A DNA stretch of 64,000 bases, taken from positions 62,001-126,000 of the forward strand of contig NZ_CALMYP010000052.1 in NCBI RefSeq assembly GCF_937873615.1. Direction: 5' to 3'. The translations under genes and the position numbers were made by a program. This DNA is from an uncultured Paracoccus sp. Its GTDB lineage: Bacteria > Pseudomonadota > Alphaproteobacteria > Rhodobacterales > Rhodobacteraceae. Positions within the stretch are counted from its first letter, which is position 1. Each line of letters opens with the position of its first letter. Under the pieces are notes generated by a model. The model was not told the DNA's origin. It saw only the letters and a program-made list of their open reading frames with translations, and made no database searches. This document shows, one piece after another, positions 1 through 64,000 of the stretch.

Positions 1-1
1 A

Positions 2-553
2 TGGCTGCGGATATTGTCGCATGCGCATTCCCGGGGGCAATCGAGTGCCGTTCGGCATGGTGTCAGGGAGGCGCGCGCGCCGTTGATCGTGACCTTGGAC
101 GGGGACGGCCAGAACCCACCCGACCAGATCCCGCTGCTGCTTGCGCCTTTCGAGCGCGGCGATGCGCGGCTCGGGTTGGTGCAGGGACAGCGCGCCGCGC
201 GCAAGGACAATGTCGGCAAACGGCTGTCGTCGCGCTTTGCGAACTGGCTGCGCTCCAGCCTGCTCAAGGATGGCGTCAGGGATTCCGGCTGCGGCTTGAA
301 GGCGTTCCGCCGTGAGGCCTATCTGGAACTGCCCTTCTTCGACCATATCCATCGTTTCATGCCGGCGATGATGCTGCGCGAGCATTGGCGTGTCGAAACT
401 GTCGACGTCACCCACCGGCCACGGCAAGGCGGGCGCTCGAAATACTCCAACATCTCGCGCGGCCTTGTCGGCATCCCCGACCTTCTCGGCGCCGCATGGC
501 TGATACGCAGGGCCGAGCGATTGGATCCGGCGAAGAACAGTGTCGAGGAATAG
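2..553 (+). CDS. Glycosyltransferase family 2, 5' end outside the window
   Basis: The frame is open from the first bases of the window, so the true start lies upstream. The visible part (about 183 codons) holds a GT-A fold segment with the acidic metal/nucleotide-sugar motif DGDGQNPPD, followed by RDSGCGLKAFRRE and PFFDHIHRFMPAMM. This pattern is typical of dolichyl-phosphate-mannose-synthase-like GT2 enzymes, which move a sugar from a nucleotide donor to a lipid carrier at the inner membrane. The C-terminus has no added membrane domain. The exact sugar and acceptor cannot be read from the fragment. Confidence 0.85.
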   Translation, partial: WLRILSHAHSRGQSSAVRHGVREARAPLIVTLDGDGQNPPDQIPLLLAPFERGDARLGLVQGQRAARKDNVGKRLSSRFANWLRSSLLKDGVRDSGCGLKAFRREAYLELPFFDHIHRFMPAMMLREHWRVETVDVTHRPRQGGRSKYSNISRGLVGIPDLLGAAWLIRRAERLDPAKNSVEE

Positions 554-726
554 CTTGATCGTGCAGGTCACGAAGACGTGCGCTGCCTGACGGGCGGATG
601 TCCCCGGCGTCACAACGGCGTTTCCTTGAAGGCTTGTGGCCGCCGATAACGCAAACGGGGCTGGTCTGTGCACCGCTTAGCGTTTATTTCCTGAACCGGA
701 CCGGAATGAATTGGGCAGGCGCTGAC

Positions 727-1128
727 ATGACCGAGATCAATATGGAAGATCGTGCGACCGGGCTGGCGATGCGGCGCGGGGCCATGCGGCGCTGCCCGGC
801 TTGCGGCAAGGGCGCGCTTTACCAGGGCTATCTGAAAGTGCGCGACACCTGCCCGGCCTGCGGCGAGGCGCTGCACCATCAGCGCGCCGATGACGGGCCG
901 GCCTATCTGACGATCCTGCTGGTCTCGCATCTTGGCGCGCCGCTGTTGCTGTGGGTTTTCCTGACCTATCAGCCCTCGCCGATCTCGATGCTGATCGGGT
1001 TCTCGCTGGGGGCGGTGGTGCTGTCGCTGGCGTTGCTGCCGGTCATCAAGGGCGCGCTGATCGGGGCGCAATGGGCGAGGCGGATGCATGGCTTCGGCGT
1101 CGAGGAGGCAAAGGAGCCTACGCTATGA
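727..1128 (+). CDS. DUF983 family small membrane protein
   Basis: This 133-residue protein has two zinc-knuckle pairs, CPACG near the N-terminus and a second CPACG about 20 residues later, followed by two hydrophobic segments. That is the usual DUF983 layout: a cytoplasmic zinc ribbon followed by a membrane hairpin. An earlier in-frame ATG at 598 would add 43 residues without family resemblance, so I chose the ATG at 727 (MTEIN). The stop overlaps the ATG of the Nudix gene by ATGA, which suggests translational coupling. No function is established for the family. The Cys residues suggest metal binding. Confidence 0.8.
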   Translation: MTEINMEDRATGLAMRRGAMRRCPACGKGALYQGYLKVRDTCPACGEALHHQRADDGPAYLTILLVSHLGAPLLLWVFLTYQPSPISMLIGFSLGAVVLSLALLPVIKGALIGAQWARRMHGFGVEEAKEPTL

Positions 1129-1829
1129 CCCAGCCGCCCAAGCCCGATCCGGCGCGGCTGCGCGATGCGGCGACCGTCGTTCTGGTGCGCCGGGGGCCGG
1201 AGGGGCCGGCGGTGCTGATGGGGATGCGCGGGGCGAAGGCGGCCTTCATGCCGTCGAAATATGTCTTTCCGGGCGGCGCCGTCGATGCCGAGGATGCGGC
1301 GTTTTCACTGGCGGTGGAACCCGATCCGGTGACGCTGCAGCGCCTCGCCATTGTGCCGCGCGCCGAAAGCCGCGTCACCCCGCAGCAGATCCTTGCCGCC
1401 GCGCTGCGGGAACTGGCCGAGGAGACCGGGCTGCTGATCGGTCGGCCGGGCGAGAGCCCGATGACCGGCTATGCCGAGGCGGGGCTGATGCCGGATGCCT
1501 CGGGGCTGCATTACGTTTTCCGCGCGATCACCCCGGCGGGTCGGCCCCGGCGCTTCGATGCGCGGTTCTTCCTGGCCGATGCGCGCCATGTGCAGGGCGA
1601 TCCTGACGATTTTTCGCGCGCCTGCGACGAGCTTTCGCATCTGCATTGGGTGCCGATGGCTGAGGCGCGGCGACTGGAACTGCCCTTCATCACCGAAGTG
1701 GTTCTGGCCGAATGCGCGGCAATGGTGGCCGCAGCCGGCGACGGCCCGCTGAGGCCGCCCGCATCGGTGCCGTTTTTCGACAATCGCGAGGCGCGCTCGC
1801 GCTTCGTTCAGATCGGGGCGGGTGCATGA
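1125..1829 (+). CDS. Nudix hydrolase
   Basis: This is a 234-residue Nudix protein. The helical part of the Nudix box is seen as AALRELAEETGLLIG, and the glycine turn (FPGGAVD) lies about 45 residues earlier. This long-insertion arrangement resembles NUDT7/19-type CoA and nucleotide-diphosphate hydrolases. The EE pair would bind the divalent metal. The ATG at 1125 overlaps the preceding stop, and the gene's own stop overlaps the next ATG, so three genes form a tight transcription unit. The substrate is not predictable. A CoA-ester or NDP-X role is an inference from the split box. Confidence 0.85.
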   Translation: MTQPPKPDPARLRDAATVVLVRRGPEGPAVLMGMRGAKAAFMPSKYVFPGGAVDAEDAAFSLAVEPDPVTLQRLAIVPRAESRVTPQQILAAALRELAEETGLLIGRPGESPMTGYAEAGLMPDASGLHYVFRAITPAGRPRRFDARFFLADARHVQGDPDDFSRACDELSHLHWVPMAEARRLELPFITEVVLAECAAMVAAAGDGPLRPPASVPFFDNREARSRFVQIGAGA

Positions 1830-3247
1830 GGTCAGGCCTCGGCCTGCAGCGCCGTGCCTTTCTGGCCGGCGGTATTGCGGCTGCGCTGGCTGCACCCGGT
1901 TTCGCGCAGGTGCTGCCGGCGGGGCTGTCGGTTCCGCCGCCGGGCAAGCCGCCGCCGCGACCCGGCGATCTGATCGCCGGGGCCGGGCTGGACGCCGAAA
2001 TCGACTATGCCGTTTTCGATAGCGCCGGCACGCTGCTGGAGGCGCGGGGGGCCGACAAGCCGGTGGCACCCGCCAGCACCCTGAAGGTCCTGACCACGCT
2101 TTATGCGCTCGATCGGCTGGGGGCCGAGGCGCGCTTTCAGACCCGGGTCATGCGCAGGGGCGACGACCTGATCCTTTATGGCGGCGGCGATCCGACGCTT
2201 GACACCGATGGCCTGGCGAGGCTGGCCGAACTGACCGCGGCCAACTGGACCGCCACCCCGCCGAAGCGGTTTTTGGTCTATGGCGGTGCGCTGCCCTCGG
2301 TCGCCGAGATCGCGCCGGAACAGGCCGATCACCTGGCCTATAACCCGGCTATCTCGGGGATGATGCTGAATTTCAACCGCGTGCACCTGTCCTGGCAGGC
2401 GGGGGGTGAGGGGATGTCGCTGCAGGCGCGGGCCATTCGCAACACGCCCAAGGCCTATACGATCCGCGCGGCGGCGGTCGGGCAGGGGCCGCTGTTTTCT
2501 TGGCGCGAGGAGGGCGGCACGGAAATCTGGTCGGTCAACCGCGCCGGTCTGCGCCGTGCCGGAAGTCGCTGGCTGCCCGTGCGCCGGCCCGAGCTTTATG
2601 CGGGCGATGTCTTTCAGACGCTGTGCCGCGCGCAGGGTCTGGTTCTGCCCGCGCCCGAGGTGGTGGCGGCAGAACCCGTTGGCGCGGTTGCTCTGGCCAG
2701 CATCGACAGCCCGCCCTTGCGCGACATGCTGCGCGACATGATGGAATATTCGACCAACCTGACCGCCGAGGTCATGGGCCTGCAGGCCAGCGGTGCGGGC
2801 GATCTGGTCGCTTCGGCCAGGGCCATGCAGGAATGGGCCGAGGCGCAGGGCATTACCGGGCTGGACCTGCGCGATCATTCCGGCATCTCGGGCGAGACCC
2901 GCGTGACCGCGCGGGCCATGGCGCAGGTCATTGCCAGCATGGGCGGGCGGGCCGATCTGCGCGGGCTGATGAAACATGTCGGTCAGCAGGATGCGCGTGG
3001 CAAGGCGCGGGACGGCGATTTGCGGCTGGAGGCCAAGACCGGCACGCTGAATTTCGTGTCGAATCTGGCCGGTTATGGCAGCCTGACGGGCCATGGTGAG
3101 GTGATCTTCGCCATTTTCATCGGCGATATGGTGCGGCGCGCGGCGACCGAGGGGCAGGAACTGCCCGCCGGCGTCGTCACCTGGACGCATCGCGCCAAGC
3201 ATCTGCAGCAGCAACTGGTCGACGCCTGGGTCCGGCGTTACGCCTGA
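1826..3247 (+). CDS. dacB: D-alanyl-D-alanine carboxypeptidase/endopeptidase, PBP4 type (peptidase S13)
   Basis: This 473-residue periplasmic penicillin-binding protein trims peptidoglycan peptides. An N-terminal signal with twin arginines (QRRAFLAGG, then an Ala-rich h-region ending in GFAQ) indicates export, possibly by Tat. The three S13 active-site motifs are present: S-x-x-K as PASTLK (nucleophile near Ser84), S-x-N as YSTN (Ser309, Asn311) and KTG near residue 404. The length fits DacB/PBP4. The start at 1826 overlaps the Nudix stop (ATGA). Its 3' end overlaps the convergent TerB-like gene by 10 bp. Confidence 0.93.
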   Translation: MRSGLGLQRRAFLAGGIAAALAAPGFAQVLPAGLSVPPPGKPPPRPGDLIAGAGLDAEIDYAVFDSAGTLLEARGADKPVAPASTLKVLTTLYALDRLGAEARFQTRVMRRGDDLILYGGGDPTLDTDGLARLAELTAANWTATPPKRFLVYGGALPSVAEIAPEQADHLAYNPAISGMMLNFNRVHLSWQAGGEGMSLQARAIRNTPKAYTIRAAAVGQGPLFSWREEGGTEIWSVNRAGLRRAGSRWLPVRRPELYAGDVFQTLCRAQGLVLPAPEVVAAEPVGAVALASIDSPPLRDMLRDMMEYSTNLTAEVMGLQASGAGDLVASARAMQEWAEAQGITGLDLRDHSGISGETRVTARAMAQVIASMGGRADLRGLMKHVGQQDARGKARDGDLRLEAKTGTLNFVSNLAGYGSLTGHGEVIFAIFIGDMVRRAATEGQELPAGVVTWTHRAKHLQQQLVDAWVRRYA

Positions 3248-3675
3248 AGCGGACGATGGCGCAGCTGCGAGGACAGCTCGATTGCGGCGGCGTGAAGGCG
3301 GCTGACATTCAGCTCGTGCCGGATTTCCTGCAGGAATTCGGCCTCGTTCTCGGTCAGCCGACCATCGGCGGCGGCCACGTCGCAGCAGAGCGCATAGGCG
3401 GTCTCGTAAAGGCGTTCGGGCAGGGCGTCGCGGACCAGACCGAACAGGGCCTCGATGCCGTCCTCTTCCTCGAAAAGCGTGATGACGGTCTGCGACACGA
3501 CACGGATCCGGTCGACATCATAGGCCGCAAAGACCGGCATGTGATCGACCATGCGCTCGATAGCCACGAGTTCCGAGGTGCGCATGTTCTCGTCCGAGGC
3601 CGAGACGGCCACCATCAGCGACACCAGAGCGTCGCAGGTGGAGAAGGAGGGAAGATCTGTCGTCACGTTTGGCAT
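3238..3675 (-). CDS. TerB-like (tellurite resistance B family) protein
   Basis: This 145-residue, all-helical acidic protein has the TerB signature of two helical repeats. The first is around [17 protein letters not shown] and the second around [19 protein letters not shown], where D-G-x-L-x-x-x-E is the conserved metal-binding-type loop. TerB-fold proteins occur as stand-alone cytoplasmic proteins in many Rhodobacteraceae. Most have no link to tellurite, and I see no other ter genes nearby. It is transcribed toward dacB, overlaps it by 10 bp, and is divergent from lysK. Confidence 0.8.
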
Positions 3676-3695
3676 CCTGTGTTTTCGCCAAAATA

Positions 3696-3724
3696 TTGAC
3701 GATCCGGCGCGGTTTCAATAAGCC
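3696..3724 (+). promoter_or_regulatory. Possible lysK promoter
   Basis: A TTGACG -35-like element at 3696-3701 is followed after 17 bp by TAAGCC, a weak -10. The surrounding bases are locally AT-rich within a high-GC gap between two divergent genes. The -35 is good and the -10 is poor, so the exact promoter is uncertain. Confidence 0.35.
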
Positions 3725-3752
3725 GCCTGCGACCCCTTCAGGAGAGACGACG

Positions 3753-5333
3753 ATGACCACCCTGCGCGATGCCGCGATGACTTCCAAGGCCTGGCCCTTC
3801 GAAGAGGCGCGCCGGGTGCTCAAACGTTACGAGAAGAAGGACCCCGAAAAGGGCTATGTGCTGTTCGAGACCGGCTATGGCCCCTCGGGCCTGCCGCATA
3901 TCGGCACTTTCGGCGAGGTTGCGCGCACGACCATGATCCGCCGCGCCTTCGAGATGATCTCGGACATTCCGACGCGGCTGTTCTGCTTCTCGGACGACAT
4001 GGACGGGATGCGCAAGGTGCCGGAAAACGTGCCGCAGCAGGAGATGCTGCACGAGAACCTGCAGAAGCCGCTGACCTCGGTCCCGGATCCTTTCGGCGAA
4101 TATCCGAGCTTCGGCGATCACAACAACGCCATGTTGCGCCGCTTTCTGGACACGTTCGGCTTCGAATACGAGTTCATGTCGGCGACCGAGTTCTACAAGT
4201 CGGGCGCTTTCGACGAGACGCTGCTGCGCGCCGCGGAACGCTATGATGCGATCATGAAGATCATGCTGGCCTCGCTGCGCGAGGAGCGCCAGCAGAGTTA
4301 TAGCTGCTTCCTGCCGATCCATCCCGAGACCGGCCGTGTGCTTTATGTCCCGATCAAGCATGTGGATGCCGGGAAGGGCGAGGTTACCTTCGACGATGAA
4401 GATGGCCGCGAATGGACGCTGCCTGTCACCGGCGGGCAGGTGAAGCTGCAATGGAAGCCGGATTTCGGTGCCCGTTGGGCCGCGCTCGATGTCGATTTCG
4501 AGATGTATGGCAAGGATCACAGCACCAATACGCCGATCTATGACGGCATTTGCGAGGTGCTGGGCGGTCGAAAGCCCGAGCATTTCACCTATGAACTGTT
4601 CCTTGACGATCAGGGTCAGAAGATCAGCAAGTCCAAGGGCAACGGCTTGTCCATCGACGAATGGCTGACCTATGCGGCGACCGAAAGCCTCAGCTATTTC
4701 ATGTATCAGAAGCCGAAGACGGCCAAGCGGATGCATTTCGACGTGATCCCGAAGGCGGTGGACGAATATCACCAGCAACTGCGCGCCTTCCCCGGCCAGA
4801 CGCCCGAGCAGCAGCTTGCCAATCCGGTCTGGCATATCCATCGCGGGCAGGTGCCGGCATCGGATATGGTGGTGCCGTTCTCGATGCTGCTGAACCTCGC
4901 CTCGGTCGCCGGGGCGCAGGACAAGGACGGGCTTTGGGGCTTCATCCGCCGCTATGCGCCCGAGGCCACGCCCGAGACGCATCCGCAGCTGGATCAGGCG
5001 GCGGGCTATGCGGTGCGCTATTTCAACGATTTCGTCGCGCCGGGACGGACCTTCCGCGCCCCCGACGAGAAAGAACGCGCGGCGCTTCAGGACCTGTCGG
5101 AGCGGCTGGCAGCCTGGGACGGTCCCGCCGATCCCGAGGCCCTGCAGACCATGGTTTTCGCGGTCGGCACCGAACATGGGTTCGAGCCGCTGCGCGCGTG
5201 GTTTCAGGCGCTTTATCAGGTGCTGCTCGGGGCCGATCAGGGGCCGCGCTTCGGCGGTTTCATCGCGCTTTACGGCGTGACCGAGACGCAGGGTCTGATC
5301 GCCCGGGCGCTGAACGGCGAACTGACCGCCTGA
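3753..5333 (+). CDS. lysK: Lysine--tRNA ligase, class I
   Basis: This 526-residue enzyme charges tRNA-Lys with lysine, using a class I Rossmann catalytic core instead of the class II core of most bacteria. The HIGH-like motif is [13 protein letters not shown] near residue 45 and the KMSKS-like motif is KISKSKGNG near residue 290. Class I LysRS is usual in alphaproteobacteria. The start at 3753 is preceded by AGGAGAGA at a good distance. An in-frame extension upstream to 3669 lacks family similarity and runs into the promoter. The gene is divergent from the TerB-like gene and appears monocistronic. Confidence 0.96.
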
Positions 5334-5343
5334 GCCGGAAGCG

Positions 5344-5388
5344 GGGCGTTGCGCGCAACGCCCGCCCGGTTAAGGCAGGTTTAACCGG
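5344..5388. terminator. Two adjacent hairpins after lysK
   Basis: A perfect 20-bp palindrome (GGGCGTTGCG and its complement) lies at 5344-5363. It is followed at 5366-5388 by an 8-bp stem, CCGGTTAA/TTAACCGG, with a 7-nt loop. No T-run follows either stem. The pair sits between lysK and the beta-helix gene and may end lysK transcription or act in the leader of the next gene. Confidence 0.45.
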
Positions 5389-5453
5389 CGCTGCGCAAAT
5401 TCTCCCCCGCATATCCGACCGCGCGGAGCGGTCGGTTCGAGGGGAGATCGCGC

Positions 5454-7748
5454 ATGAATATCGCCATTACCGCCGGGGTCCAGCTGATGCCGCCGTCCTT
5501 CGCGGCCGGTCTGTCTGTCTGGTCGCGTGAATACGGCACGCCGGGTTCCGCGACCTGGGAGAACCAGGCGAATGCCGCCATCGTCGCGGCCGATCAGGAT
5601 TTCGGCCCCTGTCTGGAAATCAACAAGGCCGAGGACACCACGCGCCTGCGCTATATGGGCGAGACGCCGATCCTGCCCGGCACCTATCTTCGGGTCTCGG
5701 CCCGCATCAAGGCCATGGCCGGTGCAAGGCCTGCGGTGCGGATCGCCGGTTGGGCCGGTGGCGCGGATCGCGGCCATGTCGCCGGGCTGGACGAGACCGG
5801 GCCGCTGCGCGGCTTGCCGGATTACGGCGAGGTGATCGAGATCAGCGCCATCGTCGGCACCGGGCAGCGCGGCGGCGTCGACATGCCCTGGGGGGCGGAG
5901 CCGGTCTATGGTCATTTCGGCCTCGACCTGACCGGCGCCAATGGCGGTGCGGTGCGCATCGAATCGATCCGGGTCGAGGATGTGACCTCGACCTATCTGC
6001 GCGACATGATGGATTGGGTGGATGTGCGCGATTTCGGTGCGATGGGCAATGGCACCGCAGATGACCGCGCGGCATTCATTGCGGCGGACAAGGCGGCGGG
6101 CGGTCGTGTGCTGGTGGTGCCGGCGGGGAGCTATCGGATCGGCTCGGACCTGACGCTGAAATCGCCGGTGCGCTTTACCGGCACCTTGACCATGCCGCGC
6201 GCCGCACGTCTGGCGCTGATGGGGTCCTTCGATTATCCGACCTATGCGGCGGCGTTCGGCGACGAGACCGAGGCGTTGAAGCGCGCGCTGCAGGCGCTGT
6301 TCGGCTATACCGATCATTGCGAACTGAACCTGTGCGGTCGCCGCATCGACCTGACCGAGCCGATGATCATGACGGAACTCGCGCCGGACCTGACCTCGTT
6401 CCAGAACCGCCGCCAGATCTGCAACGGTCAGATCAATGTGGTCGACGGGCCGGCCTGGGCGAACCGGGCGGTGACCTCGCAAGCGACCTATGACCCCGCG
6501 AACCAGATGGTGCTGAGCAATGTCGCCAATGTCGCCAATATCGAGGTCGGCAGCCTGATCACCGGCGCCGGCGTCGGGCGCGAGATCTATGTCAAGGCGA
6601 AGAATGTGGGTGCCGCCACCCTGACCCTGTCGCAACCGCTTTATGGCGGGGCGGGGACGCGGAGCTATCGGTTTGAGCGGTTCCGCTATGTCTTCGACTT
6701 CCTCGGGATCGAAAGCGCCAGCAATGTGATCCTGTCGGAGCTCGATTTCTCGCTGAACGGTGCGGCGAGTTGCCTGATGCTGCCGACCGAGGGGCGGATG
6801 TTCCAGTTCCGCGACTGCTATATCCACAGCCCGCGCGACCGCGGCATCACCTCGGCCGGGCGCGGTTGTCAGGATCTGCATGTCGACCGCTGCCACTTCC
6901 TGTCCTCGGAAATGGGCCTGCCGGCACAGGATCGCAAAAGCGTGGCCATCAACGTCAACGCCAATGACACCAAGATCCGCGAGAACCGCGTCGTTCGTTT
7001 CGGCACGTTCATGGTTGCCGACGGCGGAGGCCATCTGATCGTCGGCAACCATTGGTTCCAGGGCGACGATACCGAGATCGGCAAGCGCGTGCCGGGGCTG
7101 GTGCTGACCAATGGCAACAACAAGTCCGTGATCACCGGCAACTACATCGACAATTGCATCATCGAGTGGACCAACGAATATTCCGCCGCGCCGGATTTCG
7201 CCAACAACACCTGGTCCTTCGGCGGGCTGACCGTCACCGGCAACCATTTCTTCGTTCATGGCGTGCTGTCGGATTTCGCCTGGCTGTCGATCAGGCCCTA
7301 TGGAACCGGCCATTACATTCAGGGCCTGACCGTGACCAATAACGTGTTCCTCGTTGGCGGTCCCAAGATTCAGCGGATCGAGAAGGTCGACACCAGCTTC
7401 GCCGATCTGGACTATGGGCGGATGCGCAACATCCTGTTTGCCGGCAACACGTTCAACGGGGTGCTCGATTACGTCGCGAATCCGGTCCAGATCAGCCATA
7501 ATCAAGCGACGGCGCAGGCAAGCTGGGTGGTGCCGCTGGCCCAGAAACTGCCCTTCAAGGGTTGGGCGCGGAACGTCGACTCGCTGACGGCAGTTTCCAT
7601 GATGACCGATGGCGGGGGCGGGCGCGTCACCGAAATGCCATGGGTGCGCGCGCTGCAGGGCAGCGACAAGGGCAGCCTTCAGGTCGAATGGTCGAAGCCC
7701 GTCAAGGGCCAGGTTGCCATCATGGCACGGATGGACGACCCGAGCTGA
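5454..7748 (+). CDS. Right-handed beta-helix protein, GH28-related / pectate-lyase-3 type (tailspike-like)
   Basis: This 764-residue protein has three visible parts. Residues 1-185 form an Asn/Gly-rich beta module with carbohydrate-binding character. At about 188-205 is the pectate-lyase-3 signature VRDFGAMGNGTADD, as found at the start of phage tailspike and GH28-related helices. The rest is a long helix region with repeated Gly-Asn turns such as ITGNYIDN, VTGNHFF, VTNNVF and FAGNTF. There is no signal peptide. GAGGGGAGA precedes the ATG. The protein could be a polysaccharide lyase or depolymerase, or an adhesin-like spike. No phage structural genes flank it, so its carrier is unknown. Confidence 0.75.
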   Translation: MNIAITAGVQLMPPSFAAGLSVWSREYGTPGSATWENQANAAIVAADQDFGPCLEINKAEDTTRLRYMGETPILPGTYLRVSARIKAMAGARPAVRIAGWAGGADRGHVAGLDETGPLRGLPDYGEVIEISAIVGTGQRGGVDMPWGAEPVYGHFGLDLTGANGGAVRIESIRVEDVTSTYLRDMMDWVDVRDFGAMGNGTADDRAAFIAADKAAGGRVLVVPAGSYRIGSDLTLKSPVRFTGTLTMPRAARLALMGSFDYPTYAAAFGDETEALKRALQALFGYTDHCELNLCGRRIDLTEPMIMTELAPDLTSFQNRRQICNGQINVVDGPAWANRAVTSQATYDPANQMVLSNVANVANIEVGSLITGAGVGREIYVKAKNVGAATLTLSQPLYGGAGTRSYRFERFRYVFDFLGIESASNVILSELDFSLNGAASCLMLPTEGRMFQFRDCYIHSPRDRGITSAGRGCQDLHVDRCHFLSSEMGLPAQDRKSVAINVNANDTKIRENRVVRFGTFMVADGGGHLIVGNHWFQGDDTEIGKRVPGLVLTNGNNKSVITGNYIDNCIIEWTNEYSAAPDFANNTWSFGGLTVTGNHFFVHGVLSDFAWLSIRPYGTGHYIQGLTVTNNVFLVGGPKIQRIEKVDTSFADLDYGRMRNILFAGNTFNGVLDYVANPVQISHNQATAQASWVVPLAQKLPFKGWARNVDSLTAVSMMTDGGGGRVTEMPWVRALQGSDKGSLQVEWSKPVKGQVAIMARMDDPS

Positions 7749-7819
7749 GCGATCCAGACGCGCCGTCGCGCCCCTTGCCGGGTCAGGTTGGGGGCGCTTT
7801 GCCGATTGCATGGTCACGT

Positions 7820-7935
7820 GGCTGTGAATTATTAACAAAAACCCAAGAACGCCCGTCAACGAATTTACAAAAAAATCCTTATAAAAAAGTGCTTTGTGAA
7901 TATTTTTATTTGTGTTTTACTCTCCATCAGAGGTA
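7820..7935 (+). promoter_or_regulatory. acs: AT-rich leader/promoter region of acs
   Basis: The 252-bp gap between the beta-helix gene and acs holds no convincing ORF. From about 7820 to 7935 it becomes strongly AT-rich, with runs such as ACAAAAAAATCC, TTATAAAAAAG and GAATATTTTTATTTG, in sharp contrast to the surrounding high GC. This is the likely acs promoter and upstream regulatory DNA. I cannot assign the -10 and -35 with confidence because several AT-rich hexamers compete. Confidence 0.5.
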
Positions 7936-8000
7936 ATGAGTGAATACGGACCGGGACCTGGTTCGGATTGGCTCAGGCTGGCTGTTTGGGGGAGAATGCA

Positions 8001-9956
<1,956 letters not shown>

Positions 9957-9966
9957 TGCCATTGCG

Positions 9967-9990
9967 GGGCCGGGCCGATAGGTCCGGCCC
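9967..9990 (+). terminator. Hairpin after acs
   Basis: A 10-bp stem, GGGCCGGGCC paired with GGTCCGGCCC (one G-T pair), closes on a GATA tetraloop 11 bp after the acs stop. There is no T-tract, so it may be a partial terminator or an mRNA-stabilising stem that lowers expression of the downstream symporter genes. Confidence 0.5.
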
Positions 9991-10162
9991 TGCCTTCCGG
10001 TCCACGGGCCAATCTGCCCGGGGATCGGCACGCGGAGGGCCATCGATCCGCATCCCGCCCTCCTGGACTGATCCTGACATGCCAGATCCCGCCGGTCGTT
10101 CCGGCGGGCCGAGGGAAACTGACTGAAAGACACGATTCAACCCTCTTGAGGATAGCACAAGA

Positions 10163-10471
10163 ATGGAACCGTCCCTCGCAGAGCGCATCTCTGCAAATCC
10201 GGACTACCAGAAACTCAAGGCCAGCCGCTCCAGTTTCGGCTGGAAGCTGACCCTCGCCATGCTGGTGGTCTATTACGGCTATATCCTGATGATCGCCTTC
10301 AACAAGGAACTGCTGGCGCATCGCATTGGCGAGAATGTCATGACCTGGGGGATCCCGATCGGCTTCGGCGTGATCCTGTTCACCATCGCGATTACCGCCA
10401 TCTATGTCCGTCGCGCCAACAGCGAATTCGACGAACTGACCGAAAAGGTCCGCCGGGAGACCCTGAAATGA
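10163..10471 (+). CDS. DUF485 membrane protein, small partner of ActP
   Basis: This 102-residue protein has two transmembrane segments (about 28-48 and 61-82) and the DUF485 opening pattern [18 protein letters not shown]. Members, such as YjcH of E. coli, are encoded immediately before the acetate permease ActP. The stop overlaps the actP ATG by ATGA, which supports stoichiometric co-expression. The protein probably assists or assembles with the symporter, but its biochemical role is not established. An AG-rich ribosome site (GAGGA) lies 11 nt before the ATG. Confidence 0.9.
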
Positions 10472-12183
10472 GCCGCGTCCTGACCCGCATCGCGGCGGCT
10501 GCCGCAACCCTGGCGCTGCCGGGCATGGCGCTTGCCGCCGATGTCATCGAGGCCGGCGAGAAGCAGGCCACGAACTGGACCGCGATCATCATGTTCGCGG
10601 GCTTCGTGGTGATGACCCTCTTCATCACCAAATGGGCTGCCGCCAAGACCAAGTCGGCCGCGGATTTCTATACCGCCGGCGGCGGCATCACCGGCTTCCA
10701 GAACGGGCTGGCGATTGCCGGTGACTATATGTCGGCGGCCTCGTTTCTGGGGATTTCGGCGGCGGTCATGGCCAATGGCTATGACGGGCTGATCTACTCC
10801 ATCGGCTTTCTGGTCGGCTGGCCGATCCTGACCTTCCTGATGGCCGAACGGCTGCGCAACCTCGGCAAGTTCACCTTCGCCGACGTGGCCGCCTTCCGCT
10901 TCGCCCAGGCCCCGGTGCGCATCTTCGCGGCCTCCGGCACGCTGGTCGTGGTCTGCTTCTACCTGATCGCGCAGATGGTCGGCGCGGGTTCGCTGATCGA
11001 GCTGCTGTTCGGTCTCGATTACTGGATCGCCGTCGTCATCGTCGGCGCGCTGATGATGATCTATGTCCTGTTCGGCGGCATGACCGCGACGACCTGGGTG
11101 CAGATCATCAAGGCCTGCCTGCTTCTGGGCGGCGCGACCTTCATGGCGCTGTCGGTGATGTGGAAATACGGCTTCTCGCCCGAGGCGCTGTTCGCCGATG
11201 CCGTCCGCGTCAAGGCCGAGGCCGCTGCCGCTGGCGGAGCCACGCCCGAGGATGCCGCCAAGGCCGGCCAGTCGATCATGGGACCGGGCAGCTTCATCAA
11301 GGACCCGATCTCGGCGATCAGCTTCGGCATGGCGCTGATGTTCGGCACCGCCGGCCTGCCGCATATCCTGATGCGCTTCTTCACCGTTCCCTCGGCGAAG
11401 GAAGCGCGCAAATCGGTGATGTGGGCGACCACCTGGATCGGTTACTTCTATCTGCTGACCTTCATCATCGGTTTCGGCGCCATCACCTTCGTGCTGACCA
11501 ACCCGGATTTCCTGGCCGCGGATGGCAAGCTGGTGGGCGGCAACAACATGGCCGCCGTGCATCTGGCGAAAGCCGTGGGTGGCAACGTCTTCCTGGGCTT
11601 CATCTCGGCGGTGGCCTTCGCGACCATCCTCGCGGTGGTGGCCGGGCTGACGCTTTCGGGCGCTTCGGCGGTCAGCCACGACCTCTATGCGACGGTCATC
11701 AAGAAGGGCAAGGCCGACAGTCTGGCGGAGCTGCGCATGTCGCGCATCACCGTGCTGTGCCTCGGCGCCATCGCCGTGGTGCTGGGCATCGCCTTCAAGA
11801 ACCAGAATATCGCCTTCATGGTGTCGCTGGCCTTCGCGGTCGCGGCCTCGGCCAACTTCCCGGTGCTGTTCATGTCGGTGCTGTGGAAGGACTGCACCAC
11901 CAAGGGGGCCGTCACAGGGGGCTTCCTGGGGCTGGTCTCCTCGGTGGTGCTGACGATCCTGTCGCCTTCGGTCTGGGAGGCCACGCTTGGCAACCCGGCC
12001 GGTTCGGCACCTTTCCCCTATACCTCGCCCGCGCTCTTCTCGATGACGCTGGCCTTTCTGGGGATTTGGCTGGTGTCGAAGATCGACAATGGCGAGCGCG
12101 CGCGTATCGACCGGGCCGGGTTCCTGGCCCAGCAGGTGCGCTCGGAAACCGGCATCGGTGCCTCTTCGGCCTCGGCGCATTGA
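10468..12183 (+). CDS. actP: Cation/acetate symporter
   Basis: This 571-residue sodium:solute symporter has a cleavable-looking N-terminal signal ending [10 protein letters not shown], as seen in ActP, and then about 13 transmembrane segments. Family landmarks include [22 protein letters not shown] and YMSAASFLG in the first core repeat and [17 protein letters not shown] in the middle. It imports acetate and other short monocarboxylates with Na+. Together with Acs it forms the uptake and activation route. A hydrophilic Ala/Glu-rich loop lies at about residues 245-275. Confidence 0.94.
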
Positions 12184-12395
12184 AGGGAGGGCAGGGCATG
12201 GCACATCGCACCGATCCGCCGCCGGCCCGCCCCGCCGCCATCCCCGCGACACGGCGCAGGGGATGAACAGAGAACCGGTCCGCAGCGCCTTGTCGCGCTG
12301 CGGGCCGCAAGCGTCGCCCCGCCACTGCTGCCGCGGCGGGGCGCGTCCACAAAAGGCAGCAAGACAACGACACTCACGAGGGAGGTCTTTCGGAC

Positions 12396-12653
12396 ATGAG
12401 TGACAAGACATCATCAAACGCCTACTGGGCGGCGAATGTGCGGATCATCTGGATCTGCATCGCCATCTGGGCGCTGGTATCCTACGGCTTCGGGATCATC
12501 CTGCGCCCGCTTCTCAGCGGCATCAAGATCGGCGGCTCGGATCTGGGTTTCTGGTTCGCGCAACAGGGGTCGATCCTGGTCTTCATCGTGCTGATCTTCG
12601 GCTATGCCTGGCGCATGAACAGCCTCGATCGCGAACACGGCGTGGAGGAATGA
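12396..12653 (+). CDS. DUF4212 small subunit of a sodium/substrate symporter
   Basis: This 85-residue protein has two transmembrane segments. The N-terminal pattern AYWAANVRIIWICIAIW and the C-terminal YAWRMNSLDRE are typical of DUF4212 proteins, which always precede a VC_2705-type symporter. GGGAGG upstream sets the ATG at 12396. The stop is 1 bp before the symporter ATG, so the pair is almost certainly co-translated. It is the structural counterpart of DUF485 for the second transporter. The 212-bp gap before it shows no ORF or clear regulator site. Confidence 0.9.
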   Translation: MSDKTSSNAYWAANVRIIWICIAIWALVSYGFGIILRPLLSGIKIGGSDLGFWFAQQGSILVFIVLIFGYAWRMNSLDREHGVEE

Positions 12654-12654
12654 G

Positions 12655-14466
12655 ATGAGCCAATTTGCTCTTAACCTGATCTTCATCGGCATCAGCTTCG
12701 CGATCTATATCGGGATCGCCATCTGGGCCCGTGCCGGCTCGACCGCCGAATTCTATGCGGCCAACCGTGGCGTCAGCCCGGTCATGAACGGCATGGCGAC
12801 TGCCGCCGACTGGATGTCGGCGGCCAGCTTCATCTCGATGGCGGGTCTGATCGCCTTCACCGGCTATGACAACTCGACCTATCTGATGGGCTGGACCGGC
12901 GGCTATGTGCTGCTGGCGCTGCTGCTGGCGCCTTACCTGCGCAAGTTCGGCAAGTTCACCGTGCCCGAGTTCATCGGCGACCGCTTCTATTCGCGCACCG
13001 CGCGGATCATCGGCGTGGTCTGCCTGCTGATCATCTCGATCACCTATGTGATCGGCCAGATGACCGGCGTGGGCGTCACCTTCTCGCGCTATCTGGAAGT
13101 GTCGAACTCGACCGGTCTGTGGATCGGTGCGGCGCTTGTCTTCTGCTACGCCGTTCTCGGCGGGATGAAGGGCATCACCTATACGCAGGTGGCGCAATAT
13201 GTGGTGCTGATCATCGCCTATACGATCCCGGCGGTCTTCATTGCCATGCAACTGACCGGTCATGTCCTGCCGCAGACCGGGCTCTTCGGCTCGCTCGCCG
13301 GGGGGGATACCAAGTTCCTGACCAAGCTCGACCAGGTGGTGACCGATCTCGGCTTCGCCAACTATACCGGCCATCACAAGTCGACGCTGGACATGGTGCT
13401 GTTCACCCTGGCGCTGATGATCGGCACCGCGGGTCTGCCGCATGTCATCATCCGCTTCTTCACCGTGCCGAAGGTTTCGGACGCGCGGTCCTCGGCGGGC
13501 TGGGCGCTTGTCTTCATCGCGCTGCTTTACACCGTCGCCCCGGCGGTCGGTGCGATGTCGCGCTTCAACCTGACCGCGACCATGTGGCCGGGTGCCGTGG
13601 AAGGCGAGACCTACAGCCAGCCGGCAGTGTCGCTCGACGCGATCCAGAACTCGCCCGAGCTGCAATGGATGCGCAACTGGCAGACCACCGGTCTGCTGGC
13701 CTGGGAAGACAAGAACGGCGACGGCCTGATCCAGTACTATAACGATAAGGCCGAACCCGGCGAGGCGCTTGCCGCCGTCATCGCCGAGCAGAACCTGCAG
13801 GGCAACGAGTTGCCGACCGTGAACAACGACATCATGGTTCTGGCCAACCCGGAAATCGCCAACCTGCCGGGCTGGGTCATCGCCATCGTGGCTGCGGGCG
13901 GTCTGGCCGCGGCGCTGTCGACGGCGGCGGGTCTGCTGCTGGCCATTTCGGGCGCTGTGTCGCACGATCTGGTCAAGGGCTGGCTGGCCCCCGAGATCAG
14001 CGAGAAGGGCGAACTCATGGCCGCCCGCGTCTCGATGGCGGTCTCGATCCTGGTCGCGACCATCCTCGGGCTGCATCCGCCGGGCTTTGCGGCGCAGACC
14101 GTGGCGCTTGCCTTCGGTCTGGCGGCGTCCTCGATCTTCCCGGTGCTGATGATGGGGATCTTCTCGACCCGCATCAACAAGCAGGGTGCGATCTGGGGGA
14201 TGATCGCCGGTATCGCCTCGACGCTGCTCTATATCTTCACCTACAAGGGCTGGCTCTTCATTGCCGGCACCAACATGCTTGAAGATACCGCCGCGAACTG
14301 GCTGTTCGGCATCTCGCCGGCCTCGTTCGGGACTATTGGCGCGCTGATCAACTTCATCGTTGCCTATGTGGTGTCGAATGCGACCGAGGAACTGCCCGCC
14401 GAGGTGGTCGAACTGGTCGAATCGATCCGCGTTCCGCGCGGCGCCGGCGCTGCCGTCGACCACTGA
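12655..14466 (+). CDS. Sodium:solute symporter, VC_2705 subfamily (probable acetate/monocarboxylate)
   Basis: This 603-residue polytopic transporter is paralogous to ActP but lacks a signal peptide. Core motifs are STAEFYAANRGVSPVMNGMA, DWMSAASFIS and MIGTAGLPHVIIRFFTV. Between transmembrane segments there is a hydrophilic insertion (about residues 318-395) that includes DKNGDGLIQYY, which has EF-hand-like spacing. The neighbours suggest acetate or a related short acid as substrate, but this is an inference. A strong intrinsic terminator follows 11 bp after the stop. Confidence 0.9.
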   Translation: MSQFALNLIFIGISFAIYIGIAIWARAGSTAEFYAANRGVSPVMNGMATAADWMSAASFISMAGLIAFTGYDNSTYLMGWTGGYVLLALLLAPYLRKFGKFTVPEFIGDRFYSRTARIIGVVCLLIISITYVIGQMTGVGVTFSRYLEVSNSTGLWIGAALVFCYAVLGGMKGITYTQVAQYVVLIIAYTIPAVFIAMQLTGHVLPQTGLFGSLAGGDTKFLTKLDQVVTDLGFANYTGHHKSTLDMVLFTLALMIGTAGLPHVIIRFFTVPKVSDARSSAGWALVFIALLYTVAPAVGAMSRFNLTATMWPGAVEGETYSQPAVSLDAIQNSPELQWMRNWQTTGLLAWEDKNGDGLIQYYNDKAEPGEALAAVIAEQNLQGNELPTVNNDIMVLANPEIANLPGWVIAIVAAGGLAAALSTAAGLLLAISGAVSHDLVKGWLAPEISEKGELMAARVSMAVSILVATILGLHPPGFAAQTVALAFGLAASSIFPVLMMGIFSTRINKQGAIWGMIAGIASTLLYIFTYKGWLFIAGTNMLEDTAANWLFGISPASFGTIGALINFIVAYVVSNATEELPAEVVELVESIRVPRGAGAAVDH

Positions 14467-14477
14467 ACCGACAACCC

Positions 14478-14513
14478 CCGCGCCCCGGGCCTGGTCCCGG
14501 GGCGCGGCCTTTT
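14478..14513 (+). terminator. Strong intrinsic terminator
   Basis: A perfect 12-bp stem (CCGCGCCCCGGG with CCCGGGGCGCGG) and a 6-nt loop are followed by CCTTTT. It separates the DUF4212-symporter unit from the DUF294 gene, so the sensory genes downstream need either read-through or their own promoter. Confidence 0.9.
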
Positions 14514-14546
14514 CTGACGAATCTGCACCGCTGCACGAGGCCCAAT

Positions 14547-16361
14547 ATGGATGACATCCTGAAATTCATCGCCAGCGTGCACCCCTATGATTCCTTGCCC
14601 CGGGACGAACTGTCCCGCGTGGCCGCAGTTTTTGTCGCCCGCGACTGGGCCGAGGGCGCCAAGGTCTACCGCGCCGGCGAGACGCTGGACGGGCTTTACC
14701 TGATCGAGGGTGCCTCGGTCGAAATCACCGATCCGAACGGCGAGCTGGTCTCGATCCTCGGACGCGCCAATTCCTTCGGCGAGCGTGGCCTGCTGAGCGA
14801 CGGGCTTGCCGCCACCACCGCCACCGTATCCGGGGCCGGCAGGATCCTGATGCTGCCCGCTGCGGAGTTCCAGCGCCTGCTGGGCGAAAGCCCCGCCTTT
14901 TCCCGTTTCTTCACCCGTGGCCGGCCGGTGCCGGCGCGGGGCGGCACGGATGTGGCGACGCTGAAAGTCGCGGACCTGCTGTCGCGCGAGCCGCTGGCAA
15001 CCGGACCCGAGACCACGATTGCCGAGGCCGCGCAGATGATGCGCGCGGCCCATGTCTCCTCGCTCGGGATCGTCGAGGATGGCGGCCGGCTTCTCGGCAT
15101 CGTCACCATCCGCGACATGTCGAACCGCGTCGTCGCCGAGGGGCGCGATACATCCGCCCCTGTGACAACGATCATGACCGCCGATCCGGCCTCGCTGCCG
15201 TCCGAGGCTTTGGGCTCCGACGTGCTGAACGCCATGGTCGAGCGTCGGGTCGGCCATCTGCCGGTGATCGACGGCGGCCGTTTCGTCGGCATGATTACCC
15301 AGACCGACCTGATGCGGGCACAGGCGATCTCGTCTTCGGTGCTGATCCGCGATGTGGCCGGTGCGCAGGTCCCGGCGGATCTGGCGCAGGTGACCGCCCG
15401 CATTCCCGACCTGCTGGTCAATCTCGTCGCCGCCAATCACCGCCACGAGGTGGTGACGCGGCTGATCACCGACATTGCCGATGCCGTGACCCGCCGCCTG
15501 CTGACCATGGCCGAGGAAACGCTTGGCCCGGCGCCGGCGCCCTATCTCTGGGCGGCCTGCGGCAGTCAGGGGCGGCAGGACCAGACCGGCGTATCGGATC
15601 AGGACAATATCCTGATCCTCGCCGACGGGATCGATCCGAATGATCCCTATTTCGAGAAACTCGCCCGTTTCGTCAGCGACGGGCTGAACGCGGCGGGCTA
15701 TGTCTATTGCCCCGGCGACATGATGGCGACCAACCCGCTCTGGCGGCAGCCGCGCAAGGTCTGGTCCGGCTATTTCCAGGACTGGATCGACCGGCCCTCG
15801 CCCGAGGCGCAGATGCTGGCTTCGGTCATGTTCGACCTGCGCGCCATCGGCGGCGATGCCTCGCTGCTGGCCGGGCTGCAGGCCGAGACCCTGGCCCTGG
15901 CCTCGCGCAACTCGATCTTCGTGGCCCATATGATCGCCAATTCGCTGAAGCATCACCCGCCGCTGGGGCTGATCCGGGGTTTCGCGACGATCCGTTCCGG
16001 CGAACATCAGGGCCATATCGACATGAAGATGAACGGCGTCGTGCCGGTGGCCGACATGGCCCGGGTCTATGCGCTGCGCGGGCGGCTTCTGCCGGTCAAT
16101 ACCCGCGCCCGGCTGGAAAATGCCGAGGATGCCGGGATCATCTCGGGCAAGGGTGCGCGCGATCTGATCGCCGCCTATGACCTGATCCAGACATTGCGGC
16201 TGGAACATCAGGCGGCGAGGATCAAGGCCGGGCAGCGGCCGGACAATTTCCTGCAACCGGCCGATCTGCCGGATTTCGAACGCAGCCATCTGCGCGACGC
16301 CTTCGTCGTCGTGCGCACCATGCAATCCGCTCTGGGACAGGGAAAAGGGGCCCTTTCATGA
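14547..16361 (+). CDS. cNMP-binding / CBS pair / DUF294 nucleotidyltransferase-like protein
   Basis: This 604-residue cytoplasmic protein has four modules. A cyclic-nucleotide-binding fold covers about 10-125 (IEGASVEITD, then SFGERGLLSDG). Two CBS motifs lie at about 145-255 (VKVADLLS...GIVTIRDM and VTTIMTADP...GMITQTDLM). A DUF294 nucleotidyltransferase-like core begins near 330, with GSQGRQDQTGVSDQDN carrying the GS...D-x-D pattern. A DUF294 C-terminal domain ends the protein. It resembles GlnD-like signal-protein modifying enzymes. The target is unknown, but the position after acetate transporters suggests a cyclic-nucleotide/adenylate-gated regulatory role. CGAGG precedes the ATG. The stop overlaps the next ATG. 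Confidence 0.88.
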   Translation: MDDILKFIASVHPYDSLPRDELSRVAAVFVARDWAEGAKVYRAGETLDGLYLIEGASVEITDPNGELVSILGRANSFGERGLLSDGLAATTATVSGAGRILMLPAAEFQRLLGESPAFSRFFTRGRPVPARGGTDVATLKVADLLSREPLATGPETTIAEAAQMMRAAHVSSLGIVEDGGRLLGIVTIRDMSNRVVAEGRDTSAPVTTIMTADPASLPSEALGSDVLNAMVERRVGHLPVIDGGRFVGMITQTDLMRAQAISSSVLIRDVAGAQVPADLAQVTARIPDLLVNLVAANHRHEVVTRLITDIADAVTRRLLTMAEETLGPAPAPYLWAACGSQGRQDQTGVSDQDNILILADGIDPNDPYFEKLARFVSDGLNAAGYVYCPGDMMATNPLWRQPRKVWSGYFQDWIDRPSPEAQMLASVMFDLRAIGGDASLLAGLQAETLALASRNSIFVAHMIANSLKHHPPLGLIRGFATIRSGEHQGHIDMKMNGVVPVADMARVYALRGRLLPVNTRARLENAEDAGIISGKGARDLIAAYDLIQTLRLEHQAARIKAGQRPDNFLQPADLPDFERSHLRDAFVVVRTMQSALGQGKGALS

Positions 16362-16864
16362 ATGAACTTTCCGGCCTTGGCGCCGATCTTCTGGGCACCT
16401 TCGCGGTCGCCATCGGGGCGGCGGCGCTGCTTTACGCGCTCGGTCACGCGGCGAAGCGGGCCGGGCGGCCACTGCCGCGTTGGGTGCTGCCGGTGGGGAT
16501 CGGGCTGTCGATGATCGGTTATGCGACCTGGAACGAATACAGCTGGGCCTCTCGCGTCAAGGACCAGCTTCCCGACCGGGTCGAGGTGATCGCCGAAGGT
16601 CAGGTGCAAAGCCCGCTGCGGCCCTGGACCTATCTGGTCGCGCCGACCCTGCGTCTGGCGCTGATCGACCCGGCGGCGCTGCGCGAGGCCGATGCCGAGG
16701 GCGCGCAGATCGTGCCGGTCACGCTGGTCCAACGCTGGAAGCGAAGCGTCACGGTCGAGCAGGGGATCAACTGCACCACCGGAGAGACCCGCCCGCCGGG
16801 CGCGGACTGGCAGCAGGCGGCGTCGACCGACCCGGCCTTCGCGGCCATCTGTGCCGGAGGCTGA
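16358..16864 (+). CDS. Hypothetical membrane protein in the acetate block
   Basis: This 168-residue protein has two N-terminal hydrophobic segments (about 10-30 and 43-60), then a soluble domain with WNEYSWASRVKDQLP and a region rich in beta-prone residues that contains one Cys pair. I do not recognise a named domain. The ATG overlaps the DUF294 stop by ATGA, so it belongs to the same unit and probably acts with that protein or with the sensor protein downstream. Its soluble part is predicted to face the periplasm only if the helices form a hairpin, which cannot be decided here. Confidence 0.75.
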   Translation: MNELSGLGADLLGTFAVAIGAAALLYALGHAAKRAGRPLPRWVLPVGIGLSMIGYATWNEYSWASRVKDQLPDRVEVIAEGQVQSPLRPWTYLVAPTLRLALIDPAALREADAEGAQIVPVTLVQRWKRSVTVEQGINCTTGETRPPGADWQQAASTDPAFAAICAGG

Positions 16865-16920
16865 GCGCGGGGAGAGAGAGAAGGCAAGGGGAGAAGGATC
16901 AGAGGGGGGAGGAAAGCGAC

Positions 16921-17292
16921 ATGGCCCGGATCACGGTCATCGAGGACGAGGACAATATCGCCGCCGCGCTGGATTTTCTGCTGACGCGCGACGGGCATGA
17001 CCATGACCGCCTGGCGACCGGCGCCGGCGCGGTCGAGGCATTGCGGGCGGGGCATCCCGATCTGGTGCTGCTGGATGTGATGCTGCCCGAGGTCTCGGGT
17101 TACCAGATCGTGCAGGACCTGCGCGCCGATCCCGAATTGCGCGATATCCGGGTGCTGATGATGACCGCGCGCGGCTCGGTCGTCGAGCGGCGCAAGGGCA
17201 TGATGCTGGGCGCAGATGGTTTCATCGCCAAGCCTTTCGAACTGGCGGAACTGCGCGCCGAAATGGCCCGCGTGCTGGGGGAACGGCCATGA
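16921..17292 (+). CDS. Stand-alone response-regulator receiver domain
   Basis: This 123-residue CheY-like protein has all receiver residues: the acidic pair in VIEDEDN, the phospho-acceptor Asp in LLDVMLPEVSG (about residue 52), the T-A pair in MMTARG and the KPF lysine near 103. There is no output domain. GGGAGGAAAG precedes the ATG at 16921. The stop overlaps the start of the sensor/exonuclease gene by 4 bp. A receiver next to a sensor-like partner suggests a two-component pair whose output would be protein-protein interaction rather than DNA binding. Confidence 0.9.
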   Translation: MARITVIEDEDNIAAALDFLLTRDGHDHDRLATGAGAVEALRAGHPDLVLLDVMLPEVSGYQIVQDLRADPELRDIRVLMMTARGSVVERRKGMMLGADGFIAKPFELAELRAEMARVLGERP

Positions 17293-19283
17293 TCGGGCGG
17301 CTTTCCCTGCGGATGCGGATCTTCCTGATCTTTGCCGGGCTGGCAGCCGGGTTGCTGGCGCTGACCGGGGCCGGACTTCTGGTCGCGGCTTCGGTGCTGA
17401 GCGGGGCGCCAGCGACGGATCAGGGCCAGCCGGGCGGCGTGACCGATGCCTTGGCACTGGCGGGGCTGATCGCGGGTCTCGGTGGGCTCGGGCTGGTGGC
17501 CTGGGTCTGGTTTCTGTTCGACACCCATGTCGGGCGCGCGATCGAAACCCTGGCCGGCAGCCTGCTGACCGGGGCCACACCGGATGCGGGGCAGGGCCGT
17601 TACCTGGCCGATCTGGCCCCCGCCGTGCGCGCCGCAGCACAAGCGCAGGCCCGTGCCCGGAAAGACCTGGAGACGGCGCTTGCCGCCCATGCCGAGGCCG
17701 AGGCGCGCGAGAAGGCGCTGCTGGAAAAGATCCTGTCGGATATCGGCGCCGGCGCGATTCTGGCCGGGCCCGAGGGGCGGGTGCTGTTCTACAACACCGC
17801 CGCCGGGCAGTTGCTGCCGGGGCTGGGCCTCGACCGCGAATTGGCGCGCTTCCTGCGCCCCGGCGGGCTTGAGGCCGCGCAGGCGCGTCTGGATGCCGGG
17901 GCCGATGCGACCGATGTGGCGCTGATCGGTGTCGATGGTTCCCGGCTTTCGGGCCGGTTGCGCCGCCTTCAGGACGAGGCCGGCGGCACCGTCCTGATCC
18001 TGCGCCCGGCGCAGCGCGAACTGACCCCGCCGCGCGCCCCGGTCGAGGCGCTGCGCCGTCACGCCGCGACCCTGACCCCGCTTCTCGACGATCTCGAAAC
18101 GCCCTTGCCCGCACCGCTGGTCGAGGTGATCCGCACCGAGGGCCGGGCGCTGTCGGCGGCGCTGTTCGAGCTTGAGACCGCGCTGACCCCGCCCGCCCCG
18201 CGACAGCGCCGGGTGGCTGCCGAGGAACTGGCGCGCGGCCTTGGCCTGCCACTTGCCGAGGTGGCGCCGCTGACGCTTGCCGCCGATGGCTGGCAGATCG
18301 GCGGGCTTCTGACCCTGCTCGGCGCCCGGCTGGAAGGGTCGGGGCGCGCGCCGACGGCAGCGATCCTCAGCGCTGATGTCAGCGAGGCGCAGGTGCTGCT
18401 CAGCTGGACCGGCCCGGCCCTGCCCATGGACCAGCTGGACCGCTGGCTGCTTGACGCCCCCGATCCCGACCACCCCGAGATGAGCGGGGCCGCCATCCTC
18501 GCCTCGCATGGCACCGGGATCTGGCCGGAACAGGCGGGTGATGCGGGGCAGTTGGTGCTGCCGCTGACGGTCTCGCCCATCGCGCGCGAGGCGCGCCCGG
18601 CGGTGACCTATGACTTCGCCCTGGCCACACGCGGCGCCCCCGATACGCGACCCTTGAACGCGCTGACCTGCGTCGTCTTCGATACCGAGACCACCGGCCT
18701 CGCCCTGTCCGACCGGATCGTGCAGATCGCCGGCCTGCGCATTGCCGGCGGCCGTCTGACCGGCGAGCAGTTCGACATGCTGGTCAATCCGGGCCGGCCG
18801 ATCCCGCCCTCATCGACCGAGATTCACGGCATCACCGACGAGATGGTGCGGGGCGCCCCCGATGTCACCACGGCGCTGCGCGGCTTTCACCATTTCGCCG
18901 AGGGCGCGGTGCTGATCGCCCATAATGCGCCCTTCGACATGGGATTGCTGCGTGCGGCCGAGGGCGAGACCGGGCAGCATTTCTCGAACCGGGTCATGGA
19001 TACGGTGCTGCTTTCTGCGATGATCTGGGGGCAGGCCGAGACCCACAGCCTCGATGCGATCTGCGAGCGGCTGGAGATCACCATCCCCGAGGGGCTGCGC
19101 CATACCGCCATGGGCGATACCGAGGCCACCGCGCAGGCCTTCCTGAAGATGCTGCCGGCGCTGGAGGCGAAGGGGATCACCCGTTTCGAACATGTCCTGA
19201 GCCAGGCGCAGAAATACCGCCGCCTGCTGGGCGATGCGAATCTGGACAGCATCCAGCGCACGGCCCAGCCGGCAAGGGCTTGA
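17289..19283 (+). CDS. Membrane sensor-like protein fused to a DEDDh 3'-5' exonuclease
   Basis: This 664-residue protein joins two halves. The N-terminal half has two transmembrane helices (about 9-33 and 55-78), a coiled-coil linker, a PAS-like stretch (ILSDIGAGAILAGPEG, about 150-200), and then a helical and alpha/beta region. That region looks like a degenerate histidine-kinase DHp/ATPase core without a canonical H-E-x-R-T-P box. The C-terminal half (from about 458) is a DnaQ-type exonuclease: FDTETTG (Exo I), AHNAPFDMGLL (Exo II) and HTAMGDTEAT (Exo III with His and Asp), so all DEDDh residues are present. It overlaps the receiver gene by 4 bp. How a membrane sensor controls a nuclease is unknown. 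Confidence 0.85.
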   Translation: MIGRLSLRMRIFLIFAGLAAGLLALTGAGLLVAASVLSGAPATDQGQPGGVTDALALAGLIAGLGGLGLVAWVWFLFDTHVGRAIETLAGSLLTGATPDAGQGRYLADLAPAVRAAAQAQARARKDLETALAAHAEAEAREKALLEKILSDIGAGAILAGPEGRVLFYNTAAGQLLPGLGLDRELARFLRPGGLEAAQARLDAGADATDVALIGVDGSRLSGRLRRLQDEAGGTVLILRPAQRELTPPRAPVEALRRHAATLTPLLDDLETPLPAPLVEVIRTEGRALSAALFELETALTPPAPRQRRVAAEELARGLGLPLAEVAPLTLAADGWQIGGLLTLLGARLEGSGRAPTAAILSADVSEAQVLLSWTGPALPMDQLDRWLLDAPDPDHPEMSGAAILASHGTGIWPEQAGDAGQLVLPLTVSPIAREARPAVTYDFALATRGAPDTRPLNALTCVVFDTETTGLALSDRIVQIAGLRIAGGRLTGEQFDMLVNPGRPIPPSSTEIHGITDEMVRGAPDVTTALRGFHHFAEGAVLIAHNAPFDMGLLRAAEGETGQHFSNRVMDTVLLSAMIWGQAETHSLDAICERLEITIPEGLRHTAMGDTEATAQAFLKMLPALEAKGITRFEHVLSQAQKYRRLLGDANLDSIQRTAQPARA

Positions 19284-19311
19284 GGCCCGCGCGTCCGGTG
19301 CGGCGTCGACC

Positions 19312-20130
19312 CTAGCGGCCCAGCTTGGCGTGAACCTCTTCCAGATCGACCTCGTCCCGGGGCATCTTGTTGTCGGGGTCGTCGAAATCATAGCGGAACA
19401 GCTGGAAGTCCCGCTTGTACATTTCCCAGACCAGGTGCCGTGACAGGTCGTCGAAATACTCGCTGACCTTATGGGCGCGCTTTGGGCCATGCCCTTCGGA
19501 TTCGTTGAAACGCGGCACCGCTTCGACATCGACCTTTACCGGCGTCTCGACTGCGTCGAGGACCTTCTGGATGCCTTCGTTGAACTTCTCGGTGAAGAAG
19601 ATCTGGTCGTAATGGCCGCCATTGTTGATGAAGGTCGAGATATGGCCCGACATGGCCGACCAGTGGATGTCCGGGTCCATCGGCCTGCGCCAGCGGATGG
19701 TGTCGCGCGCGAACAGCAGGAAGCGGCGGAAGGACTTGATCTGGTCGAAGTCGAAATCGTCTTCGGGGCTGCCGACCTCGATTCCGTATTTCTGGATCAG
19801 TTGCGGCACCAGATTGCCGCGATAACGCTTTCCGTTGCGCTGGATACCGGCGATCTTGTCGAAGAAGGACGACAGAATCCGCGCATAGGGGTTGCGCACG
19901 CAGGTGAAGCTGACGCCACGCCCGGCAAGAACCGCCTCCTCGATGGATTTCTGGCTGTCATCCAGCCCCCATTTGTGCAGCCCTTCGTTTGCATCGTGAA
20001 TATCGCCGTCGAAATAGCGGCCATGGTCGGAATAAAACATGATCTGCCCGATCGTCGAGCAGGCGCATTTCGGCACAACCCGATAGACCAGACTTTCGCT
20101 TTCGGTCATCCAGACGCCGGGAAAACCCAT
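19312..20130 (-). CDS. Sulfotransferase family 2 (PAPS-dependent carbohydrate sulfotransferase-like)
   Basis: This 272-residue protein has a 5'-phosphosulfate-binding motif, VPKCACSTIG, near residue 20 and a 3'-phosphate-binding motif, CVRNPYARILSSF, near residue 85. Both are hallmarks of eukaryote-like carbohydrate sulfotransferases. It would transfer sulfate from PAPS to a surface glycan. The start at 20130 is preceded by GAAGAAGGA on the minus strand, and the longer in-frame ORF beyond it has no similarity. It is divergent from the GT14/DUF5928 gene, which suggests that the two act on the same polysaccharide. Confidence 0.85.
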   Translation of the reverse strand: MGFPGVWMTESESLVYRVVPKCACSTIGQIMFYSDHGRYFDGDIHDANEGLHKWGLDDSQKSIEEAVLAGRGVSFTCVRNPYARILSSFFDKIAGIQRNGKRYRGNLVPQLIQKYGIEVGSPEDDFDFDQIKSFRRFLLFARDTIRWRRPMDPDIHWSAMSGHISTFINNGGHYDQIFFTEKFNEGIQKVLDAVETPVKVDVEAVPRFNESEGHGPKRAHKVSEYFDDLSRHLVWEMYKRDFQLFRYDFDDPDNKMPRDEVDLEEVHAKLGR

Positions 20131-20262
20131 TTCAAATCCTTCTTCGTGTCGTGGCGGGTTGCGGTACTCGCCAAAATTGTGGAGACAAAAGCAGATTGCC
20201 GCAGGATTATCAACGGGCCGCAGCCCCGTCCTGCATCTTGAACGGAGCTTCGTCGGAGCGTC

Positions 20263-21840
20263 ATGGCAAAGATTGCCTTCATCCTTTTGGCCCATAAGGA
20301 TCCCGAAGGTCTGATCGCCCAGGCCGAACGGCTGACCGCGACCGGCGATTGCGTGGCGATTCACTATGACGCGAGTTCAAGCCCGACCGACTTCAACCGT
20401 ATTCGCGCCGCACTGGGCAGCAACCCGAACGTGACCTTTGCGGTGCGGCGCCACAAATGTGGCTGGGGGGCATGGTCGCTCGTTCTGGCTTCGCTGGACG
20501 CGGTGCGCGCGGCGGCGGACAGCTTTCCGGCGGCAACGCATTTCTACATGCTCTCAGGCGATTGCATGCCGATCAAGTCGGCGGAATATGCGCGTGCGCT
20601 GCTGGATGCTGAGGATGTCGATTACATCGAGAGCTTCGACTTCTTCACCTCGGACTGGATCAAGACCGGGATGAAGGAGGATCGGCTGATCTATCGCCAC
20701 TGGTTCAACGAGCGGAGCCAGCCGAGGCGGTTCTATCTCAGCTATGAGTTCCAGAAGCGGTTTCGGCTGACCCGCAAGATCCCCGAAGACCTGCAGATGA
20801 TGATCGGCAGCCAATGGTGGTGCCTGCGCCGGGACACCATCGAAAAGGTGCTGAGGTTCTGCCGCACCCGCCGCGATGTGATGCGCTTCTTCTCGACCAC
20901 CTGGATCCCGGACGAAACCTTCTTTCAGACCGTCGTCCGCCATGTCGTGCCGCGCGACCAGATCCGCACGCGTACGCTGACCTATCTGATTTTCACCGAT
21001 TACGGGATGCCGGTTGTCTTCTGTAACGATCATTACGACATGCTGCTCAGGCAGGACTATCTGTTTGCCCGCAAGATCAGCGCCGAGGCCGAGGATCTGA
21101 GGGCTCGTCTCGGTGCGCTCTGGCAGGCAGAGGGGCTGCATTTCGCCATTTCGGGCGAGGGCAAGCCGCTGTTTCGCTATCTGACCGGGCGCGGGCGGAT
21201 CGGACAGCGTTTTGCGCCGCGCTTCTGGGAAACGGAAGCGACGCTCGGTCGGCAAAGCGTGCTGCTGATGATCGTGGCCAAGAAATGGCATGTGGCCAAG
21301 CGCCTGACCGCCGCTATTCGGCGTCATACCGACATTCCGGCGGTCGATTACCTGTTCAACGAACGCGATGCCGGGCTGCCGGACCTTGGCGGTGCCGAAA
21401 CCTCGGTTGCCAAGCGCGAACGCCATCGCCGGGCGCTGATCCGGATATTGATGACCGAATTCGACGATTCGCGCCTCGTCATCTGCATCGACCCCTCGGC
21501 TTTCTACCTGATAAACGATCTGGCCGGCGACAAGGCCGAGGCACGGGTCCTGCTGATCGAGACCGATTTCGATGACGATTATCTGCGCGGGCATCTCGGT
21601 CGGGTCGGGTTGGCCAACGCCTCGACCCCGCCCGAGGTTCTTGACCGGCTGTTGCCAGCGGTGCGCGGCGACCTTCTGCAGGAGGCCGAGCGCCTGCGCG
21701 AAACAAACCTCGTTGGCCTGACCGAGATCAGTGCCGAAGCCGGCCTGGCGCGAAATTCCCGCGCCATTGCCGATTTCCTGGATATTGACGAGGATAGCGC
21801 CGGCATGATCGCCTCCACCCCGAACTTCTTCGATGATTGA
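20263..21840 (+). CDS. GT14 (core-2/I-branching) glycosyltransferase with DUF5928 C-terminal domain
   Basis: This 525-residue protein has a GT14 N-terminal domain: FILLAHKDPEG, IHYDASSSPTDF, CGWGAWSLVLASLDA, YMLSGDCMPIKS and QWWCLRR, ending with TWIPDETFFQTV. GT14 enzymes add a branching sugar (GlcNAc or xylose) to a glycan. The C-terminal 200 residues match the DUF5928 domain I recall from Rhodobacteraceae, which has no known function. AACGGAGC precedes the ATG. The neighbouring sulfotransferase suggests building of a branched, sulfated extracellular polysaccharide. Confidence 0.85.
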   Translation: MAKIAFILLAHKDPEGLIAQAERLTATGDCVAIHYDASSSPTDFNRIRAALGSNPNVTFAVRRHKCGWGAWSLVLASLDAVRAAADSFPAATHFYMLSGDCMPIKSAEYARALLDAEDVDYIESFDFFTSDWIKTGMKEDRLIYRHWFNERSQPRRFYLSYEFQKRFRLTRKIPEDLQMMIGSQWWCLRRDTIEKVLRFCRTRRDVMRFFSTTWIPDETFFQTVVRHVVPRDQIRTRTLTYLIFTDYGMPVVFCNDHYDMLLRQDYLFARKISAEAEDLRARLGALWQAEGLHFAISGEGKPLFRYLTGRGRIGQRFAPRFWETEATLGRQSVLLMIVAKKWHVAKRLTAAIRRHTDIPAVDYLFNERDAGLPDLGGAETSVAKRERHRRALIRILMTEFDDSRLVICIDPSAFYLINDLAGDKAEARVLLIETDFDDDYLRGHLGRVGLANASTPPEVLDRLLPAVRGDLLQEAERLRETNLVGLTEISAEAGLARNSRAIADFLDIDEDSAGMIASTPNFFDD

Positions 21841-21850
21841 GGATGCCCCG

Positions 21851-22234
21851 ATGGCCTATGACTACGACGACAACAACATCTTCGCCCGCATCCTGCGTGG
21901 CGAAATCCCGAACGATACCGTCCTGGAAACCCCGCATACACTGGCCTTTCGCGACATTCGCCCGCTGGCACCCAGCCATGTGCTGGTAATCCCGAAGGGC
22001 AGATATGTGACCTTCGACGATTTCGCCGAAAATGCTTCGGACGATGAGATTGCCGATTTCATGCGCTCCGTCGCCAAGATCACCCGCGCCGAAGGGCTGT
22101 CCACAGGCGCGGGCGGCAACGGCTTCCGTGCCATCACCAATGCCGGGAATGACGGCGTGCAGGAGGTGCCGCATTTCCACCTTCACATCCTCGGCGGTCG
22201 CGTGATGGGCCCGATGGTGCTGCGGCACGACTAG
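21851..22234 (+). CDS. HIT family protein (HinT-like purine nucleoside phosphoramidase)
   Basis: This 127-residue histidine-triad hydrolase has the motif HFHLHILGG at its C-terminus and the adenosine-binding IFARILRGEIP and PLAPSHVLVIPK motifs upstream. HinT enzymes cleave AMP from phosphoramidates such as adenylated lysine. I chose the ATG at 21851 (MAYDYD) over 21833 because GAGGA lies 6 nt upstream of it. The earlier ATG would overlap the DUF5928 stop. Likely co-transcribed with that gene. Confidence 0.92.
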   Translation: MAYDYDDNNIFARILRGEIPNDTVLETPHTLAFRDIRPLAPSHVLVIPKGRYVTFDDFAENASDDEIADFMRSVAKITRAEGLSTGAGGNGFRAITNAGNDGVQEVPHFHLHILGGRVMGPMVLRHD

Positions 22235-22519
22235 GTCGCGTCTTCCCGTCAGGGAGGAGAGTTGCAAATGGGTCAGGTTCCTTGCGGAGCCTGATGTGCG
22301 GAAAAGAATTCGAAATCAGTTGACTGCAAGCCTTTATTCAACCTTTCGACGCGTGCTGTCCACCTTGCGCATCCGATAGCTGTTCAGGATCTCCGAACCA
22401 CCTCAGTTTCTCGCTGGCTCGGCACATAGTTGGCGATTGCATCTCGCCATGTGGATGCATAGCGTGATGCGGGAAGTTACCCGTCTCGCCTGTGTGTTTC
22501 GTCAATTGTCCTGCTCAAC
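22235..22519. other. 285-bp intergenic region with no recognised gene
   Basis: The stretch has lower GC and weak coding signal in all frames. It contains GGGAGGAGAGTTGCAA followed by short frames only. A minus-strand frame near 22370-22450 reads a peptide fragment containing TWRDAIANYVPSQRE without a start, which I could not assign to a family. It could be a decayed gene end. The region also has to hold the promoter for the downstream cluster. Confidence 0.4.
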
Positions 22520-23071
22520 ATGACCAGCCCGGAACCGTCACTTCTGCGCAGGATGATCCGGCGGGCGATTGCGCTCTCGGGGATTGCGGCGGCGCTGCTG
22601 TTGGGATGGTGGATGCGGATCGAAGCGGCCCGCAGCCCCGATCTTCTGCCCGAGATCCGGCTTGGCGAGAGTGTCAGCCTCGGACGCACGCAGCTGCGGC
22701 CGGACAGCCTGACGCTTGAGGATGGCCGGCTCGTGCTTCGGGCCTTGGCGGAGAATGTGACCGGCGAGACCCAGTCGTCGCCCTTCGGCATCCCGGCCCG
22801 CCCGCCGGAGGCGGTGATCGGTGACAGCGTCTTGCCCACGCCCGAGATCGTTCTGCTGCGCGATCAGGCACCGCTCGGGCAGTTGCAGCCGCGCCTGCCC
22901 GAGGAAATCTCGATGATCTGGACGCTGCCAGAGGATTGGCGACCGGTGCCCGTGACGCTCAGATTCTCTCGTGAGACCTTCAAGCTTCGCGACAATCTTT
23001 ACGGTCAGGCCAGCTGGCTCGGTCATGTGCCGGCGGCAACGCTGACCGCCTTGCCGGGGACCGCGCCGTGA
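22520..23071 (+). CDS. Uncharacterised single-pass envelope protein, first of three coupled genes
   Basis: This 183-residue protein has an N-terminal Arg-rich segment and one transmembrane helix (about 17-33), followed by a beta-rich domain with a hydrophobic strand pattern ending MIWTLPEDWRPVPVTLRF. That ending resembles the last strands of telokin/DUF4352-type immunoglobulin folds. I do not recognise a specific family. No good ribosome site precedes the ATG. The stop overlaps the next start by GTGA. The soluble part would be periplasmic by topology. Confidence 0.6.
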   Translation: MTSPEPSLLRRMIRRAIALSGIAAALLLGWWMRIEAARSPDLLPEIRLGESVSLGRTQLRPDSLTLEDGRLVLRALAENVTGETQSSPFGIPARPPEAVIGDSVLPTPEIVLLRDQAPLGQLQPRLPEEISMIWTLPEDWRPVPVTLRFSRETFKLRDNLYGQASWLGHVPAATLTALPGTAP

Positions 23072-23601
23072 ACCTCGTCAGGACCATGGCGATCCTGCTT
23101 TTTGCCGTTGCCGCGCTTGGCGCGATGATGCTGACCAATCCGGGTCGCGACCGCGCCTTTCAGCCGATGGTGGCCCGGATCGCGGCGGGCGACCAAGGAC
23201 AGGCGCGGCTGTTCTCGGCGCGGATCGACGGCTGGCATCTGGAACCGGCACTGAGCCTGCCATCCGGCGAAAGAACGAGTGAGGGGGTTTTCCTCGTCCT
23301 CGACCTGACGGCTGCCGGGACCACGGAATCGACCACGCTTGCCGCCGACTGGATCGGGGCAAGCGGGCGGCGCTATGCCACCACGGCCCGTGCCGAGGGC
23401 TTGCCGCGCCGGCTCGATACCGCCTGGATGCAGCCCGGTCTGGACTCGGAGCTTACGGCCACGTTCGAATTGCCCGAAGATGAGATCATGGGGGGCGCGC
23501 TGTTGTTGCACCTGCCGCGTATGCCGGCCCTGGAGGGCGCCTTGCTGATGGCGCCGCCCCAGACGCCGCCAGCAATCCGGCTGGCGCCGGTGTCCCGATG
23601 A
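23068..23601 (+). CDS. Uncharacterised signal-anchored protein, second of three coupled genes
   Basis: This 177-residue protein starts at a GTG that overlaps the previous stop. It has an N-terminal hydrophobic helix (IL...ALGAMMLT) and then a beta-rich domain with the strand ATFELPEDEIMGGALLLHLP, similar in spacing to the end of the preceding protein. Its function is unknown. It is translationally coupled on both sides (GTGA before, ATGA after). Confidence 0.6.
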   Translation: MNLVRTMAILLFAVAALGAMMLTNPGRDRAFQPMVARIAAGDQGQARLFSARIDGWHLEPALSLPSGERTSEGVFLVLDLTAAGTTESTTLAADWIGASGRRYATTARAEGLPRRLDTAWMQPGLDSELTATFELPEDEIMGGALLLHLPRMPALEGALLMAPPQTPPAIRLAPVSR

Positions 23602-24137
23602 AGCGCGGGCTCTGGATTCTGGCCGCCCTCGCCATGACGGTGGCCGCCTGCGGGATTGCCGGCTGGCCCGACTGGCAGGACTGGCGCCGCACCCAGGTCC
23701 TGAATGAGTCGCGCCCCGAATCCGACATGGCAGTTCTGTCTGGCACGGAGATCCGCATCCGCCGCCAGGCGGTGCTGACGCTGCCGGACCTTCCCGACCG
23801 GGCGGTGATCTGGTTGCAGCTGGCGGTGTCGCCGACGCCTGCCGCAGCGGCAAGCCTTGGCGGTTGCAATCCCGTGCTGCGCGATGGTCGGGGCCGGCGC
23901 TTCCTGCCGCTCTCCGACGAGCTTGGCCTCAAGCTCCTCAAGATACTCGGGCGGGACTGGGCGATAAGCTGCGCGCAATCGCTTCGTGCCGCCGATGGCG
24001 CCGGGGCGGTCTCGGATCAGGTCTATCTGGTGCCGGTGGATGTCGTCGATGCGCTTGAGCTGGAAGTTTCCGGGCCGGAAACCCGTCCCGATGGGGCGAT
24101 CTTCACGCTGTCGCCGCAGCCTCTGACCTTGCCCTAG
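23598..24137 (+). CDS. Uncharacterised probable lipoprotein, third of three coupled genes
   Basis: This 179-residue protein has a short signal sequence with a lipobox-like VAAC at residues 15-18, so Cys18 would be lipidated. The mature part has two further Cys residues (GGCNP and AISCAQS) and the same terminal beta pattern (QVYLVPVDVVDALELEV) as its two neighbours. Its function is unknown. Its 3' end overlaps the convergent polytopic membrane gene by 35 bp. Confidence 0.6.
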   Translation: MKRGLWILAALAMTVAACGIAGWPDWQDWRRTQVLNESRPESDMAVLSGTEIRIRRQAVLTLPDLPDRAVIWLQLAVSPTPAAAASLGGCNPVLRDGRGRRFLPLSDELGLKLLKILGRDWAISCAQSLRAADGAGAVSDQVYLVPVDVVDALELEVSGPETRPDGAIFTLSPQPLTLP

Positions 24138-25374
24138 CCCCGGCCAGACGCAGGCCCGCGGCGAGAACGCAGAATTGCAGCGGGCTGACCAGCAATCCCC
24201 CCGGAGGAGCACCGGGCGGACCGAAGAGCGCGTCCAGCGGTTGCTCTAGCAGGCCCCAGACCAGCCGGTCATGCGGCCCGATCAGATGCGCCGCGCCGAT
24301 CCACGCCCAGTTGCCCAGCCAGTCGACCAGCCGCCACAGGACCAGCACCGACAACATCAGCCGCAGCCCTGCCGATCCCGCCAGCATCACCCCGTTCGCG
24401 ACCGCATGCCAGCGTTTCAGAGTGCCCATCCAGAAATGGCCCAGGAAATCCCGCACCGGTTTCGACAGCGACTGCCAGCGCCGGATCGCCCCGGCGCCCG
24501 CGACACGGGTTCTTTCCGCGATTTCATTGGGATTGTGGCCATGCACGATGGCGCCGAGGTTGAACCAGACCAACGGCAGCAGCGCATACCAGAAAAGCTG
24601 TGTCACGAAGGGCCAGGGCTCGAAAGGCGGGGCCCAGTCCACGGGTCGTGGGGCGATGGAAGAAGTCTCGGCAAATGCCGGGCCGGCGATGGAGGAGAAT
24701 ACCGCCCCCGACAGCGGCAGTGCCGCCAGCCAGGCCGCGATCCCGCTGATCCAGCCCGAGATGACATAAAGGCCGAGCGCCGCCCAGGTCGCCTCGCACA
24801 CGACCACGATCATCGGCCAGATGGCAGCCGCGCTTGCCGTCTGCTGGCGCTTGGCAAGGCGGCGCATCAGCCAGACCAGTGCGACCGCGCACACGACCCA
24901 ATAGGTCTGACCCACGTCGAAGGCCGAGCGCGCTTGCGCCGCAGTGCTGAAATCGGTTCGCGACATCTCTGTTTCGATGAGAAGCTGGGCATATTCGCGC
25001 AGCGTGTTGCCCATCAGACCCCAGCCCGCGTAATAGCCGTAGAAGGGGATCAGCGCCACCACCAGGACCGCCGCCCAAGGCATCGCGCCAGAGGTCTCGG
25101 TCGCATCGGACGGGGGTGCCGCGTCTGGGGGTGAGGCGTCGCGCAGCAGCGTGAAGGAGCCGACGAAGACCAGCAGTTGCACCAGCAGCACCGTCGACAG
25201 CGTCACCAGCCCCAGCAACCGGCTTTCCAGGCCGATCTCGACCGAGACACGCAGAAGGATCTTCGACGCCAGGAACCCGGCTGCCCAGATCGCCGCCAGC
25301 ACCGGCCCGTGGCGCAGCGCCAGTTTCAGGCTCAGCGAGATGTGTCGACGGATGATCGAGTCGCCGGTAGCCAT
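24103..25374 (-). CDS. Uncharacterised polytopic membrane protein
   Basis: This protein is about 423 residues with some eight hydrophobic segments (for example VLAAIWAAGFLASKILL, LVTLSTVLLVQLLVFVG, WAAVLVVALIPFYGYY, FWYALLPLVWFNLGAI). One acidic/Pro-rich loop lies at about 80-100. I see no transporter or enzyme motif. The start is uncertain: the ATG at 25374 gives a compact N-terminus, and the in-frame ATG at 25446 adds 24 residues. Neither has a clear ribosome site. The longer open frame to 26094 overlaps mprF and is a shadow. It is convergent with, and overlaps, the three-gene envelope cluster. Confidence 0.6.
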   Translation of the reverse strand: MATGDSIIRRHISLSLKLALRHGPVLAAIWAAGFLASKILLRVSVEIGLESRLLGLVTLSTVLLVQLLVFVGSFTLLRDASPPDAAPPSDATETSGAMPWAAVLVVALIPFYGYYAGWGLMGNTLREYAQLLIETEMSRTDFSTAAQARSAFDVGQTYWVVCAVALVWLMRRLAKRQQTASAAAIWPMIVVVCEATWAALGLYVISGWISGIAAWLAALPLSGAVFSSIAGPAFAETSSIAPRPVDWAPPFEPWPFVTQLFWYALLPLVWFNLGAIVHGHNPNEIAERTRVAGAGAIRRWQSLSKPVRDFLGHFWMGTLKRWHAVANGVMLAGSAGLRLMLSVLVLWRLVDWLGNWAWIGAAHLIGPHDRLVWGLLEQPLDALFGPPGAPPGGLLVSPLQFCVLAAGLRLAGARARSEAAATA

Positions 25375-25641
25375 GCAGTGTTGTCCCGTCAGATCGAAGG
25401 CAAACTGCGCCGGGCCGGATGGCCTGTCAAGCGACTGTTCGGCCATCCGGCCAGCCCCGATATTTCCGTCCGTCAGGCGCAAGGCAGCCTCGATCCGGGC
25501 AGTGCCGCCGCTGGACCGGGTTTCGACGAGATTACAAATTCGTAATAACCCGGATTTTGCCGATTGAACGGTTTCCAGACTCCGCCGGTTTCGCGTATCG
25601 ACAGCGCAGAAATTTTGCCCGGCGATCGGAACGGAGTTCGA

Positions 25642-28224
25642 ATGGCCCTGAAGTTGCAATCCCTGCGGGGCGCCGTGCCCGTCCTTCTGGGCGTGGCGCT
25701 GTTCGGGCTCGGGCTTTACGCGCTTTATCACCTGCTGCGTCCGGTTGATCCGGCCGATGTCATGACGCAGATCCGGGCCGTGCCGCTTCGGACCCTGATC
25801 GCGGCGCTTGCGGCGACGGCGGCCGGTTATGGCGCGCTGGTCTTCTATGACTGGTTCGGGTTGCGCTTCATCGGCAAATCGCTGCCGCCCGATCTTGTCG
25901 GCATTGGCGGCTTTCTGGGCTATGCCTTCGGTAATACCATCGGGATCAGCGCGATCTCGGGCGGGGCCGTGCGCTATCGGATCTATTCGATGGCCGGGCT
26001 TAACGCGTTGGAGGTTGCCGCCGTCTCGGGCTATGTCTCGGTCGCGCTCGGGGTCGGCCTGACGCTGGTGGGGCTGACGGGCCTTGCGCTTCATCCGGGC
26101 GTGCTCGGGGCCTATCTTCCCTATGCGCCGGGAACCGTTCGGCTGGTCGCCGGTGGGATCGTGGTGGTATCCCTTGGCGCCATCGTCTGGCTGTCCATGA
26201 CGCAGCGCAGCCTGAAGATCCGGGAATTCGCGCTGCGCGTGCCTCTGCTTCCCGATCTGGGCGGGCAGCTTGCCGTGACCCTCGTCGACATCGCGGCGGC
26301 GTCCTTTGCGCTATGGGTCCTGCTGCCGGCGGGAAAGCCGGATTTCGCCGTTTTCGTGGCCGTCTATGCCACCGCGAGCATGATCGGCATCCTGAGCCAT
26401 GTCCCCGGCGGCATCGGCGTGTTCGAGACCGTCGTCATCGGTGCCATGCCCGCATCGGTGCCGGTCGGGGACGTGGCCGCGGCGCTGCTGCTGTTCCGGC
26501 TGATCTATTACATCCTGCCCTTCATGCTGGCCTTCCTGCTGGTGGCCCTGAACGAGGCGCGCCTTGCCAGCGGGACAGGAAAGCAGCTTCTGGCCCGCTA
26601 TCCCGAGATCCAGCCGGCGCTGACGACGCTGCACGGGCTGTCGCCGTTGCTGGTCGCCGTCGTCGCGTTTGGCTTCGGTATCTGGCTGCTTCTGGTGACC
26701 ATGATCCCCTCGGTCGGTGCGGACGCCATGGCCGAGCGCGATATCGTCGGCACGCTGCTGCTTGAGGGGGGCACCCTCGCCTCGGCGGTTGCCGGGGTCA
26801 TGCTGCTGATCGTGTCGCATGGGTTGGCCCGGCGTGTCGCCTCGGCGTGGTGGTTCACGATGGCGGCCCTTCTGGCCGGTGCGGTCGCCTCTCTCATGAA
26901 CGATTTCGCCGTCGGGAATGCCGCCTTTCTGGGCCTCGGGGCGTTGGTGCTGCTGCCTTTTCGCAAGGCCTTCGACCGGCCCGGCAGCCTGACCGAGGGC
27001 GTGTTCGGGCCGCGCTGGATCGCAACGGTGCTGGGTGCCGCCCTTGCCGCCGCAGCCTTCTTCTTCTTTGCCCACAAGACCGTTCCCTATACCAACAACC
27101 TGTGGGTCGAGTTCTCGCGCAGTTCCGACACGCCGCGCGCGCTCAGGGCGGGGCTGGCGGCAACGGCGCTGCTGTTCTTCTTCGGCGTTTTCACCCTGAC
27201 GCGCCCCATGCGCCGCAAACCGGCGGCTGAGGATACCGGCGATGGACGGGGTCTTTCGGCGGCAATGTGCGCGGCGGGCGACGACCCGCAGGCCTGGCTG
27301 AGCCAGACCGGGGACAAGCGGTTTCTGTTCTCGGAATCGGGCAATGCCTTCCTGACCTATGCGGTGCGCGGCGGGTCATGGATCGCGCTTGGCGATCCGG
27401 TCGGCGATCCGGCAGAGTTCGAGGCGCTGTGCTGGGCCTTTGCCGATCAGGCGGCACGGGCCAATGGCCGGCCGGTCTTTTACGAGGTCAGCGGGCGTAA
27501 CCTGCCGCTCTGGGTCGAACTCGGGCTGACGCTGAACAAGATCGGCGAAGAAGCCGTGGTCGACCTTCCGGCCTTCAACCTGACGGGTGGGCGGTTCAAG
27601 AACATGCGCGCGATGTCGAACAGGTGCCGACGGGAAGGCTTTGACTTCGCCTTGCAGCAGGCCCCGCACGACCCGGCGCTGATGGCGGATCTGCGTGCGG
27701 TGTCCGATGCCTGGCTGGGGGGCAAGACGGGAAACGAAAAGCGGTTCTCGGTCGGTCGCTTCGATCCGGCCTGGCTGGACCATTTCGATATCGCCATCAT
27801 TCGCAAGGACGGGCAAATCGTCGCCTTCGCCAATATCATGTCGGCGGCAAACGGAAAGCGTCTGGCGGTGGATCTGATGCGCTACCTGCCCGAGGGAGCC
27901 TCGGGCCTGATGGAATACATGTTCCTCTGCATCATCGAGCATTACAAGGCCGAGGGTGCCGAGGAATTCAGCCTTGGCACGGCGCCGCTTGCCGGGCTTT
28001 CCGAACGCTCGGTGGCGCGATCCTGGAACCGTTTCGGCAGGCTCATCTATCGCCACGGCAATGCCTTCTACAATTTCGAGGGGCTGCGCAGCTTCAAGCA
28101 GAAGTTCCAGCCGGAATGGCGACCGCGCTATCTGGCCTTGCCGCCGCATGTGTCGCCGATGATCGCTATGCGCGACGCCGCATTGCTGATCGCCGGATCT
28201 GCGCGGGGCCTGTTGTCCCGCTAG
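25642..28224 (+). CDS. mprF: Bifunctional aminoacyl-phosphatidylglycerol synthase/flippase (MprF)
   Basis: This 860-residue inner-membrane protein has an N-terminal flippase part (to about residue 510) with some 14 transmembrane segments and the UPF0104-type motifs SAISGGAVRYRIY and GILSHVPGGIGVFE. The C-terminal DUF2156 aminoacyltransferase domain begins near 535 (LFSESGNAFLTYAVRGGS, ALGDPVGDP). It transfers Lys or another amino acid from charged tRNA to phosphatidylglycerol and moves the lipid outward, lowering surface charge. CGGAG precedes the ATG at 25642. The amino acid used cannot be told from sequence alone. Confidence 0.92.
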   Translation: MALKLQSLRGAVPVLLGVALFGLGLYALYHLLRPVDPADVMTQIRAVPLRTLIAALAATAAGYGALVFYDWFGLRFIGKSLPPDLVGIGGFLGYAFGNTIGISAISGGAVRYRIYSMAGLNALEVAAVSGYVSVALGVGLTLVGLTGLALHPGVLGAYLPYAPGTVRLVAGGIVVVSLGAIVWLSMTQRSLKIREFALRVPLLPDLGGQLAVTLVDIAAASFALWVLLPAGKPDFAVFVAVYATASMIGILSHVPGGIGVFETVVIGAMPASVPVGDVAAALLLFRLIYYILPFMLAFLLVALNEARLASGTGKQLLARYPEIQPALTTLHGLSPLLVAVVAFGFGIWLLLVTMIPSVGADAMAERDIVGTLLLEGGTLASAVAGVMLLIVSHGLARRVASAWWFTMAALLAGAVASLMNDFAVGNAAFLGLGALVLLPFRKAFDRPGSLTEGVFGPRWIATVLGAALAAAAFFFFAHKTVPYTNNLWVEFSRSSDTPRALRAGLAATALLFFFGVFTLTRPMRRKPAAEDTGDGRGLSAAMCAAGDDPQAWLSQTGDKRFLFSESGNAFLTYAVRGGSWIALGDPVGDPAEFEALCWAFADQAARANGRPVFYEVSGRNLPLWVELGLTLNKIGEEAVVDLPAFNLTGGRFKNMRAMSNRCRREGFDFALQQAPHDPALMADLRAVSDAWLGGKTGNEKRFSVGRFDPAWLDHFDIAIIRKDGQIVAFANIMSAANGKRLAVDLMRYLPEGASGLMEYMFLCIIEHYKAEGAEEFSLGTAPLAGLSERSVARSWNRFGRLIYRHGNAFYNFEGLRSFKQKFQPEWRPRYLALPPHVSPMIAMRDAALLIAGSARGLLSR

Positions 28225-28363
28225 GCGGATGCCCCCGAGCCTCGGGCGGACCGTGCCATTCGACGTCGCTGGTGCCGATGATCCGGGTCCGGTCCGGTCT
28301 GTCGCACTGGTTTCCGGGTCCTGTGCGCAAATGTCCTGCCCAAATATATTGCTAACTGAATAA

Positions 28364-29758
<1,395 letters not shown>

Positions 29759-29904
29759 GTCTGCCGAGGATATCGCGGCAGATCATCACTCTGGCCCGAA
29801 GGTTCGCAAGGCGGATGTGGATCCGATAATATCCGGATCTCGCTCTGCGGGCCTTCGGCGGTGAGGTCTGGCCAATAGACAGTCACCCAGCGGAAATGAC
29901 AGGG

Positions 29905-32307
29905 TCAGGTCCCGCGCGGCTTCGCCCGCAGCGTCGGGTCGGCCTCGGTCGGGTCCTCGGGCCAGGGGTGTTTCGGATAGCGGCCACGCATGTCCTTGCG
30001 GACCTCGGCATAGGAGCCAGTCCAGAAGCCGGGCAGGTCGGTGGTGACAGCGATGGGTTTCTGGCCCGGCGACAGCAGCGTGATGCGCAGGGGCTGGCGC
30101 CCGACCGTCGGATGGCGGGTCACGCCGAACAATTCCTGCAGGCGCAGCTCGATCGAGGGGATGTCGGTGTCATAGTCGATGGGCACCTGCCGGCCCAGAG
30201 GCGTGGTGAAATGCGCCGGTGCCAGCCGGTTCAGCGCCTGCTGGCCCTCCCAGCCGAGCAGGTTCATCAGCGGCTGGCTCAGATCGAGCGCGCGCAGATC
30301 GCCCCGGTTGCGGACCTTGCCGAGAAAGGGCAGCAGCCAGTCGCCATCGTCCAGCAGCGCCCGATCCGAGACATCCGGCCCGTCCGGCATCAGCCGGATC
30401 CGGGCGCGCAGCCGGGCGGCTTTCGGGGTCCAGTTCAGCCCCTCGGCCTGAAGGCCCTGCCAGGCGGCCCGGGCGATGGCGTCTTCATCGGGTTTCGGCA
30501 GGGGACGTTCGGCCAGCACCAGGGCGCCCAGCCAGTCGCGTTCGCGGGCCAGCACCCGGCCTTCGCGGGCGGACCATTCGACGGCTTCGACCGTCTCGAC
30601 CCGATCCGCGAAGATCTCGCGGATCTCGGCCTCGGTGATCGGCAAGGCCAGCCTGATGCGCGATTCGCGGCCCTCGCCGTCCAGATCGGTGGCGATCAGG
30701 AAGGGCTCGCCCGCCATGACATCGCCGTCCGGCAGCACCGCGCCGCGCCCGCCCGACAGCAGATAGCGCGGCTGATCGCCCGACCGTCGCATCCCGATCC
30801 GGTCGGGATAGGCCAGTGCCGCCATCGCGCCGGGCGATAGGGGCGCACCTGCGGGCACAAGGCGCGACAGGCGCTTGCCCTCCTGCCGGATGCGTTCCAG
30901 CGCGCCGCGCGCCGCCGCGTGGCGGGCGGGGTCCTGCAGGGCGCGCAGGCGCAGCGACAGGTCGGTGCCCACGCCGCGCAGGGGATCGCGGTCTTCCATG
31001 AGTGCCGCGAGCGGCGCGGCATTGCGTCCCGCGACGCTCAGCATATGGGCGATGCGCGGATGCACCGGCAGCGCCGCCAGATCGCGGCCATGGGCGGTGA
31101 TCCGGCCCGCCTCATCCAGCGCGCCGAGACCCTGCAGCAGGGCGCGGGCCTCGGTCAGCGCGGCCTCGGGCGGGGGTGTCAGAAAGGCCAGATCGGCCCC
31201 GTCGCTGCCCCAGTTGGCCAGTTCCAGCGCGAGGCCGGTCAGATCGGCCACGGCGATCTCGGGCGGGGCGAATGCGGGCAGGGCACCTTCCTCGGCCCGC
31301 GCCCACATCCGGTAACAGATCCCCGGCGCCACGCGGCCCGCGCGGCCCCGGCGCTGCTCGGCCTCGGCCCGGCTGACGCGTTCGGTCACCAGCCGCGACA
31401 TGCCAGAGCCGGGATCGAAGCGCGCCCGCCTTGCCCGGCCCGCATCGACCACCACCTTCACGCCGGGAATGGTCAGCGAGGTTTCGGCGATGGCGGTGGC
31501 CAGCACGATCCTGCGCCGCGCGCCCGGCGGCGACAGCGCCGCGCGTTGGGCCTTGAAATCCATGGCCCCGTAGAGGGTCGCGATCTCGACATCCAGATCC
31601 GAAAGTGCCGAGGCGACGCGACGGATCTCGCCCTCGCCCGGCAGGAAGGCCAGGATCGTGCCGCCGGGATCGTCCCGCGTCTCGGCCTCGGCGGTTGCGA
31701 TCAGCCGGGCGGCCTCGCTGTCCAGACAGTGACCGGCGGGCAGGGGCCTTGGCAGATAGCGGGTCTCGACCGGATAGGCGCGGCCAAGGCTTTCGACCAC
31801 GGGGGCTGCGTCCAGCATCTCGGCCACGGGACCGGCGTCGAGCGTGGCCGACATGACCAGCAATTGCAGGTCCGGGCGCAGGGCGGTCCGCGCCTCCCAT
31901 GCCAGGGCCAGACCCAGATCGGCAGTCAGGCTGCGCTCGTGGAATTCGTCGAAGATGACGCAGCCGATGCCCTCCAGCGCGGGATCGGATTGCAGCATCC
32001 GGGTCAGGATGCCCTCGGTCACCACCTCGATCCGTTTGCCGGCGACACTTTCGCCGCGCATCCGGTAGCCCACATCCTGCCCGGCCGTCTGGCCCAGCCC
32101 CTCGGCCAGCCGCTCGGCGGCGGCGCGGGCGGCGAGGCGGCGGGGTTCCAGCATCAGGATCCGGCCCTGAACCTGATCCAGCAGCGCCAGCGGCACCCGC
32201 GTCGTCTTGCCGGCACCGGGCGGCGCGATCAGCACGGCCCGGCCCGCGCGCGCCATGGCGTCGCGCAATTCGGGCAGGGCCGCGTCGATGGGCAGGGCGT
32301 CACTCAT
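29905..32307 (-). CDS. hrpB: ATP-dependent RNA helicase HrpB (DEAH box)
   Basis: This 800-residue SF2 helicase has Walker A APPGAGKTTRVPLA near 35, the DEAH-type box IFDEFHERSL near 130, SAT (motif III) and QRRGRAGRVAPG (motif VI), then HA2/winged-helix and HrpB C-terminal domains. The family has the usual length of about 810. I chose the ATG at 32307 (MSDALP) because upstream codons to 32400 lack similarity. HrpB has no well-established role in most bacteria. It is divergent from the YcjX gene, with 122 bp between them. Confidence 0.95.
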   Translation of the reverse strand: MSDALPIDAALPELRDAMARAGRAVLIAPPGAGKTTRVPLALLDQVQGRILMLEPRRLAARAAAERLAEGLGQTAGQDVGYRMRGESVAGKRIEVVTEGILTRMLQSDPALEGIGCVIFDEFHERSLTADLGLALAWEARTALRPDLQLLVMSATLDAGPVAEMLDAAPVVESLGRAYPVETRYLPRPLPAGHCLDSEAARLIATAEAETRDDPGGTILAFLPGEGEIRRVASALSDLDVEIATLYGAMDFKAQRAALSPPGARRRIVLATAIAETSLTIPGVKVVVDAGRARRARFDPGSGMSRLVTERVSRAEAEQRRGRAGRVAPGICYRMWARAEEGALPAFAPPEIAVADLTGLALELANWGSDGADLAFLTPPPEAALTEARALLQGLGALDEAGRITAHGRDLAALPVHPRIAHMLSVAGRNAAPLAALMEDRDPLRGVGTDLSLRLRALQDPARHAAARGALERIRQEGKRLSRLVPAGAPLSPGAMAALAYPDRIGMRRSGDQPRYLLSGGRGAVLPDGDVMAGEPFLIATDLDGEGRESRIRLALPITEAEIREIFADRVETVEAVEWSAREGRVLARERDWLGALVLAERPLPKPDEDAIARAAWQGLQAEGLNWTPKAARLRARIRLMPDGPDVSDRALLDDGDWLLPFLGKVRNRGDLRALDLSQPLMNLLGWEGQQALNRLAPAHFTTPLGRQVPIDYDTDIPSIELRLQELFGVTRHPTVGRQPLRITLLSPGQKPIAVTTDLPGFWTGSYAEVRKDMRGRYPKHPWPEDPTEADPTLRAKPRGT

Positions 32308-32429
32308 GCCCGGGTTATGGCGCGGCAAAAGCGGCTTCGCCAGTCGAAAGCCTTGCGAAGCGGCGGGCGGAGGCCGATATGAAACCGGAAGCCGGCGCAA
32401 GGGGTTGTGTCGGAAAGAACGGCGGGCAG

Positions 32430-33809
32430 ATGGGCATTTCCGATTTTACCACTGGCATGATGCGCGGGATCGGCATGGGCGATCCGGTGATCCGGCTGGG
32501 CGTGACCGGCCTCAGCCGTGCCGGCAAGACCGTCTTCATCACCTCTCTGGTGGCGAATCTGATGGACCGGGGCCGGATGACGGCGCTTCGCGCGGCGGCC
32601 GACGGCTCGATCAAGGCGGCCTGGCTGCAACCCCAGCCCGACGACACCATCCCGCGCTTCGAGTTCGAGAACCACCTGGCGGCGCTGACCGGGCCGGAGC
32701 CCTATTGGCCGGAAGGGACGCGCCATGTGTCCGAACTGCGGCTGTCGCTGCGGGTCCAGCCTTCGGGGCTGTTCAGCGGCTGGCGCAAGCCGCAGACCGT
32801 GCATCTCGATATCATCGACTATCCGGGCGAATGGCTGCTGGACCTGCGCCTGATGGAACGCAGCTATGACGAATGGTCCGAGGAGGTGCTGGCGCGGATG
32901 CCGGGCCGTCCGGGGGCCGGGGATTACATGGCGGCGCTGGAAGCCACGGACCTGAGCGCGCGGCTGGACGAACAGACCGCGCAATCGCTGGCGGCGGCCT
33001 ATACCGCGCATCTTCAGGCGGCGCGGGCGGCGGGCTGGTCGGATTGCACGCCGGGCCGATTCCTGTTGCCGGGCGAAATGGCGGGTTCGCCGGCGCTGAC
33101 CTTCGCGCCCCTGCCGCCGGTCGAGGGCAAATCGCCCCTGCGCCGAGAATTCGCTCGCCGCTACGAGGCCTATAAGTCGCGCATCGTGAAGCCGTTTTTC
33201 CGCGACCATTTCTCGCGCATCGACCGGCAGGTGGTGCTGGTCGATGTTCTGGGCGCGATCCATGCCGGCCCGCCGGCGCTAGAGGATCTGCGCCGGACCA
33301 TGGCCGACATCCTATCGGCCTTCAATCCGGGGCGCACCGGCTGGCTGGCGCAATTGCTGGGCCTGCGCCGGGTCGAACGCATCCTGTTTGCCGCGACCAA
33401 GGCCGACCATCTGCACCATACCCAGCATCAGCGGCTGGCGAATATCGCCACGGCGCTTCTGCGCGATGCCCGCGACCGTGCCGATTTCGCCGGTGCCCGG
33501 ACCGAGGCCATGGCCATCGCCGCCCTGCGCGCCACCACCGAGGCCATGATCGAGCAGAACGGGATCGAACTGCCCGCCGTGCGCGGCATGTTGATGGATG
33601 GACGCCGGGCGGCGTTCTATCCGGGGGAACTGCCCTCGGACCCCGCGCAACTGCTGGTCCCGGCGCGCGAGGGGCGCCATGAATGGCTGGACGGCGATTA
33701 CGCGGCGATGAGCTTTCGCCCCGCCGCCGATACCGCGCGCGCGGGCGACGGCCCGCCCCATATCCGGCTGGACCGCGCCGCCGAATTCCTGATCGGAGAC
33801 CGCCTGTGA
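32430..33809 (+). CDS. YcjX-like P-loop GTPase
   Basis: This 459-residue protein has a Walker A motif, GVTGLSRAGKTVF, near residue 20 and a Walker B-like region, LDIIDYPGEWL, where the D-x-P-G is the GTPase G3 element. The family (DUF463/YcjX) is found with the YcjF/DUF697 partner, often in stress operons controlled by PspF or sigma-32. The start at 32430 fits the family N-terminus. The ATG at 32379 overlaps the hrpB leader. The stop overlaps the GTG start of the next gene, so the pair is coupled as in other proteobacteria. Confidence 0.9.
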   Translation: MGISDFTTGMMRGIGMGDPVIRLGVTGLSRAGKTVFITSLVANLMDRGRMTALRAAADGSIKAAWLQPQPDDTIPRFEFENHLAALTGPEPYWPEGTRHVSELRLSLRVQPSGLFSGWRKPQTVHLDIIDYPGEWLLDLRLMERSYDEWSEEVLARMPGRPGAGDYMAALEATDLSARLDEQTAQSLAAAYTAHLQAARAAGWSDCTPGRFLLPGEMAGSPALTFAPLPPVEGKSPLRREFARRYEAYKSRIVKPFFRDHFSRIDRQVVLVDVLGAIHAGPPALEDLRRTMADILSAFNPGRTGWLAQLLGLRRVERILFAATKADHLHHTQHQRLANIATALLRDARDRADFAGARTEAMAIAALRATTEAMIEQNGIELPAVRGMLMDGRRAAFYPGELPSDPAQLLVPAREGRHEWLDGDYAAMSFRPAADTARAGDGPPHIRLDRAAEFLIGDRL

Positions 33810-34879
33810 GTGAGCAACGCCGCCATGGCCCCGTGCTGATCGAACTGGACGGCCAGGCCCCGCAGGACCGCGCCGAAGGCCGCTCGGCCAATCCCGCCGA
33901 TGCCGCCCCGATCGAGGATGCCGCCTCGGCCCTGCCGCGCCCCTCGACCATGGAACTGGTCACCCGGCTGGCCGGGCGCGGCCCCTCGCCGCTGACGCGC
34001 TTCTTCTTCAATGCGGGGGCGGCGCTTCTGACCTTCCTGCTTTCGGTCGCGGCGCTGAACTATATCGACGGGCTGATGACCCGCTGGCCGGTTTTGGGCT
34101 GGATCGGGGTCGGGCTGTTCGCGCTGTTCACGCTGGCGGTGCTGGGGCTGGCCTTCCGCGAATACCGGGCCTGGGGGCGTTTCGCGCAGATCGACCAGAT
34201 CCACCGCGATGCTGGCAAGGCGCTGACGGATGCCGATCTCGATGCCGCGCGCGGCGTGGTCCGGCGGCTGGATGCGATCTATGCCGAACGGCCGCAGGCG
34301 CAATGGGGCAGGGCCAATCTGGCCGAGCGTTCCGGCGACGCCTTCGATGCAGAAACCCTGCTGACGCTGGCTGAGACACAGCTTCTGGCGCCGCTCGATC
34401 AGGAGGCCCGGCGCGAGATCGAGGCGGCGGCGCGCACCGTTGCCGCCGCCACCGCGCTGATCCCGCTGGCCTTCGCCGATGTCGCGGCGGCGCTGGCGGC
34501 GAATCTGCGCATGATCCGGCGCATGGCCGAGATCTATGGCGGACGCGCCGGCGCGGTCGGCGGCTGGCGGCTGGCGCGCACGGTGATGACGCATCTGGTG
34601 GCCACCGGGGCGGTCGCGGCGGGCGACGACCTGATCCATACCATCGCCGGCGGCGGTATCCTGTCGAAGCTCTCTCGCCGCTTCGGCGAGGGGGTGGTGA
34701 ACGGCGCGCTGACCGCCCGCGTCGGCATCGCCGCGATGGAGGTGTGCCGCCCCTTGCCCTTCATCGCCCAGCCCCGGCCCTCGGTCAGCAACCTTGTCAG
34801 TCGCGGGTTGGCGGGGCTTTTCGGCAGCGATTCCTCCGCCGCGTCTGCGCCGCCCCCTGACCCCGACGCGGGGCGCTGA
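33806..34879 (+). CDS. TIGR01620/DUF697 membrane protein (YcjF-like)
   Basis: This 357-residue protein has a Pro/Ala-rich N-terminus, a TM hairpin (about 65-115: TFLLSVAALNYIDGLM, LFALFTLAVLGLAF) and a helical DUF697 domain with a hydrophobic stretch near 215-235 and a Gly-rich loop, TIAGGGILSKLSRRFGEGVVNGALTA. The only start that fits is the GTG at 33806, four bases inside the YcjX stop (GTGA). It is the standard partner of the YcjX GTPase. Its function is unknown. Confidence 0.88.
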   Translation: MSEQRRHGPVLIELDGQAPQDRAEGRSANPADAAPIEDAASALPRPSTMELVTRLAGRGPSPLTRFFFNAGAALLTFLLSVAALNYIDGLMTRWPVLGWIGVGLFALFTLAVLGLAFREYRAWGRFAQIDQIHRDAGKALTDADLDAARGVVRRLDAIYAERPQAQWGRANLAERSGDAFDAETLLTLAETQLLAPLDQEARREIEAAARTVAAATALIPLAFADVAAALAANLRMIRRMAEIYGGRAGAVGGWRLARTVMTHLVATGAVAAGDDLIHTIAGGGILSKLSRRFGEGVVNGALTARVGIAAMEVCRPLPFIAQPRPSVSNLVSRGLAGLFGSDSSAASAPPPDPDAGR

Positions 34880-34981
34880 GCGCGAAGGGCCGATGCCGGG
34901 CCAGAGGCCCCGATCCGCCCCCTTGAACCGGGGACGCAGGGCCGCTACCTTGATCTCAACTTGATATCGGAGGGCGTGACC

Positions 34982-36103
34982 ATGGCGCCCAGGCGTCCCG
35001 CGGGTGCGGACGCGTTCCCGGCACCGAAGGTTGAGCCGTCAGGCACCCGCCCGCCCGAATCGGGGCCGCTCTATGCGGCTTTGGATTTGGGAACAAACAG
35101 TTGCCGGATGCTGATTGCCCGACCGACGGGCAGTCAGTTTCAGGTCATCGACAGCTTTTCGAAGCCGGTCCAGCTCGGTCAGGGGCTGGAGGCCTCGGGG
35201 CGGCTGTCGCGTGCGTCGATGTCGCGCACCGTCCATGCGCTGCAGGTCTGTCGGCGCAAGCTGGAACAGCACAAGGTCAAGAACATGCGTCTGGTCGCGA
35301 CCGAGGCCTGCCGGCGGGCGCGCAACAGCCGCGACTTCATGCGCATGATCCGCCGCGAGACCGGCCTTCCGATCGAGGTGATCGGGGCCGAGGAGGAAGC
35401 GCGGCTTGCCGTCATCTCCTGCGCGCCGCTGGTGAACCAGAGGACCGAACAACTGCTGGTCGTCGATATCGGCGGCGGCTCGACCGAGCTGGTCTGGATC
35501 GACCTGGCCGAGGTCGAACCGCGAGAGCGGTCGCGTGCGATCATGAAGCTCGGCAACGGTTTCAGCCAGAACGATCCGAAGGGCGCGCGGGTGGTCGACT
35601 GGATCTCGGTGCCGCTCGGGGTGGCGACGCTGCGCGACCAGTTCGCCGATGTCACCGACGATCCCGGCCGCTTCGCGCTCATGAGCTGGTATTTCGAGGA
35701 AATGCTGGCCGATTTCGCCCCCTATGCCAAGGGCGCGCCCGAGACCGGCTTTCAGATCATCGGCACCTCGGGGACCGTGACCACGGTTGCGGCCAGCCAT
35801 CTGGGGCTGAAACGCTATGACCGGACCAAGGTCGACGGGCTGACCATGACAAGCGCCGAAATCGACGCCGTGATCCGCAATTACCTGGCGCTCGGCCCCG
35901 AAGGTCGCCGCACCGATCCGCGCATCGGGCGCGAGCGTCACGCCCTGATCATGTCGGGCGCGGCGATCCTGCAGACCTTGATGCGGATCTGGCCGACGCG
36001 GCGGCTTTCGGTCGCCGATCGCGGTCTGCGCGAAGGGCTTTTATATTCCCAGATGGTCCGCGACGGCGCCATCACCGATGACGAGATGAACGGGGTAACC
36101 TGA
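34982..36103 (+). CDS. Ppx/GppA family phosphatase, short form
   Basis: This 373-residue enzyme of the actin-like ATPase superfamily has [14 protein letters not shown] (phosphate 1), [13 protein letters not shown] (phosphate 2) and [12 protein letters not shown] (adenosine motif). It hydrolyses polyphosphate or pppGpp. It lacks the C-terminal HD-like domain of the 500-residue enterobacterial enzymes, as is usual in Rhodobacteraceae. A TTG at 34961 is in frame, but GGAGGG lies 7 nt before the ATG at 34982, so I use that. The stop overlaps the rlmE ATG (TGATG). Confidence 0.92.
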
Positions 36104-36876
36104 TGGCCAAGAAACCGGGCGGCGTGAACGGGCCGCGCGAACGCAAATCCTCGGGCCGGGGTCAGCGCGACCTGCGGGTCCGGGTCAAGTCCGCCAAGGG
36201 CCGCAAGCTGAGCAGCACGCTCTGGCTGGAACGGCAGCTGAACGACCCTTATGTGCAGCGCGCCAAGCGCGAGGGCTATCGCGGCCGCGCCGCCTACAAG
36301 ATCCTCGAACTGGACGAGAAATATCGTTTTCTGGTGCCCGGCGCGCGCGTCGTCGATCTGGGCTGCGCGCCCGGCGGCTGGTTGCAGGTGGCAATCCCGC
36401 GCATCAATGCCCTGGGCGAGAAATCCGGCAAGAAGCAGGGCCGCATCATCGGCGTCGACCTGCAGGAGGTGGACCCGGTTCCGGGGGCCGAGATCCATGT
36501 GCTCGATTTCCTTGAGGACGGCGCCGACGACAAGGTCAAGGACTGGCTGGGCGGCGAGGCGGATGTGGTCATGTCCGACATGGCGGCCTCGTCTTCCGGC
36601 CATCAGGGCACCGATCACTTGCGCATCGTGGCTCTGGTCGAGGCGGCGGCGCAACTGGCCTTCGACGTGCTGGCACCGGGCGGCACCTTTGTCGCCAAGG
36701 TGCTGGCCGGCGGGGCCGAGCAGTCCTTGCAGATGTTGCTCAAGCAGAATTTCGACAAGGTGGCCAATGTGAAGCCACCGGCCTCGCGCTCGGATTCCTC
36801 CGAGAAATTCGTTGTTGCCATAGGGTTCCGTGGCCGGGCTCAAGGCGAGGGTGGTGCTGAAAACCCTGACGGGTGA
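36103..36876 (+). CDS. rlmE: 23S rRNA (uridine(2552)-2'-O)-methyltransferase
   Basis: This 257-residue RrmJ/FtsJ enzyme methylates U2552 in the ribosomal A-loop. The SAM site is [15 protein letters not shown]. The K-D-K-E tetrad is visible: [10 protein letters not shown] (Lys), [10 protein letters not shown] (Asp), FVAKVLAGG (Lys) and SSEKFVVA (Glu). A 35-residue basic N-terminal extension ([15 protein letters not shown]) probably contacts RNA. It is coupled to ppx/gppA by a TGATG overlap, a pairing common in alphaproteobacteria. Confidence 0.96.
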
Positions 36877-36967
36877 GGGGAGAGAGCAAGCTGGCGAGCC
36901 GGTTCGGCATGCATCCGGTCACGTCGTGCTGGCGGCAGGATGGCGCCTGAGTGATGGAGGGGAGTGA

Positions 36968-37915
36968 ATGAGCTGCTGCGGATCGACGGATCGGATCGGA
37001 CAAATCGCCGGGACTGAGAAGACAACGGCGATGCCAGCCGATGTTGCCGCCATCGCCGACCCGACCCCCCCGAGCCGCAGCCGTTTCATGGGTGGTCGCA
37101 GTCATACCGGCACCCGCAATCCCGCCTTGCCACAGGATGGCGAAGGCATCCTGCGCGAGCACCGCCTGAAACCTTTCGAGGCAGAGCAGGTTCTGGTCAC
37201 CAATGCCCGCTTCGCCGCCTTCGTGAAGGCAACCGGCCATGTCACCGTGGCCGAGCGTTTCGGCTGGGGCATGGTCTTCCGCGGGTTGCTGGACGACCCG
37301 AACAGCGTGGCGCCCGGCGGCGGCGGCACGCCCTGGTGGGGCGCGGTCGACGGGGCCTGCTGGTTCGCGCCGGAAGGCCCGGCCAGCAGCGTTGCGAAGC
37401 GCGCCGATCACCCGGTCACCCATATCGCCTGGGAGGATGCCCGCGCCTTCGCCGCCTGGGCCGGCGGGCGGTTGCCCCTGAAAGCCGAATGGGAACATGC
37501 CGCGCGCGGCGGGCTGGCCGATCCGCGCTTTCCCTGGGGCGACCGGGAACCCGACGATACCGATTTCCTGCCCTGCAATATCTTCCAGGGCCGCTTCCCC
37601 GGCCATAACAGCCGCGCCGATGGCTGGGAGAGCACCTCTCCGGTGACCGCCTTTGCGCCGAACGGGGCCGGGATGCACGACATGGCCGGAAATGTCTGGG
37701 AATGGACGGCAGAGCCCTTTCGCATCCGTTCGGCCGCAGCCGGCGCCCGCGCCCGCAACGACCATGCCCGCGCTCGGGGCGAGAAGCTGATGAAGGGCGG
37801 CAGTTTTCTTTGTCACATCAGCTATTGCTACCGTTACCGCATTGCCGCCCGGCTGGCCGTTGTTGCCGATAGCGGCGGCTGCAATGCCGGCTTCCGCCTG
37901 TTCCATGACATCTGA
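36968..37915 (+). CDS. Formylglycine-generating enzyme (SUMF1/FGE type)
   Basis: This 315-residue protein converts the active-site Cys of type I sulfatases to C-alpha-formylglycine, using O2 and copper. The fold landmarks are EAEQVLVTNARFAAFV, RLPLKAEWEHAARGG, HDMAGNVWEWT and the C-terminal KGGSFLCHISYCYRYR. Cys282 and Cys287 of that last motif (C-x4-C) match the copper-binding redox pair of true FGEs, so it is not merely a SUMF1-fold protein. The N-terminus has an unusual MSCCGS. GGAGGGG precedes the ATG. The substrate sulfatase is not present intact. A fragment follows at once. Confidence 0.92.
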   Translation: MSCCGSTDRIGQIAGTEKTTAMPADVAAIADPTPPSRSRFMGGRSHTGTRNPALPQDGEGILREHRLKPFEAEQVLVTNARFAAFVKATGHVTVAERFGWGMVFRGLLDDPNSVAPGGGGTPWWGAVDGACWFAPEGPASSVAKRADHPVTHIAWEDARAFAAWAGGRLPLKAEWEHAARGGLADPRFPWGDREPDDTDFLPCNIFQGRFPGHNSRADGWESTSPVTAFAPNGAGMHDMAGNVWEWTAEPFRIRSAAAGARARNDHARARGEKLMKGGSFLCHISYCYRYRIAARLAVVADSGGCNAGFRLFHDI

Positions 37916-37975
37916 GGCGCGTCCACGTGCATGATCCTGCGGTTCTACGCTTCGCTCAGTCGCTGCGCCCGTTCC

Positions 37976-38095
37976 GCCTATGGCGGCGAAATTGAGACGC
38001 CGAAACTCCTGCGTCTTGCTGATCGAGGCGTTACCCTCGATCATCACCATGCCGGGGCCAACGCGCGACCGGGGCGAAGCGCCGATCGCGGCGCT
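37976..38095 (+). pseudogene. Arylsulfatase N-terminal fragment, signature Cys lost
   Basis: In the frame that starts at 37931, residues YGGEIETPKLLRLADRG align without gaps with the start of bacterial arylsulfatases (GGEI-x-TPNL-x-x-LA-x-x-G). After the expected 12-residue spacing comes ARPGRS in place of the sulfatase signature C-x-P-x-R-S, with Ala where the modified Cys should be. Homology stops where the tRNA-Leu gene begins at 38099, so most of the enzyme is missing. It is directly downstream of the FGE gene, the classic sulfatase partner. Confidence 0.65.
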
Positions 38096-38098
38096 GGC

Positions 38099-38182
38099 TG
38101 GTACCCGAGGCCGGACTCGAACCGACATGCCTTGCGGCGGCGGATTTTGAATCCGCTGCGTCTACCATTCCGCCACTCGGGC
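38099..38182 (-). tRNA. tRNA-Leu(CAA)
   Basis: The minus strand reads a class II tRNA with acceptor stem GCCCGAG/CTCGGGT, discriminator A and encoded CCA. The D-arm region contains GGCGGAATGGTAGACGC. The anticodon stem GCGGA/TCCGC has loop TTCAAAA (anticodon CAA). There is a long variable arm typical of tRNA-Leu. The T-arm contains GGTTCGAGTCC. It decodes UUG. Confidence 0.95.
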
Positions 38183-38245
38183 CAACAGCGCCGAAATGGC
38201 AGGGATCGCGCCCGGCGGCAAGGGGTTGTCGCCGGGCGCGTTGGT

Positions 38246-38734
38246 TCAGGCGGCGCGGGCGAACGCTCTGTGGTGTGCAGCCATTCCGGCAATGCGCCGG
38301 CCATAGCGCCGACCCGCTTCCAGGTCGCCCGCATAGGGGCCCTGGTCGGGGCTGGAATCCGAGCGCGCGATCCCCATAAGCCCGGTCGAAAAGCCCGACC
38401 AGTTAACGTCATCGGGGGTGCTGGCAAGCGTATTGCTGGGCGGAATGCTGGGGCCGACCCAAAGCTGGCCATGCTGCTGCGCGAAGGTCATCAGCCAGGA
38501 CATCGTTTCGCCCTTGTCGCCATTCGTGCTGGCCGAGACGGTGAAACCGCCCGCGACCCGATCCGCCAGTGCCCGCTGCATCCAGAGCTTCGACGACGCA
38601 TCGGCGAAGCGTTTGAACTGCCACGCGGCATTGCCCATATAGGTCGGGCTGCCATAAATCAGCCCGTCGGCGCTTTCGATGGCGGCCCAATCCGCGTCCG
38701 AGATGATGCCGTCATCGGAGATGCGGATCTCGAC
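38246..38734 (-). pseudogene. Flavodoxin/NAD(P)H-quinone-oxidoreductase-like gene, 5' end lost
   Basis: The frame encodes the C-terminal two-thirds of a WrbA-like flavodoxin protein: DADWAAIESADGLIYGSPTYMG (FMN-contact loop), AWQFKRFADASSKLW, GGFTVSASTNGDKGET and a normal C-terminus. The family's N-terminal strand and FMN-phosphate loop, roughly 50 residues, are absent. Upstream of about 38734 the open frame (to 38821) only reads the complement of the neighbouring HxlR remnant. It is probably inactive because the phosphate-binding loop is gone. Confidence 0.75.
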
Positions 38735-38927
38735 CAAGGTGCTGACCGAAAGGCTGCGGATGCTGGAAACGGCGGGGCTGCTGCTGCGCGAACAGGCGCC
38801 GACGATTCCACCGCAGGTCACCTATTCGCTGACCGAACGCGGCGAGGAATTGCGCGCCGTGATGAGCAGTCTGACCTCAGTGGCCCGCCGCTGGGACAGC
38901 GAGGGCTGGACGCCGCCGCCGCGTTAG
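38727..38927 (+). pseudogene. HxlR-family regulator remnant, 5' half lost
   Basis: The frame encodes ISTKVLTERLRMLETAGLL and a typical winged-helix C-terminal half (YSLTERGEELR, then a helix ending ARRWDSEGW). In intact HxlR regulators this follows about 45 residues containing the first helices and often a redox Cys, all missing here. It points away from the flavodoxin remnant, and the two homologies meet at about 38730, so one deletion probably removed both 5' ends and the shared promoter. It ends 4 bp inside the lipA stop region. Confidence 0.75.
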
Positions 38928-39892
38928 GCCCGGCCCAGCTTTTCCAGTCGCGCATCGCGCAGCCGGGCGAAATCGTCGCCGGCGTGATAGCTCGACCGGG
39001 TAAGCGGCGTGGCCGAGACCATCAGGAACCCCTTGCCGAAGGCCGATTTCTCGTAACCCTTGAATTCCTCGGGCGTCACGAAGCGGTCGACGCGGTGGTG
39101 CTTGGGCGTCGGCTGCAGGTATTGGCCGATGGTCATGAAATCCACGTCCGCCGCGCGCATGTCGTCCATGACCTGCAACACGCCCTGCCGATCCTCGCCC
39201 AGGCCGACCATGATGCCGGATTTGGTGAACATGGCCGGGTCGAGCTCCTTCACCCGCTGCAACAGCCGCAGCGAGTGGAAATAGCGCGCCCCGGGCCGCA
39301 CGGAGGGGTAAAGGCCGGGCACGGTCTCCAGATTGTGGTTGAAGACATCGGGGCGCGCTTCCACCACGATTTCAAGCGCCTCCGGGCCACATTTCAGAAA
39401 GTCCGGGGTCAGCACTTCGATGGTGCTGTCGGGCGAGCGGTGGCGGATGGCGCGGATCACCTGGGCGAAATGCTCGGCCCCGCCATCGTCCAGATCGTCG
39501 CGGTCGACCGAGGTGATGACGACGTGCTTCAGCCCCAGTTTCTGCACCGCATGGGCGACCCGGCCCGGTTCGAACGGGTCGAGCGCGTCGGGGCGGCCGG
39601 TGATGACATTGCAGAAGGAACAGCCGCGGGTGCAGATCTCGCCCATGATCATCATGGTGGCGTGACCCTGGCTCCAGCATTCGCCGACATTGGGGCAGCC
39701 GGCCTCCTCGCAGACGGTGGACAGCTCGTTGTCGCGCAGGATGTCGCGGGTGTCCTTGTAGCCCTGAGAGGTCGGCGCCTTGACCCGGATCCATTCCGGC
39801 TTTTTCGGCTGCGCCTGATCGGGGCGATGGGCCTTTTCCGGGTGGCGGGCGCGGGCGGCGGCGGCGCGAAGGGCGGGGGGCTGTTCGGTCAT
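38924..39892 (-). CDS. lipA: Lipoyl synthase
   Basis: This 322-residue radical-SAM enzyme inserts two sulfurs into octanoyl groups on lipoyl domains. The auxiliary cluster motif C-x4-C-x5-C is in [13 protein letters not shown] and the SAM cluster C-x3-C-x2-C is in CTRGCSFC. The C-terminal RSSYHAGD supplies the auxiliary-cluster Ser. The ATG at 39892 (MTEQPP) is the usual Rhodobacteraceae start. The in-frame ATG at 39952 adds residues without similarity. It is convergent with the HxlR remnant. Confidence 0.96.
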
Positions 39893-39966
39893 GGCGTCCT
39901 CATGGGCGATTGCACCAGAGTTAATCGCTTTGCGCTGCGGTATCAACGCCATGCCGGGCAGGGCGG

Positions 39967-40380
39967 CTATGTGCGGCGATGTGCCATGCCGATCGAGCGC
40001 GGCCCGACATCGGCAAAGCCGTATTGCGCATAAAGCCGGTCGGCGGGCCTGTCGGCGATCAGGCTGACATAGGCGGTGTCGGGCAGGGCTTCGCGGACGT
40101 GATCCATCAGCGCCGCCACGATCCGCTTGCCGAAGCCCCGGCCCTGCCAGGCGGGATCGACGGCGATATCGGTGATCTGGAAGAAACAGCCGCCATCGCC
40201 GACGATCCGGCCCATGCCGATGGCGCGGCCCCGATCCTCGATCACCACGGCGAAGACGCTGCCGGGCAGGCCGATCCGGGCGGCCTCGGGCGAGAACGGG
40301 CTGAGCCCGGCGATCTCGCGCAGATACAGGTATTCCTCCACGCTTGGCAGGCGGGCGACGAGGTGGGGGGTATCGGGCAT
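39967..40380 (-). CDS. GNAT family N-acetyltransferase
   Basis: This 137-residue single-domain GNAT protein has the acetyl-CoA pyrophosphate loop Q-G-R-G-F-G-K in [11 protein letters not shown], preceded by ITDIAVDP (strand beta4) and followed by [14 protein letters not shown]. The substrate is unknown. It is upstream of lipA on the same strand, with a 74-bp gap. The minus-strand start has an AGGAAGCGCC leader. Confidence 0.9.
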
Positions 40381-40420
40381 GGCGCTTCCTTTCGTGCGGC
40401 GATCATGGCGCCGGAGGCAG

Positions 40421-40451
40421 AAAAGGAAAAGGCCGCCCGTGCGGCGGCCTT
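40421..40451 (-). terminator. Intrinsic terminator of the DUF6456 gene
   Basis: Read on the minus strand, a 9-bp stem (AAGGCCGCC with GGCGGCCTT) and a 5-nt loop are followed by TTCCTTTT. It lies directly after the DUF6456 stop, before the GNAT start. Confidence 0.75.
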
Positions 40452-40467
40452 ATTTCCGGGTGGCGGG

Positions 40468-41583
40468 TCAGCCGATCAGCGGGCCGCCCGGGCCGTAGCG
40501 GTCGGCATAGTGCCGTGACAGGCGTTCCAGCGCCAGCTTCAGCACCACCTTGCCCGAGCGCGCCGACCAGCCCAGCCGGCGTTCGGTCATTTCCAGCCCT
40601 TCGAGAAAGCAGCAAACCCGCAGCGCCAGATCGCCCATGCCGGGGCCAAGCTCGCGCAGCGCCTCGGCGACGCGGGCGCGGGCCCGGTCCGAGCCGCCCT
40701 CCAGCCGCCCGCCATGGGCGCTGTCATCGATGCCGGCGGTCAGGAAGCGGTCCCAGTTCTGGGTCACGCGCGGGCCCATCTGGGCCAGTTCGAAATCCTC
40801 GCGCAACCGCTCGCCGGCCAGGACGAGCGTGGGCGACAGGAACGGCGCCCCGGTCCGGTCACGGCGGCGGGCCAGCAGTTGCAGCGGGCTCTCGGTCAGG
40901 TTGACGCGCATCCGGCGCAGCTTGCCGTCCTCGGGGTCGGGCAGGTTGCGATCTGCCCAGAGGCGGTGCTTGTCGCCGTGATCGAAGCCGGCGGCGGCCT
41001 CCTCCATGCCGCTGACGCCGGCATGGTCGGGGGCGACCGGAACCGCATCGGCGAAATCTTCGGCGCGCGGCATGCCGCCATCGCCGCGCGCCAGCCCGCG
41101 CAGGACCGAGCGCCCGACGGCAGAGATCCGGTAGCGCCGCATCTTCTGGCCTTGGGTGATCGGCTCAACCCATGTCTTCAAAGCGAAATGCTCGGCCAGA
41201 TGGCGGTCGAGAATGGCGGTGCGGATATCGCCTCGGGTGACGATGGCCTTGTCCATGCCGGGTGCGACCACCAGTTCCGCCCCCGGTTCGGCCAGGCGTC
41301 GCAGGATACGCCGGGTCTGGTCCTGATCGCGGCGTTCGGTCCGCGCAGGCAGCGCGTGCAGGGCTGCGTCAACCAGCGGATCGTCGCGGCGGGCTTCGAA
41401 ACGGCGGATACGGCGAAGGATTGTCGAAGCATGGCAACCTGCCTCGCGGGCAATGGCGCGGATGGATTGGCCATCTTCGACATGGCGCATGTAGAGGCGC
41501 GCATCTTCTGCGGTTCCGTCATCATCGGCTGTGCCGCAAGCAATGGGGTGGGCGATGTCAAAATCCGGTGTCAGATAGGTCAT
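40468..41583 (-). CDS. Helix-turn-helix protein with DUF6456 domain
   Basis: This 371-residue protein has an N-terminal Hin/resolvase-like HTH at about 32-65 (MRHVEDGQSIRAIAREAG, then STILRRIRRFE). The second half (about 210-360) matches DUF6456: SPLQLLARRRDR, FLSPTLVLAGERLREDFELA, RVCCFLEGLEMTERRLGW and GKVVLKLALERL. DUF6456 proteins are conserved single-copy genes in Rhodobacterales and probably bind DNA. Its targets are unknown. It is divergent from the DUF6477 gene across an AT-rich intergenic region. Confidence 0.85.
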   Translation of the reverse strand: MTYLTPDFDIAHPIACGTADDDGTAEDARLYMRHVEDGQSIRAIAREAGCHASTILRRIRRFEARRDDPLVDAALHALPARTERRDQDQTRRILRRLAEPGAELVVAPGMDKAIVTRGDIRTAILDRHLAEHFALKTWVEPITQGQKMRRYRISAVGRSVLRGLARGDGGMPRAEDFADAVPVAPDHAGVSGMEEAAAGFDHGDKHRLWADRNLPDPEDGKLRRMRVNLTESPLQLLARRRDRTGAPFLSPTLVLAGERLREDFELAQMGPRVTQNWDRFLTAGIDDSAHGGRLEGGSDRARARVAEALRELGPGMGDLALRVCCFLEGLEMTERRLGWSARSGKVVLKLALERLSRHYADRYGPGGPLIG

Positions 41584-41798
41584 GTTCGTCCCTCGTGCTG
41601 GACGGCATGCGTGGCTGCGATGCCGTCCCGTCTTGCGATGACCTGACCTTTTGGGCAGGTATTAGTTAAGAGAAACTGGATAATTACTAACAAATAATAA
41701 AGAATTGCTACTCAATCGAGCGTTGCAATGCAGATTCATGCAACGGTGCTTCAGGTTGTGCGATTGTGTTCGCCGATACCTCATTTCAGGAGCGCGAG
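41584..41798. promoter_or_regulatory. AT-rich divergent promoter region, DUF6456/DUF6477
   Basis: This 215-bp region contains a strongly AT-rich core at about 41655-41720 (TATTAGTTAAGAG, AATTACTAACAAATAATAAAG). It also contains a 6-bp inverted repeat, GTTGCA...TGCAAC, at about 41724-41746. It must serve both divergent genes. No -10 or -35 pair stands out clearly. Confidence 0.5.
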
Positions 41799-42176
41799 AT
41801 GACCTGCATGACCGATCAGAATGTCTTTAACCTGCCATCGCGACCGGCCGGGTTGCGGCGTCCGGCGGTGTTGATTCGGGCGGCACGGGCAGGGCAGGCG
41901 GGCTGGCAGCGCGTGCGCGACCTGCCGCGCCTGCTGGGCCGGGATTCAGCACCTGCCCGTCCTGCGGCACTGCGGATGTTGCGCGCCGCCGAGGCCGCAG
42001 CCGACCGCGACCGGCGGGCGGGGCGCGCCGATTACGACCTGCACCGCCATGTCCGGCTGCTGATCGCCCTTCTGGCCGAGATGAACGCGGCGCAAAGCCA
42101 GGCGCCGCAGCCGGTTCCCTGTCTGGTGCTGGGTTTCAGCGTCCGCGGAACAGCCCGCCCAGAACCCCACGCATGA
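41799..42176 (+). CDS. DUF6477 family protein
   Basis: This 125-residue basic, helical protein contains LRRPAVLIRAARAGQAGW, RLLGRDSAPARPAALRML and HVRLLIALLAEM, a pattern I recall as DUF6477 in Rhodobacteraceae, usually beside DUF6456. The ATG at 41799 has CAGGAG 6 nt upstream. The GTG at 41766 is less likely. Its 3' end overlaps the convergent HerA-like gene by 41 bp. No function is known. The shared control region suggests a link with the DUF6456 protein. Confidence 0.75.
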   Translation: MTCMTDQNVFNLPSRPAGLRRPAVLIRAARAGQAGWQRVRDLPRLLGRDSAPARPAALRMLRAAEAAADRDRRAGRADYDLHRHVRLLIALLAEMNAAQSQAPQPVPCLVLGFSVRGTARPEPHA

Positions 42177-43737
42177 CCGAGCGGGTGCCCGAACGGCCAA
42201 GCTCTCGGACCACGGATTTTCCGAACGTCTCCAGGATCGAATCGCGGCTTGAGGACCGGCGCGATCCGGATTTGCTGCTGCCGCCGGATTTCGACGCCGG
42301 GATGGTCAGCTTCGGATCATAGCGGCGGGCACGGGTGAATTCTTCATCCGCCTTGCCGCCGACGACCCAGAGATCGCCTTCCTCTGCGGGCGCTGCGGTC
42401 TTTTCCGCCTCCTGCGCGGCGGCCTGGGCGCGGGCGGTCAGGATCTCCTGCGCCGATTCGCGGTCCAGCGGTGTGTCGTATTTCGTGCCCATGGGCGAGG
42501 TTTTCAGGACCGATGTGCGTTCCTCGTCGCTGATTGGACCCAATTGCGAGAAGGGCGGGCGGATCAGCGTGCGCATGGCCACGCCTGGCACCCCCTTGCG
42601 GTCGAGGAATGAGGTCACCGCCTCGCCGGTGCCAACTTGCTGGATCGCCTCGGCAATGTCGAAATCGGGGTTCAGCCGGTAATTCTCGGCCGCCAACCGC
42701 AGCGCCTTCTGGTCCTTGGCGGTGAAGGCGCGCAGCGCGTGCTGGACCCGGTTGCCAAGCTGGCCGAGGATGTCTTCGGGGATGTCTGCCGGGTTCTGGC
42801 TGATGAACCAGACGCTGACCCCCTTGGAGCGGATCAGCCGCGCCACCTGCTCGATCTTGTCGATCAGCGCCTTGGGGGCGTCGTCGAACAGAAGATGCGC
42901 CTCGTCGAAGAAGAAGGCGCAAACCGGCTTGGCCGGATCGCCGACCTCGGGCAGTTGTTCGAACAGTTCCGACAGCAGCCAGAGCAGGAAGGTCGAATAA
43001 AGGCGCGGCGCATTCATCAACTTGTCGGCGGCAAGGATATTGACCACGCCCTTGCCCGAGGCATCGACCCGCAGGATATCGGAAAGCTCCAGCGCCGGTT
43101 CGCCGAACAGCCGGTTGCCGCCCTCGTTTTCCAGCGTCAGCAACGAGCGCTGGATGGCACCGACCGAGGCCGCGCTGACATTGCCATAGGTCAGCGACAG
43201 GTCGGCCGCATTCTCGCCCACCCAGACCAGCATCGCCTGCAGGTCCTTCAGGTCCAGAAGCGCCAGCCCCTGTTCGTCGGCGACGCGGAAGGCGATGTTC
43301 AGCACCCCTTCCTGCACATCGCTCAGCCCGAGCAGGCGCGACAGCAGCAGCGGCCCCATCTCGGCGGGGGTGGTGCGCACCGGATGCCCCTTCTCGCCGA
43401 AGACATCCCAGAAGGTGACGGGGTAGGACTGGTAATCCAGTTCCAGCCCGATCTGGGCGGCGCGTTTGGCAAAGGCCTCGTGCAGCTTGGCCTCGGTCGA
43501 GCCGGATTTCGCCAGCCCCGAGAGGTCGCCTTTCACATCGGCCATGAAGACCGGCACACCGCATTGCGACAGCGATTCGGCCAGCGTCTGCAGGGTCACG
43601 GTCTTGCCGGTGCCGGTCGCCCCGGCGATCATCCCGTGGCGATTCGCATAGCCGGTCAGCAGCAGTTCGGGTTCGGCGTAATCCTTGCCGGCACCGCCGA
43701 CAAAGACGCTGCCATTGTCCAGATCGATAAGGTTCAT
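42136..43737 (-). CDS. HerA-like ATPase, DUF853 (YjgR-like)
   Basis: This 533-residue protein of the HerA/FtsK superfamily has Walker A IAGATGTGKTVTLQTL near 35, Walker B VCAFFFDEAHLLFDDAP near 280 and a sensor-like WFISQNPADIPEDIL. The C-terminus carries a low-complexity Ser/Gly/Lys/Arg linker (SKSGGSSKSGSRRSSSR) before a terminal RGVLGGLFRG. Members are widespread with no settled function. The ATG at 43737 has GAAAGGA at the right distance. The ATG at 43776 has none. Confidence 0.88.
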   Translation of the reverse strand: MNLIDLDNGSVFVGGAGKDYAEPELLLTGYANRHGMIAGATGTGKTVTLQTLAESLSQCGVPVFMADVKGDLSGLAKSGSTEAKLHEAFAKRAAQIGLELDYQSYPVTFWDVFGEKGHPVRTTPAEMGPLLLSRLLGLSDVQEGVLNIAFRVADEQGLALLDLKDLQAMLVWVGENAADLSLTYGNVSAASVGAIQRSLLTLENEGGNRLFGEPALELSDILRVDASGKGVVNILAADKLMNAPRLYSTFLLWLLSELFEQLPEVGDPAKPVCAFFFDEAHLLFDDAPKALIDKIEQVARLIRSKGVSVWFISQNPADIPEDILGQLGNRVQHALRAFTAKDQKALRLAAENYRLNPDFDIAEAIQQVGTGEAVTSFLDRKGVPGVAMRTLIRPPFSQLGPISDEERTSVLKTSPMGTKYDTPLDRESAQEILTARAQAAAQEAEKTAAPAEEGDLWVVGGKADEEFTRARRYDPKLTIPASKSGGSSKSGSRRSSSRDSILETFGKSVVRELGRSGTRSVMRGVLGGLFRGR

Positions 43738-43819
43738 AAGCGTCCTTTCGCGATTTTCCGCCGGTTTCTGCAACATGCGTGCGGAAAAACAATACTAATT
43801 AAAGATATTTGTGCCAGAG

Positions 43820-43905
43820 TGGGGCTGTTCGTGGAACCAATTGGTTCCTTCCCGAACACTTCCTCCCTGTTGGACTGCCGCGCCTTCGGGCGCGGCTTTT
43901 TTCAT
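43820..43905 (+). ncRNA. Candidate small RNA with intrinsic terminator
   Basis: There is no ORF in this intergenic segment, but it has an ordered fold. An outer stem GTTCG/CGAAC (43827-43831 with 43853-43857) encloses a perfect GGAACC-AATT-GGTTCC hairpin. A single-stranded TTCCTCCCTG follows (43860-43869). Then comes a terminator with GCCGCGCC-TTCG-GGCGCGGC (43877-43896) and six T. The upstream CAATACTAATTAAAG could supply a -10. The pyrimidine-rich CCTCCC loop resembles anti-Shine-Dalgarno motifs of rhodobacterial sRNAs. Confidence 0.6.
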
Positions 43906-43941
43906 TTGGCAGCCCGTTAGGGCACCTGTCCCAAAGAATAG

Positions 43942-44037
43942 TTGACGCAATTGAGGGGCAAGACTACCGTCTGCGACAATCATCAAGACCGGCCAGTCCG
44001 GCGGGGAGGGAAAGGGTCACGTTCGCGTGGCCCTTTT
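43942..44037 (+). ncRNA. Second candidate small RNA, with its own promoter
   Basis: A TTGACG element (43942-43947) is followed after 17 bp by TACCGT (43965-43970). A start near 43977 would give an RNA of about 60 nt ending in an 11-bp hairpin with a TTCG tetraloop (44011-44036), AAAGGGTCACG against CGTGGCCCTTT, running into a T-rich end. Between them lies a GGCGGGGAGGGAAA segment. No ORF is present. The -10 is weak, so confidence is moderate. Confidence 0.45.
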
Positions 44038-44242
44038 CTTGATTTCAGGCTGTGTTATCTGGCGATCTTTGCTGCGATCAGGTGCGAGATGGCGCCCGTT
44101 CCCGTGCGAAGACGATATGCCGCAGGTCGCTGACACAAGCGTGTTAACCAGCTGAGGGTTCAGGCCTGACAAAGCGTTGCGCAGGTGCTAACGCTTTGGC
44201 GATATCGCGCATGACAAGATCGCGTTTATGGAAGGAGACCGC

Positions 44243-44992
44243 ATGTCACCGAAAACCACCTCGACCGCGCTGGCGGTGATTCTCGCGCTTGGCGCGGCAC
44301 CGCTGCTGGCTCAGACCACAGATGCCACGGCCGAGACCGCAGAGGCCACAACCGAGGCGGCGCCCGCCACGGAAGCCCCCGCAGAAGCGCCGGCTGGCGA
44401 GGCGACGGCTGCAGAAACCCCGACCGCCGATGCCCCGGCGGCTGCCGAATCCTTGGAACCGCCGGTTGGTGCCTATTATCCGCGTGCCGCCCACGGCGAC
44501 TGGACCCTGCGTTGCATCAAGACCGCCGATGCCGCTGACCCTTGCGAACTTTACCAGTTGATGAAGGACGGGCAGGGCAATTCCGTGGCCGAGATCACGC
44601 TGATTCCGCTGGACAATGGCGGCGATGCCAAGGCCGGTGCGACCGTGGTCACGCCGCTGGAAACCGACCTGACGCAAGGTATCCGTCTGCAGGTGGATGC
44701 CGGTCAGGCCAAGGCCTATCCGTTCAACTTCTGCGCCCCGGTCGGTTGCGTGTCGCGGGTCGGGCTGACGGCGGATGAGCTGAATTCGCTCAAGCGCGGC
44801 AAGGCTGGCACGGTCAGCCTGCTGCCTTATGGCGCCGGGCCGGATCAGATCGTGACCCTGCCGCTGTCGCTGACGGGTTTCACCTCGGGCTATGCCGAAC
44901 TGGAAACCGCCATCGCCGAAATGCGCGAGGCTGTCGCCGCCGCACAGGCCGCAGCACCTGCAGAAGCACCCGCCGAGGCGCCGGCACAATAA
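44243..44992 (+). CDS. Invasion-associated locus B (IalB)-like secreted protein
   Basis: This 249-residue protein has a Sec signal (TALAVILALGAAPLLAQ), then an Ala/Glu/Thr/Pro-rich linker (about 25-75), then the IalB domain: HGDWTLRCIKTADAADPCE, ITLIPLDNG, FNFCAPVGCVSRVGLTADEL. It has four Cys residues that could form two disulfides. The C-terminus is again Ala/Pro-rich. IalB proteins are periplasmic or outer-membrane linked and contribute to invasion in Bartonella. In free-living relatives the role is unknown. AAGGAG precedes the ATG at 44243. The ATG at 44228 overlaps that site. Confidence 0.9.
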   Translation: MSPKTTSTALAVILALGAAPLLAQTTDATAETAEATTEAAPATEAPAEAPAGEATAAETPTADAPAAAESLEPPVGAYYPRAAHGDWTLRCIKTADAADPCELYQLMKDGQGNSVAEITLIPLDNGGDAKAGATVVTPLETDLTQGIRLQVDAGQAKAYPFNFCAPVGCVSRVGLTADELNSLKRGKAGTVSLLPYGAGPDQIVTLPLSLTGFTSGYAELETAIAEMREAVAAAQAAAPAEAPAEAPAQ

Positions 44993-45014
44993 GGTCCGTA
45001 TCATCGGAAACCGG

Positions 45015-45040
45015 AAAGGGGGCCGCACGGCCCCTTTTTT
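45015..45040 (+). terminator. Intrinsic terminator of the IalB-like gene
   Basis: The stem is AAAGGGGGCC against GGCCCCTTTT with a GCAC tetraloop, followed by TTTTTT. Its A-run on the other side means it can also work for the convergent acyltransferase gene. Confidence 0.9.
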
Positions 45041-45062
45041 CATGCCCGCGTGCCGCGAGCGC

Positions 45063-45962
45063 TCAGATATGCTTGAAGATCCGCCGCTTCACCAGCCGCG
45101 AGGTCGAGACCGGGCGGGTATCTGCGGGCTCGGGCAGCGACAGCACGATGCGGCGCAGCATCTCGATCGATTCATCGCTTTTCATCGGCAACGAGCCGGC
45201 GGGAACGGGCGCGCCGATACTGATCTGGTATTGCTGGCCGGCCTTGTTCAGCACCTCGTGGAACAGGGTCACGTCGCGCAGGGTCGGGTGGATGGCGTCG
45301 AAAAGATAGAACAGGATCGAATTGCGCGCCCGGATGCGCAGCGGAATGACCGGCACCTCCATCTTGCGCGCGATCATCGCCGCCGAGGCCATCCACGGCC
45401 TTTCATGCAGCGTCAGCCGGTGTCGCTTGGCCAGCCGGCCCGAGGGGAAGATCAGCCCGATCCGGTCCCGTTCCAGCCAGGCGCGGGTCTGTTCCATGGT
45501 GGCACGGGTCTTGGCATGGCTGCGCTTCTCGTGGCGCCACTCGACCGGGACGATCATGTCCTCAAGCTGGGGCAGCACCCGCAGGATGTCCTGGTTCGTA
45601 TAGATGAACAGGTCCTTGCGCACCCGCCCGATCAGCGAATAGAGCACGATCCCGTCGGCGATCCCGGTCGGATGGTTGGCGACGATCAGCGCCGGGCCGG
45701 TTTTCGGAATATGTTCCAGCCCCGAGACTTCGAGATCGCGGATCATCATTTCTTCCATCTTGCGGAAGATGGTCGCAGTCGATTCGTCGCGAAATTTCGC
45801 GCCCAGATCCAGCGTGCGCGGATAGCCGAGCATCCGCATCAGCAGGGCGCGCGCGAGGTTGTGATGCAAACGCCCGGAAAACAGCCAGGGTGCCCGCTCT
45901 TCAATCAGCGGATCGAGACGGCGTTGCATCTCGTCACGAGGATTCTCGTTCGACCGTGTCAT
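45063..45962 (-). CDS. PlsC-like lysophospholipid acyltransferase
   Basis: This 299-residue protein has the acyltransferase motif I as VANHPTGIADGIVLYSLIG, motif III as LIFPSGRLAKR, and VPVIPLRIRARN as motif IV. Between the His and Asp of motif I there are five residues (H-P-T-G-I-A-D) instead of the canonical four. This places it in a divergent subfamily whose acceptor may not be lysophosphatidic acid. It has no clear membrane anchor. The ATG at 45962 (MTRSNENP) is preferred to 45998. It is on the same strand as, and 70 bp after, pepN. Confidence 0.82.
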   Translation of the reverse strand: MTRSNENPRDEMQRRLDPLIEERAPWLFSGRLHHNLARALLMRMLGYPRTLDLGAKFRDESTATIFRKMEEMMIRDLEVSGLEHIPKTGPALIVANHPTGIADGIVLYSLIGRVRKDLFIYTNQDILRVLPQLEDMIVPVEWRHEKRSHAKTRATMEQTRAWLERDRIGLIFPSGRLAKRHRLTLHERPWMASAAMIARKMEVPVIPLRIRARNSILFYLFDAIHPTLRDVTLFHEVLNKAGQQYQISIGAPVPAGSLPMKSDESIEMLRRIVLSLPEPADTRPVSTSRLVKRRIFKHI

Positions 45963-46032
45963 GGCGCAGATTATCGCCCTCAGAATGGCAGCCCGCAAGG
46001 GGGCGCGGTGGCGGCCCCCGTCTCTGATCCGG

Positions 46033-48600
46033 TTACGTGGCGCTGCGGATACGTCCGATCATTTCGCCCAGGTTCTTCGACAGTTTAGGCTGCGACAGGA
46101 TGCGGTCGAGCGCCGCCCTGGCATGGGCCTGCCGGCCCGCGTCATAGCGGGTCCAGCTTTCCAGCGCGCTCGACATGCGGGCCGCGATCTGCGGGTTCAC
46201 CGCATCCATGCGGATCAGCCAGTCGGCAAGGAAATCATAGCCGGCACCATCGGCGCGGTGGAAGCCCGCGTGGTTCCCGCAAAGCCCGCCGATCAGTGCC
46301 CGGAAGCGGTTCGGATTCTTCCAGTCGAAATCGGGATGTGCGGCCAGCGTCTTCGCCACCTCGACCGCCCGATCCGGATCGGCATTCAGCGGTTGCAGCA
46401 GGAACCACATATCCATGACCAGACGTATATCCTTGAACTTATTGTAGAAAGAAGCGACTTCCGCATCCCCGCCATTGGCCGCGATCAGCATCGCCAACGC
46501 CGCCGCGCGTTCGGTCATATTGTCGGTCGCCCGATAGAGTTCGCCCGCCCTCGCGCCACCGTCGATCCGGCTCAGCAGCGCCAATGCGGTCAGCCGCAGA
46601 GAGCGTTTGCCGGCGGCATCGGCCTCGGGGCTATAAGGTCCGGGCACGGCCATTTCCCGATAGATGCGGTCGAGCGCATCCTCATGCATCCGGGCGATTT
46701 CCGCCGCCAGCGATTCGCGCGCGGCATGGATCGCCTGCGGGTCGGGCTGGCGCCCGAGGGCGGCGATGGCGGTGGCGATTTCCTCCTCGGGCGGCAATTC
46801 GACGCAGAGCGCGCGGAAGGCCGGATCGGCCTTGTCGTCGGCGAGAAGCCGCCCAAGCGCGGCCAGGTATTCGGCATCGGGCCGCTTGCCCTCGATCATG
46901 CCCAGAAGGGTGTCGCGGGCGAGTTGCCGGCCTGCCTCCCACCGGGCGAAGGGATCGCTGTCATGGGCCAGGAGGAATGCCAGCGTCGCCGGTGCGATCT
47001 GGCGTTTCAGGATGACGGGGGCCGAGAAATCGCGCAGGGCCGAGACGGTCGGTCGCGTGGACAGCCCGTCGAAGCTGAAGCTCTGCGTGGCCTCGGTCAT
47101 TTCCAGCACCGTGGTCGGCACCACCTCATCGCCATTGGGTGACAGAAGCCCGATGGCGATGGGGATCACGCGCGGCGGCTTTTCGGGCTGACCGGGCGTG
47201 GGCGGGGTCGCCTGGGTGAAATTCAGGGTCAGCCGGCCCGCGCCTGAATCCCAATCCTCGGTCATGGTCAGGATCGGGGTGCCGGCATCGCTATACCAGC
47301 GTTTGAACTGCGCCAGATCGCGGCCGGTCGCGTCCTCGAAGACCTTGAGCCAGTCCTCGATGGTGGCCGCATCGCCGTCATGGCGGCTGAAATAGAGGTC
47401 GAGCGCCTTCCGGTAGCCCTCGTCCCCGACCAGCCGTTTGAGCATGCCGATGACCTGGGCGCCTTTTTCATAGACGGTGGCGGTGTAGAAATTGTTGATC
47501 TCGACATAGCTTTCGGGACGCACCGGATGGGCCAGCGGTCCCTGATCCTCGCGGAACTGGGCCGCGCGCAGGATGCGCACGTCCCGAATGCGCTTCACCG
47601 CAGCCGAGCGCATGTCGCCGGTGAACTGCTGGTCGCGGAACACCGTCAGCCCTTCCTTCAGGCAGAGCTGGAACCAGTCGCGGCAGGTGATGCGATTGCC
47701 GGTCCAGTTGTGGAAATATTCATGGCCGATCACGCCCTCGATCCGCTCGTAATCCATGTCGGTCGCGGTCTCTGGCGTGGCCAGCACCAGTTTCGAGTTG
47801 AAGATGTTCAACCCCTTGTTTTCCATGGCCCCCATGTTGAAATCGTCGACCGCAACGATATTGAACACATCGAGGTCGTATTCGCGCCCATAAGCCTCCT
47901 CGTCCCATGTCATCGAGCGGATCAGGCTGTCGAGCGCATAGCCCGCGCGCGGTTCGTCGCCCGGTCGGACCCAAACGTTCAGATCGACGGGGCGACCCGA
48001 CATGGTGGTGAACTTGCCCGGGACGGCGCGCAGGTCGCCGGCGACAAGCGCGAACAGATAGGCGGGCTTCGGCCAGGGATCGTGCCAGACCGCCACGCCC
48101 TCGCTGGCCATGACCGGGTTGCCGTTCGACAGGAGCACCGGCAGATCGGAGCGGATGGTGACCTCGAAGGGTGCCATCACATCGGGCCGGTCGGGATAGG
48201 GGGTGATGTGGCGAAAGCCCTCGGCCTCGCATTGGGTGCAGAACATGCCGTTCGACAGGTAAAGCCCCTCGAAGGCGGTATTGGCGGACGGGTCGATCAC
48301 GACCTCGGTCGCCAGCGTGAAATCGCCTTCCGGGGCCTTCACGCGCAGTTCCTCGCCCGTGCGCGTCCAGCTGTCGGCGGCCAGTCTTTGCCCATTGATC
48401 GCGATCCGGCGCAGATCGACGCCGGCCCCGATATCCAGCACCAGATCGCCCGCCTCGCGCCGGGTGAAATCCAGTTCGGCTGCGATCGCCGTGGCCTTGG
48501 GATCCAGCTTCGCCTCGATCCGGGTCTGGCGCAGGACGAAGGGGTAGGGGCGGTAATCGGCAAGCAGCACCGGGGCGGGTTGCTGGACTGGCTGGTTCAT
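46033..48600 (-). CDS. pepN: Aminopeptidase N (M1 metallopeptidase)
   Basis: This 855-residue zinc aminopeptidase has the exopeptidase motif GAMEN at 257-261, the zinc motif HEYFHNW (His293, His297) and the third ligand Glu316 in LKEGLTV. The N-terminal beta domain, the catalytic domain and the DUF3458 Ig-like plus C-terminal helical domains follow in order (VTALRDFSAPVILKRQ lies near 495). It has the family length and lacks a signal peptide, so it is cytoplasmic. It releases N-terminal residues from peptides. Confidence 0.96.
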   Translation of the reverse strand: MNQPVQQPAPVLLADYRPYPFVLRQTRIEAKLDPKATAIAAELDFTRREAGDLVLDIGAGVDLRRIAINGQRLAADSWTRTGEELRVKAPEGDFTLATEVVIDPSANTAFEGLYLSNGMFCTQCEAEGFRHITPYPDRPDVMAPFEVTIRSDLPVLLSNGNPVMASEGVAVWHDPWPKPAYLFALVAGDLRAVPGKFTTMSGRPVDLNVWVRPGDEPRAGYALDSLIRSMTWDEEAYGREYDLDVFNIVAVDDFNMGAMENKGLNIFNSKLVLATPETATDMDYERIEGVIGHEYFHNWTGNRITCRDWFQLCLKEGLTVFRDQQFTGDMRSAAVKRIRDVRILRAAQFREDQGPLAHPVRPESYVEINNFYTATVYEKGAQVIGMLKRLVGDEGYRKALDLYFSRHDGDAATIEDWLKVFEDATGRDLAQFKRWYSDAGTPILTMTEDWDSGAGRLTLNFTQATPPTPGQPEKPPRVIPIAIGLLSPNGDEVVPTTVLEMTEATQSFSFDGLSTRPTVSALRDFSAPVILKRQIAPATLAFLLAHDSDPFARWEAGRQLARDTLLGMIEGKRPDAEYLAALGRLLADDKADPAFRALCVELPPEEEIATAIAALGRQPDPQAIHAARESLAAEIARMHEDALDRIYREMAVPGPYSPEADAAGKRSLRLTALALLSRIDGGARAGELYRATDNMTERAAALAMLIAANGGDAEVASFYNKFKDIRLVMDMWFLLQPLNADPDRAVEVAKTLAAHPDFDWKNPNRFRALIGGLCGNHAGFHRADGAGYDFLADWLIRMDAVNPQIAARMSSALESWTRYDAGRQAHARAALDRILSQPKLSKNLGEMIGRIRSAT

Positions 48601-48749
48601 CTTTTACGCCTTTCGGGAAATTGCTGCTGTCGCGGGAACTTGTCCGTTCCACCCGAGTTAAGCGCAGGATAGCCACCTCGCAAGGCGCGATATGTGCTGA
48701 CGTGGCTCCGTGAGGGAATGGCCCCGCGTAGAATGACAAGGAGACCAAT

Positions 48750-49478
48750 ATGGCCAATTACGATCCGAACGATCCCGACAAGACCACCCCGCGCGAGACC
48801 TATGTCGAGCCGGTGGAGAAGCGTTCTTCGCCGCTGCCGTTGATCATCGGAATCCTGCTGGCCCTGGCCCTCGCCTATTTCGTGCTGACACGGTTCATGG
48901 GCAATGACGAGGTCGCGACCACGACCGAGGAGCCGGCGGCGGCAGCCACGGAAGCCGCACCAGAGGCCGAAGCTGCTGCGGAAACCGCGACCGAGGCGGT
49001 TGAGGAAGCTGCGGCTGACGTGGCCGAAACCGCGACCGATGCGGCCGAGGCTGCGGCTGACACTGCCACCGAAGCGGCCGAGACCGCCGAAGGTGCGGCA
49101 GAGGCGGCCACCGATGCCGCCGCTGATGCCGTTGAGGCGGTCGAAGGTGCTGCCGATACTGCTGCCGAAACGGCGGCGGATGTTGCAACCGATGCGGCAG
49201 ACACCGCGACCGAGGCTGCGGATACGGCTGTCGACGCTGCCGCAGATGCCGCAGATGCAGCGGCTGAGACCGCGACCGACGCCGCCGATGCTGCTGCCGA
49301 AACCGCCTCTGACGCGGCGGCGGCTGCCACCGATGCCGCCGGCGCGGCGGTCGATGCGGCGAGTGATGCAGCTGCGGCTGTCGGTGAGGCCGCAACCGAT
49401 GCCGTCGACGCGGCTGCGGATGCGATTGAAGGTGCCACCGAAAATCCGCTGGTCACGGTCGAGCCGAGCAGCAACTGA
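48750..49478 (+). CDS. Alanine-rich single-pass membrane protein
   Basis: This 242-residue protein has an N-terminal cytoplasmic segment (about 1-27), one TM helix ([19 protein letters not shown]) and then about 190 residues built almost wholly of A, D, E, T and V in short degenerate repeats ([18 protein letters not shown]). About half of them are Ala and the stretch carries a strong negative charge. The repeats fit a long helix or coiled coil in the periplasm. I do not recognise a function. AAGGAG precedes the ATG. It is divergent from pepN, followed by a terminator. Confidence 0.75.
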
Positions 49479-49520
49479 TCGCGCTCTGGCTGGGCGTCTG
49501 AGCCCTGACCGAACAGAATC

Positions 49521-49552
49521 ACGCCGTCGCAACATTGTTGCGGCGGCGTTTT
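49521..49552 (+). terminator. Intrinsic terminator before pntA
   Basis: A 12-bp stem, ACGCCGTCGCAA with TTGCGGCGGCGT (one G-T pair), and loop CATTG are followed by TTTTC. It ends transcription of the Ala-rich gene, so pntAB has its own promoter in the following 125 bp. Confidence 0.85.
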
Positions 49553-49680
49553 CGCACCGCATTGCGGTTATTCCGCCCCAATCGGGCAAGATTTCACGAT
49601 ATGGCGCGCCGTCACTTACTTGTGAATATTTGTTGCGCAGTGATAGACAGGCACGGACCGACATCGAAAGGGGGATGGCG

Positions 49681-51255
49681 ATGAAGATTGGTGCCTTGAA
49701 GGAAAGCCAGTCCGGCGAGAACCGCGTGGCGATCACGCCCGCATCCGCCGGCTATCTGGGCAAGCTGGGCTATGAGGTTCATGTCGAAAGCGGCGCCGGG
49801 GCTGCGGCGGGCTTTTCCGACGACGATTACCGGGGGGCAGGGGTCACCGTCGACGGCTCGGCCAGCGATCTGATCGGCGTGGTCGATGTGGTCGCCAAGG
49901 TGCGCCCGCCCGAGGATGGCGAGATCGACCAGATGCGCGAGGGGCAGACGCTGATCTCGCATTTCTACCCGGCGCAGAATGCCGAATTGCTGGAACGCGC
50001 CAGGGAACGCGGCATCACCGCCATCGCCATGGACATGGTGCCGCGCATCAGCCGGGCGCAGAAAATGGACGCGCTGTCCTCGATGGCCAATATCGCCGGC
50101 TATCGCGCGGTGATCGAGGCCGCGAACAATTTCGGCCGCTTCTTCACCGGTCAGGTGACGGCGGCGGGCAAGGTGCCGCCGGCCAAGGTGCTGATCGTGG
50201 GCGCGGGCGTCGCCGGTCTGGCCGCCATCGGCACCGCCACCAGCCTTGGCGCGCAGGTCTATGCCTTCGACGTGCGCCCGGAAGTGGCCGAGCAGATCGA
50301 ATCCATGGGCGCCGAATTCGTCTATCTCGACTTCTCGGAAGCCCAGACCGACGGCGCCGCGACGGGCGGCTATGCCGCGCCCTCCAGCCCCGAATTCCGC
50401 GAAGCGCAGCTGAAGAAATTCCGCGAGCTTGCGCCCGATATGGATATCGTCATCACCACGGCGCTGATCCCGGGCCGTGCGGCGCCGGTGCTGTGGACGA
50501 AGGACATGATCGAGGCGATGAAGCCCGGCTCTGTCATCGTCGATCTGGCCGCCGAGAAGGGCGGCAACAGCGAGTTGACCATCCCGGATGAGAAGCACGT
50601 CACCGAGAACGGCGTGACCATCATCGGCTATACCGATTTCCCGTCGCGGATGGCCGCGCAATCGTCAGAGCTTTACGGCAACAATATCCGCCATTTCATG
50701 ACCGACCTGACCCCCGGCAAGGACGGCCAGCTGGTCCAGAACATGGAGGATGACGTGATCCGGGGCGCCACCGTCGTCCACGATCACGACGTTACCTGGC
50801 CGCCACCGCCGCCCAAGATCGCGGCCATCGCGGCGCAGAAGCCGAAGGAAAAGCCGAAGGAGCTGACGCCCGAAGAACGCAAGGCCCAGGAGGCCGCCGC
50901 CTTCAAGGCCGAAACCCGCCAGCAATACATGCTGCTCGGCGGCGGCGCGATCCTGCTGTTGTTGATCGGGCTGGTCGCTCCGGCCAGCTTCATGTCGCAT
51001 TTCATCGTCTTCGTGCTGGCCTGCTTCGTCGGCTTCAAGGTGATCTGGAATGTCGCCCATTCGCTGCATACGCCGCTGATGGCGATCACCAATGCCATTT
51101 CCTCGATCATCATCCTCGGCGCGCTGATGCAGATCGGCTCTGGCTCGTGGCTGGTGGTGGTGCTTGCCGCCGCCGCCGTGCTGATGGCCGGGGTGAACAT
51201 CTTCGGCGGCTTCATGGTCACCCGGCGCATGCTCGCCATGTTCCAGAAATCGTAA
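49681..51255 (+). CDS. pntA: NAD(P) transhydrogenase, alpha subunit
   Basis: This 524-residue subunit has the NAD(H)-binding domain I first: [20 protein letters not shown], the Rossmann [14 protein letters not shown] and AEKGGN. A Lys/Glu/Pro-rich linker follows, then four transmembrane helices of domain II, all on one chain. Many alphaproteobacteria split this subunit into PntAA and PntAB. Here it is undivided. The ATG at 49681 has GGGGG 6 nt upstream, while the ATG at 49675 would leave no spacing. With PntB it couples proton flow to NADPH production. Confidence 0.95.
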
Positions 51256-51265
51256 GGGGGCCGTC

Positions 51266-52708
51266 ATGGAATACGGATTTACCACCGCTGCCTATGTCGT
51301 CGCCTCGATCCTGTTCATCCTGTCGCTTGGCGGGCTGTCCGGTCAGGAAAGCGCCAAGCGCGCCATCTGGTACGGCATCGTCGGCATGGCGCTTGCCGTT
51401 CTGGCCACGTTGTTCGGCCCTGGCGCCGGCAACTGGGTGCTGTCGGTCATCATGATCGCCATCGGCGGCTCGATCGGTTGGGTCATCGCCAAGCGTGTGC
51501 AGATGACCGAGATGCCGCAGCTTGTCGCCGCCATGCATTCGCTGGTCGGCCTCGCTGCCGTTTTCGTCGGCTTCAACGCCCAGCTCGATCTTGGCCGGGT
51601 GCTGAGCGCCAAGGCCGCCGGCGCGGTCGAGGGCTTTCGCGGCTTCGCCGAAGTCCTGACCCACAAGACCCCGGCCGAGCTGAACATGCTCCAGATCGAG
51701 GTGTTTCTGGGCGTCTTCATCGGTGCCGTGACCTTCACCGGCTCGATCGTGGCTTTCGGCAAGCTGGCCGGCAAGATCGACGGCAAGCCGAAGAAACTGC
51801 CGGGGGGTCACATGCTGAACGCCACGGCGGCAGCGCTGTCGCTGATCCTTGGCCTGCTCTATATCGGCGATATGGGGCCGTCGGTCTTCTGGCTGATCCT
51901 GATCGCGGCACTGGCGGGCTTCATCGGCTGGCACCTGATCATGGGCATCGGCGGTGCCGACATGCCGGTCGTGGTCTCGATGCTGAACAGCTATTCGGGC
52001 TGGGCGGCGGCGGCGATCGGCTTCACCCTGTCGAACGACCTCTTGATCGTCACCGGCGCGCTTGTCGGCTCCTCCGGTGCGATCCTCAGCTATATCATGT
52101 GCAAGGCGATGAACCGCAACTTCGTCAGCGTCATCCTTGGCGGTTTCGGCGGCGAGACCGGCCCGGCGATGGAGATCGAGGGCGAACAGATCGCCATAGA
52201 TGCCGAGGGCGTGGCGTCGGCGCTGAACGAGGCTGACGAGGTCATCATCGTGCCGGGTTACGGCATGGCGGTGGCGCAGGCCCAGCAGGCGGTCAGCGAA
52301 TTGACCCGCAAGCTGCGCGCGGCCGGCAAGAATGTCCGCTTCGCCATCCACCCGGTCGCCGGGCGTCTGCCGGGGCACATGAACGTGCTGCTGGCCGAGG
52401 CCAAGGTGCCTTACGATATCGTCATGGAAATGGACGAGATCAACGAGGATTTCCCGAGCACGGATGTGGTCATCGTCATCGGTTCCAACGACATCGTGAA
52501 CCCGGCGGCGCAGGACGACCCGAACAGCCCCATCGCCGGGATGCCGGTGCTGGAGGTCTGGAAGGCCAAGAATGTCTTCGTGTCGAAGCGCGGGCAGGGC
52601 ACCGGCTATTCCGGGATCGAGAACCCGCTGTTCTACAAGGAGAACACGCGGATGTTCTATGGCGATGCCAAGGACTCGGTGAACGCGCTCTTGCCGATGA
52701 TCGACTGA
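51266..52708 (+). CDS. pntB: NAD(P) transhydrogenase, beta subunit
   Basis: This 480-residue subunit has about nine transmembrane segments of domain II, then the NADP(H)-binding domain [41 protein letters not shown] and [20 protein letters not shown]. It is 10 bp after pntA, with AAGGGGGCC as ribosome site, so they form an operon. It ends at a strong terminator. Confidence 0.96.
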
Positions 52709-52731
52709 TCTGAGGTCTGAATAACGACGAT

Positions 52732-52761
52732 AGCCCCGCCGCAATCCGGCGGGGCTTTTTT
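52732..52761 (+). terminator. Intrinsic terminator of pntAB
   Basis: A perfect 10-bp stem, AGCCCCGCCG with CGGCGGGGCT, and a 5-nt loop are followed by a run of T at 52756-52761. Confidence 0.93.
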
Positions 52762-52765
52762 GTGC

Positions 52766-52796
52766 TTGATCTGGACTGCACTCCAGCACTTAGACA
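52766..52796 (+). promoter_or_regulatory. MerR-type promoter with operator dyad
   Basis: A TTGATC -35 (52766-52771) and a TAGACA -10 (52791-52796) are separated by 19 bp, the overlong spacer typical of MerR-controlled promoters. The dyad CTGGACTGCACTCCAG (52771-52786) fills the spacer, with all but one symmetric base pair of its 16 bp matched. It resembles operators of NmlR-like regulators. It lies 25 bp before the merR gene, so autoregulation is likely. Confidence 0.7.
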
Positions 52797-52821
52797 GGGC
52801 AGCGGCAAGGGAGATCGGGCC

Positions 52822-53196
52822 ATGAAGATCGGCGAACTGGCGCGCAAGACCGGGCTCAGCATCGACACGCTGCGCTTTTACGAGAAGATCGGGCTGATCG
52901 ACCGCCCGGCCCGTGACGGGGCAGGGCGGCGCGATTATGCGCCCGAGGTTCTCGACTGGGTTGCGTTTCTCGACCGGCTGAACGCGACCGGCATGAAACA
53001 GGCCGGGCGCATCCGCTATGCGGATCTGCGCCGGCAGGGTGCGGATACGCTGGCTGAACGCCGCGAGATGATCGAGGCGCATCGCGCCGAGGTCGTCACG
53101 CGCATCGCCATGCTGACGGAATCGCTCGATCTTCTCGATGCCAAGATCGCAACCTATCGAGAAATGGAAGAAGACCATGACCGACACGCATCTTGA
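52822..53196 (+). CDS. MerR family regulator, NmlR/AdhR-like
   Basis: This 124-residue protein has the MerR HTH MKIGELARKTGLSIDTLRFYE at the N-terminus, the wing GRRDYAPEVL and then a long dimerisation coiled coil (MIEAHRAEVVTRIAMLTESL). It has no C-terminal Cys cluster, so it does not look like a metal sensor. NmlR-type relatives respond to carbonyl or thiol stress. The ATG at 52822 follows AAGGGAGA. Its end overlaps the CMD gene start by 20 bp, which suggests that the latter is the regulated partner. Confidence 0.9.
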   Translation: MKIGELARKTGLSIDTLRFYEKIGLIDRPARDGAGRRDYAPEVLDWVAFLDRLNATGMKQAGRIRYADLRRQGADTLAERREMIEAHRAEVVTRIAMLTESLDLLDAKIATYREMEEDHDRHAS

Positions 53197-53566
53197 ACGG
53201 GGCCGCAACATCGCGGAAAGCCTCAACCCCGGTCTGCCGCAGGCGCTCGCCGATAAATACGACGCCATGCTGCCCGGCATGTCCGACAGCCTGGTCGAAT
53301 GGGCCTACGGCCATCACTATGCCCGGCCCGGGCTGGACCTGAAGACCCGCCAGCTTTGCACTGTCGCGGCGCTGACCGCGCTTGGCGGCGGGACCGGGCC
53401 GCAGTTGAAGGTGAATATCGCGCACACGCTGGCCGCCGGTGCCAGCCCGCAGGAAATCACCGAAGCGATCTGGCAGATGGCCGTCTATGGCGGGATGCCT
53501 GCCGCGATCAACGGGTTGAATGCCGCAGCCGAGATCTTCGCGGAACGAGGCATTGCGCCTGAATAG
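53177..53566 (+). CDS. Carboxymuconolactone decarboxylase (CMD) family protein
   Basis: This 129-residue all-helical protein has TRQLCTVAALTALGG, AHTLAAGASPQEITEAIWQM and YGGMPAAINGLNAA. This is the gamma-CMD-type layout and lacks the C-x-x-C of AhpD peroxidase partners, having only one Cys. It might be a decarboxylase or an oxidoreductase-linked protein. The real substrate is unknown. It overlaps the MerR gene and very probably shares its promoter. Confidence 0.85.
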   Translation: MTDTHLERGRNIAESLNPGLPQALADKYDAMLPGMSDSLVEWAYGHHYARPGLDLKTRQLCTVAALTALGGGTGPQLKVNIAHTLAAGASPQEITEAIWQMAVYGGMPAAINGLNAAAEIFAERGIAPE

Positions 53567-53644
53567 CGGCCAACCATTATCGCCCTTGCCGATGAAATCG
53601 ACCTGAGAAAGGTCCGGTCATCGGCCAGGGCAGGCAAAGGAGCT

Positions 53645-53773
53645 ATGGCGCTGGCTGTGGCGAGTGCTATGGTTTCCATCAATAGCTGCCAAGGCGGGGG
53701 CAAGGACTGGCTGAACCCGCGGTATTTCCGGCGAATGGCCGCCTTGGCGATTGCAACTGTCGCGATCACCTGA
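53645..53773 (+). CDS. Possible 42-residue small protein upstream of gnd
   Basis: An ATG at 53645 with AAAGGAG 2 nt before it opens a 42-codon frame ending at a TGA at 53773. The peptide has a hydrophobic N-terminus, a GGGKDWLNPRYFRR core and a hydrophobic C-terminus (ALAIATVAIT). The ribosome-site spacing is short and I see no known family, so it may be chance. It lies in the 228-bp gap before gnd. Confidence 0.3.
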   Translation: MALAVASAMVSINSCQGGGKDWLNPRYFRRMAALAIATVAIT

Positions 53774-53794
53774 ACGCGCAATATGGGGCGAGAG

Positions 53795-55210
53795 ATGGAC
53801 AACTCAGCACATTTCGGCCTGATCGGGCTGGGCACGATGGGCGCGGCGCTGGCACTGAACATCGCCGAGAAGGGCTATCCGGTCGCGGTCTTTAACCGCA
53901 CCGCCTCGGCCACCGACGAATTCATGAACCGCGCCGCCGCCGAAGGTCTGGCCGGGCGGCTGATCCCGACGAAATCGCTGCAGGATTTCGTCGCCGCCAT
54001 CACCCCGCCGCGCGCCATCGTGCTGATGGTGCCGGCAGGCCCGGTCGTCGATCAGCAGATTGCCGCGCTCGCCCCGCTGCTGCAGCAGGGCGACCTGATC
54101 ATCGACGCCGGCAATGCCAATTACGCCGATACCGAACGGCGCGCCGCCGAGGCCCGCGATGCCGCCCATGATTTCATGGGCATCGGCGTCTCGGGGGGCG
54201 AGGAAGGCGCGCGTCACGGCCCCTCGATCATGGCCGGCGGCCAGCCCGCACAATGGGAGCGGGTGGGCGAGATGCTGCGGGCGATCTCGGCCAAATACGA
54301 AAGCGAACCCTGCGCGGCGCTGATGGGGCCGGGCGGGGCCGGGCATTTCGTCAAGATGGTCCATAACGGCATCGAATATGCCGATATGCAGATGATCGCC
54401 GAGACCTATGCGCTGATGCGCGACGGCATGGGCTTCGATGCGCCGCGCGTGGCCGAAACCTTCGAGGCCTGGAACGAAGGGCCGCTTGCCTCCTACCTGA
54501 TCGAGATTTCGGGCAAGGTCTCGCGCGCGGTCGATCCGATCTCGGGCGGTCCGATGCTGGATGCGATCCTCGATGCCGCCGGCCAGAAGGGCACCGGCCG
54601 CTGGACCGCGATCGAGGCGCAGAAGCTGGCCGTGGCGATCCCGGTGATCGAGGCCGCCGTGGTGGCGCGCAACCTTTCGGCGCAGGTCGCGGCGCGGGCG
54701 CAGGGCGCGAAGGTCTTCGGTGTCATGCCGCAGGCGCTGCCCAAGGGCGCGCTCGATCCCGCGACGCTGGAAGGGGCGCTGATCGCCGGCAAGATCCTGT
54801 GCTATGCGCAGGGCTTCGACATGCTGGCGCGCGCCTCGGCCGAGTTTTCCTGGGACCTGCCCATGCCCGAGATCGCGCGGATCTGGCGCAATGGCTGCAT
54901 CATCCGCTCGGCCATGCTGAACGACATGGCGACGGCGTTGGCAGCGCATCCGGGCGAGAACCTGATCTTCGCCGCCCCCTTCACCGGGCTGGTGCAAAAG
55001 AACGAGGCGGCGCTGCGCAAGGTGGTCATCGCCGCCACCGGCGCGGGCATCGCGGTGCCGGCACTGGCGGCGGGTCTGTCCTGGTTCGATGCCATGCGCA
55101 CGCCGCGCGGCTCGGCCAACATGATCCAGGCGCAGCGCGATTTCTTCGGCGCGCATGGCTATGTCCGCCTCGACGGCAAGGACGCGCCGCATGGGCCGTG
55201 GTGGGATTGA
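53795..55210 (+). CDS. gnd: 6-phosphogluconate dehydrogenase, decarboxylating
   Basis: This 471-residue dehydrogenase of the oxidative pentose phosphate pathway converts 6-phosphogluconate to ribulose 5-phosphate, CO2 and NADPH. The N-terminal NADP site is FGLIGLGTMGAALALNIAE. The catalytic-site region includes IGVSGGEEGARHGPSIMAGG and GHFVKMVHNGIEYADMQ (Lys). An all-helical domain follows. The length is that of the common long form. GGGGCGAGAG precedes the ATG at 53795. The ATG at 53783 is 4 codons earlier and possible. Confidence 0.95.
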   Translation: MDNSAHFGLIGLGTMGAALALNIAEKGYPVAVFNRTASATDEFMNRAAAEGLAGRLIPTKSLQDFVAAITPPRAIVLMVPAGPVVDQQIAALAPLLQQGDLIIDAGNANYADTERRAAEARDAAHDFMGIGVSGGEEGARHGPSIMAGGQPAQWERVGEMLRAISAKYESEPCAALMGPGGAGHFVKMVHNGIEYADMQMIAETYALMRDGMGFDAPRVAETFEAWNEGPLASYLIEISGKVSRAVDPISGGPMLDAILDAAGQKGTGRWTAIEAQKLAVAIPVIEAAVVARNLSAQVAARAQGAKVFGVMPQALPKGALDPATLEGALIAGKILCYAQGFDMLARASAEFSWDLPMPEIARIWRNGCIIRSAMLNDMATALAAHPGENLIFAAPFTGLVQKNEAALRKVVIAATGAGIAVPALAAGLSWFDAMRTPRGSANMIQAQRDFFGAHGYVRLDGKDAPHGPWWD

Positions 55211-55250
55211 GAGCCAGTCGTCCAAGACCGAGGCTCCTGAGGGCCTATTC

Positions 55251-55921
55251 CTATCCCATCAGTTCCGACGCGTAATCGCCCGGGCTGGCCGGGAAGACGA
55301 CGGTCTTGTTGCCGTTCAGGAAGACCCGACGGAAGGCATGGGCGTGGATGGCGCGGGCCAGGACCTGCGCCCCGACATCTTCCGGCACATCGCGTCGGAC
55401 AGCACCTGCATATAGCGCGCCAGCACGACCAGTTCCGCGCCCGAGTTCTCGACCACCTCCATGATCGCGGCCTCGGCCTGGGGCTTGGTTTCGGGCGTGA
55501 CGCGGATATGGTGATAGGGGATATCCTCGTTCACCACCGGCTTCTGGTAATCGAGATGGTTGGAAATCACCGCCACGATCCGGATCGGCAGGGCCCCGAT
55601 GCGGCTGCGATACAGAAGATCGTTCAGGCAATGGCCGAAGCGACTGACCATGACCACCACCTTCATCTTGATGTCGCTGTCGTGGAAGGCATGCTCGATA
55701 TCGAAACGCGCGGCGATATCGGTGAAGGCATCCGACAGTTCCTCGCGCGTGGCCCCGGTTTCCGAGGTGAAGGACAGGCGCATGAAGAACATGCCGGTCT
55801 CGCGGTCGTTGAACTGGGCGGAATCGTCGATATTGCAGCCATTCTCGGTCAGGAAGGTCGAGACCGCAGCGACGATGCCGCGACCCGTCGGGCAGCAGAC
55901 CGTCAGGACATAGGTGTTCAT
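55251..55921 (-). pseudogene. purU: Formyltetrahydrofolate deformylase gene with internal deletion
   Basis: The frame from 55921 gives a normal PurU N-terminus: the ACT domain (LTVCCPTGRGIVAAVSTFL) and then the formyl-transferase part to RYMQVLSDAMCRKMSGR. At about 55367 it jumps: the next similarity, QVLARAIHAHAFRRVFLNGNK to the C-terminus, lies in another frame and ends at 55251. Roughly 70 codons are missing, including the catalytic Asn/His (IHHSFLP) and Asp (DEGPI) segments. The read frame therefore ends early at 55316. It is last in the sox operon, where PurU would release THF and formate. Confidence 0.85.
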
Positions 55922-55934
55922 GGGCAGGCTGCTG

Positions 55935-57344
<1,410 letters not shown>

Positions 57345-57905
57345 TCAGCCGCCCTCGACCGGCTCGGCGGCCAGTTCGCGGGCGCCGGTGATCAGGGTCT
57401 GGGCGACGAAGGATGCGAAACTGTTCCAGACATCCATGCGGAAGCGGCCCGGGGCGTCGTGCCAGATCACCACCGAGGCCCCGTCGAAGACCGTGCGCCG
57501 GCCCGCGCCCTCGGCAATGGTGGCGATGTCGCGCGGGCAGGCGATGGCCAGCAGTTCGGCGGCGCGGGGGCCGTCGATCAGCAGGCTGACCTCGCGCCCG
57601 GAGATCGAGGTGGCGCTGTGGGGATGGTCGTCATAGACCGCGCCAAGGGCGGCCAGCATCGCATCCACGCGGTCATGGGCCAGAACCAGCACCCATTCGT
57701 CGGGACCGAGGCAGAGCGCCTCCATCCCCTCGGTGCTGGCGCGATGGCCGATCCGGGTTGGCAGGTCCAGCCCCAAGGCACCGTTCAGCGCCGACAGATC
57801 GCCCCGCGCCCGAAGCGAGATCCGGCCCTGCGGCCCAAGGCTTTCGACGCGGACGGCGGCACTGTCGGCCAGCATGGCAGGGGTCAGCGAGGTGATGGTT
57901 TTCAT
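57345..57905 (-). CDS. soxG: Sarcosine oxidase, gamma subunit
   Basis: This 186-residue protein has the SoxG pattern: SLRARGDLSALNGALGL, CLGPDEWVLVLA, FRMDVWNSFASFVAQTL. It is the smallest of the large structural subunits and has a GcvT-like fold. Its start overlaps the soxA stop by ATGA (57902-57905), and its own stop is directly followed by the sdaA ATG. It is needed for assembly of the heterotetramer. Confidence 0.93.
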   Translation of the reverse strand: MKTITSLTPAMLADSAAVRVESLGPQGRISLRARGDLSALNGALGLDLPTRIGHRASTEGMEALCLGPDEWVLVLAHDRVDAMLAALGAVYDDHPHSATSISGREVSLLIDGPRAAELLAIACPRDIATIAEGAGRRTVFDGASVVIWHDAPGRFRMDVWNSFASFVAQTLITGARELAAEPVEGG

Positions 57906-60900
57906 GCGCTTTCTCCCCGGATCTTCAGGCGGGCGTTTTCGGGATCGACGAAGACCGTGCCGGTGATCGTGGCGGCAATGGTGCGGTCGGGCATGGGGAT
58001 ATGGACGGTCTCGCCCATGCGGTCATGCCCGCCCTCGATCAGAGCCAGCGCGATGGGGCGCTCGGTGGTGCCGATATCGTAGGACGAGGTCACATGCCCG
58101 ACCATCTTCATCGGGATCGGCTGATCCGGGTCGAAGACGATCTGCGCGCCTTCCTCCAGCTTGCTGCCATCCTTTGTCAGCAGCCCGACCAGTTGCTTGC
58201 GGCCCTCGGCGGTCAGGTCGGGGCGGGCGAGACCGCGCATGCCGACGAAATCGGGCTTCTTCTTGCCCACCGCCCAGCCCATGCCGGCATCATAGGGCGT
58301 GACCGTGCCGTCGGTATCCTGACCGACGATGATATAGCCCTTCTCGGCCCGCAGGACATGCATGGTTTCCGTGCCATAGGCGCAGATGTCATGGCGCTGC
58401 CCGGCCTGCCAGAGCGTTTCCCACAACTGCCGACCGTAAGGGGCGGGCACGTTTACCTCGAAACCCACCTCGCCGGTGAAGCTGATGCGGAAAAGCCGCG
58501 CCGGCAGCCCCGCGACCGTGCATTCGATGCAGGACATATGCGGGAAGGCGTCCTCGGTCAGGTCCACCCCTTCGACGAAAGGTTGCAGCAGCGTCGCGGC
58601 ATCGGGACCGTTCAGGGCGACGGTGGACCATTCCTCGGTCGTCGAAGTCAGCCAGACGTTCAGGTCGGGCCATTCGGTCTGGAGATAATCCTCCATCATG
58701 TTCATCACCCGCGCCGCGCCGCCGGTCGTGGTGGTGACATGGAAACGGTCCTGCGACAGCCGCCCGATGACGCCATCGTCACGGATGAAGCCGTCATCGC
58801 CCAGAAGCAGCCCATAGCGGCAGCGGCCCGGTGCAAGCTTGGTCCAGGGGTTGGTATACATGCGGTTCATGAATTCGACCGCATCCGGCCCCACCACCTC
58901 GATCTTGCCCAGCGTCGAGGCGTCGAAGATCCCGACGCTGGCCCGCACCGCCGCGCATTCGCGGCGGACGGCGGCGTCCATATCCTCGCCCGGTTTGGGG
59001 AAATAGCGCGCCCGCCGCCATTGCGCGACGTTTTCGAAGACCGCGCCATGTTCCTCGGCCCAGGGGTCGATCTGGGTCTTGCGCACCACCTCGAAATGAT
59101 CGCCACGATGATAGCCGGCGAAGGCACCGAAGCTGGTCGGCGTATAGGGCGGGCGGAAGGTGGTCAGCCCAACCTCGGGCTGGGGCTTGCCGAGCGCGTC
59201 GGCGGCGATGTTCAGCCCGTTGATATTCGACATCTTGCCCTGATCGGTCGCCATGCCATTGGTGGTATAGCGCTTCACATGCTCGATCGAGCGCATGCCC
59301 TCGCGCACCGCGAGCCGCAGATCCTTGGCGGTCACGTCGTTCTGGTAATCGACGAAGGCCTTGGCGCGGCCGGGATTCCGGTCGGTCGGCAATTCGCGCA
59401 TGGTGGTGCCGCTGCCGGACCGGTCGTGATCGACCGCATGGACCCCGCCCGCGCCTTCCACGCCAAGCGCCCGCAGCGCCGCGCGGGCCTGCTCAGTGCC
59501 GTCATTCAGCGCCGCCCCGATCCCCCAAAGCCCGCGCCCGGCGCCTGCGATCACGCAATCCTCGGGCGTGTCCTTGGGCAGGAAGGTGGTCAGATCGGCA
59601 TCCCATTGAAGGCTGCCCTTGGTATGCGAGAAGAGATGCAGCGAGGGCGTCCAGCCCCCTGACATCAGCAGGCAGTCGCAATAGATCCGCTGGCCCTCGC
59701 GGACCTGACCGCAATCGACCTCGTTCACGGTCACATGGGCGAGGCGCAACCGCCCGCCGGTCGCGGTGACGCTGTGGGACAGCCGGGTCTCGATCCCGCG
59801 CAGCCTTGCGGCAGAGAGCAGGTCCTCCGACACCTTCTCGCGCGTGTCGACGATCGCCTTGATCCGGGTGCCGGCATCGGCGAGGTCGAAGGCCGCATAC
59901 CAGGCGCTGTCATGGCTGGTGACGACCACGGCCTCGTCGCCGACGCGAACGCCGTAGCGGTTCAGATAGGTCTGGGCGGATCCTGCCAGCATTACCCCGG
60001 GGCGGTCATTGCCGTTGAAGATCAGGGGCTTTTCCAGCGCGCCCTGCGCCAGCACCACCTGCCGCGCCCTGACCCGCCACAGGCGTTCGCGCGGCAGATC
60101 GGCGGAAGGCGCCGCAAGATGGTCGGTCAGCTTCTGGACCAGCCCGATCATGTTCTGATGGTAATACCCGAATGCCGTGGTCCGGGTCATCACCCTGACG
60201 CCCGCCGCTTTCAGATGCTTGAGCGTCTGGGCCAGCCAGTCCCAGGCCTTCTGCCCGTCGATCACCGCCTGCGGTTCTGACAGCAGCGTGCCGCCGGCCT
60301 CGGCATTCTCGTCGACGATCGCCACCGAAAGGCCCCGCCCGGCGGCCTCGACCGCCGCCGCCAGACCCGCCGGGCCGGCGCCCACGATCAGCAGGTCGCA
60401 ATGCAGATAGCGCGAGGCGTAATGATCGGGGTCTTCCTCGGCCGGCGCGACGCCAAGGCCCGCCGCCGCGCGGATGAAGGGCTCATAGACCTTGTGCCAG
60501 AAGCTCTGCGGCCATTTGAAGGTCTTGTAATAGAACCCGGCTGAAAACAGCATGTAAGCGGCATCGTTCACCGCGCCGATATCGAAGCGCAGGCTGGGAT
60601 ATTTGTTCTGCGATGTGGTCTGCAGCCCCTCCCATACCTCCTGCATGGTGGCGCGGGTATTGGGTTCGAACCGGCCCGGACCGCGACGGGTGCCGATCAG
60701 GGCGTTCGGTTCCTCGGACCCCGCCGAGACCGGGCCGCGCGGGCGGTGATACTTGAACGAGCGCCCCATCAGATGCACGCCATTGGCCAGCAGGGCCGAG
60801 GCCACGGTATCGCCCGCCAGCCCGTGATAGGCAGCGCCGTCGAAGGTGAAGCCGACCGGACGGGCGGCATCGACACGGCCCTTGCCCGGAACGCGATAGC

Positions 60901-60907
60901 GGCTCAT
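57902..60907 (-). CDS. soxA: Sarcosine oxidase, alpha subunit
   Basis: This 1001-residue subunit has four parts: an N-terminal ferredoxin-like segment (HLMGRSFKYHRPRGPVSAGS), an NAD-binding Rossmann region with VGAGPAGLAAAVEAAGRG near 175, a central oxidoreductase domain, and a GcvT-like THF-binding domain from about 620 (GKIEVVGPDAVEFMNRMYTN) to the C-terminus. This is the standard SoxA layout. The THF domain captures formaldehyde as 5,10-methylene-THF. It overlaps soxD and soxG by 4 bp each. Confidence 0.96.
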   Translation of the reverse strand: MSRYRVPGKGRVDAARPVGFTFDGAAYHGLAGDTVASALLANGVHLMGRSFKYHRPRGPVSAGSEEPNALIGTRRGPGRFEPNTRATMQEVWEGLQTTSQNKYPSLRFDIGAVNDAAYMLFSAGFYYKTFKWPQSFWHKVYEPFIRAAAGLGVAPAEEDPDHYASRYLHCDLLIVGAGPAGLAAAVEAAGRGLSVAIVDENAEAGGTLLSEPQAVIDGQKAWDWLAQTLKHLKAAGVRVMTRTTAFGYYHQNMIGLVQKLTDHLAAPSADLPRERLWRVRARQVVLAQGALEKPLIFNGNDRPGVMLAGSAQTYLNRYGVRVGDEAVVVTSHDSAWYAAFDLADAGTRIKAIVDTREKVSEDLLSAARLRGIETRLSHSVTATGGRLRLAHVTVNEVDCGQVREGQRIYCDCLLMSGGWTPSLHLFSHTKGSLQWDADLTTFLPKDTPEDCVIAGAGRGLWGIGAALNDGTEQARAALRALGVEGAGGVHAVDHDRSGSGTTMRELPTDRNPGRAKAFVDYQNDVTAKDLRLAVREGMRSIEHVKRYTTNGMATDQGKMSNINGLNIAADALGKPQPEVGLTTFRPPYTPTSFGAFAGYHRGDHFEVVRKTQIDPWAEEHGAVFENVAQWRRARYFPKPGEDMDAAVRRECAAVRASVGIFDASTLGKIEVVGPDAVEFMNRMYTNPWTKLAPGRCRYGLLLGDDGFIRDDGVIGRLSQDRFHVTTTTGGAARVMNMMEDYLQTEWPDLNVWLTSTTEEWSTVALNGPDAATLLQPFVEGVDLTEDAFPHMSCIECTVAGLPARLFRISFTGEVGFEVNVPAPYGRQLWETLWQAGQRHDICAYGTETMHVLRAEKGYIIVGQDTDGTVTPYDAGMGWAVGKKKPDFVGMRGLARPDLTAEGRKQLVGLLTKDGSKLEEGAQIVFDPDQPIPMKMVGHVTSSYDIGTTERPIALALIEGGHDRMGETVHIPMPDRTIAATITGTVFVDPENARLKIRGESA

Positions 60908-61203
60908 GCGCGACCCTCCAGTTCAGACAGATCGGGGCGCGGCTCGCCCGCCTTGTAGGTGGTCAGGAAGCGGTCGCTGACGGTGTCGCGCACGGCGTTG
61001 AAATAGCGCCCGCAGCCGTGGAAATGCCGCCAGCGTTCGAAATGCGGGCCGCGGACGTTTTCGCGGATGAACAGGAATTCTTCCCATTCCGCGTCGGTCT
61101 GGTCCGAGGGCGTCCGGGCGCGGACGATATGGGCCTGACCGGCATAGGTGAATTCCGCCTCGGGCAGGGTCTCGTCGCAATAGGGGCAATGGATCAGAAG
61201 CAT
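60904..61203 (-). CDS. soxD: Sarcosine oxidase, delta subunit
   Basis: This 99-residue Zn-binding subunit has CPYCDET near the N-terminus and a C-terminal His/Cys pair in HFHGCGRYFNAVRD. The rest contains HIVRARTP and the FLFIRENVRGPHFERWRH segment. The ATG at 61203 fits the family length. A longer open frame to 61461 is a shadow over soxB. It lies 11 bp after soxB and overlaps soxA. Confidence 0.94.
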   Translation of the reverse strand: MLLIHCPYCDETLPEAEFTYAGQAHIVRARTPSDQTDAEWEEFLFIRENVRGPHFERWRHFHGCGRYFNAVRDTVSDRFLTTYKAGEPRPDLSELEGRA

Positions 61204-61214
61204 GGGCGGGGTCC

Positions 61215-62468
61215 TCAATGGGCGACGGCGGCGGCGGCGGCCTCGTCGATCAGGCGGCCGGTACGGAAGCGCTCCATGGTGAAGGGCGCGTTGATCGGGT
61301 GGGGCTCGTCCTTGGCGATGGTCCAGGCGAAGGTGTGGGCCGCGCCCGGCGTGGCCTTGAAGCCGCCCGTCCCCCAGCCGCAATTGACGTAAAGCCCCGC
61401 CACCGGGGTTTTCGAGATGATGGCCGAACGATCCGGCGTCACATCGACGATCCCGCCCCATTTGCGCAGCATCCGCATCCGGTTGAAGATCGGGAAGATC
61501 TCGCAGATCGCCGCGACGGTATGTTCGATCAGCGGCAACCCGCCGCGCTGGCTGTAGCTGGTATATTGGTCGGTGCCCGATCCGATCACCAACTCGCCCT
61601 TGTCGGACTGGCTGATATAGGCGTGGACGGTGTTCGACATGACCACGCAGGGGAAGACCGGCTTCACCGGCTCGCTGACAAGCGCCTGCAGGGGATAGCT
61701 TTCCAGCGGCAGGCGCACATCGGCGGTCTGCATCACCACCGAGGTATGCCCGGCCGCCGAAACCCCGACCTTCTTCGCCCTGATGAAGCCTTTGCCGGTC
61801 TCAACCCCCGCAACCGAGCCGTCGGGATTGCGCCGGATCGCCGTCACCGGGCAGTTCTGGATGATATCGACGCCCCGCGCCGCCGCACCCCGCGCATAGC
61901 CCCAGGCCACCGCGTCATGGCGCGCGGTGCCGGCGCGTTCCTGCAGCGCGCCGCCCAAGACCGGATGGCGGGCATCGGGCGCGATGTTCAGGGGCGGGCA
62001 ATAGGCCTTGCATTCCGCAGGCGTCAGCCAGCGATTGTCGACGCCGTTCAGCCGGTTGGCGTGGATATGGCGGGTGAAGCTTTGCACGTCATGGACATTA
62101 TGGGCCAGCATCAGCACGCCGCGCCGGGAATACATGACGTTGTAGTTCAGCTCCTGACTCAGCCCCTCCCACAGATCGACGGAATGATCGTAAAGCCGCG
62201 CGCTTTCGTCATAGAGATAGTTCGAGCGGATGATGGTGGTATTGCGTCCGGTATTGCCGCCGCCGAGCCAGCCCTTCTCGATCACCGCGATATTGGTGAT
62301 GCCGTGTTCCTTGGCCAGATAATAGGCCGCGCCGAGGCCATGGCCGCCGGCACCGACGATGATCACATCGTATTCCGCCTTGGGCTGGCTGTCCGGCCAT
62401 TGTTCGGTCCAGTTCCTGTTGCCGGTAACGGCATTGGTCAGCAGGCTGAGGGCATTGAAGCGGGTCAT
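61215..62468 (-). CDS. soxB: Sarcosine oxidase, beta subunit
   Basis: This 417-residue catalytic flavoprotein has an FAD-binding GxGxxG region, VIIVGAGGHGLGAAYYLAKE, near the N-terminus. A His in TARHDAVAWGYARGAA corresponds to the covalent FMN attachment region. The C-terminus holds GLYVNCGWGTGGFKATPG. It oxidises sarcosine to glycine with release of H2O2. It is the first gene of the operon and is divergent from the GlxA-family regulator. Confidence 0.96.
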   Translation of the reverse strand: MTRFNALSLLTNAVTGNRNWTEQWPDSQPKAEYDVIIVGAGGHGLGAAYYLAKEHGITNIAVIEKGWLGGGNTGRNTTIIRSNYLYDESARLYDHSVDLWEGLSQELNYNVMYSRRGVLMLAHNVHDVQSFTRHIHANRLNGVDNRWLTPAECKAYCPPLNIAPDARHPVLGGALQERAGTARHDAVAWGYARGAAARGVDIIQNCPVTAIRRNPDGSVAGVETGKGFIRAKKVGVSAAGHTSVVMQTADVRLPLESYPLQALVSEPVKPVFPCVVMSNTVHAYISQSDKGELVIGSGTDQYTSYSQRGGLPLIEHTVAAICEIFPIFNRMRMLRKWGGIVDVTPDRSAIISKTPVAGLYVNCGWGTGGFKATPGAAHTFAWTIAKDEPHPINAPFTMERFRTGRLIDEAAAAAVAH

Positions 62469-62539
62469 GGCGGCTTTCCCGGAATCCGAAGGCTCAATCC
62501 GATCAGAATGCCCGAGAGGTCATCGGCGCACATGGATAT

Positions 62540-62577
62540 TTGCGCCAAATTCATGTTATGATTGCGCCATGAACATG
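62540..62577 (+). promoter_or_regulatory. Two direct repeats, probable AraC-type operator between soxB and the GlxA gene
   Basis: The element TTGCGCCAnnnnCATG occurs twice at 62540-62555 and 62562-62577, offset by exactly 22 bp (two helical turns) in the same orientation. Each half-site has two conserved blocks, as expected for the two HTH motifs of an AraC-type domain. The site lies 72 to 109 bp upstream of the soxB start, a good activating position, and overlaps the start of the regulator gene itself. Confidence 0.65.
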
Positions 62578-63594
62578 CGTCCGCAAAGCCCTTCCCCCAG
62601 CCTGCGCGTCGGCTTCCTGCTGGCGCCGCGATTCACGCTGTCGGCCTTCGGGAATTTCGTCGACGTGCTGCGCCTCGCCGCCGACGAGGGCGACCGCTCG
62701 CGCCCGATCCGCTGCTCATGGAGCGTTCTCGGCGCGACCTGGGAACCGGTGCGCTCCAGCTGCGGGATCGCCATCGCGCCCGGTGAGAAGCTGGGCGATC
62801 CGAGCCGCTTCGACTATATCGTCGTGGTCGGCGGGCTGGTCGGCGAGACCGAGCATCCGGCGCCCGAATATATCCGCTTCCTGCATCGCGCGGCTGCCGC
62901 CGGGGTGCCCTTGATCGGCGTCTGCACCGGGGTTTTCGTGCTGCACCGCGCCGGGCTGATGGACGGCTATCGCTGCTGCGTCAGCTGGTTTCACCATGAC
63001 GATTTTCTGGAACAGTTCGACGGGCTGCGGCCGATCTCGGATCGTATCTTCGTCGTCGACCGCGACCGGCTGACCTGTTCGGGCGGGGCCAGTTCGGCCC
63101 ATCTGGCGGCCTATCTTGTGGACCGCCATATCGGCCGGGCGGCGGCGCAGAAATCGCTGCATATCATGATCATCGACGAGGCCATGGCCGCCGACGATCC
63201 ACAGCCCGGCCTGCCGCTGGGGTTGAAGACCACGGACCCGCTGGTTCGCCGCGCGCTGCTGATCCTGCAACAGAACATGGAGGCCCCGCCCGGCGTGGCC
63301 GAGGTGGCGGTTCAATTGGGCGTCAGCCGACGCAAGCTGGAACGGCATTTCGCCGCCTCGCTCGGGGTTTCGCCGTCAGAGGCTTTTCTGCAGGTGCGGC
63401 TGGCGCAGGTCGAGATGTTGCTCACCCGCTCGGACCGGACAGTCAGCCGGATCGCCGCCGAAACCGGTTTCTGCGATGCCTCGCATCTGATCCGCGCCTT
63501 TCGGGAACGGACCGGCACCACGCCCGAGGTCTGGCGGCAAGCCGTCCTGGACAAACAGGGGTCAGGGCAGGGACCATCATTCATGCTGCGATGA
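62569..63594 (+). CDS. GlxA-family (DJ-1/PfpI plus AraC HTH) transcriptional regulator
   Basis: This 341-residue protein has an N-terminal DJ-1/GATase1-like domain (about 15-190, with GVCTGVFVLHRAGLMDG and SGGASSAHLAAYLVDR) and a C-terminal AraC DNA-binding domain (about 235-325: VAEVAVQLGVSRRKLERHF, RIAAETGFCDASHLIRAFRE). GbdR and SouR, which activate betaine/sarcosine genes in Pseudomonas, have the same architecture. Divergence from soxB suggests that it controls the sox operon. No ribosome site is clear before 62569 or 62575. Confidence 0.9.
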   Translation: MNMRPQSPSPSLRVGFLLAPRFTLSAFGNFVDVLRLAADEGDRSRPIRCSWSVLGATWEPVRSSCGIAIAPGEKLGDPSRFDYIVVVGGLVGETEHPAPEYIRFLHRAAAAGVPLIGVCTGVFVLHRAGLMDGYRCCVSWFHHDDFLEQFDGLRPISDRIFVVDRDRLTCSGGASSAHLAAYLVDRHIGRAAAQKSLHIMIIDEAMAADDPQPGLPLGLKTTDPLVRRALLILQQNMEAPPGVAEVAVQLGVSRRKLERHFAASLGVSPSEAFLQVRLAQVEMLLTRSDRTVSRIAAETGFCDASHLIRAFRERTGTTPEVWRQAVLDKQGSGQGPSFMLR

Positions 63595-63643
63595 CGTAGC
63601 CACAAGCATATCCACCTTTGGCGGTTGGTCTCGTGGCAGAGGC

Positions 63644-63763
63644 TCATGCCACCCTCATGCGGCATGTCCTTGGCAATCTTTCCGCGACCAGGTGGCGATT
63701 GATCTTGGCCAGCAGGCCATTGCCGCGCCATCGGTAGAAATGGGAACGCCCGGTCCCGGTCAT
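63644..63763 (-). pseudogene. Possible IS5-type transposase remnant
   Basis: A 39-codon minus-strand frame reads MTGTGRSHFYRWRGNGLL and then AKINRHLV, similar to the internal W-R-x-x-G-L-x-x-x-I-N region of IS5-family DDE transposases. Nothing upstream or downstream continues the enzyme. It is next to a 14-bp inverted repeat. I treat it as a decayed fragment, with limited certainty. Confidence 0.4.
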
Positions 63764-63764
63764 C

Positions 63765-63821
63765 GTGATTCCGTTCAGCCTCACACCTGAACGGAATCAC
63801 AACCTGCTGAATTAATTCAGC
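63765..63821. repeat. 14-bp inverted repeat and 16-bp palindrome
   Basis: GTGATTCCGTTCAG (63765-63778) and its exact reverse complement (63787-63800) are separated by 8 nt. A second symmetric unit, GCTGAATTAATTCAGC, lies at 63806-63821. They sit between the DUF1127 gene end and the possible transposase fragment. They could be a transcription stop for the DUF1127 gene, though without a T-run, or the ends of a lost mobile element. Confidence 0.5.
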
Positions 63822-63839
63822 TTGTATCCGATCAGGCGC

Positions 63840-64000
63840 TCAGATCCAGGCCTTGTCACGAAACACGTAATAGGGGATCTGATCGCGGGTGATACCCAGC
63901 TTTGCAAGCTCGGCGTCGGACTTGCTATACAGGGCCTGAACCTGATTTGCGCGCGACTGCGCTTCCATCACAAGTGTGAACCATTCGCCAATACGGGTGA
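63840..64000 (-). CDS. DUF1127 small protein, N-terminus outside the window
   Basis: The minus-strand frame enters from the window edge and gives 52 residues to the TGA at 63840. They include IGEWFTLVMEAQSRANQVQ, LYSKSDAELAKLGITRDQI and FRDKAWI. This is the DUF1127 pattern: R-h-x-E-W, a helix, then L-x-x-L-G-I-x-R-x-x-I. Only about 18 residues should be missing. DUF1127 proteins are small, Arg-rich and often linked to sRNA metabolism in Rhodobacter (CcaF1). Confidence 0.8.
   Translation of the reverse strand, partial: TRIGEWFTLVMEAQSRANQVQALYSKSDAELAKLGITRDQIPYYVFRDKAWI

Follow-up and report, generated by a model that had tools for sequence, protein, structure and literature searches.

Organisation and conservation of the locus

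The window, a 64,000-nucleotide stretch from the 3.86 Mb genome of an uncultured Paracoccus sp., carries an acetate uptake block followed by a receiver-only gene and a gene for a 664-aa fusion protein, which is the last gene of the acs/ActP/DUF4212-symporter/DUF294 block. The features are as follows.

7968..9956, + strand: acetyl-CoA synthetase (acs), longest open frame; ACAS_N, AMP-binding and AMP-binding_C matches
10163..10471, + strand: DUF485 protein (PF04341, 117.7 bits)
10468..12183, + strand: ActP cation/acetate symporter (PRK09395, 940.8 bits, cut-off 750)
12396..12653, + strand: DUF4212 small symporter partner (PF13937, 116.6 bits)
12655..14466, + strand: VC_2705-family sodium/solute symporter (TIGR03648, 805 bits)
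14547..16361, + strand: cNMP-binding/CBS/DUF294 nucleotidyltransferase-like protein (Pfam; GSxGR...DxD motif at residue 339)
16358..16864, + strand: TM168, a conserved 168-aa membrane protein (DUF4131 match below cut-off)
16921..17292, + strand: single-domain response regulator, receiver only, 123 aa (PF00072, 83.9 bits)
17289..19283, + strand: fusion TM-PAS-pseudo(DHp-CA)-DEDDh exonuclease, 664 aa (open reading frame, Pfam, alignment, AlphaFold2 model)
17289..17738, + strand: two TM helices and signalling helix of the fusion, residues ~1-150 (model helices 7-39, 48-94 and 100-150)
17739..18008, + strand: PAS-like domain of the fusion, residues ~151-240
18033..18185, + strand: pseudo-DHp hairpin of the fusion, residues ~249-299 (Glu at the phospho-His column, Arg at H+3)
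18198..18578, + strand: pseudo-CA domain of the fusion, residues ~304-430
18654..19163, + strand: DEDDh exonuclease domain of the fusion, residues ~456-625

The true start of acs is probably further inside its frame. The receiver and fusion frames overlap by 4 nt, as do the DUF294 and TM168 genes, and DUF294, TM168, receiver and fusion form an operon-like run in that order. The original prediction had placed a receiver gene overlapping the start of a 664-residue protein after a set of acetate uptake genes; the open reading frames confirmed the overlap, and profile matches identified every member of the set. No symporter-type kinase gene was found within the block. Among named genomes, the closest match to the fusion is in a Paracoccus sp. 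MAG, at 76% identity. A search of the open-licence PMC literature returned no published description of the fusion or the module, in agreement with the earlier view of the fusion as uncharacterised, and none of the nuclease terms was present in PMC5436829.

Among 30 loci of named genomes, the order symporter-DUF294-TM168-receiver-fusion recurred as far as each contig extends. A receiver adjoined the fusion in 27 of the 30; it was missing in L028 (Rhizobium) and L029 (Hyphomicrobiaceae), and L026 ends at a contig edge. Within the family, 111 of 248 genomes had a DUF294 gene, and the 110 loci other than the window's own were fetched. A symporter was present upstream in 108 of these, TM168 in 108 and acs upstream in 96, with less than 3.1 kb of upstream sequence available in 9 of the 14 loci where acs was missed. 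These frequencies rule out an accidental adjacency to acetate genes, and the suggestion that the linkage is conserved held both in the named genomes and across the family. All 110 family DUF294 proteins matched the strict nucleotidyltransferase pattern, compared with 32 of 60 others.

Domain structure of the fusion and its receiver

Response_reg was the sole Pfam family above cut-off in the receiver (cut-off 30.2 bits), which has the acid pair, phospho-Asp, Thr and Lys of a single-domain response regulator and no DNA-binding or other output domain in Pfam. Among aligned receivers the phospho-Asp and Lys were kept in 40/40 and the Thr/Ser in 39/40; only four of the receivers from module B, the kinase-linked version described below, passed the pattern used for this alignment.

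In the fusion, RNase_T matched residues 462-618 with 114.8 bits (cut-off 24), and D465, E467, D550, H605 and D610, the DEDDh residues, were invariant in a 27-row alignment. The DxE, D and H-x4-D motifs and the fold are those of a DEDDh 3'-5' exonuclease, which bears out the complete DnaQ-type exonuclease proposed originally. The fusion shares this fold and its catalytic residues with DnaQ, PolC and RNase T, and differs from them by its N-terminal membrane/PAS/pseudokinase control unit; from its sequence it is predicted to be a membrane-anchored nuclease. The PAS-like region gave a PAS_4 match of 17.5 bits, under the cut-off of 23.1, while PAS families were detected in other members, PAS_4 in 18 of 27.

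In an AlphaFold2 model of the fusion (mean pLDDT 79.6, pTM 0.40), a pair of helices at the N-terminus is followed by a PAS-like domain, a two-helix segment, an alpha/beta portion and finally the nuclease. Foldseek searches with the whole model matched PolC/DnaQ exonucleases and also PAS/LOV histidine kinases over 320-370 columns (e.g. 4gcz, E 4.2e-9), the latter with low TM-scores because the domain arrangement differs. Since the structure matches of the whole model were filled by the nuclease, the core between PAS and nuclease was modelled separately. It had a DHp hairpin and a CA fold; the CA part superposed well on kinases, and the whole DHp-CA poorly, with an rmsd of about 13-20 Å. When aligned by hhalign to five intact symporter-type kinases, the core matched at 97.1% (E 7.5e-11, 204 columns). 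The degenerate kinase-like core that had been proposed is thus a DHp-CA unit by both fold and profile homology. Pfam found neither HisKA nor HATPase_c in the window protein, and neither is in the family lists of 27 aligned members.

The core is a pseudokinase, with a CA fold and a DHp-like hairpin, degenerate ATP motifs and no phospho-His. This was seen in an alignment of 74 rows to the five kinases, comprising 42 window-type rows and 32 module-B rows (the latter including L234, and L235 and L236, which have no DHp). The phospho-accepting His of the H-box was present in 0/74 rows; its column held Asp or Glu in 63/74, with Asp 28, Glu 9, Ala 3 and Gly 2 in the window-type rows, and Glu 23, Asp 3 and others 6 in the module-B rows. 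The window protein has Glu there, and its own core is without the H-box Pro. The Asp of the G1 box was replaced by Trp in 72/74 rows (40/42 window-type, 32/32 module-B) and the F-box column was a gap in all 74. The N-box Asn residues were mostly replaced: as far as the lists of commonest letters show, the first was not among them, and the second was kept in 3/32 module-B rows. Some glycines persist, the first of G1 in 73/74 rows and one of G2 in 43/74. The Arg three residues after the phospho-His position (H+3) was kept in 39/42 window-type and 28/32 module-B rows. A core without the phospho-His and without key residues of the ATP site is unlikely to be the receiver's kinase, and the best reading is that the fusion is instead a reader of the receiver. 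Of the two-component-like pair originally envisaged, the covariation of receiver and core described next supports the pairing, and the residues of the core argue against phosphotransfer from it.

Joint loss of receiver and core

Of the 110 family loci, L075 (at a contig end) and L145 (a distant DUF294 paralogue) had no nuclease and were dropped, leaving 108. A receiver was present in 39 of these, and all 39 keep the core, with a PAS-to-nuclease linker of 213-245 aa. The other 69 have no receiver, and scanning their gaps in six frames with an HMM revealed none. Their linker was short in 60 (≤23 aa where measurable; L112 was classed by its 460-aa frame), 149-199 aa in seven and more than 205 aa in two. 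Thus the core was absent from 60 of the 69, DHp helix 1 was truncated in 8, and the remaining one was without the usual docking Arg. The H-box segment was truncated in all seven mid-length proteins, L129 nonetheless retaining an Arg at a comparable place. One of the two long proteins, L142, was truncated as well, and the other, L079, carries Gly where the Arg is expected; this pair was judged damaged only after both had appeared as exceptions. Since TM-PAS coding sequence that has been retained lies between the receiver gene and the core, a single deletion cannot explain the co-loss. The nuclease is found without receiver or core in 60 of the 108 family loci, so control through them would be dispensable there.

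On the DUF294 tree, the receiver state changed at least 9 times and the long-linker state at least 8 times. A tree of PAS plus nuclease, with the core excluded, required at least 6 changes of the receiver and 5 of the long linker, and here L059 and L092, which have no receiver and a short linker, were nested in a receiver-positive clade. These two therefore look like losses in place, and for them a horizontal swap of the whole receiver-fusion block is an unlikely cause of the co-loss. Block swaps may have occurred at other loci, the DUF294 and nuclease trees differing in places, the window included.

The search was extended with the fusion of L155 as query against 349 genomes of the phylum, of which 47 matched at E ≤1e-45. 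The receiver adjoined the fusion in 28 of 30 fetched loci (weakly in L234). The exceptions, L235 and L236, belong to a distant clade and have neither a receiver nor the two pseudo-DHp helices, with the rest of the protein kept. These loci include module B, in which an intact symporter-type histidine kinase lies beside the receiver and fusion; in other clades and on Paracoccus plasmids the receiver-fusion pair has both such a kinase and DUF294 as neighbours. Module B was found in Paracoccus methylovorus p1, in P. denitrificans PD1222 plasmid 1 (PDEN_RS25395-25415, by annotation, with the kinase at RS25405 and the receiver at RS25410) and in Cupriavidus necator N-1 pBB1, where actP, DUF294 and an acs-like gene accompany it. 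The window-type operon is present in PD1222 too, on the same plasmid (PDEN_RS22665-22695, with DUF294 at RS22680, the receiver at RS22690 and the fusion at RS22695). The P. methylovorus kinase matched HisKA (73.4 bits) and HATPase_c (103 bits), and SSF at 19.6 bits, under the Pfam cut-off of 22.8. A module-B kinase was present in 28 of 35 genomes with such a fusion (adjoining in 20, on another contig in 7, and as a partial paralogue only in G630) and was found in none of the other seven. Among the 30 genomes with fetched loci, it was present in 24 of 28 with a receiver and 0 of 2 without; these two, the L235 and L236 genomes (97% and 75% complete), had no module-B kinase at E ≤1e-60.

A candidate mode of nuclease control

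We favour, as a probable reading, that the DEDDh exonuclease is anchored in the membrane and is under the control of a pseudo-histidine-kinase, which senses whether the adjacent receiver is phosphorylated. The receiver would be charged by acetyl phosphate or by a histidine kinase of symporter type (SLC5-like), a separate protein whose gene is linked in many relatives. The phosphorylated receiver would then dock on the pseudo-DHp helices, where, with Asp or Glu in place of His, no phosphate would be passed on, and would switch the exonuclease, by activation or inhibition, through the PAS-DHp-CA unit. The target may belong to the physiology of acetate/pyruvate uptake; probable candidates are RNA and a product of the DUF294 partner.

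The closest precedent is DivL of Caulobacter. According to passages of PMC4211667, the PAS-DHp-CA pseudokinase DivL uses the usual docking face to bind DivK~P; its R553A substitution (Y550+3) disrupts DivK~P binding, and alphaproteobacteria without DivK frequently are without the DHp-CA of DivL. The present pair resembles this system, as those passages describe it, in its PAS-DHp-CA unit without phospho-His, its single-domain receiver partner, the Arg at H+3 and the co-loss, with L029 as a counter-example and with tree tests that were not significant. It differs in that DivL has Tyr at the His position (Ala in one species) and acts in cell-cycle signalling, whereas the fusion has Asp or Glu and a DEDDh nuclease. 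From the absent His, the retained Arg and the co-loss, as in DivL, we infer that the phosphorylated receiver docks on the pseudo-DHp.

It is quite possible, if short of probable, that the nuclease has an ordinary part in RNA decay and tunes the mRNAs of transporters or of the TCA cycle, with the signalling part setting its amount or place only. Its DEDDh fold is close to RNase T and PolC/DnaQ, and a putative exonuclease of P. putida has been discussed in these terms. PP_0354 and PP_0353 of P. putida, a CBS protein and a putative exonuclease of the RNase_T family, form a two-gene operon under MxtR/ErdR, which the relevant passages of PMC9927547 tie to acetate/pyruvate transport, with homologues beside actP-yjcH in P. 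aeruginosa PAO1. There, deletion of PP_0353 impaired growth on pyruvate but left growth on acetate and on succinate unimpaired; a role in mRNA decay is the authors' speculation. For PP_0353 those passages give an RNase_T match alone, with no kinase-like part and no receiver, unlike the window fusion. A P. fluorescens mutant of pflu5625, a cAMP/CBS/nucleotidyltransferase protein, had no phenotype as reported in a section of PMC5715377. The proposed acetate link is real at the level of synteny, but the one exonuclease mutant found in the literature searched, that of the DUF294-linked PP_0353, had its growth defect on pyruvate and none on acetate.

Against RNA decay stands the tight DUF294 pairing, which it leaves unexplained even where no symporter is near, and an RNA substrate is itself putative. 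The pairing was surveyed in 60 loci, one per genome, chosen by hand for spread and match length from 95 matching non-family genomes. A DEDDh gene lay within 6 kb of DUF294 in 53 of the 60 and immediately downstream (same strand, open frame starting -1100 to +300 nt from the DUF294 end) in 49, which agrees with the DnaQ-like genes beside DUF294 named in the original prediction. The DEDDh proteins inspected were mostly stand-alone, of roughly 225-300 aa. A symporter was present in the region in 33 of the chosen loci, and no symporter hit was found in the region for 22 of the 49 immediate pairs; the DUF294-DEDDh bond is therefore broader than the acetate link.

We regard it as doubtful that the core is a mere dimerisation scaffold or evolutionary remnant, with the receiver acting elsewhere and the two genes just co-regulated. 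Such a view fits the 60 family loci that do without core and receiver, and L029, a 5-kb contig on which helix 1 keeps its Arg with no receiver beside the fusion; a direct receiver-core interaction is, moreover, proposed from sequence. The tests of independent pairs also leave room for it. On supported branches of the DUF294 tree, five pairs differed in receiver; the core followed in 3, went the opposite way in 0 and did not differ in 2 (p 0.25). An enlarged set of 138 rows held 66 loci with both, 0 with receiver only, 2 with core only (L079 and L142, coded as core-positive by linker length) and 70 with neither, and gave 2.9 independent pairs for and 0.0 against (p 0.25). In this set the module-B receiver states were taken from the locus survey, and L231, L239 and L240 (YDF pattern not found), the duplicates L155 and L201, and L234 (DHp scrambled, probably by frameshifts; receiver match 2e-19) were omitted. 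The co-loss pattern thus appears strong but not statistically closed, the tree tests agreeing in direction at low power. What argues against a remnant is that two non-adjacent pieces vanish jointly in the family, L059 and L092 being nested among receiver-positive relatives, and again in the distant clade of L235 and L236, and that the H-box Arg is kept while the catalytic residues are not.

It also seems rather unlikely that the window-type receiver is charged by acetyl phosphate instead of a kinase, so that the nuclease would report acetate flux directly. The window-type operon has no kinase and adjoins acetate genes, and an acetate kinase gene is present in the window's genome, so acetyl phosphate is possible as phosphodonor. 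On the other side, module B has a linked kinase, and the window's genome contains an unlinked symporter-type kinase on contig C67, the only one found, with 37-39% identity to module-B kinases. Kinases of the C67 type failed as cognates by co-occurrence, because 76 of 80 family genomes have one, with or without the receiver. With its weak SSF match, the module-B kinase is similar to CrbS of CrbS/CrbR (MxtR/ErdR), a system in which an SLC5-domain histidine kinase acts in acetate regulation and, in a section of PMC5715377, CrbR activates transcription. The window block has no SLC5-domain kinase, and its regulator is a receiver alone, with no DNA-binding output domain.

A more speculative version of nuclease control, which we consider distinctly improbable, is that DUF294 writes and the DEDDh protein erases a single reversible nucleotidylyl modification, the eraser being set by the two-component system through the pseudokinase. 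The cNMP/CBS-regulated nucleotidyltransferase would attach an NMP to a symporter subunit, a regulator or an RNA end, and the DEDDh enzyme would hydrolyse the resulting phosphodiester. The idea is chemically plausible because an oligoribonuclease of the DEDDh type acts on pNP-TMP, an aryl nucleotide ester, and cleaves it, as stated in part of PMC6390093, and pNP-TMP may be seen as a chemical likeness of nucleotidylylated tyrosine. Finally, an active, atypical histidine kinase phosphorylating the receiver, for which the DHp-CA fold, the neighbouring receiver and the residual G1 and G2 glycines could be cited, is rejected on the H-box and ATP-site residues of the 74-row alignment and disfavoured by the separate intact kinase that accompanies the pair in relatives, and we hold it to be extremely improbable.

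Two-component systems mostly exert their output through DNA binding, through enzymes of cyclic dinucleotides or through protein docking. If the reading of the fusion as a receiver-controlled exonuclease is true, the path from symporter-type kinase through a bare receiver and a dead kinase to a nuclease would be a new kind of two-component output. It would also extend to another case the DivL principle, by which a kinase is turned into a receptor for its response regulator. A one-residue prediction follows, at the Arg at H+3 of the pseudo-DHp, and the poorly understood DUF294 and DEDDh pair, often beside acetate/pyruvate transporters, would become testable in the tractable Paracoccus denitrificans PD1222.

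Genes in and beside the acetate block

In the window, acs and the DUF4212-symporter pair are separated by DUF485-actP (10163-12183). In P. denitrificans PD1222, DUF4212 and the symporter follow directly after acs. The 168-aa membrane protein of the block was found at 108 of the 110 family loci (which were fetched by their DUF294 gene), a constancy almost equal to that of DUF294 itself. The two genes downstream of the fusion are perhaps surface polysaccharide genes.

16358-16864, + strand: 168-aa membrane protein, with a DUF4131 match below the cut-off
19312-20364, - strand: Sulfotransfer_2 protein, just 3' of the fusion and overlapping the next gene
20263-21840, + strand: Branch/DUF5928 glycosyltransferase-like protein, overlapping the Sulfotransfer_2 gene

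Residue variants in the nuclease and receiver

When the DUF294-linked DEDDh proteins of loci L147-L206 were aligned, the third catalytic column was Glu in 29 of 56 rows and Asp in 27, reflecting either misalignment or a true site variant. At locus L066, the receiver adjoining a full-length fusion has partly lost its acid pair and has lost the Thr. This receiver may work without phosphorylation.

Placement of the fusion and distribution within the genus

In a tree of the PAS and nuclease regions, the window fusion (17289-19283) lies on a long branch together with loci L138-L143, whereas in the DUF294 tree the window DUF294 clusters with L036 and its kin. This difference in placement may come from rapid evolution, or the fusion may have been transferred.

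G164, a congener of the window genome, carries both the kinase and the fusion of module B (G164 C15:91363-96595), and a search of the G164 genome gave no match to the window-type DUF294 gene, indicating that the two versions are patchily distributed inside one genus.
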